A stretch of DNA of 26,511 nt, taken from a virus. The position numbers and the translations under genes are program-made. Below, piece by piece: positions 1 through 26,511 of this stretch. The stretch covers positions 1 through 26,511 of the IMG/VR virus record IMGVR_UViG_3300027763_000205; one strand, 5' to 3'. The notes beneath the pieces are model-generated. The model was not told where the DNA came from. It did not search any database and saw only the letters and a list, made by a program, of their open reading frames with translations. Numbering within the stretch: the stretch's first letter is position 1; each line of letters starts with the position of its first letter.

Positions 1-447
1 TGATGGCGAACCACCAGACTTTCTAGCAAAATCACCCAATCCATGATAACGATTGGCAGATGTCCATTGAATCAAACCATAACCGCCGTAGCAGTTATAA
101 TATGACGTTTTACTACCACCTTCGCAAACATTAGACTGGAATGTTGATTCCTGCTTAATATTGCCCAGAATAGTAGCAAGGGCGTTTTTATCTTTAATTC
201 CAATGTCCTGGAAATAATCCAGAGCTACATTTTCATTTTCATTACACCCTTTACAAATTAACCTCTTCTCTTTTGACTTTTCGGGAGCAACCTCTTTGGT
301 CGCTGTCTTTGATGTAGGCTCCTCTTGAATAATGGAAAATGGTGGAGGACCACTCAATGGTGGAGGAGGAAACACAAATGGCAGTGTTGCCGAACTGGTT
401 GTAACCGATGCCAGAAGGGGCAAGGCTACTGTAAAGATGTTTTGCAT
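1..447 (-). CDS. Phage lysozyme-like cell-wall hydrolase, C-terminus cut by window edge
   Basis: A muralytic enzyme of the phage tail-lysozyme type is likely. After the ATG at 447 there is a hydrophobic stretch (IFTVALPLLASV, residues 4-15) ending in a small-residue region, which looks like a signal or signal-anchor peptide. A Pro-rich linker and a charged Lys/Glu stretch follow. From about residue 90 comes the lysozyme-like core: ALATILGNIKQES, with Glu as the probable catalytic acid, then YGGYGLIQWTSANRY and GDFARKSGG. The reading frame runs out of the window at base 1. An overlapping frame also stays open upstream, but only the frame starting at 447 has recognisable hydrolase sequence. It sits downstream of a GH19 endolysin and a C39-like peptidase, so this is a lysis or cell-wall cluster. 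The exact family is inferred by eye. Confidence 0.72.
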   Translation of the reverse strand, partial: MQNIFTVALPLLASVTTSSATLPFVFPPPPLSGPPPFSIIQEEPTSKTATKEVAPEKSKEKRLICKGCNENENVALDYFQDIGIKDKNALATILGNIKQESTFQSNVCEGGSKTSYYNCYGGYGLIQWTSANRYHGLGDFARKSGGSPS

Positions 448-540
448 TAAAGTTAATAGAATTCGACATCCGTATAGGTAAAGGAGAAGTTCCCACCCTC
501 TCAGGGGGCATTACCCACGGCTCTAAAATCACATCAAAAT

Positions 541-579
541 CTCATAATATCATCCCTGTGTTAGGGATCTCTCATAATA
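541..579. repeat. Small hairpin between two direct repeats
   Basis: The 190-base gap between the lysozyme gene (start 447) and the plus-strand 62-aa gene (start 639) contains a perfect 6-bp inverted repeat, ATCCCT (552-557) and AGGGAT (563-568), with a 5-base loop. It is bracketed by a 9-base direct repeat CTCATAATA at 541-549 and 571-579. There is no T-run, so it is not a clear terminator. It could be a regulatory site for the divergent pair, or chance. Nothing else is evident in the gap apart from the late promoter at 609-616. Confidence 0.35.
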
Positions 580-608
580 AGTTACTATTTAGATTTTGTC
601 AAGTAAAT

Positions 609-616
609 CATAAATA
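609..616 (+). promoter_or_regulatory. T4-type late promoter (CATAAATA)
   Basis: This matches the T4-like late promoter consensus NATAAATA and lies 22 bases before the ATG of the plus-strand 62-aa gene. The same spacing (23 bases) is seen at the other two plus-strand genes in this window, which strengthens the call. Confidence 0.6.
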
Positions 617-638
617 CTTCAACAACCCATTTCAACTT

Positions 639-827
639 ATGCCAAGGGAATGGAATACTCCAGACAGAGAGTGTTGGAATGGATCAATTCATAAAATTTT
701 AAAGGCAATAGATAATCATACGGATTTTTACATAAAAACAGGAGATACTTGGCATGAAGAACAAGCCGAGTATCTCCGTAAATATGTTTATAGATTAAAA
801 GACTGGATACGCAATCAAGAAAATTAG
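639..827 (+). CDS. Conserved small cyanophage protein, 62 aa
   Basis: The function is unknown. The protein is 62 residues, starts [17 protein letters not shown] and is largely helical and charged ([10 protein letters not shown], then [18 protein letters not shown]). It resembles small conserved hypothetical proteins I associate with T4-like cyanophages. A GTG at 558 would give 89 aa, but the ATG at 639 fits a late promoter 22 bases upstream and the start of the conserved-looking sequence. It is one of only three plus-strand genes here. It converges with the GH19 gene, and the two stop codons overlap at 824-827. Confidence 0.7.
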
Positions 828-1498
828 ATTACATTACAGCATCTCTTGTAATACATCTTACGATCATCCAATCCATTATACCCACCATTTACTCTGAGAG
901 TAACCTGGTCTACGGTTGGATTTGTATCGCATAAAGTATTCATATCATTATTGTGCCACCAAAAACCAGCACTGGTGAATGGATAACGAGTAGCAACATA
1001 TGCTACACCACTCATTACTTCTGGATCCTTGATATAGTTGGCAAATGCCTGATAATTTGCTCTACCTGTAAGTTGAATGTAACCAGCACCTTTATATCTT
1101 GGACCATCACCTGGCTGGGTGTTTCCAAGATCATCACGACCCTCATAAGCATCACCTGATGCCAGTTCCAGGTTATATCTTCCACCACCAGACTCATGAG
1201 AAATCTGTGCTAGGAAGTGGCGAATACGAGCAGGAGTAGTAATATAAAAAGTCTTCAGGCACTTATTCAGTTCAACAATTTCTGTATCTTGAATAAGTGT
1301 AGTACTACATCCCCAAATGAATGCAAGTTCTTCTTTTGAAACAAGTTGCATACCATAAACTGGTGGTTTTGTTCTATAGAGTTTTGCAAACTCTTCAAGA
1401 ATATCAGGTGCTACGTGCTGTTGAAGATACTCCCATGCTTTCAGTTGCTCTGGAGTATTCTTATTATACTTAATCGCATCTAAAAAGTTAATAGTCAT
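824..1498 (-). CDS. GH19-family endolysin (chitinase-like muramidase)
   Basis: A peptidoglycan or glycan hydrolase of glycoside hydrolase family 19, probably the endolysin that breaks the host wall at lysis. It has 224 aa. An N-terminal region of about 75 residues precedes the catalytic domain. That domain has [16 protein letters not shown], with Glu102 the expected general acid, then [11 protein letters not shown] with the second Glu at 119, then [15 protein letters not shown]. The late FWWHNN and VNGGYNG segments are also typical of GH19. No signal peptide is visible, so it needs a holin or another export route. The ATG at 1498 overlaps the stop of the upstream C39-like gene (ATGA), and AAGGA lies just upstream, implying translational coupling. 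The longer GTG-started frame (1540) is less likely. Confidence 0.88.
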
Positions 1499-2181
1499 GT
1501 GAAAATCCTTCCCCATCCATCGTTTCCATTTGGACACCAACGAGCAACTAACTCAGACTTCTTATAGATAGCACCCTTACCATTTGTCACATCTCCAGTA
1601 TAACCATCGTTGAGTGAACCATAAGGATCATTTACAACATAATCACCACCATCTGTCTTACCAACTACAACGACCATGTGGCCGCCAGTAGGATTAGACA
1701 AAGAACCTCTGTGGAGAATGCCAATAACCACAGGCCGTCCAGCAGACAACTCACAATCAATATCTGCGAAAGACAGATTGTAACTAAACTTAGAACGGAT
1801 ACCGTAGTCAGACAATACTTTTGTCTGAACTTCGTGATCTGTTGTATCACCGATTGCAAAGACGTTGCGAATATACGCATCATCTCCTTGTGCTCCCTTT
1901 AGTGTGCCTGGTTTAAAATACTGAAGACACATCGCACAACTAGAACTATTACAAGTGCGCGATGCATCTGTATAATTATCAGTCTGTGGATAATAAGGAA
2001 CATCTAAACGAATAGATGATTTTGGTTTTTCTATTTTGGTTCGGTAAATACGAACCCAATTTGAAGAATCGTCCAATAAAGGAGAATCCTTCAAGTCAAC
2101 TTCAAGTTGCTCTACTGCAGCAACATGCTTTGGATTTTTTTCATCATAATTGCGAAAAAAATTGTGTAAATCAATTTTCAT
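1495..2181 (-). CDS. C39-like cysteine peptidase, probable cell-wall peptidase
   Basis: A papain-fold peptidase of the C39-like type, 228 aa. From residue 58 the pattern is [13 protein letters not shown] (Gln66, oxyanion position), a Cys-rich stretch [12 protein letters not shown] (Cys82 the best nucleophile candidate, Cys77 the alternative), GGHMVVVVG (His168) and VNDPYG (Asp185). That is the expected Gln/Cys/His/Asp order. The first 55 residues are charged and helical, with no signal peptide. It is coupled by ATGA to the 60-aa gene upstream and the GH19 gene downstream. I infer that it cuts peptide cross-links while the GH19 enzyme cuts glycan. A role in virion protein processing cannot be excluded. 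Confidence 0.8.
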
Positions 2182-2360
2182 ATATTTTCCTTATAAGTAA
2201 CTGAAAAAATATCATGATCGGGAATATCAGGATCTAACCATTCACTAAATTCAGATTGAATTGCCTGAGCATCTCCATAATCATTTTGCTCACAGAGAGA
2301 ATGAATACGGTCAACTGCCCAATCATGTGATGTCCGAAGAGTCTGCTCTAGAGTTATCAT
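2178..2360 (-). CDS. Small acidic hypothetical protein, 60 aa
   Basis: Not recognised. The 60-residue protein is acidic and probably helical (MITLEQTLRTSHDWAVDRIH, then a segment ending SEWLDPDIPDHD). The start is supported by AAGGA eight bases before the ATG. It overlaps the end of the GIY-YIG-like gene by 38 bases and the start of the C39-like gene by 4 (ATGA), so it belongs to the same transcript. It may be a small accessory of the lysis cluster, but the sequence does not show this. Confidence 0.65.
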   Translation of the reverse strand: MITLEQTLRTSHDWAVDRIHSLCEQNDYGDAQAIQSEFSEWLDPDIPDHDIFSVTYKENI

Positions 2361-2778
2361 AAAAATAATCCTTGCGAAAATAGCGATTTAGGATATTGCT
2401 ATTATAGTATGCAGGAATCCCAGAGTCAAGTGCTTCGGTCAGCACATTATTTAGGAAAAGTTGCCTAGTCTCTTCAAAATTACACTTACCTTTAGTCTTA
2501 TGTAATGATATTATTTTTCTTTCAAAACATTCTTTACCATACTTTATGACATCTTCTTTTAGTTCTGGACAAGATCCATAATAATTCTTCCAATCGGATT
2601 CAGATTTAACCTTTCTTTTTTTTCCTTTTGGAGTTCTGAATGACCAAAGATACTTGCGTCCTATGTAATTTCTACCGGTGATCTTACAGTGAATATGATA
2701 TACAAATCCAAAATAATCTTCTATGTGATTGGATTCGAATATTTCCTCATTGAATCTCCATGGATTCTCATAACTCAT
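2323..2778 (-). CDS. GIY-YIG-like putative endonuclease, 151 aa
   Basis: A probable GIY-YIG-fold nuclease. Residues 23-42 read FGFVYHIHCKITGRNYIGRK, which matches the two beta strands of that fold with a degenerate GFVY in place of GIY and NYIG in place of YIG. SDWKNYYGSCPELKEDV and ECFERKIISLHKTKG follow, with the Arg/Glu positions expected for the domain. Seg-type homing endonucleases of T4 have this fold, but similar stand-alone proteins are common in cyanophages at fixed positions, so homing activity is not implied. It is preceded by a late promoter (2801-2808) and heads the minus-strand lysis cluster. Confidence 0.72.
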   Translation of the reverse strand: MSYENPWRFNEEIFESNHIEDYFGFVYHIHCKITGRNYIGRKYLWSFRTPKGKKRKVKSESDWKNYYGSCPELKEDVIKYGKECFERKIISLHKTKGKCNFEETRQLFLNNVLTEALDSGIPAYYNSNILNRYFRKDYFYDNSRADSSDIT

Positions 2779-2800
2779 ATTAAGTAATCTTATGAGCTAA

Positions 2801-2808
2801 TATTTATC
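2801..2808 (-). promoter_or_regulatory. T4-type late promoter (GATAAATA)
   Basis: NATAAATA match 22 bases upstream of the ATG of the GIY-YIG-like gene at 2778. With the plus-strand promoter at 2862-2869 it forms a divergent pair of late promoters in a 114-base intergenic region. It probably drives the leftward lysis cluster. Confidence 0.6.
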
Positions 2809-2861
2809 TTTAACCGGAACAAACCTATTCTAATCATTATTTGAGATATTGTCAAGGGGTT

Positions 2862-2869
2862 GATAAATA
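2862..2869 (+). promoter_or_regulatory. T4-type late promoter (GATAAATA)
   Basis: NATAAATA match 23 bases upstream of the ATG at 2893. The spacing is the same as at the next gene (3236-3243 to 3267). Confidence 0.62.
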
Positions 2870-2892
2870 CTCAATAAAGAGATATACTAGAA

Positions 2893-3237
2893 ATGTCTGT
2901 CTATGTAAGAAATCTAACTATTAATACAAGCACTGACTTTAGTGAGACTCTGGAGTTAACTCAAAGTGGTGGAGGAGCAGTTAATCTAACTGGGTTTGGT
3001 GGTGTTGCACACTTAAGAAAGACTCCCGAAAGTACTAACTATGTTGGATTTGGGATCTCTTTCGTTAACAGATCTGGGGGAATTGTTAATATTTCTATGG
3101 CTAGCACTATAACTTCAACAATAAAAGCAGGAAGATATGTTTACGATTTGCTATTGATTAGACCAAACACAACCAAGACGGTAGCAGTAGAAGGAACAGT
3201 GTTAGTAAGATCTGGAATTTCGACAGGATGCTTCTAA
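2893..3237 (+). CDS. Probable virion protein, Ig-like/beta-rich paralogue 1
   Basis: A 114-aa beta-rich protein, MSVYVRNLTINTSTDF at the N-terminus, with alternating hydrophobic strands and a closing GRYVYDLLLI ... VEGTVLVRSG segment. Cyanophages carry many such short beta-sandwich proteins annotated as structural. It is a tandem paralogue of the next gene (shared VY..NL.I.T.TDF, ISM.ST.T, YDLLL and VEG..LV). The late promoter at 2862 supports a virion or late role. The exact location (tail fibre, baseplate or capsid decoration) cannot be told. Confidence 0.75.
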   Translation: MSVYVRNLTINTSTDFSETLELTQSGGGAVNLTGFGGVAHLRKTPESTNYVGFGISFVNRSGGIVNISMASTITSTIKAGRYVYDLLLIRPNTTKTVAVEGTVLVRSGISTGCF

Positions 3238-3243
3238 TAAATA
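3236..3243 (+). promoter_or_regulatory. T4-type late promoter (AATAAATA) overlapping a stop codon
   Basis: NATAAATA match overlapping the stop codon (3235-3237) of the preceding gene and 23 bases before the ATG at 3267. Each of the two paralogues therefore appears to have its own late promoter. Confidence 0.55.
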
Positions 3244-3266
3244 TTTTTATCTTAGGTTAAAAAGTA

Positions 3267-3605
3267 ATGACTGTATACGCTAGCAATCTTGTCATTTATA
3301 CTGGAACAGATTTTGAGCAAACTTTCGTATTTGAAAGTGCTCAAAGTAATAGTTCCTTGAAATTGGATGGATATGCTGGATGTGCTGCATTAAAAAGATT
3401 TGAAACTTCAAATATGGCAGCATCTTTTGATGTATCAGTAACCAATGCAGAACTTGGAAAAGTTAGAATTTCTATGGGATCTACTGTTACTGAGATGTTA
3501 AAACCTGGTAAATATTTTTACGATTTACTTTTAGATAGTGGTAGTGAAATTATAAAAGTTGTTGAAGGACAAGCATTGGTCAAAAAATCTGTTACTAGAG
3601 TATAA
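3267..3605 (+). CDS. Probable virion protein, Ig-like/beta-rich paralogue 2
   Basis: A 112-aa paralogue of the gene just upstream, starting MTVYASNLVIYTGTDFEQTF and ending KYFYDLLLDSG followed by VVEGQALVKKSV. It is beta-rich with no signal peptide or membrane segment. The hairpin immediately after its stop codon mainly fits a minus-strand terminator, but could also shield this gene from convergent transcription. A virion role is inferred from the late promoter and from similarity to cyanophage structural proteins. Confidence 0.75.
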   Translation: MTVYASNLVIYTGTDFEQTFVFESAQSNSSLKLDGYAGCAALKRFETSNMAASFDVSVTNAELGKVRISMGSTVTEMLKPGKYFYDLLLDSGSEIIKVVEGQALVKKSVTRV

Positions 3606-3630
3606 AAAAAGCACCCCGTAAGAGGTGCTT
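3604..3630 (-). terminator. Intrinsic terminator after the 850-aa gene
   Basis: On the minus strand the stem AAGCACC ... GGTGCTT is followed directly by seven T (plus-strand A run 3604-3610). It lies 22 bases after the stop of the 850-aa gene (3652) and touches the stop codon of the convergent plus-strand gene. The plus-strand side has only two T after the stem, so it is weaker in that direction. Confidence 0.8.
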
Positions 3631-3651
3631 AATAAAATTCAAAAGATTATA

Positions 3652-6204
3652 TCAACCAGAATAATCTCCTTTATTTCTTCTTCCTTGTCTTTCAACTTGT
3701 CCGACAGTCATCCCAGTTTTCATTTTTGCCTTTCCTCCGCCAGCACCAAAGTCAGTCGTCTTACCACTATCATCTTTTGATGGGGGGACAGCAGGTGGTC
3801 TGTTTACGCTAGTTTGTTTTGATGGTGGGATATATGCTTTAGATTTTGGAAGATTTCCAGTAAATAATGCGTGGATTGCACCAGCAACAGGTCCTACTGT
3901 GCTTCCATCACCAAGATCATAACGACCTGTTGAACTATTATAACCACCCTCAACAATAGTTCCAATCGTTTCAACATCCATCTCCATCATCACATAAAGT
4001 GCCTCGTCTAAGGTATCTACGTGCCCGTTGTTCAAGAGATACTCAAGGACTAGATCATAAGCATCATGCTGATAAGAATCCCAAAGTGGTTCCTTTCTTA
4101 GTGGAGCACCGTTAGTTATTGGGGGTAGGGGGGCACTAGAAGGTTTTGGAGAAGGTTTTGAGGAAGAATCCCAAAGAGGTCCATCCTTATAAGGTTTCCC
4201 ATCACCAGGTTTAGTGCTGGTTTGTTGAGTTGGAGTTGGAGGAGCACTAACAGGCTTCAAAGGAGTTGTTCCTGTTGAAGAACTTGCCGCAATCTTATTG
4301 GTTGTAGGCGCAACACTTCCAGAAGCAATAGGAGAAGTGCTACTAGCAGCATTAGATGCTTGAGAAGTAGTTGCAGGTTTAAATTGTGAAGAACCCAAAG
4401 ACAATTGTGATGCTTTTTGTGCGAAGTTGCGAGGTTCTGGTTTCGATGCTTCCACACCTGCCTTGATCGCACCCTCTTCACCCTTACCTGCTGCTCTTGC
4501 TGCTTGTGCTGCTCTTAGCTCATCACCAGTTGCTGCTCTTCTTTCAAACTTAGTCCCACCTGCTGTAGTTCCAACCGAATATCCTTGTGGCGACCTTTCA
4601 ATTGCTGGTTTTGATGGTGTTGGTGTTGGTGTAGGAGCAGGTTTTGGTGCTCCTGGTGATGGTGTTGGTGCAGGTTTTATTGATGCATCTGCCTCTGGTG
4701 CAGGTGCAGGTTTTGGGGTTGATTGTCCTTTCCAATGTGCTAATGCTTTGTCCAAACCTGGAGTTCCCTTAGATGCACGTCTTGGATCTCCTTCAGGATT
4801 TGCTTCTGTAGGATTAACTCTACGACCTGCCTTCACATCAGCAGAAATCTGACTTTGTCTTTTCTCATCTGCAGCAATTTTCAGTTGATCAGCTTTTTTT
4901 AGTTCGGCAGCACGAGGACTTCCTATGTAAGGCAATTCATTATCCCATGCGCGTGGCGCTGCTGGTTTTGCTGGTGCTGGTTTTGCTGCAGGTGGTTTTG
5001 CTGGTGCTGATCTTTGCTTATCTATGGTTGCTTGAGATTGGTATCCAAAATCAGATCCTGTCCAAACTTTACCTGCACTATTTTTCTCCCCCAATTTAGG
5101 TTCTTCCAATAATCTTTCTTTACGATGATAAGCATTAGTATGTTCTTTTTTCAATCCAAAAGGATTTCTTTGATTTTGTTGAGATGCTGGTCTTGGAGTA
5201 GATGGTTGCTGTCCTTTTTCATTGGAAAGTTTTCTATCAACATCTTTTTGAACATTACTTCCCATATTCTTCAACCACTCTCCAGTTTGTTGTGTTTCTC
5301 TTGGGGAACCCGTATCTTTGAAACCTGGAATTCCAGATGAAACTGATCCTGCAGTCTTAATTACATTTCCTGTCCCTCCAACTAGTGCCCCACCAAGTCT
5401 TTGGGTTGCACTAGATTGTCCAGATGCTGCTCTTTTTACATCAACAGTAGCAAGAGTTCCTCCACCTAAAATTGCTGGCACACCTACACCATATTTTAGG
5501 GCAGTTTTTCCTGGACCACTTTTAGCGATATCGGCAACTTTTCCGCCAACCTGTTTAGCAGCTTGTCTAAGTCCTATACTCGCTGCAGGTTGGGATGGTT
5601 TTGGTGGTTTTGGTGGTTCTGGTGGTTGGTTTCCACCACCGCCGCCAGAAGGTCCTCCTGGAGGATTTCCACCCCCACCAGGAGAAGGTGGTTTTGGTGC
5701 TTGTAGTCGTTGTGGTTTATTTGTTGCTGGTTTTTGTCCTGTTGGTGGTTTTCCTGTTATTTGTGAAGAAGGAATCCTGGATGTATTGGATTTGGGTGGT
5801 TTGGTTCCTTTCTCTGGTTCATTTGTTTTAGATTGGAAAGATCCTGTTTTCAACCATCTTTCTTCATCTGGAGTATTTTGAGATGCTGATTTTCTTTTTT
5901 GTAAGTCTTGAGCCAACTTTGCCGCACCACCAACAAGTGCAGTTGTTCCTGCGGCAATAGCGGGCCATACCAACGGCGCCGCTAATGCTGGAGCGATTTC
6001 ATCAAGTTGTTCTGCATTAATATAATTATATACTTCATATACCTCATCCCACGAATATTCACTTAAATCTTCACCTTCATTTACAAGTGAATATACCCAA
6101 TTTTCAAAATCTTCTTGAATTTGTTGTTCGGTAATTTGTGGAGCATAAACAGCATTATATGCTTCCATCATTGAACTAACTTCACTACCCGTAATTCTTG
6201 ACAT
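3652..6204 (-). CDS. 850-aa low-complexity probable virion/internal protein
   Basis: A large protein of cyanophage virion type whose function is unknown. Residues 1-70 are acidic and helical. Residues about 71-95 are Ala/Gly/Leu-rich and hydrophobic (LAAPLVWPAIAAGTTALVGG), a possible membrane-inserting segment. Residues about 115-690 are mostly Pro/Ala/Ser/Gly/Lys-rich low complexity, with a Gly/Pro tract near 175-200 and repeated KPAP and KPSP units. A folded C-terminal part has YDLVLEYLLNNGHVDTLDEALYVMM (split here as a description of one helical pair), a motif I associate with other cyanophage structural proteins. It follows a late promoter (6233-6240) and is closed by a terminator. The long antisense frames opposite it reflect its repetitive composition. 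Confidence 0.72.
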   Translation of the reverse strand: MSRITGSEVSSMMEAYNAVYAPQITEQQIQEDFENWVYSLVNEGEDLSEYSWDEVYEVYNYINAEQLDEIAPALAAPLVWPAIAAGTTALVGGAAKLAQDLQKRKSASQNTPDEERWLKTGSFQSKTNEPEKGTKPPKSNTSRIPSSQITGKPPTGQKPATNKPQRLQAPKPPSPGGGGNPPGGPSGGGGGNQPPEPPKPPKPSQPAASIGLRQAAKQVGGKVADIAKSGPGKTALKYGVGVPAILGGGTLATVDVKRAASGQSSATQRLGGALVGGTGNVIKTAGSVSSGIPGFKDTGSPRETQQTGEWLKNMGSNVQKDVDRKLSNEKGQQPSTPRPASQQNQRNPFGLKKEHTNAYHRKERLLEEPKLGEKNSAGKVWTGSDFGYQSQATIDKQRSAPAKPPAAKPAPAKPAAPRAWDNELPYIGSPRAAELKKADQLKIAADEKRQSQISADVKAGRRVNPTEANPEGDPRRASKGTPGLDKALAHWKGQSTPKPAPAPEADASIKPAPTPSPGAPKPAPTPTPTPSKPAIERSPQGYSVGTTAGGTKFERRAATGDELRAAQAARAAGKGEEGAIKAGVEASKPEPRNFAQKASQLSLGSSQFKPATTSQASNAASSTSPIASGSVAPTTNKIAASSSTGTTPLKPVSAPPTPTQQTSTKPGDGKPYKDGPLWDSSSKPSPKPSSAPLPPITNGAPLRKEPLWDSYQHDAYDLVLEYLLNNGHVDTLDEALYVMMEMDVETIGTIVEGGYNSSTGRYDLGDGSTVGPVAGAIHALFTGNLPKSKAYIPPSKQTSVNRPPAVPPSKDDSGKTTDFGAGGGKAKMKTGMTVGQVERQGRRNKGDYSG

Positions 6205-6232
6205 TTTTCTCGATCTAGTTCTTTTATAAACT

Positions 6233-6240
6233 TATTTATA
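6233..6240 (-). promoter_or_regulatory. T4-type late promoter (exact TATAAATA) fused to a terminator
   Basis: An exact TATAAATA lies 28 bases before the ATG at 6204. It begins where the T-run of the terminator at 6241-6264 ends, so the terminator of the nrd block and the promoter of the 850-aa gene are contiguous. Confidence 0.7.
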
Positions 6241-6264
6241 AAAAAAGAGGGCCCGAAGACCCTC
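6241..6264 (-). terminator. Intrinsic terminator of the primase-nrdA-nrdB block
   Basis: On the minus strand GAGGG, a TTCG-containing loop region and CCCTC are followed by a run of T. The stem starts inside the stop codon of the 53-aa gene (6263-6265). The T-run continues into the late promoter TATAAATA. Confidence 0.78.
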
Positions 6265-6424
6265 ATTTAACATCATCACAAATCTTACCTAACCATTCAT
6301 TTTTATAATCATAATCACCAAATAAAAAATCATCTGCTTCTGCAGCATCTTTAAAGGCATTCAGGATATCCTGTTCACACCATTCATCATAATTGGAATC
6401 CTGAGAAAGTATCTTTGGTAACAT
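6263..6424 (-). CDS. Small acidic hypothetical protein downstream of nrdB, 53 aa
   Basis: Not recognised. The 53-residue protein is very acidic (EQDILNAFKDAAEADD and FGDYDYKNEW segments). The frame is open back to 6565, but the ATG at 6424 is preceded by a good GGAGG and avoids a long overlap with nrdB, so I chose it; the remaining overlap is 38 bases. Position directly after nrdB suggests co-expression with ribonucleotide reductase, nothing more. Confidence 0.6.
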   Translation of the reverse strand: MLPKILSQDSNYDEWCEQDILNAFKDAAEADDFLFGDYDYKNEWLGKICDDVK

Positions 6425-7517
6425 CTTGTTTAATTCCTCCGATGATATAACTCTCCACTTCCGTTTCTTGGGGTGCCACTTGAAGTCCTTTGGAAGAAAT
6501 CCAATGCTCAGTCCAAGGAAGTGGATTATTTTTTGCTGGAATATCATAAAGTGGGCGAAGACCAATCGCTCTCATACGACGATTTGCAATCCACTCAACA
6601 TATTGCTGAAGAAGTTTATCATTCAGACCAATCATAGAACCATCTTTGAACAGATATTCTGCCCAAAGTTTTTCTTGATTAACTGCATTTTCAAAGGTCT
6701 TATAGACCCATTGCTCTTCTTCTTTAGCAATTCTTTGCATCTCAGGGTCATCACCCTCCTTCCACTTATTCATAATGTTTTGAGTGATGACCAGATGCTG
6801 ATTCTCATCACGAGCAATCAATCCAATGATCTTTGCACTTCCTTCCATAAGTTTGAGTTCGCCAAATGCAAAACTGCAAGCGAAACTGACATAAAAGCGA
6901 ATACCTTCAAGAATATTAACGTTTGCAATTGCTCTGAACAATCTGCGTTTGAGTTCATATCTTTCTGTCTGTGCGTGGGGAACTTGTTCTTGGGCATATT
7001 TCCAAAGTTCAGAAGTCCCATAATGTTGAGCACTATTGATAAAATCATTATATGCTTCGGTCACACTCACAGCACGTTCCATAATACGATCATCTCTAAG
7101 AATAGTATCAAATACATCCGAAGGATCAGAATATACATTCTTGATAATATATGTATAGGAGCGTGAATGTATCATCTCCATAAACTCCCAGACTTTCATA
7201 CACGCTTCCAATTCTGGTAGCGAACAGTAGGGAGCAAACGCCATTCCAGGTCCACGACCTTGGACGCTATCAAGCATAACTTGATATTTTAGGTTAGAGG
7301 TAAAAATATGCTTTTGTTCAGGGCGAAGAGACTGATAATCTCCACGATCTTTTTGTAATGAAACTTCTTCTGGTCTCCAAAAGTATCCTAGTTGTTGAGT
7401 TGTGAGTTTTTCAAAAATTGGGTATTTGTAAGAATCGTATCTTTGAATGCCCAGTGGTTGTCCAAAAAACATTGGTTGCTTTTTGGTGTCTACCTCCTGA
7501 GAGTTAAAAACGGTCAT
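6387..7517 (-). CDS. nrdB: Ribonucleotide reductase class Ia, beta subunit
   Basis: The beta subunit holds the di-iron/tyrosyl radical used by NrdA to make deoxynucleotides for phage DNA. It has 376 aa from the ATG at 7517 (MTVFNSQEVDTKKQPMFFG, the usual cyanophage-type N-terminus). A GTG at 7571 would overlap nrdA and is less likely. Ligands and radical residues are visible: Glu114, His117 and Tyr121 in EMIHSRSY, Glu204 in NILEGIRFY, and Glu238 and His241 in ARDENQHL. All key residues appear intact. It lies 34 bases after nrdA and overlaps a small acidic gene downstream. Confidence 0.96.
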   Translation of the reverse strand: MTVFNSQEVDTKKQPMFFGQPLGIQRYDSYKYPIFEKLTTQQLGYFWRPEEVSLQKDRGDYQSLRPEQKHIFTSNLKYQVMLDSVQGRGPGMAFAPYCSLPELEACMKVWEFMEMIHSRSYTYIIKNVYSDPSDVFDTILRDDRIMERAVSVTEAYNDFINSAQHYGTSELWKYAQEQVPHAQTERYELKRRLFRAIANVNILEGIRFYVSFACSFAFGELKLMEGSAKIIGLIARDENQHLVITQNIMNKWKEGDDPEMQRIAKEEEQWVYKTFENAVNQEKLWAEYLFKDGSMIGLNDKLLQQYVEWIANRRMRAIGLRPLYDIPAKNNPLPWTEHWISSKGLQVAPQETEVESYIIGGIKQDVTKDTFSGFQL

Positions 7518-7551
7518 TTGATTAACCACTTCTTTCTCCGTGCTATTGGTT

Positions 7552-9849
7552 TTAAATCTTACAAGACTCACAATCTTCTTCTCCCGAATTCAAAATGTCG
7601 TTAATTAAGTCATCAACAGATGGTTTAGATTCCTCTACTTCATCTGTCTTAATATCATAAGTATTCTGATAGTAACTGGTTTTCCAGCCGTACTTATATG
7701 TAGTTAAAAGATCCTGTGCCATTACGCTAACAGGAACTTCATTATTGGCATAATTTTCTGGATTATACGACCAGTTTCCAGAAATCGCTTGATCGAAGAA
7801 CTTCTGCATAACTGCAACAATACCAATATACCCACGATTGCTAGGCATATCCCAAAGGAGTGTATAATTGTTCTTAATTGTTTGAAACTGTGGAACAATT
7901 TGTTTAAGAGGTCCTTTCTTCGATTTCTTAACGGACAAGTATCCACGAGGAGGTTCTATTCCATTGGTTGCGTTTGACACAACGGAACTGCTCTCCGATG
8001 GCATTTGTGCCGACAGTGTTGAGTTTCTAACTCCATATTTTTTAACCCTTTCCCGAAGCCGCTCCCAATCATACTTTAGGACATTTGGAACCAATTCATC
8101 AACATCCTTCTTATAAGTATCAATTGGAAGAATTCCATTTCCATACTTTGTCCTGTTTACATATTCACATGGACCCTTTTCTCTTGCAAGATTTACTGTT
8201 GCTCTAATCAAATAATATTGGAATGCTTCGGTCAGGTCGTGGACCAATTCCCACGCTCTCTGATCCTCGTATTTTACCCCATTCCTTGCAAGATAATGAG
8301 CTAGACCAATATAACCTATCCCAAGAGAACGACGTGCCTTGGTGGCGATTTCTGCTGATCTGACAGGGTATCCTTGGAAATCAATGAGTTCATCCAAACT
8401 GCGAACGGCAAGATCGCAAAGAACTTCAAGATCATCATTTGTCTTAAGTTTTCCAACATTAATGGCGGAAAGAATGCAAAGAGCAATTTCACCATCAGGA
8501 TCATCAATATGCTGAATAGGTTTAGTTGGCAAAGTAATTTCTTGACACAAATTGCTCATCTCAACTTTATCCATGAAGGATGAGTGAGTATTGCAATGAT
8601 CAATATTCATGATATAGATACGACCAGTCTCAGCACGTTCTTTCAAAAGTGAAAGGAAAAGTTCTTGAGCACCAATAGTTTTTCTTGGAATATCTTGAGC
8701 TCGTTCATAATGCTCATATAAACTGTCAAATCCATCAGTACCAAAAGCATCATACAAACCAGGAACGTCGTGTGGAGAGAAGAGTGTGATTTCTCCGTTT
8801 TGAATGAATCGTTCATAGAAGATTTTGCTAATTTGGATAGAATAGTCCAACTTACGAACACGATTATCTTCGGTTCCTTTATTATTCTTTAAGACTAAAA
8901 TATCACTTATTTCCTGATGCCAGATAGGAAAGTGAACTGTAGCAGAACCACCTCTGATGCCGTTCTGAGTGCAACACCTGACAGTTGCCTCAAACTTCTT
9001 AAGGAAGGGGACCACGCCTGTGTGCTGTACCTCTCCGCCTCTGATTTTAGCATTGATGCCACGGATGCGACCTGCGTTGATGCCGATACCCGCCCTTTGT
9101 GCAACATATCTGCCGATAGCCATATCAGAACTAAAGATGCTATCGAGGGTGTCATCAACATCAATAAGAACACAGCTAGCATATTGTCGAAGTGGAGTTC
9201 GCACTCCCGCCATGATAGGTGTGGGAATGTTGATTTTGTGTTTGGAGATTGCATCATAATACTTTCTAATATAATCTAAACGTGTTTCTTTTGGGTACTT
9301 GGAAAAAATAGTTGCAGCAATCAACATGTACATGAACTGGGGAGTTTCATAAATCTTCCCATTACTGCGATCTTGCACAAGATACTTATCAACAACCTGC
9401 CTAAGTCCCGCATAGGTGAACAAATAATCCCGACCATGATCAATAAATGACTGAAGTTTTTCAAACTCTTCAGCATCATATAAGGAAAGAATCTCTGCAT
9501 CATAAACACCAAGTTCTACACATTTTCGAGTATGTTGAAGAACATTTAGGCATTCATACATTCCACCAAACAACTGCTTGCGGACAGAAAAAAGAAGCAA
9601 ACGAGCGGCGACAAACTGATAATTGGGATGATCCAGATCAATCAAGTCAGAAGCAGAACGAATCAGAATCTCCTGAATCTCTGCGGTTGTAATACCATCA
9701 TAAAATTGAATACCAGATTGCATTTCAACCTGCGATGCAGAAACACCAGAAAGATCCCTACATGCCTCCTCAACCATAATGTGGAGTTTATTTAGATCCA
9801 GATTTTCAGTGCTTCCAGATCGTTTTACTACCTTAGTCCCGTTACTCAT
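7552..9849 (-). CDS. nrdA: Ribonucleotide reductase class Ia, alpha subunit
   Basis: The catalytic subunit that reduces ribonucleoside diphosphates; 765 aa. An N-terminal ATP-cone-like region (about residues 5-95, KVVKRSG ... SVRKQLFGG) should set overall activity. The catalytic barrel shows ASCVLID with the first redox Cys, NLCQEITLP with the radical Cys/Glu, the ALCILSAINVGK segment, and YKYGWKTSYYQNTY with the radical-transfer Tyr pair. The C-terminus CESCKI carries the Cys pair that takes electrons from thioredoxin or glutaredoxin. The ATG at 9849 overlaps the primase stop (ATGA) with GGAAG upstream, so the GTG at 9861 is not needed. No intron or split is present here, unlike gene 43. Confidence 0.96.
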   Translation of the reverse strand: MSNGTKVVKRSGSTENLDLNKLHIMVEEACRDLSGVSASQVEMQSGIQFYDGITTAEIQEILIRSASDLIDLDHPNYQFVAARLLLFSVRKQLFGGMYECLNVLQHTRKCVELGVYDAEILSLYDAEEFEKLQSFIDHGRDYLFTYAGLRQVVDKYLVQDRSNGKIYETPQFMYMLIAATIFSKYPKETRLDYIRKYYDAISKHKINIPTPIMAGVRTPLRQYASCVLIDVDDTLDSIFSSDMAIGRYVAQRAGIGINAGRIRGINAKIRGGEVQHTGVVPFLKKFEATVRCCTQNGIRGGSATVHFPIWHQEISDILVLKNNKGTEDNRVRKLDYSIQISKIFYERFIQNGEITLFSPHDVPGLYDAFGTDGFDSLYEHYERAQDIPRKTIGAQELFLSLLKERAETGRIYIMNIDHCNTHSSFMDKVEMSNLCQEITLPTKPIQHIDDPDGEIALCILSAINVGKLKTNDDLEVLCDLAVRSLDELIDFQGYPVRSAEIATKARRSLGIGYIGLAHYLARNGVKYEDQRAWELVHDLTEAFQYYLIRATVNLAREKGPCEYVNRTKYGNGILPIDTYKKDVDELVPNVLKYDWERLRERVKKYGVRNSTLSAQMPSESSSVVSNATNGIEPPRGYLSVKKSKKGPLKQIVPQFQTIKNNYTLLWDMPSNRGYIGIVAVMQKFFDQAISGNWSYNPENYANNEVPVSVMAQDLLTTYKYGWKTSYYQNTYDIKTDEVEESKPSVDDLINDILNSGEEDCESCKI

Positions 9850-10820
9850 ACTTTCTTCCACTCATTGAATTTGATTTTTGCTTCTAGTGCTCTGTATGTA
9901 TTTAATTTTAACACATTCATAACCGAAAGTCCAGCGAGCACCATATCGTTGATATCTTTTTGCTGAACCGCTTTTGGCCAAATGACTACTTTCTTACCTC
10001 CATCGATGAGTTTGGAGATCCTATTACAGATTTCTCTGTTTCTAGGTTCATTATCAAGAACGTAAACAATATCATCGCCCAAATTGAGACTATCGAGTAA
10101 AATATCCGATCCACACATTGCGATGGCATTTTTGACAAATGTCGAATCAAAGGGACCTTCTGTGACATAGATCGTTTCATCTGTGCTTACCTCGTTTAGT
10201 CCATAAACTTTGGGAACACTCTCATCCAAAATCACTGTAATGTATTTAACCTTGCTAGCGCCTATCGCTCTTCCCTGAAAACCAAAGATTTCACCATCTC
10301 TAGTATGTAATGGTATCACTATGCGACTTTCATCTCTTATAATATTATTAAATGTAGGTTTTTGGGTATTAACCCAGGATTGAAATTTATCAGCAAAATA
10401 AAACTTATCAGGATTTAAAAGTCTTTTTTCAAGGTACTCTTTAGAAATTGGATTTTCAGAAGCCTTAGGTAAATCCAATCTCTTCTTAAAATTAGGTTTT
10501 TTAAACTCAAAATTTGGTTCTTCAACCACAAAGTTTTTTCCAGTATGACCTTCCTTAAATTTCTCAAGTGTATACTGCTTATGAAGTGTTGGATCTATTT
10601 GTTTGAGGAAGTTATTGAATGATAAACTTGCTCCACAGTTATGACACTTGAAGTTCGTATTATTCTTGACAGTATAGATGTATCCCCGTGTCTTATTTTT
10701 GTTTTTCTGAGAGTCGCCACAAATTGGACATCTGAATGTAAACAGATCTACCTTAACTCTCTTGAACTTGTGTAGACGCGAGGACACGAGTCCAATATAC
10801 TTGGAGTCAATCAGATCCAT
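9846..10820 (-). CDS. 61: DNA primase, T4 gp61-like
   Basis: Makes RNA primers for lagging-strand synthesis together with gp41 helicase. It has 324 aa. The N-terminal zinc ribbon has Cys31, Cys34 (RCPICGDS) and Cys59, Cys62 (KCHNCGAS). The TOPRIM domain follows, with YVTEGPFDSTFVKN (catalytic Glu) and VYVLDNEP (Asp). This order of zinc ribbon then TOPRIM is that of the DnaG/gp61 family. Its stop overlaps the nrdA start by ATGA, so primer synthesis and dNTP supply are co-translated. No strong ribosome binding site is seen before the ATG. Confidence 0.92.
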   Translation of the reverse strand: MDLIDSKYIGLVSSRLHKFKRVKVDLFTFRCPICGDSQKNKNKTRGYIYTVKNNTNFKCHNCGASLSFNNFLKQIDPTLHKQYTLEKFKEGHTGKNFVVEEPNFEFKKPNFKKRLDLPKASENPISKEYLEKRLLNPDKFYFADKFQSWVNTQKPTFNNIIRDESRIVIPLHTRDGEIFGFQGRAIGASKVKYITVILDESVPKVYGLNEVSTDETIYVTEGPFDSTFVKNAIAMCGSDILLDSLNLGDDIVYVLDNEPRNREICNRISKLIDGGKKVVIWPKAVQQKDINDMVLAGLSVMNVLKLNTYRALEAKIKFNEWKKV

Positions 10821-10832
10821 TATTGGGGATGC

Positions 10833-11225
10833 TTATTTCAGTCTCTCCATTCTACCGTTGTCTTGAGTTTGTGTCAAGATATTCGAAAGAACTTCTGAAT
10901 TATTGATTATTAAACTTACAACTGCAATCGCACCTATACCGATCCAAACTTTCTTTTCCAATCCTTGCAATTTATCCAATAATGTATTGTGATCTCTATC
11001 TATCTTATCTTTCAATTGATCAATTTTTGAAAAAAGTATCCCATCTGTTTTTTCATTATTATTAATTTTTTCTTCATGAAGTATAAGCATTTTAGTTACG
11101 TTCGCATTTACTTCACTCAACTTTTCAATAGCACTGTCGATGCGTTGCATCAACTGATCAGTAGTATGAATCTTTTCTTCAAGAATCGCTACTTTTGTCT
11201 CTATTGTTTGAGTTGGTGGGTACAT
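10833..11225 (-). CDS. Coiled-coil protein with C-terminal membrane anchor, 130 aa
   Basis: The function is unknown. Residues about 8-90 are heptad-rich and charged (TKVAILEEKIHTTDQ, ILHEEKINNNEK, KIDQLKDKIDRDH), consistent with a long coiled coil. Residues about 93-108 (VWIGIGAIAVVSLIIN) form one hydrophobic segment near the C-terminus, so it is probably membrane-anchored with the coiled coil in the cytoplasm. Small proteins of this layout are frequent in cyanophage late regions. A spanin or holin partner role is conceivable but not shown. Confidence 0.72.
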   Translation of the reverse strand: MYPPTQTIETKVAILEEKIHTTDQLMQRIDSAIEKLSEVNANVTKMLILHEEKINNNEKTDGILFSKIDQLKDKIDRDHNTLLDKLQGLEKKVWIGIGAIAVVSLIINNSEVLSNILTQTQDNGRMERLK

Positions 11226-11233
11226 GGGATTAA

Positions 11234-11443
11234 TTACTGTGGGGGTTTTCTTCTTTCTATTTGTACCAAATTTTTAAAAAATGGGTTCCAACTTCTTTCC
11301 TTTTTTCTTCTCAAATCAACTGGTGGAGTTTCAGTTTGGATATTGAATCCTAATGATTTTTCCCCAGGCCCAACTACATTAGCAATTGCACTATCTTCAC
11401 GAAGTTGGTGAATTAGATTGATGAGTTTATCTATTTTATTCAT
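11234..11443 (-). CDS. Conserved small cyanophage protein, 69 aa
   Basis: The function is unknown. It starts MNKIDKLINLIHQLRED (helical), followed by GPGEKSLGFNIQTETPPVDLRRKKER and a basic C-terminal tail. The ATG at 11443 shares a base with the stop of the preceding gene (TAATG), which is why I prefer it to the start at 11470. It looks like part of a small set (11234-11814) of conserved late-region genes. Confidence 0.68.
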   Translation of the reverse strand: MNKIDKLINLIHQLREDSAIANVVGPGEKSLGFNIQTETPPVDLRRKKERSWNPFFKNLVQIERRKPPQ

Positions 11444-11814
11444 TAGATTGATTGTAGTTGAGATAGGCATTCAATATCAGTATCAATATTATCTAATTCA
11501 GATTTTGGAAATTCTGGTATTCTATTTAAAAAGATCAAAAAACTTTTAATATATGGCCAAAGTTCCTTCTCCAAATTATAAAACAAAAGAGGAACAGCGG
11601 CTTCATTAAAGACATTAAACAATATTATTAAATGATTTAGGATAAGGTGAGTTTTAAGCTCACCAGTATTCTTATATCTTTTTAATAAACGTTTAATATA
11701 ACGAATACGTTTCAAATCCGTCTCAAAATCATCTCTGGTAACAGATTGCGGATTATTGTAGAATTTTATAGCAAAAAGCAAATAATTACTCTCATTCAAC
11801 TCGTCAAATCTCAT
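11443..11814 (-). CDS. Conserved T4-like phage hypothetical protein, 123 aa
   Basis: An all-helical, basic-plus-hydrophobic protein starting MRFDELNESNYLLFAIKFYNN, with LKRIRYIKRLLKRYKNTGELK and LILNHLIILFNVF following. This pattern belongs to a family widely conserved in T4-like phages of marine hosts, with no known function that I can name safely. It is tightly packed between the 265-aa structural gene (1-base gap) and the 69-aa gene (TAATG overlap), so it is probably translated with them late in infection. Confidence 0.75.
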   Translation of the reverse strand: MRFDELNESNYLLFAIKFYNNPQSVTRDDFETDLKRIRYIKRLLKRYKNTGELKTHLILNHLIILFNVFNEAAVPLLFYNLEKELWPYIKSFLIFLNRIPEFPKSELDNIDTDIECLSQLQSI

Positions 11815-11815
11815 A

Positions 11816-12613
11816 TCATGCTTTAACTGTCAAAGTGGTTGTTCCAATGCCAACGGCAGATGTGCGATCATTTTGAACTGAGAAAGCAGTTCCAGCACCA
11901 CCAACGTTGTAGACAATTCCATCTGCAAAGCGAGAAGTAGTAACTCCAACTCCGTTGTAAATATCTGTTATAACTCCAACAACTCCTTTAGTTGTATCGA
12001 TTCTCAATACAGTTCCGATTCCACTAGATGGTGATGTGAAAGCAAATGCAACTCTATTGGTGATTTGTCCGTTATAGTTTGTAAACAGAGTTGGTTCACC
12101 AGCAAATGATTTAACCCAGTTTGCAACGGTTACGCCAGAAGGTATTGCGGTAGCAATAGCAACGATAGGAGTTCCAGTCAGAGCACCTGCAGCAGTATAT
12201 GGTTGAACCATTACTGTGGCACCAGCACTTACATAAACAATTTCATTATAAACTAAGTGAACATAAGCAACTGTATTTGTCGAAATGAAGTTTGTTCCGC
12301 CAGATCCAACCGAAATATTTGATGCTCTATTTGGATCTTCAAAGAAAATAGCAGATGGGGTAGCTTGACCCAATCCAGCATAAGGACCTGTTGCAGTTGT
12401 TGTTAACCCAGAAAGTGCTACAAGAAGTTCATCATAGAATCTGGTAGAAATACCAGATTGCTCACTAGTTTTATAACGTCTTTGAACCCAACCTCTTGGA
12501 TCGCCAAAAACATTGTGCGGAGATCTATTCCTATCAGCACTCTGTGCATATTTTGGAATATTAAAATTATTAGCCCCTGTTTCAGAAGTTGTTGAGATGC
12601 CCCAAAGTGACAT
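11816..12613 (-). CDS. Probable virion structural protein, 265 aa
   Basis: A beta-rich, Gly/Thr/Val/Ala-rich protein starting MSLWGISTTSETGANNFNIP. The MSLWG start and long runs of short hydrophobic strands with VGVITD- and GIGT-type turns are typical of cyanophage structural proteins. It has a near N-terminal charged segment (RNRSPHNVFGDPRGWVQRRY) before the beta region. It has its own exact late promoter (12646-12653) directly after a terminator, so it starts a new late transcript. The location within the particle is not known. Confidence 0.78.
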   Translation of the reverse strand: MSLWGISTTSETGANNFNIPKYAQSADRNRSPHNVFGDPRGWVQRRYKTSEQSGISTRFYDELLVALSGLTTTATGPYAGLGQATPSAIFFEDPNRASNISVGSGGTNFISTNTVAYVHLVYNEIVYVSAGATVMVQPYTAAGALTGTPIVAIATAIPSGVTVANWVKSFAGEPTLFTNYNGQITNRVAFAFTSPSSGIGTVLRIDTTKGVVGVITDIYNGVGVTTSRFADGIVYNVGGAGTAFSVQNDRTSAVGIGTTTLTVKA

Positions 12614-12645
12614 GTTTCTTACCTACGAAATTCTTTTTCTAGTAA

Positions 12646-12653
12646 TATTTATA
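12646..12653 (-). promoter_or_regulatory. T4-type late promoter (exact TATAAATA) fused to a terminator
   Basis: An exact TATAAATA lies 32 bases before the ATG at 12613. Its first base adjoins the T-run of the terminator at 12653-12685, the same arrangement as at 6233-6264. Confidence 0.72.
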
Positions 12654-12685
12654 AAAAAAGGAGACCTTAAATTTTGGTCTCCTTT
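12653..12685 (-). terminator. Strong intrinsic terminator after the 61-aa membrane gene
   Basis: On the minus strand a perfect 10-bp stem AAAGGAGACC ... GGTCTCCTTT with a 9-base A/T loop ends in seven T. It lies 22 bases after the stop of the 61-aa gene. The T-run flows into the late promoter of the next gene. Confidence 0.88.
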
Positions 12686-12707
12686 ATATTATTGAGTGAG
12701 ATAAAAC

Positions 12708-12893
12708 TCAAGGAGTGATATCTTTTGCACCCTTTGCTTTCAGAGCATTTTGTGCCTGAATGAGAATAAGTGAGAGAATACCGTTTGCCTTGACTTTTGG
12801 GTTTGCTCCAAGTGCTTCCGAAACTGCAAAGAGAACAGTTGCGATAAGTGCTTGATTAGCAGTTGCCCAAGCGATGATTGCTGCGATTGACAT
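12708..12893 (-). CDS. Small hydrophobic membrane protein, 61 aa (holin candidate)
   Basis: The 61-residue protein is mostly hydrophobic: AAIIAWATANQALIATVLFAV (one to two turns short of two spans) followed by EALGANPKVKANG and a second hydrophobic stretch ILSLILIQAQNAL, ending in a basic tail. Two short helices with a charged turn fit a holin or other small membrane protein, but gene position among structural genes gives no proof. GAGG five bases before the ATG and a late promoter at 12922-12929 support the start. It is isolated by a strong terminator. Confidence 0.75.
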   Translation of the reverse strand: MSIAAIIAWATANQALIATVLFAVSEALGANPKVKANGILSLILIQAQNALKAKGAKDITP

Positions 12894-12921
12894 AATAACC
12901 TCGTATGAATGGAACCTGGAT

Positions 12922-12929
12922 TATTTATC
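12922..12929 (-). promoter_or_regulatory. T4-type late promoter (GATAAATA)
   Basis: NATAAATA match 28 bases before the ATG at 12893. It overlaps the stop codon of the upstream 483-aa gene, so together with the terminator at 12653 it makes the 61-aa gene a single-gene late unit. Confidence 0.58.
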
Positions 12930-14379
12930 AATCCAACTTATATTGAGGGTCATCCCAACCAGAATGTGTTGGTTTTTTATTAACTCTTTTTGGTTGTGGT
13001 TTTTTCTTTGATGCTGCTTGTGCCGCTTTTTGTTCGGGAGAACCTAGTATAGATTTTGGGTCCATACGATTTTTTACTGATGCAAGAGCATCATCAGCAG
13101 TTGACTCATCAACCAGTTCACCATCTGGTTCATAGGACATCTTAAGTCCCATTGCTCTTAACTTGTTCTTAACAAGATTTATTTTAGTCTTCATTGATCT
13201 TGGATCTTCTTCACCATCTTCCTTTTCAGAATCACATCCACATTCTGCTTCTTCTTTACGAACAGGAAGTCCTTCGTGCTTTGTCTTAGCAAAATCACGA
13301 ATTTTTTTCTCCGACATTGTGTCAACAATTTTCAGAACTTCTGCACTTACTTCAGAACGTGGTGTTTCTCCTCTTTTAACAGAAAGTGCAAGTCCAAAAA
13401 GTTTTTGCTGCTGTTCACTTTCCGCCTTTTCATTTATCATTCCCATAAATCTTTGTTGTGCCTTACTTACTGCCTTTTCAGCAATAACTCCACCTTCCAT
13501 CTCATAATGTGCATAAACATTTCTAGATGAAGAACGACCAGCACGATCTGGGGCACCATCCTCAGGAGAAACTCTTACAACTGGATTTTTTCCAGAATAG
13601 TTGTTTACACCTTTTCCAGTAATCTTTTTAGTATTTTGATCTACTCTTGCGGCATCGGTAATAAAATCTTCCTTTACACTTGAGGTATCCTTACCATCAG
13701 CAACTCCACCTCTCTTACGTTGGATAGCATTATGAACTGCTCCAGCATGTTCTTTGGCACCAGATTCTACTTTACCATCCCCATCATAATCTTTCTTTGC
13801 AGTTCCACCACCTAGTGCGGAAGCAGTTTGTGATCCACTCTTTGCTTCGGATTCTCGGGGTTCACCATACTCAGTTAGTTCAACTTTAAGCCCTTTTGAT
13901 CTAAGTTGAGTGATTTTTTCACGAGTTGCATATCTCACATATCTAGTTTCAGACTTTGGATCATAAACACTTACTTTATATTTCTTATCTGGATTCTCGG
14001 CAAGTTCCTTGAGATAATCAAGTTCAATTGATTCTTCTTTACGAACACCTTCCACAAATACCTTATAGAGAGCATTTGCAACTAAATTGGAAGCAGAATC
14101 TTCCATATACTGAACATATTCTTCCTTCACACCCTTTACATTCATCATTGCCTTTGCTCTTGCTACAACTGCAGGGATTGCAGTAGATTTACCAATTTCT
14201 TGATTAACCAGTCTTTGTAGATTAACAGGATCTATGTTCTTCCCTTTAGTCGCTTTTTTTACGCGATAGCGTGAATCATAAAGAAGTTGTCTTGCTTGCT
14301 TTTCTATTTGTGCCTTTGCACCACCAATCTGTTGTGGAGCACCTGCAGATGGATTTTCTTCAAAAATGTGATTACTCAT
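12928..14379 (-). CDS. 483-aa probable internal virion protein
   Basis: The protein is highly charged and soluble, with no enzyme motif that I recognise. The N-terminal 120 residues are basic and helical. A DYDGDGKVESGAKEH segment (about residue 200) resembles a short calcium-loop-like motif I associate with several cyanophage structural proteins. SKAQQRFMGMINEKAES lies in the middle, and the C-terminal part is Lys/Glu-rich with two acidic clusters and a Cys pair (ECGCDSE). Composition and late promoter (14415-14422) fit an internal head or scaffold-like protein. Scaffold, packaged protein or chaperone cannot be told apart from sequence. Confidence 0.7.
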   Translation of the reverse strand: MSNHIFEENPSAGAPQQIGGAKAQIEKQARQLLYDSRYRVKKATKGKNIDPVNLQRLVNQEIGKSTAIPAVVARAKAMMNVKGVKEEYVQYMEDSASNLVANALYKVFVEGVRKEESIELDYLKELAENPDKKYKVSVYDPKSETRYVRYATREKITQLRSKGLKVELTEYGEPRESEAKSGSQTASALGGGTAKKDYDGDGKVESGAKEHAGAVHNAIQRKRGGVADGKDTSSVKEDFITDAARVDQNTKKITGKGVNNYSGKNPVVRVSPEDGAPDRAGRSSSRNVYAHYEMEGGVIAEKAVSKAQQRFMGMINEKAESEQQQKLFGLALSVKRGETPRSEVSAEVLKIVDTMSEKKIRDFAKTKHEGLPVRKEEAECGCDSEKEDGEEDPRSMKTKINLVKNKLRAMGLKMSYEPDGELVDESTADDALASVKNRMDPKSILGSPEQKAAQAASKKKPQPKRVNKKPTHSGWDDPQYKLD

Positions 14380-14397
14380 TGGAAGATCTGTTAATTC

Positions 14398-15708
14398 TTA
14401 CTTTTTCCTATACTTATTTATGAAATTTAAACCGAAAGACTTTTGATTATATGCAAGATTTTCTTTTCCAGACTCAGAACCAGGAGTTTGTTTTGCCGCA
14501 TACTTCAAATATCCCTTTGTTCCGACCAAAGTATTTGGTTTTCCAGGAACTCTTTCAATACTATCAGAAGATTTCTCACTATACTTTATTGCCTCCATAA
14601 CATCCTTAATCCAAGATTTAAACATAATCTTATCTTCAGTAACACAGATCAAGTAGTTGGTTCCACGACGAATGATTCTTCCAACTAATCCAGTATTTAA
14701 GTTCTCCACAAGTTGACCAATATTATAAATCTTTTCGGATATATAATTTTCTCGGAGAGTCTGAGAATCAAATTTGGGTGCAATCTCCCAAAGACTCCAT
14801 CCCTCCTTAATGTTCATAGAAGCACGAATTGTATTATAAAGATCTCTTGCTTGCTTTTGATTTAATGTTGAAGGAACTCCTTTAGCAAAAGTTGCAAAGT
14901 CTCCTTCCACTGCTGCCTTTCTTTGTTTGGAAGCAGACATTCCTGTTACATCATCTTCTGAATCTGGATCTCTTTCTCCAGCAGAACGAACTTCTACATT
15001 ATCAAATGCATAAAGTTTACCATTATAATTTGTTGCTAACTTCTCAAACTCTTTAACTCTATCAGCACCACCAATAATTCTTACATTGGTATATCCATCA
15101 TTATGTGCCTTTTTCAGGACATCAAAGATAGTTCGATTTGCAGGATCATTGACAATCTTTTCACTGTGTTGGGGGAACATCTGTCTCATTACAGAAACCT
15201 TTGTATCAGCGTCTAGAGGATTTTTCTTTTTATCTTGAGTTCTGGAAGGAACAATAACATAATCACCATCATCAGAAGATGCAGCAACAGTATCTAAAAG
15301 TTTTTCGTGTCCAGTAGTAGGGGGATTAAAACGACCAAACGCTATAGTTAGTGTTCCCTTTGTCTTCTCTACTGGTGGTGGTCCTTCTTGAGCAGGAGGT
15401 TCTTGCGCTGCTGCCTGCTGTTCTGGTGCAGGTGCCTGAACCTGTTGCTGTGGTTCTGTTGGTTGAGGTGCGGTAGGATCTTGATAGTTTGGATCCGAAA
15501 CATTTCTCTCCAATGGAGTTTGAGCAGGATCTTGTTGCCCAACTCTCTGACGCTTATTGTAAAATTTTAGTCTACCCTTTTCAGTTTTTGCAACAAACTC
15601 ACCAGTTCCTTCATCATACCACCCACCATGATTATCACCAACAAGTCCAAGACGTGCCGCTTGTTGCGATGCGGTGGTTTCAAATAAAAACTGAAAAAAA
15701 CTTTTCAT
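14398..15708 (-). CDS. NMNAT/cytidylyltransferase-like nucleotidyltransferase, 436 aa
   Basis: Residues about 118-290 form a HIGH-superfamily nucleotidyltransferase domain. The glycine-rich first strand AFGRFNPPTTGHEKL contains TTGH (131-134), the nucleotide-binding motif. VIVPSRTQDKKKNPL and IIGGADRVKEF follow, and MSASKQRKA (257-265) fits the C-terminal phosphate-binding motif. Such domains make NAD, CDP- or FAD-type products; the substrate is not decidable here. The N-terminus MKSFFQFLFETTASQQAARLG resembles the capsid-targeting leader of T4 internal proteins (MKTYQEFIAEA), and a Pro/Gln/Ala linker separates it from the domain. The C-terminal third contains a small beta-rich domain. Its ATG overlaps the stop of the KWDG gene (ATGA), with AGAGG just upstream. 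Confidence 0.78.
   Translation of the reverse strand: MKSFFQFLFETTASQQAARLGLVGDNHGGWYDEGTGEFVAKTEKGRLKFYNKRQRVGQQDPAQTPLERNVSDPNYQDPTAPQPTEPQQQVQAPAPEQQAAAQEPPAQEGPPPVEKTKGTLTIAFGRFNPPTTGHEKLLDTVAASSDDGDYVIVPSRTQDKKKNPLDADTKVSVMRQMFPQHSEKIVNDPANRTIFDVLKKAHNDGYTNVRIIGGADRVKEFEKLATNYNGKLYAFDNVEVRSAGERDPDSEDDVTGMSASKQRKAAVEGDFATFAKGVPSTLNQKQARDLYNTIRASMNIKEGWSLWEIAPKFDSQTLRENYISEKIYNIGQLVENLNTGLVGRIIRRGTNYLICVTEDKIMFKSWIKDVMEAIKYSEKSSDSIERVPGKPNTLVGTKGYLKYAAKQTPGSESGKENLAYNQKSFGLNFINKYRKK
14415..14422 (-). promoter_or_regulatory. T4-type late promoter (CATAAATA)
   Basis: NATAAATA match 35 bases before the ATG at 14379, lying inside the last codons of the nucleotidyltransferase gene. It gives the 483-aa gene its own late start. 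Confidence 0.55.
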
Positions 15709-16901
15709 CCTCTATCCCAATCTTTTGCTACAGTGAAGTTTGCTCTACTAAATTCTAATCGATCTACAAGTTTAAGAGCATTTCCAGATTTAATAGCAAC
15801 AAAACCCTCAGGTGCTGTTACCTTATATCCATCATCAGTCTTAAGAAACGTTCCAAAAGTATTTACCTTTGCAAGTTGCCCAATCACCATAGATTTTGCT
15901 GCTTGTAGGTTCATGTAAGATGCAACAGTCATATAGATTGCTCTTTCATTTGCCTTAATAAACTGCAATCCAGTGTTCTTCATTTGTAAATATTTATCTT
16001 GTGTTGCTTTTGTCTTTTTAGATAGAATCTCTTTGTCCAAAAGACCAGAATAAAAAGTTCCAAAAGCACCAGCAACTTCGCGGGCACTAGTGAGTGTTTT
16101 TCCTTGAGAGATATAACTATTAAAGAACCGTTTAAATAAGGAAGACATTAAGAACTTAGATTCACCAGTTGCTGTCAAAACATCCAAAAAAGTAGATGCC
16201 TGTCGAAGAGATCCTTCGGCACGATTGACCGCTGCAGTATAACTAAGCATTTGCTGAGAATCAAACTTGGCAGCACCAGTTGCATCCCTAAAGGTAGCAG
16301 TTGCAACATACACATCAACAGAGGGACTAAAGTTACTAATATCCACACCAAAAGAAGCATTCATTTCTGGAACTGTAGGTCCACTATAACTGGTGTGAAA
16401 AACGATTCCCATCTTCGCCGTGTTTATTCTTGTGCCAAGATCAGAATCTGAAGGAACGGCATATGTAATTGTATTTGGGCGAAAATAAATCACATTTTCT
16501 CCATTGATTACACCGTTCTGTTTATCATCAGTAAAAAGAAGATCTCCCTGAATGACTCCTTTGATGTTTAAATATCTTAGATTTATCAAACAAGTTTGAA
16601 GTTTATCAGCAAGTTGTCCAACTCCATAAAACTTAGATATATCTGCTTGAGTATAGCAAAGTTTTGGTTCAGTCTTTGCAAATACGGATTTTGTACCAAC
16701 AAAAAACTTTCCATTAGATGGATCAGTTCCACAAACAATAGCAGGAGCACCATCCCACTTTGTAGTGACTGTGATTGAAGAAGATCTCTCCGAAAGCATT
16801 TTACCAAGTTCTCGCAGAAATGTAATCGCATTCCTACCACCCTGAGACCCTTGGTTCAGGATATCATCTTCTAAGTGTTCGAGGTGTGTGTTTTTTGCCA
16901 T
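15705..16901 (-). CDS. KWDG ligase-like protein, 398 aa
   Basis: A probable adenylyltransferase/ligase-fold protein. TTKWDGAPAIV places Lys48 in a KxDG motif (motif I of DNA and RNA ligases and capping enzymes, where Lys forms the AMP adduct). KFFVGTKSVF follows, GVIQGDLLFTDD (118-126) sits where motif III is expected, and KMGIVFHTSY (163-172) resembles motif IV. I do not see a clear motif V. The C-terminal 200 residues are helical and unassigned. Homologous-looking proteins beginning MAKNTHLEHLED are common in T4-like cyanophages as uncharacterised proteins. The start sits only 6 bases after a TATAAT, so the mRNA may be leaderless. It is coupled by ATGA to the nucleotidyltransferase downstream. 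Confidence 0.72.
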   Translation of the reverse strand: MAKNTHLEHLEDDILNQGSQGGRNAITFLRELGKMLSERSSSITVTTKWDGAPAIVCGTDPSNGKFFVGTKSVFAKTEPKLCYTQADISKFYGVGQLADKLQTCLINLRYLNIKGVIQGDLLFTDDKQNGVINGENVIYFRPNTITYAVPSDSDLGTRINTAKMGIVFHTSYSGPTVPEMNASFGVDISNFSPSVDVYVATATFRDATGAAKFDSQQMLSYTAAVNRAEGSLRQASTFLDVLTATGESKFLMSSLFKRFFNSYISQGKTLTSAREVAGAFGTFYSGLLDKEILSKKTKATQDKYLQMKNTGLQFIKANERAIYMTVASYMNLQAAKSMVIGQLAKVNTFGTFLKTDDGYKVTAPEGFVAIKSGNALKLVDRLEFSRANFTVAKDWDRG

Positions 16902-16907
16902 ACAGGT

Positions 16908-16936
16908 ATTATAGGGTATTCTGGGTCTGGAATCAA
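16908..16936 (-). promoter_or_regulatory. Sigma70-type promoter (TTGATT-17-TATAAT)
   Basis: On the minus strand TTGATT (16931-16936) and a perfect TATAAT (16908-16913) are separated by 17 bases. The expected transcription start is at or beside the A of the ATG at 16901. It is the only vegetative-type promoter seen in the late half of the window. Confidence 0.7.
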
Positions 16937-16961
16937 GATGGGTGGACAGTTTTTTAACTGG

Positions 16962-18149
16962 TCAAAGTTTAAATCCTAGTTTATCGGATTTGGAATCATA
17001 TCCATTCTTAGTTCGGAAAAATAAATTACTAATAGATTGCTGCCCACTAGTTGCTTCTTCAGTAAAATTAGGTATACCATTAACTATATTTAACTTAACA
17101 AAATATATTTCACTAGACAAAACATCTTTAACAATAGATGTAAATTTATTTGCCTTGGTAACATTTTTGGAATAATTTATAACTTCCTTTTCACATAAAA
17201 AAGAAACTTGATTTCTCGTTATTGTTTTTTGATTTTTTAATCGTGTATCTTTATCTATCAAATTTCTAAACAATTCTGGATTAGGTATTGTTGCTGAAGA
17301 AGTTCTAACAGAATTGGCTGCTTCAGGACTAATAATCCCCAACATTGCACAAGATTCAATGGGTCCCATAATCATCGTATTTTCATGAATGGTCCTCATA
17401 ATATTAAACTCAAAATCATTTTGATATTTTGATAGGAGATTTGGATTATTTAAAACTGGAGGAACTAAATCAGCAACCTTCAAGGTATTAGAATTGCCAG
17501 TTGATTTTGCTGATATTTTTATCCTTCTACCATCAAGATTAATTAGATAATAATCCAATAATGGTTCATTTGATCTGCTTGGTATAAGAATTTTTGTCGT
17601 TGAACCAACACCCAAATTAAATCTAGTTAATCCCCTTCTAATGCAGTGAATGGGACCAATAACTTCACCAAAATCATTCCTAATCTCGTTCATAGGCAGA
17701 TTGGAAGTATTATATCCACTAAAGGATCCCTGCCCACTATCTGAATATGAAACAAGTTCTAAAAGATACTCTTTAAGTTCTCCAACCATATCAGATCTAC
17801 TATTAATAGAATTTCTAAGAGCAGTAAGATATGATGTTAAAGTATATTCTGTTCCTGCTAGGTTAAATGTTTGTGGTTTTAATCCAACTAAACTTGAACT
17901 TTTTGGTTTTCTTAAATTATCAATATTGGTATAATAAACAGTTTCGTTACCAGAAATTTGAATGGCAACTTTTGAATGAGATTCTGAAAGAACATCAATA
18001 TAGTTAATCTGTGTATTTGGAACTAAATTTCCAATACCCCTAGTTGAATATTTAGTTTCATAGTATGGTCCAGATTTTTTAACTACACTCGAATGATTAG
18101 ATCCTTTCCAATTTTTTTGCCAGTTAATATTTCCAGTAGATGCTGCCAT
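16962..18149 (-). CDS. Hypothetical protein with possible nuclease-like core, 395 aa
   Basis: The function is not known. A possible PD-(D/E)XK-like core is seen: Glu127 in a helical KEYLLELV, then LLDYYLINLDGRRIKISAKS (Asp199 ... Ser213-Ala-Lys215), followed by TGNSNTLK. Strand-Asp-strand-S/ExK ending with a small-residue turn is the layout of that nuclease fold, but Ser replaces the usual Glu/Asp before Lys. The first 80 residues are beta-rich and basic. The ATG at 18149 is chosen because the longer frame (18227) would run into the tRNA. A CTAAATAT lies 9 bases upstream and an ordinary late promoter lies beyond the tRNA. It could equally be a structural protein. Confidence 0.65.
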   Translation of the reverse strand: MAASTGNINWQKNWKGSNHSSVVKKSGPYYETKYSTRGIGNLVPNTQINYIDVLSESHSKVAIQISGNETVYYTNIDNLRKPKSSSLVGLKPQTFNLAGTEYTLTSYLTALRNSINSRSDMVGELKEYLLELVSYSDSGQGSFSGYNTSNLPMNEIRNDFGEVIGPIHCIRRGLTRFNLGVGSTTKILIPSRSNEPLLDYYLINLDGRRIKISAKSTGNSNTLKVADLVPPVLNNPNLLSKYQNDFEFNIMRTIHENTMIMGPIESCAMLGIISPEAANSVRTSSATIPNPELFRNLIDKDTRLKNQKTITRNQVSFLCEKEVINYSKNVTKANKFTSIVKDVLSSEIYFVKLNIVNGIPNFTEEATSGQQSISNLFFRTKNGYDSKSDKLGFKL

Positions 18150-18197
18150 TTTTTTGAAATATTTAGTGCCCAAAAGAGCACTTGAACCCCCCACTAA

Positions 18198-18270
18198 TGG
18201 AAGCATCGGGACTCGAACCCGAAACATCTTGCTTGCAAAGCAAGTGCTCTACCAATTGAGCTATGCCCCC
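18198..18270 (-). tRNA. tRNA-Ala (anticodon UGC)
   Basis: A 73-base cloverleaf. The acceptor arm GGGGGCA pairs with TGCTTCC (two G-U pairs). The D arm is GCTC ... GAGC with GG in the loop. The anticodon arm CTTGC/GCAAG has loop TTTGCAA and anticodon TGC. The T arm is TCGGG/CCCGA with the TTCGAGT loop. The discriminator is A and CCA is not encoded. It lies between mazG and the 395-aa gene, downstream of a late promoter (18291-18298), so it is probably transcribed late with the 395-aa gene. UGC reads GCA/GCG, which would help translate late structural genes. Confidence 0.95.
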
Positions 18271-18290
18271 GAGAACCCCGAAGGGTCATT

Positions 18291-18298
18291 TATTTATG
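18291..18298 (-). promoter_or_regulatory. T4-type late promoter (CATAAATA) ahead of the tRNA
   Basis: NATAAATA match 20 bases before the 5' end of tRNA-Ala, in the short gap after mazG. A 4-bp ACCC-TTCG-GGGT hairpin lies between it and the tRNA. It could drive the tRNA and the 395-aa gene. Confidence 0.5.
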
Positions 18299-18311
18299 TT
18301 ATGTGCAATTT

Positions 18312-18719
18312 TTACACATCACCATCTTCCCTGTTTTCAGATTTATATACGGAAAAAGTTCCCTCTGGATAACGAGCACTCAGTTTCTGATAGTTCATTT
18401 CAAGGACTTCCTCAAATGTAATATCCAGTGCCATACAAGCTTGAGCAAGATACCAGCACAGGTCTCCAAGTTCACGCTTCATATGAAATACATTCTCTTC
18501 ATTATAAGGTTTACCTTGAAGGAAAATCTTCTTCACTACTTCAGTAAACTCACCTGCCTCAGCACTCATTCCATAAGCAGCAGTCATCAGACGAGGAACA
18601 TCTGCACCCTGTCCTTCAAGTTCATTCAAACGCTCAACAAGATTTGAATACTTACTACTTGCAGGACTAGTTGTTTCACGAACGAACTCAATATATTTTT
18701 TAGAATCAATAGTTGCCAT
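18312..18719 (-). CDS. mazG: MazG-like nucleotide pyrophosphohydrolase
   Basis: An all-alpha NTP pyrophosphohydrolase of the MazG type, 135 aa. The paired metal-binding motifs are visible: Glu54-x-x-Glu57 in SAEAGEF and Glu83-x-x-Asp86 in KRELGDLCW. MTAAYGMSAEAGEF and the later LEMNYQKLSARYP match the cyanophage form. Cyanophage MazG has been proposed to act on alarmone or dGTP/dCTP-type substrates; which one applies here cannot be judged. It starts 2 bases after the stop of gene 41 and so is expressed with replication genes, before the late tRNA unit. Confidence 0.9.
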   Translation of the reverse strand: MATIDSKKYIEFVRETTSPASSKYSNLVERLNELEGQGADVPRLMTAAYGMSAEAGEFTEVVKKIFLQGKPYNEENVFHMKRELGDLCWYLAQACMALDITFEEVLEMNYQKLSARYPEGTFSVYKSENREDGDV

Positions 18720-18721
18720 AT

Positions 18722-20098
18722 TTAAAACTTAAATCCTTCGAATGATTTTTTAGGTTTGTTTTCTTCATAAGTATACTCCTCTTCTTTCCCGCTGTCAAGT
18801 ATGTCATTTTGTGCAGATTGTTCCACATCATAAAGTCTCATCTTTGCACGATCAATGCCGACCACAAAACGTTTGAATACTGTTGGATCATTATAACGAT
18901 TCTTCAGTTGTTTCACCATAATCTGCCCTAATCCCTCCAACTCTTCAGTTGAAATAAGGGCGAACATAAGATCAGCAGTAGCAGGGAGACCAAAGGACTC
19001 GCTAGTATCAGTAAGTTCAACATCAGAGTTCCCATAACCACTACGAGTAGTCTGGGTAGCGGAAACAATTGGAACATTAAATTCCACTGCAAGTCCCCTA
19101 AGTTCCTCAGCAATTGATTTGATATAAGAATAAGAATTGGCAGCACCATTTGCCTTATGCCTAGAGGAAGCACAAATATTAAGGTAGTCAATGAAAATAA
19201 TATGAGGTCTAAATGATTTCTTAAGAGCAAGTTCATTTAAGAGTGCCTTAAAATGTCCAGAATGTGCCGAAGCAGTAGGATACTCTTTGATTACAAGAGA
19301 ACCTTGCGTCTTCTTGGCAATGCTATTTACTTTGGTTTCGAACATTTGGCGAGGGAGATCAACCAGTTGTTGAATCGGAACATTCAGTAGGTTTGCATCA
19401 ATTCTTTCAGCAATTCTCTCCTCCGCCATCTCAAGAGTGATATAGAGTACGTTCCTGCCCTGTAGCAAGGCGGAACTAGCCACATGACACATAAACAACG
19501 ATTTCCCAACACCTGTTCCAGCGAGAGCAATATTGAGAGTCTTATTAGGTAAACCACCCTTAGTAACCTTGTTGAAGTATTCCAAGTCAAATTCAATCTT
19601 ATCTTCTTTACGATGGTAAAAATCATAACGATCCTGATAATTTTGAAGATAATCGTGCCCAATGTTATTATCAAAGGACACTGCTAAGGCATCAGAAAGA
19701 ATACTTGGAATTGCATCCCTATTCTTCTTTTCATTATTGCCATCAGCAATGTGAATCGATTCCATAAGTGCCAAATAAATGGCACGATCACGGCACCACT
19801 TTTCAGTAGTGTCAAGTAACCATTGCTTTTCTACAACAGAATTATTAAGTTGTGAAGTAAGATCTCGAACTTCTTTAATTTCAGATTCATTTAAATCTGT
19901 TCGATTTTCAATCTCAATACCAAGTGCTTCGATTGTAATCGATGATCCATATTTTACAATAAACTTAACAGTTTCTTCAAATACAACCTTTTCAGATTTT
20001 TGCTCAAAATATTCGGGATGTATAAAAGGTATAACTTTTCTAGAATAATCTTCATTAAATATTAGGTTTCTGAGAATCGTAGTCTCAATTCGTTCCAT
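18722..20098 (-). CDS. 41: Replicative DNA helicase, T4 gp41-like
   Basis: The hexameric DnaB-family helicase that unwinds the fork and recruits gp61 primase. It has 458 aa. A helical N-terminal domain is followed by a RecA-like motor with Walker A GTGVGKS (194-200), LYITLEMAEERIAERI, and Walker B IIFIDYLN (300-307). SATQTTRSGYG with an Arg-finger-type segment follows, and the C-terminus is acidic and Lys-rich. The ATG at 20098 (MERIETTILRNLIFNEDY) overlaps the uvsX end by 14 bases. The frame is open to 20128, but the preceding residues look non-homologous. Confidence 0.95.
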   Translation of the reverse strand: MERIETTILRNLIFNEDYSRKVIPFIHPEYFEQKSEKVVFEETVKFIVKYGSSITIEALGIEIENRTDLNESEIKEVRDLTSQLNNSVVEKQWLLDTTEKWCRDRAIYLALMESIHIADGNNEKKNRDAIPSILSDALAVSFDNNIGHDYLQNYQDRYDFYHRKEDKIEFDLEYFNKVTKGGLPNKTLNIALAGTGVGKSLFMCHVASSALLQGRNVLYITLEMAEERIAERIDANLLNVPIQQLVDLPRQMFETKVNSIAKKTQGSLVIKEYPTASAHSGHFKALLNELALKKSFRPHIIFIDYLNICASSRHKANGAANSYSYIKSIAEELRGLAVEFNVPIVSATQTTRSGYGNSDVELTDTSESFGLPATADLMFALISTEELEGLGQIMVKQLKNRYNDPTVFKRFVVGIDRAKMRLYDVEQSAQNDILDSGKEEEYTYEENKPKKSFEGFKF

Positions 20099-21092
20099 AA
20101 GAGAATTGCTGTTTCGCGGCAGCATCAAGTTGCTGCATTACTTCTTCCGTAAAATACTTTTCAGGATTTTTTAGTATTTCCTTTGCATAAAGTTTTTTAC
20201 CATCAATCTCGTAACGTCCTGCAACATTCTTCCATAACCCAGCAAGTTCACCCAGTTCAAGCAAACCGTAATACCGATCAAGACCACGTTCATCATAATA
20301 AAGACGAACTTCAACATCCTGATTCTCCTTACTTAAACGCGACTTAGCAGTCTTTGCCTTGATAATGTTTCCAATGACTTCTGTTCCGTCTTTCTCTTTT
20401 TTCTTTGAGAGGTGAATAATAGTAGAAGCAGCATACTTAAGACCACTACCACCACCCATCTCCTTAGTAGGAACATAAGCACCAATAACATCGTAGGTAT
20501 GATTCGTTACAATCATTGGAATATTTGCTTGACCAAGTTTCAAAGTAAGCATACGAAATGCACCTTTAATAAGTTGTGATTTGGTCATGTCACGAACTTC
20601 TTTATCATTCAGAGCATCATTAATCTCTTTACTGGTTGAAAGCATTCCCAAAGAATCAAGAACAAACATACAAGGACTACGTTCTCCTTCTGGTTTTTTC
20701 AAGTAAAGGTCAACTGCCTTCAATGCCTTACCACGAAACTCCTCTACGGTGACAACATTGACCACCACCACGCGAGTTGTGTCAATCCCTCTACTCTCCA
20801 GTAAGGATCTGGTGATTGCAGCCTCAGTATCAAAATACAAACAATATCCAGTAGGATTATTATCGAGGAAATTCTTAACCACAGCCAAACTAAAGAAAGT
20901 TTTTCCTGTAGAACTTTCACCCGCGATTGCAGTAATCTTGTTACCAGAAACACCACCAAAGATACTCCCACTGACAAGAGCATTAAAAATGTACGAACCC
21001 GTATCCACATAAGATTCAGTTTCGTCAATATCAGATGCCAGTTGTGTGTATTCTCCACCGATCTCCTTTACAATATCCTTTAAAAAATCCAT
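20085..21092 (-). CDS. uvsX: UvsX RecA-like recombinase
   Basis: Strand-exchange protein for recombination-dependent replication and repair; 335 aa. Walker A GESSTGKT is at residues 58-65, followed by a Walker B region CMFVLDSLG, the DNA-binding loop region VRDMTKSQLIKGAF, and IPMIVTNHTYDVIGAY. The ATG at 21092 overlaps the stop of the 54-aa gene (TGATG). The overlap with gene 41 implies coupled translation. Confidence 0.96.
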   Translation of the reverse strand: MDFLKDIVKEIGGEYTQLASDIDETESYVDTGSYIFNALVSGSIFGGVSGNKITAIAGESSTGKTFFSLAVVKNFLDNNPTGYCLYFDTEAAITRSLLESRGIDTTRVVVVNVVTVEEFRGKALKAVDLYLKKPEGERSPCMFVLDSLGMLSTSKEINDALNDKEVRDMTKSQLIKGAFRMLTLKLGQANIPMIVTNHTYDVIGAYVPTKEMGGGSGLKYAASTIIHLSKKKEKDGTEVIGNIIKAKTAKSRLSKENQDVEVRLYYDERGLDRYYGLLELGELAGLWKNVAGRYEIDGKKLYAKEILKNPEKYFTEEVMQQLDAAAKQQFSYGTN

Positions 21093-21256
21093 CAAATTAC
21101 CATCCCGTATTGTTCACGAAGTATTTTTTTATAAGGTAAACCTTGTTCTCTAAGTTCTCTAACCAATTTGAGTTTATGGTAAAGAGCACCATCTCCACCA
21201 AATCCAAGTGCTTTTACAATTGTATTCAGTTCTTCATCATTTATAGGCAAATCCAT
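21092..21256 (-). CDS. Small conserved protein between genes 43 and uvsX, 54 aa
   Basis: A 54-residue protein starting MDLPINDEELNTIVKALGFG and continuing GDGALYHKLKLVRELREQG, then PYKKILREQYGMVI. It is helical and charged. It is too short for many gene finders but is framed by TAATG with gp43B and TGATG with uvsX, which strongly supports that it is translated. A small gene in this slot is usual in T4-like cyanophages. The function is unknown; a partner of polymerase or UvsX is a guess from position only. Confidence 0.8.
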   Translation of the reverse strand: MDLPINDEELNTIVKALGFGGDGALYHKLKLVRELREQGLPYKKILREQYGMVI

Positions 21257-22602
21257 TAGGTAAAAAATAGTTCAAGGTTTACAGTTTTTTCAACGTTCCA
21301 TCCAATAGAATCTAGAATGGATTTAAGTGGTTCAAGAAAACTCTTTTCAAATTGTAGTTCATAGTCTACGTATTTGTCAAGACCAAGTTCTGTTGGAAAA
21401 TCTTGAATAAAAGAAATGATATTTTCTTGAATAATATTTGGTTTTTTTAGATAGATGAACTTAATCTTCTCACCATTACCAATAAGTGAATATTTATTAG
21501 TCAGATTCTTATCCTTTATGTAATGATTAAAAAGAAGCGCACCACGAATATGAATAGGTGTGCCTTTGACATAAATGTCAGAATGAGATTGATATTTACG
21601 AACATCAGATGCTGTCCTTGGGAAAGCGATAGATTCAGGAGGAAGTGTCCTAAATTCACAGCGACATTTATCAATAAAATCAATCACCTGTTCTTCAGTT
21701 CCACTCATCATCAGTTTTAGACCATCCTTAATCATCTGACGGCAAGGAGCAGGAGTAGAAGATTTAACTGCTTCAATACCCATCATCTTCAGTTTAGGTT
21801 CATCATAACGAACACCTTCACTATCCCATACATTCAGAATATAACGTTTCTTGGCAGTCCAAATGCCACGATCAGCAATATTCTCCCGCTTCATCTGCAT
21901 CTTCTGGTCGTATGCATTCACATAGTCCGCCAATTCTTGGTAGCAACTTTCAATATACTTTTCAAGTTCCACCTGAGCGACCTTATCAAGGAACGACACA
22001 ACGCTCTCAGTAGTTTTTTCTCTTCCCTCGTATACAGTATCAACCAAAGGACCCATATTAAGATAGATGGAATCAGTATCAGAAGCAATAACATAATCTA
22101 CATCTTCAGTTTTTAGGATTTTGTTTAAGTACTTGTTAATTTTTTCTTCGATCCAACGAATTGAAACCTGCCCAGAAAGAGTGATTGCCTCAGCATTTGC
22201 TAGTTTAAAATAACGGAAGTACTGATTGCCAATAGCACCATAAGCACTATTAAGTTGAATCTTCCTTGCCATTTGGATGTTATTGCACCTTGCAATCTCT
22301 TTTTCCAGTGCCTTTGTCTTTTTCTTTTCATATTCTTGCTTTGCCACAATCATTTTCTTCTTATAGATGGTACGATCCTTATAAATCTTTTCCATCAGTT
22401 CGGGAAGAAATCCTTTTACTCTACGATAGAGTGCCCCATTTGCAGTCATAGTGAGATTTACTTTTTTTAGTGGTGTTAAATCTAACTCTTGGTTTAAAAG
22501 TTTGTCTACACTCACATTTGTAGTAAGTTCTCTTACCTGTTTAAGTGCCTCAAGTTCCTCTACAATTTCCTCACGGGACATTTTACGAACATCTTTCCAC
22601 AT
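21256..22602 (-). CDS. 43B: DNA polymerase gp43, C-terminal fragment (gp43B)
   Basis: The second half of a split family B DNA polymerase, 448 aa. It has palm/fingers motif B KIQLNSAYGA (114-123), motif C ASDTDSIY with the catalytic Asp pair at 175 and 177, thumb segments, and a C-terminal LELFFT that fits a sliding-clamp-binding tail. It lacks the exonuclease domain and motif A, which are on gp43A (23217-24494). The start ATG at 22602 has a GGAG seven bases upstream, inside the HNH gene; the GTG at 22644 gives residues that look unlike polymerase. All catalytic residues are intact, so the two fragments probably assemble into an active enzyme. It is not annotated as a pseudogene for this reason. 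Confidence 0.9.
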   Translation of the reverse strand: MWKDVRKMSREEIVEELEALKQVRELTTNVSVDKLLNQELDLTPLKKVNLTMTANGALYRRVKGFLPELMEKIYKDRTIYKKKMIVAKQEYEKKKTKALEKEIARCNNIQMARKIQLNSAYGAIGNQYFRYFKLANAEAITLSGQVSIRWIEEKINKYLNKILKTEDVDYVIASDTDSIYLNMGPLVDTVYEGREKTTESVVSFLDKVAQVELEKYIESCYQELADYVNAYDQKMQMKRENIADRGIWTAKKRYILNVWDSEGVRYDEPKLKMMGIEAVKSSTPAPCRQMIKDGLKLMMSGTEEQVIDFIDKCRCEFRTLPPESIAFPRTASDVRKYQSHSDIYVKGTPIHIRGALLFNHYIKDKNLTNKYSLIGNGEKIKFIYLKKPNIIQENIISFIQDFPTELGLDKYVDYELQFEKSFLEPLKSILDSIGWNVEKTVNLELFFT

Positions 22603-22611
22603 TCCAATTCT
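22576..22611 (-). repeat. Imperfect border repeat, 3' copy (HNH/gp43B junction)
   Basis: This 36-base stretch at the end of the HNH gene aligns with 23210-23238 at the end of gp43A, with 26 of 29 bases matching if one 5-base and two 1-base gaps are allowed. The shared blocks include GAATTGGA, ATGTT and TCC. It covers the last HNH codons and the gp43B start. Confidence 0.5.
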
Positions 22612-23170
22612 CCATAATTTTAGTATGTTTTTTGCGGTTTTCACTCATAGTAATAATCTGCAAGTTGTCTTCGTGATGCTTTCCTCCTTTTGAAATTGGA
22701 ATTATATGATCTACTTCGTGAGGAACATTAGTTTCTTCTGTTAATCGTTTTGCTTCACAATAAATCTCATTTATTTTTTGCTGATTTGCAGTTTCATCAA
22801 AAGCATCTCTTATTCTACATCTTCTACGAGCAGCAACAGAGTTCAAAACTGCCCTCTTATGTTCTTCACCCAAATATCTAAATTTAGTAGAGCAAGAATG
22901 AGAACAAAAACGAAGTTTCCATTTTTCACTTATTGCCCTAAATCTACTTACAATAAATGGAGAACTGCAATTTTCACAATAAAGAGTTTCCTTTCTCTCT
23001 TTATTTTTATTCTCCAAATGTTTAGGTTTTTGGAGTTCATACTTTCGTATTTTTTGTTTAATAAGAGGGTCAGAGCATCCAAAAAAATCAGCACACTCTT
23101 TACGACTTTTGTTTTCAAGAATATAAAGTTGATTCAGTTGTTCTTTAGTTATGTTGAATTTTGATTGCAT
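22583..23170 (-). CDS. HNH homing endonuclease inserted in gene 43
   Basis: A probable free-standing HNH homing endonuclease, 195 aa from the ATG at 23170 (201 aa from the GTG at 23188). The N-terminal helix-turn-helix-like region NKSRKECADFFGCS ... KQKIRKYEL may bind DNA. Two Cys pairs (YCENC, 65/68; FCSHSC, 89/93) form a zinc site. The HNH module reads EVDHIIPISKGGKHHEDNL (Asp154-His155, His and Asn169) followed by SENRKKH. It separates gp43A from gp43B and has a late promoter directly upstream (23196-23203), whereas the polymerase is expected early or middle. The two possible starts differ by 6 codons; with a late transcript starting near 23190 the ATG fits better. Confidence 0.9.
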   Translation of the reverse strand: MQSKFNITKEQLNQLYILENKSRKECADFFGCSDPLIKQKIRKYELQKPKHLENKNKERKETLYCENCSSPFIVSRFRAISEKWKLRFCSHSCSTKFRYLGEEHKRAVLNSVAARRRCRIRDAFDETANQQKINEIYCEAKRLTEETNVPHEVDHIIPISKGGKHHEDNLQIITMSENRKKHTKIMENWNVERCS

Positions 23171-23195
23171 TTGTTTTATTGTATCCACACATTAT

Positions 23196-23203
23196 TATTT
23201 ATA
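23196..23203 (-). promoter_or_regulatory. T4-type late promoter (exact TATAAATA) for the HNH gene
   Basis: An exact TATAAATA lies 13 bases after the gp43A stop and 25 bases before the HNH ATG at 23170. It places the nuclease under late control inside a replication operon. Late promoters ahead of homing endonucleases are known from T4. Confidence 0.68.
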
Positions 23204-23209
23204 AGATGA

Positions 23210-23238
23210 GGATATTCTACAACATTTTCTCCAATTCC
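23210..23238 (-). repeat. Imperfect border repeat, 5' copy (end of gp43A)
   Basis: The 29 bases spanning the last gp43A codons and its TAG stop resemble 22576-22611 at the other end of the HNH insertion. In the 5' copy the frame hits TAG; in the 3' copy a one-base difference shifts the frame and reads through as gp43B codons. This may mark the insertion boundaries or the target site. Confidence 0.5.
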
Positions 23239-24494
23239 GCAATACGATTATTAAGTTCGTGCTTTTCAACAAGTGTTTCTGGTGAGATTGAATACTGCAT
23301 AATAAGATGAGGATAAAGTGAATTCAAATCGAAATTTACAACATAATCATACACACCAGGAATTGGTTCTTTTACATAAGCACCAGCATACTTAGAATCC
23401 TTATCAGACCTCACATTTGGAGGAATCACAATATTCTTCTTTTTCAGATAGTTGTAGATAATCGTATCCCACATTCTAACTTGAGAAAACACATCAGAAT
23501 AATTAACTTTAGCGTCATATGCCATTGTCAAGGCAAGTTCAATGAGTTTCATCTTGTCTTCCATACGGTCAACAAGTTCCACGTCCTTGATGTTGTATTC
23601 TACAAACTTCTGCCAACCTTTGGTGTAGAAGTCTTTAAAGGTATCAAACTCACTGTGATCAAGTTTTTGTTGTCCCAATTCCACATTAGCGATATGATCG
23701 AGACGATAAGATTCCTGTGCCTTATAAGTGAACTTCTTATAAAGATTCAGGTAATCAAGTTGACTTACTCCACCAATATCATAAGAGATATGCTTACGTC
23801 CAGCAATAAATGTCTCACGTTCAGTAACTAGACCCCATGGAGACAAACGCTTCATTAATTTCTCACTGAGAACACGATCTATACGACGAACCAAATATGG
23901 AATATCATACAGTTCACTATTCCAACCAGTGATAACCTCTGGAGTATTCTCCTCAATCATCCACCAACTAATAAAATCATTCAACAAATCATATTCGTTT
24001 GAGAAAGAACGATATTTTACATTCTTTTGCTGATTATCAAACTTACCCAAGCCCCAAGTACGAATTTGTTTTGTATTATAGTCTTGGAGTGTGATGAGTA
24101 GAACTTCTTCAGCAGCACTTTCTACATCAGGGAATCCATTCTCGGATGCAACTTCAATATCGATTGTTGTAACTTTGATTTTACTAATATCAAACTTAAC
24201 TTCATCTTCTGGATAAGTTTCAGAAATATATTGATAGATGTAGCGTTCATTTCCACAAATTGCAAATCCCGTTACACCATCATACTTTTTAATAAAATCT
24301 CTACACTCTCGCACAGTTCCAGGTTGAACTGCTTCGACATATTCACCATTGAGCGTTTTATACTTACTATTATTTTTTGAAGGGACAAAAAGAGTCGGAT
24401 AAAACTTCTCACGAGTAATGAAATGTTTACCATTCTCATAACCACGAACTAAGAAATAATCTCCGACCATCTGGACGTTTGTGTAAAATCGCAT
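23217..24494 (-). CDS. 43A: DNA polymerase gp43, N-terminal fragment (gp43A)
   Basis: The first half of a split family B DNA polymerase, 425 aa. It has the N-terminal domain, the 3'-5' exonuclease motifs TTIDIEVASENG (Asp112, Glu114), ITGWNSELYDIPYL and YNIKDVELVDR (Tyr300, Asp304), then palm motif A FDLNSLYPHLIMQY (388-401) and SPETL. It ends ELEKML at TAG, before motif B. The remaining polymerase is encoded after the HNH gene. The ATG at 24494 shares a base with the stop of the upstream 85-aa gene (TAATG). No strong ribosome binding site is seen, so coupling may matter. The stop at this position, with all motifs intact on both sides, points to a working two-part enzyme. Confidence 0.92.
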   Translation of the reverse strand: MRFYTNVQMVGDYFLVRGYENGKHFITREKFYPTLFVPSKNNSKYKTLNGEYVEAVQPGTVRECRDFIKKYDGVTGFAICGNERYIYQYISETYPEDEVKFDISKIKVTTIDIEVASENGFPDVESAAEEVLLITLQDYNTKQIRTWGLGKFDNQQKNVKYRSFSNEYDLLNDFISWWMIEENTPEVITGWNSELYDIPYLVRRIDRVLSEKLMKRLSPWGLVTERETFIAGRKHISYDIGGVSQLDYLNLYKKFTYKAQESYRLDHIANVELGQQKLDHSEFDTFKDFYTKGWQKFVEYNIKDVELVDRMEDKMKLIELALTMAYDAKVNYSDVFSQVRMWDTIIYNYLKKKNIVIPPNVRSDKDSKYAGAYVKEPIPGVYDYVVNFDLNSLYPHLIMQYSISPETLVEKHELNNRIAELEKML

Positions 24495-24751
24495 TATGCA
24501 GTTAGTTCAAGATACTTTTGAATAATTTCAGGAGTTGGATCAGCAATGGTTAAAATATTCTCAGATCTCAACATTACTTCTTTTTGATTCGTAACCTCTG
24601 GCCAAGGTTTCATATTATCTTCAGAATAAAAACGATATGGATTAATCAACTTACAATTTGGATCTCCAAGTTCTGCCATTACTTCAACAATTTCCGCAAT
24701 GAGAACAGTATCAACATTAATCAATACACACTTAACAACTTTATCAGACAT
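24494..24751 (-). CDS. Conserved small cyanophage protein upstream of gene 43, 85 aa
   Basis: An 85-aa protein starting MSDKVVKCVLINVDTVLIAEIVEVMAE (described in parts: a beta pair with VLINVDTVLIAEI), then NCKLINPYRFYSEDN and a helical C-terminus. Its N-terminal layout resembles the adjacent 113-aa protein, so they may be diverged paralogues. The beta-strand pattern recalls Sm-like folds, but this is weak. It overlaps the upstream gene by 8 bases and gp43A by one (TAATG). Confidence 0.68.
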   Translation of the reverse strand: MSDKVVKCVLINVDTVLIAEIVEVMAELGDPNCKLINPYRFYSEDNMKPWPEVTNQKEVMLRSENILTIADPTPEIIQKYLELTA

Positions 24752-25085
24752 TGATTTCCACCTTTTCTTGAGTTTTATATGTTTTTAATTTATCAAAATA
24801 CATTTCCCTTACAGATGCTAGAGGTTCAACCAAGGTCACAACCCAATCCGAAGGAACTGCCATTTCATCATCACTGGTTAATACGATCCAAGGAGACAAA
24901 ACAACTTCAACTCCAGATTTTCCTTCTGGAGCATTCTCATCCTCTGTCAGTAATATTGGAGTTCTAATAGAAACCCTATGAGGTTCCTTGAACAAATATC
25001 CACAAACTTTATCATTTACTATAAGTTCTTTTATATCAGAAATCAGTGATTCGCCCGATTTCAACAGTGCAATTTTAATCGACAT
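24744..25085 (-). CDS. Conserved cyanophage protein, Sm-like candidate, 113 aa
   Basis: A 113-aa protein starting MSIKIALLKSGESLISDIKE (a beta hairpin with a central Gly), followed by GYLFKEPHRVSIRTPILL, VEVVLSPWIVLTSDD and WVVTLVEPL. The order of short strands with SGE at the first turn resembles LSm/Sm1 motifs in phage small proteins, though I cannot confirm a family. It is the first gene after the sigma70 promoter (25108-25137), with GGAT upstream of the ATG, so it heads the operon of gp43A and the genes beyond. Confidence 0.7.
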   Translation of the reverse strand: MSIKIALLKSGESLISDIKELIVNDKVCGYLFKEPHRVSIRTPILLTEDENAPEGKSGVEVVLSPWIVLTSDDEMAVPSDWVVTLVEPLASVREMYFDKLKTYKTQEKVEINV

Positions 25086-25107
25086 TTTGGTGATTATCCT
25101 TTCAAGT

Positions 25108-25137
25108 ATTATAGCACAAAAAAAGGGGGAGCGTCAA
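25108..25137 (-). promoter_or_regulatory. Sigma70-type early promoter (TTGACG-18-TATAAT)
   Basis: On the minus strand TTGACG (25132-25137) and a perfect TATAAT (25108-25113) are 18 bases apart, close to consensus. The -35 hexamer lies inside the terminator stem and the T-run fills the spacer. It should drive the 113-aa gene, the 85-aa gene, gp43A and onward with host RNA polymerase early in infection. Confidence 0.82.
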
Positions 25138-25161
25138 CTGGATTTTGCCAGTTGCCTCCCC
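25118..25161 (-). terminator. Long two-part terminator hairpin
   Basis: On the minus strand CAACTGG/CCAGTTG (7 bp) stacks on GGGGAG/CTCCCC (6 bp) across a small internal loop, followed by seven T. It ends the hsp20 unit. Its right half overlaps the promoter of the next operon. Confidence 0.88.
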
Positions 25162-25195
25162 TGCGGCGACAATAGTTGATTTGGGTAGCCCAAAC

Positions 25196-25203
25196 TATTT
25201 ATC
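25196..25203 (-). promoter_or_regulatory. Possible late promoter (GATAAATA) before the structured terminator
   Basis: NATAAATA match overlapping the stop of the 46-aa gene. A transcript from here would run only about 70 bases to the terminator and would contain a TTTGGG-CTA-CCCAAA hairpin plus the terminator stem. It may be chance, because stop codons followed by ATA easily give this motif. Confidence 0.35.
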
Positions 25204-25339
25204 GTTTTCTTTTGAAGGCACAAACCTTTTCTTTTGGTGCCATTTTATAATCGACAGTATGTCCATAGCAATTTTCTTTTGGTTTTACATATTTTTCAGT
25301 TGAACCAAAATCACCAACTTTTTCATTCAGAATCTGCAT
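25199..25339 (-). CDS. Small basic hypothetical protein, 46 aa
   Basis: A 46-aa reading frame starting MQILNEKVGDFGSTEKY and containing PKENCYGHTVDYKMAPKEKV, ending CAFKRKR. The ATG at 25339 overlaps the 3' end of hsp20 by 17 bases and has AGGAG three bases upstream, which is close. Composition (Lys 10 of 46, two Cys) and the tight overlap suggest a real coupled gene, but it is short. The function is unknown. Confidence 0.6.
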   Translation of the reverse strand: MQILNEKVGDFGSTEKYVKPKENCYGHTVDYKMAPKEKVCAFKRKR

Positions 25340-25790
25340 GAACTCCTGAAACGATCTCATATACTTTCTTCTTCTGATGTTCTGGAATAACTCTATTTAG
25401 TTTGACTATGAGTAATCCATCAACATAAGAAACATCTTTAACTTCCACATCATCAGAAAGAGTCCAGGTGCGAGTGAATGCCCTTTTTGCTAATCCCTGA
25501 TGTAGATATTCATCCTCAGAACTGCCAGATTTCTTTGCTTCTACAAAAAGTTTGTTCCATTCTGTAGTGACTTCAATATCTTCTCTTTTGTATCCAGCAA
25601 GAGCGATTTCCAATCTGAAATCAACATTACTTTCTTTGATTAGATTGTATGGTGGGTAGTTGGTATGCGATTCATACGCAGTATCAAACCTTTTAAACCA
25701 CTCATCCAATCCAATACTATTTCTTTGAATCTCCATCAGATACTTTGCAGTTTCTGGCACTGGGAGTGTAAGCGAACTTGTTCCGAACAT
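25323..25790 (-). CDS. hsp20: Small heat shock protein Hsp20
   Basis: An alpha-crystallin-domain chaperone of 155 aa, common in T4-like cyanophages; it probably keeps unfolded proteins soluble during infection. Residues about 40-147 form the domain (PPYNLIKESNVDFRLEIAL, GYKREDIEVTTEW, and LSDDVEVKDVSYVDGLLIVKL). GLLIVKL matches the conserved late strand (GxLxV). The ATG at 25790 is chosen because GAGG lies six bases upstream. It stands alone between two terminators, except for the overlapping 46-aa gene, so it should have its own promoter; TATACT near 25850 is only a weak candidate. Confidence 0.92.
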   Translation of the reverse strand: MFGTSSLTLPVPETAKYLMEIQRNSIGLDEWFKRFDTAYESHTNYPPYNLIKESNVDFRLEIALAGYKREDIEVTTEWNKLFVEAKKSGSSEDEYLHQGLAKRAFTRTWTLSDDVEVKDVSYVDGLLIVKLNRVIPEHQKKKVYEIVSGVHADSE

Positions 25791-25863
25791 AATAGACCTC
25801 CTTGAGCGTCTGTAAGTTAATAATGTCCCCGAAGGCAACATCATTAGTATATATCCAAAACAT

Positions 25864-25897
25864 AAAAAAAGCGAGGTGTTGTTCCCCGCTCTTTTTT
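25864..25897 (-). terminator. Terminator after regA (possibly bidirectional)
   Basis: On the minus strand AGCGGGG ... CCTCGCT (one G-U pair) is followed by seven T. The plus strand also has a T-run after the stem. It overlaps the regA stop region and separates gene 62/regA from hsp20. Confidence 0.82.
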
Positions 25898-26339
25898 ATT
25901 CGGTTTCCTCTTCTGTGCGCTTCTTCTTCGCACCAATATTGTACTTAGTCTCCAGAATCCAATCACCCTTGTCCTTATAAGCAAGGACTTTGATTTGATT
26001 CAGTGGTGCAATGTCTTGAATCTTGGTAACATCAACAATTTCTACCAGACCCCAATCTGCAATCAACTGAGCAATACGATTACGACGCTGAACATCATTC
26101 ACAGTTAGATTGGCGTGTTTGCCATCAAGGGCAAATAATTCTTTAAAATGAACAAGATAATATCTACCTTGTTTATGAAGAATATGACAACTTTGATAGA
26201 TTTTCTTTTCCTTGCGTGATGCAACTCCGATACGGGTCAAAGTCTCACGAACCTTAAGAAAATCATCAGGTTCGTTAAGAATCACTTCCACCATTTGGTC
26301 GGGCGTCCACTTTACTTCAGGTTCTTGAACGACACTCAT
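25896..26339 (-). CDS. regA: RegA translational repressor
   Basis: An RNA-binding repressor that shuts down translation of early phage mRNAs near their start codons; 147 aa. The core LKVRETLTRIGVASRKEKK, YQSCHILHKQGRYYLVHFKEL and RRNRIAQLIADWGLVEIV is the RegA fold as seen in cyanophages. The N-terminus (MSVVQEPEVKWTPDQ) is slightly longer than I expect for T4. GGAGG six bases before the ATG is strong. It overlaps the gene 62 stop (ATGA), the usual T4-like arrangement. Confidence 0.93.
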   Translation of the reverse strand: MSVVQEPEVKWTPDQMVEVILNEPDDFLKVRETLTRIGVASRKEKKIYQSCHILHKQGRYYLVHFKELFALDGKHANLTVNDVQRRNRIAQLIADWGLVEIVDVTKIQDIAPLNQIKVLAYKDKGDWILETKYNIGAKKKRTEEETE

Positions 26340-26511
26340 TTTGTTCCTCCAGTTTCAAATTTCGATTTAATAAATGTTAGTTGTTCTTTAGTAAGAATCC
26401 TCAAAGCCTGTTTTGCCTTTTCATTACTATAACCATAGTAACGTTTAACATAATCAAGATCTTTGATTGTATCTTTACGGAGCCAAGGAGAGAATCTCTT
26501 CTTAGTCCTCA
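26336..26511 (-). CDS. 62: Clamp loader small subunit gp62, C-terminal end
   Basis: Only the last 57 residues are in the window, ending LTKEQLTFIKSKFETGGTK. The preceding RKDTIKDLDYVKRYYGYSNEKA is consistent with the gp62 C-terminus (described in two parts: RKDTIKDLDYVKR and YYGYSNEKA). Identity rests mainly on position just upstream of regA with an ATGA overlap, the conserved T4-like order. The 5' part lies outside the window. Confidence 0.75.
   Translation of the reverse strand, partial: RTKKRFSPWLRKDTIKDLDYVKRYYGYSNEKAKQALRILTKEQLTFIKSKFETGGTK

Follow-up and report, generated by a model that had tools for sequence, protein, structure and literature searches.

Results and discussion

Gene order and the nested promoter

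The window analysed here, 26,511 bases long, is a virus fragment from IMG/VR, and its DNA relatives are cyanophages. Its minus strand carries regA, hsp20, a 53-codon ORF (25199-25360), two small genes, gene 43, uvsX and gene 41, in the order found in T4-like cyanophages. The order around hsp20 and gene 43 is the same in S-SM2, and S-SRM01 has a gene of equal length (53 codons) at the place corresponding to the short ORF. The first small gene (24744-25085, minus strand; T4-GC 176 type, phrog_431, DUF6561) encodes a protein with a predicted Sm-like fold, and the product of the second (24494-24751, minus strand; phrog_483, DUF6561) is related to it. The DNA polymerase gene 43 (21256-24494, minus strand) is split into an ORF for the N-terminal half (23217-24494) and a second ORF (21256-22644), with an HNH endonuclease ORF (22583-23188) sitting between the two.

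A terminator hairpin, GGGGAGGCAACTGG-CAAAAT-CCAGTTGACGCTCCCC with apical GGCAAAATCC, is located at 25126-25161 on the minus strand between the 53-codon ORF and the first Sm-like gene; it is predicted by RNAfold and supported by compensatory changes in relatives. The hexamer TTGACG (25132-25137), a -35 box, lies in the right arm of the hairpin. The seven-base T-run of the terminator (25118-25124) falls within the 18-base promoter spacer, and the -10 hexamer TATAAT (25108-25113), with a TGn extension, comes next. This nesting had been proposed in a first-pass annotation of the DNA, and both the sequence and RNAfold bear it out, four of the six bases of TTGACG being paired in the fold with the A and the last G unpaired. 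The promoter also faces the gene 43 operon as annotated, that is, the two Sm-like genes followed by gene 43. The gene directly upstream is the 53-codon ORF, not hsp20 as had been stated. Competition of promoter and terminator for the same bases was a further proposal. The two elements do share bases; however, a terminator hairpin forms in the nascent RNA, and there is thus no structural competition for the bases of the DNA. If there is interference, its source would be RNA polymerase that crosses the promoter or halts in it. A contest between termination from hsp20 and initiation at the promoter is possible but unsupported.

The last 10 kb of the window contain 42 promoter-like sites. The nested site is one of three that score 11/12 and the only one of these with TGn, a sequence consistent with the sigma70-like early promoter of a PeSL (promoter-early stem-loop); the fusion of a stem-loop terminator to the promoter is likewise that of a PeSL. 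The 121-nt stretch around the site, which includes a second hairpin, has a folding z-score of -3.64, and one of 200 shuffles folds as well. A simple terminator scan of the window did not list the 25161-25126 hairpin that RNAfold finds; bulges in the stem probably explain this. PeSLs were reportedly described in T4-like phages by Arbiol in 2010 and Comeau in 2014. With them the site shares a terminator hairpin and a strong sigma70-like early promoter between operons, and the nested promoter/terminator is filed as a form of this known kind. In RB49 terminator and promoter are adjacent, whereas in the cyanophage unit the -35 is within the hairpin; the side-by-side layout of RB49 is perhaps no requirement of a PeSL. 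By itself, the nested element is a compact version of a known phage device.

Conservation of the nested arrangement

Sequences upstream of the best 80 of 123 relatives of the gene starting at 25085 formed 33 clusters. A T-run with a -10 directly behind it was found in 30 of these. The hairpin is real in 29; in the other (L051, a loop-type cluster) it is worth only -0.3 kcal/mol. The arrangement is absent from three of the 33 clusters (L028, L032 and L035). Within the 30 nested clusters the -35 sits in the right arm in 22 and in the loop in eight, matches at least five of six positions in 22 and is accompanied by TGn in 28. The -35 assigned in L019 is probably wrong.

The 22 right-arm clusters were aligned (alignment A1). 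In the outer stem 16 cells are changed on both sides compared with 6.0 in shuffles; none of 500 shuffles reached 16 and the count exceeds that of every slid version. The number of pairs changed on both sides gives a weaker signal, with 34 of 500 shuffles reaching it. In alignment A2 two of five covariation measures lie within the shuffles (450 and 413 of 500 reach them) and two slides match its both-side cell count; the outer helix of A2 is probably aligned in the wrong register. The pairing of the hairpin is maintained where the -35 is weakened to TGGAC or TAGAC. Nesting in 30 of 33 clusters together with compensatory changes in the outer stem indicates that the overlap is under selection, and the observation of a promoter nested in a terminator hairpin is real.

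Sites of this type do arise in AT-rich DNA, and loose scans show no enrichment that would set them apart from an accidental overlap of two ordinary signals. In S-SM2 an ungapped-stem terminator scan, which missed the known site, gave no excess of -10 boxes behind terminators, and a permissive composite scan gave 21 sites against 7-21 in 15 shuffles; a terminator-first scan of RB49 and Syn9 that did not require a -35 gave a weak excess. The only definition that separated real from shuffled sequence was a stricter one, pairing strong terminators with promoters scoring at least 10/12. By this definition there are 27 nested pairs in eight cyanophage genomes (Syn9 2, S-RIM8 2, P-SSM7 4, S-SRM01 7, P-SSM2 4, S-SM2 3, S-PM2 2 and S-CAM1 3), while shuffled means were 0.0-0.7 in the four genomes that were shuffled (T4, KVP40, S-PM2 and S-CAM1). 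Some of the pairs, for example both in Syn9, look like chance. For the site in the window accident is refuted by the conservation, and the near-zero shuffled counts point the same way; we assign it a negligible probability.

RB49 has 20 pairs side by side (-10 located 17-60 nt after the start of the T-run) and one nested; T4 has nine and none, respectively. Expressed as distance bins, each of six cyanophages has 2-9 pairs at 0-19 nt against 0.2-0.7 in shuffles. In RB49 the 0-19 nt bin holds 1 against 0.2, and the 20-59 nt bins hold 20 against 1.5. KVP40 has four nested pairs, three of which are copies of one repeated sequence (AAAGGGTTGAC...CCCTTTcttgTATTAT, at 85883, 100218 and 121401). Nesting is therefore typical of cyanophages and not exclusive to them.

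The leader and the late-promoter motif

In viruses of picocyanobacteria, both marine and freshwater, the stretch at 25108-25161 forms the 3′ half of a larger conserved unit, which the first-pass annotation missed. The unit reads, in order, late-promoter motif (TAAATA), conserved TATCGTCGNCGC leader, hairpin, U-run and nested promoter. In the window the leader is TATTGTCGCCGC (25163-25174, minus strand; alignments A1 and A2). The motif, GATAAATA, is located at 25203-25196 on the same strand, where it precedes the early -10 by about 90 bases and overlaps the 3′ end of the 53-codon ORF, and it agrees with the cyanophage late consensus NATAAATA. T4-type late promoters read TATAAATA and, under gp55, start transcription roughly one helical turn further downstream; PMC2984593 gives NATAAATA for S-PM2. 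The motif of the unit matches these, but a terminator and not a gene comes at once after it. From a predicted start near 25190 to the end of the U-run the unit would yield a short RNA of around 73 nt (25118-25190, minus strand), in line with the covariance model R1 described below. The stretch between motif and leader is longer in the window and includes GGCTACC, a variant that is present in several relatives. A second hairpin with a GGCUACC core is predicted here (25167-25204, minus strand), and the core recurs in several relatives having the longer spacing.

TAAATA behaves as a late signal would in S-SM2. It occurs within 80 nt upstream (at 25-44 nt) of 13 of the 18 late or structural genes checked. 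The main coding strand has 94 copies and the opposite strand 23; the expectation is about 69.

A blastn search with the 121-nt stretch (E up to 10) hit 390 phage records at 464 places, among them short, unrelated matches in phages of Enterococcus and Lactococcus. The good matches start upstream of the hairpin, at the leader TATCGTCGNCGC. The leader is present within one mismatch in 20 of the 22 right-arm clusters and in none of the eight loop-type clusters. ATCGTCGNCGC occurs once each in Syn9, S-RIM8, P-SSM7, S-SRM01, S-SM2, S-PM2 and S-CAM1, each time before a hairpin; its single occurrence in T4 has no hairpin.

Viral contigs were scanned for the leader plus apex pattern, giving at least 120 loci, of which 111 with full flanks formed 97 clusters. 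Conservation of the leader and of CTGGCAAAA in these clusters is no evidence, since the scan pattern fixes both. Among the matches listed, 93 of the 97 clusters have TAAATA no more than 45 nt upstream of the leader, compared with 2.65% of random stretches, and in 68 of those 93 the start-to-start distance is exactly 14 nt. The gene upstream of the unit differs widely among these listed clusters. Of the 90 clusters (matches listed) in which this could be tested, 67 have an upstream frame of 40 codons or more that ends at the TAA of the motif; the other 23 retain the motif although it closes no such frame.

A T-run follows in 96 of the 97 clusters and a nested -10 in 86, again among the matches listed. 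The T-run bears on a scheme in which the late promoter reads through an attenuating hairpin and provides middle or late expression of gene 43. In S-PM2, according to PMC2984593, the homologues of MotA-controlled genes do have both early and late promoters in front of them. Nearly all copies, however, place a strong hairpin and U-run between the late start and the operon, and we consider such tandem promoters very unlikely.

The 11 listed clusters (of 97) that retain the unit with no nested -10 detected bear on an interference switch. Here polymerase that set out at the late motif or arrived from hsp20 would stop in the spacer, block the early promoter and so help the late shut-off of the replication operon. 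The position of the U-run in the spacer suits this idea, as does the late motif directly upstream, which would send late polymerase over the -35. The 11 clusters speak against it, as does the pairing kept where the -35 weakens, and we consider it improbable. With a late start directly across an early promoter, the layout would nevertheless allow a model of early-to-late interference to be put to the test. The arrangement is no one-off switch at hsp20: the unit follows many different upstream genes, it has its own late motif, and S-PM2 has a copy lacking the early promoter. For the same reasons late polymerase at the hairpin likely starts at that motif too, besides upstream of hsp20.

Rfam release 15 gave no match over the unit, either above the gathering threshold or at E up to 1, in the window and six other unit-carrying loci. 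The Rfam cyanophage RNAs wcaG, manA and PhotoRC-II are likewise structured but belong to other families and do not overlap the unit. We note that at L165, L166 and L170 (S-RIM8, P-SSM7 and Syn9) the unit is near psbA with PhotoRC-II within a few kb in all three, wcaG being within a few kb in L165 and L170 and manA in L166. A search for leader targets as 9-nt complements in 11 phage genomes established none; counts were 5-20 against 4-6 expected and include the opposite strand of the unit itself. One coding stretch recurrent in three phages was considered as a target and rejected, protein conservation being the best explanation.

Copy number and genomic placement

Model R1 of the unit was built from 45 of 86 eligible clusters; in the window it matches 25187-25120 with 58.6 bits. 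It finds exactly one copy in seven of eight cyanophage genomes and no match in P-SSM2, T4, RB49 or KVP40. The only other matches listed were two weak ones (15-17 bits) in S-SRM01 and S-PM2. Of 22 contigs of up to 211 kb, 21 also carry exactly one copy and the remaining one (G009) gives no match. As these contigs were known through the unit region, presence in them partly reflects selection; their copy number of one does not.

In S-RIM8, P-SSM7, Syn9 and S-PM2 the unit is near hli or photosystem genes, away from gene 43. The S-PM2 copy has no early promoter yet retains the leader, and the Syn9 copy has lost the -35. The early promoter and the leader-bearing RNA are thus separable, which is the chief reason for thinking that the RNA-like part has a role of its own. 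S-PM2 has another hairpin-like stretch, read by eye, at its hsp20/Sm-like junction; a T-run and TATACT follow it. The R1 match in L051 and in L077 is more than 1 kb from the Sm-like gene.

These data also bear on the simpler view that the unit is a plain PeSL cassette, ending one operon, starting the next and serving as a recombination point, with a late motif and leader that have no RNA function. PeSLs stand in multiple copies in hypervariable regions. Nested pairs of unrelated sequence do occur, up to seven per cyanophage genome, the genes downstream of the unit in S-RIM8, P-SSM7 and Syn9 are unrelated, and PeSLs have been described for T4-like phages (PMC4503421). The leader-bearing unit is by contrast single copy, the loop-type nested pairs have no leader, and S-PM2 keeps the leader with no promoter to serve. 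The late motif and leader are additions to the PeSL plan. We regard a plain cassette as unlikely, although it is the strongest of the alternatives that deny the RNA a role.

An origin of the unit in the host was considered and rejected: a leader-plus-apex search of 84,980 genomes gave 24 matches, none titled Synechococcus or Prochlorococcus. R1 scored one of these at 75.9 bits and one at 21.2 bits, with the rest near noise. The 75.9-bit copy (L408, 757-833) is in a record titled as a Thermoplasmata archaeon MAG chromosome, likely a virus or a mis-assembly.

The Sm-like neighbour

The protein encoded at 25085-24744 matches PDB 3by7 by sequence profile with E 3.9e-9; the title of that entry notes a structural similarity to Sm/LSm RNA-binding proteins. 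Its AF2 model (pLDDT 81) superposes on 3by7 with Z 13.8 and an rmsd of 0.8 over 82 aligned residues; Foldseek was also used. The modelled protein thus has an Sm fold; proteins of the Sm/LSm class bind RNA as rings. An Sm-like gene lies no more than 800 nt downstream of the unit in 87 of the 97 clusters (matches listed), compared with nine of 291 control windows; of the ten listed clusters lacking one, one had only 86 nt available. The many contexts first suggested a freely mobile cassette, an idea rejected on this frequency; it is mostly the upstream gene that varies.

Sm-like genes are present in all eight cyanophages, including P-SSM2, which has no R1 match, and were not found in T4, RB49 or KVP40. 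The databases searched give no function for the cyanophage proteins (DUF6561; PHROG entry 'unknown function'). The short predicted RNA, its U-run and the adjoining Sm-fold gene resemble the small RNAs, of phage or host, that work with Sm/Hfq proteins. The cyanophage unit differs in belonging to no Rfam family, and both the RNA and its binding are predictions.

Proposed role of the unit

Taking together the anatomy, the conservation, the pairing changes, the copy number, the position of the late motif and the Sm-like neighbour, all observed in silico, we favour a late RNA of about 55-75 nt whose terminator insulates the Sm-like/gene 43 operon and carries its early promoter. We put the probability of this reading at roughly 0.6. 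Early in infection, host sigma70 polymerase would use the nested promoter, starting some 15 nt upstream of the AUG of the Sm-like gene, and would transcribe this gene, the second Sm-like gene and gene 43. The hairpin would block transcription arriving from the upstream gene and so insulate the next operon. Late in infection, gp55 polymerase would start at TAAATA and the short RNA, an unpaired leader UAUCGUCGNCGC followed by the terminator hairpin and U-run, would end in the U-run. Such an RNA might work by itself or together with the Sm-like protein, or it might matter only through the passage of polymerase across the early promoter. The sequence argues strongly for the early promoter and for the insulating hairpin; the later steps we infer. 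The whole unit is a candidate small-RNA gene from which each promoter would fire, the RNA made may act on its own and the Sm-like protein may bind it.

A more specific proposal is that the unit is a single-copy gene for a late small RNA acting in trans through its UAUCGUCG leader with the phage Sm-like protein, and that the terminator was co-opted as an early promoter for the chaperone/replication operon. This is tentative, and we judge it as having perhaps more against it than for it.

The favoured reading of a late RNA predicts the start, the end and the length of a short late transcript in the cultured phages S-PM2, Syn9, S-SM2 and S-RIM8. If true, it would explain the conserved Sm-like proteins of cyanophages. 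The more specific proposal would mean that these phages bring their own small-RNA-plus-chaperone system into hosts many of which have no Hfq. PMC2518516 reports Hfq as absent from 10 of 12 Prochlorococcus strains sequenced by 2008; a phage-borne pair of small RNA and Sm-like protein would be a new takeover tool there. No description of the unit appeared in the literature listings and passages covered; the PeSL work or the Syn9 transcriptome may hold an earlier mention. The latter is reportedly the subject of a 2016 paper by Doron.

The region around hsp20

Upstream of hsp20 the window has a terminator 3′ of regA followed by a conserved TATACT/TATAAT-like box with no clear -35 (25864-25896, minus strand). 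The hsp20 leader (25794-25845, minus strand), over which Rfam gave no match in the window, was examined in an alignment of 45 distinct leaders. It contains a conserved hairpin (25845-25819) with a UUCG loop, replaced by GAAA in two relatives. A second short hairpin, AGACGCUCAAGGAGGUCU at 25811-25794, contains the Shine-Dalgarno sequence and sits just 5′ of the likely AUG at 25790, an arrangement that appears similar to that of an RNA thermometer.
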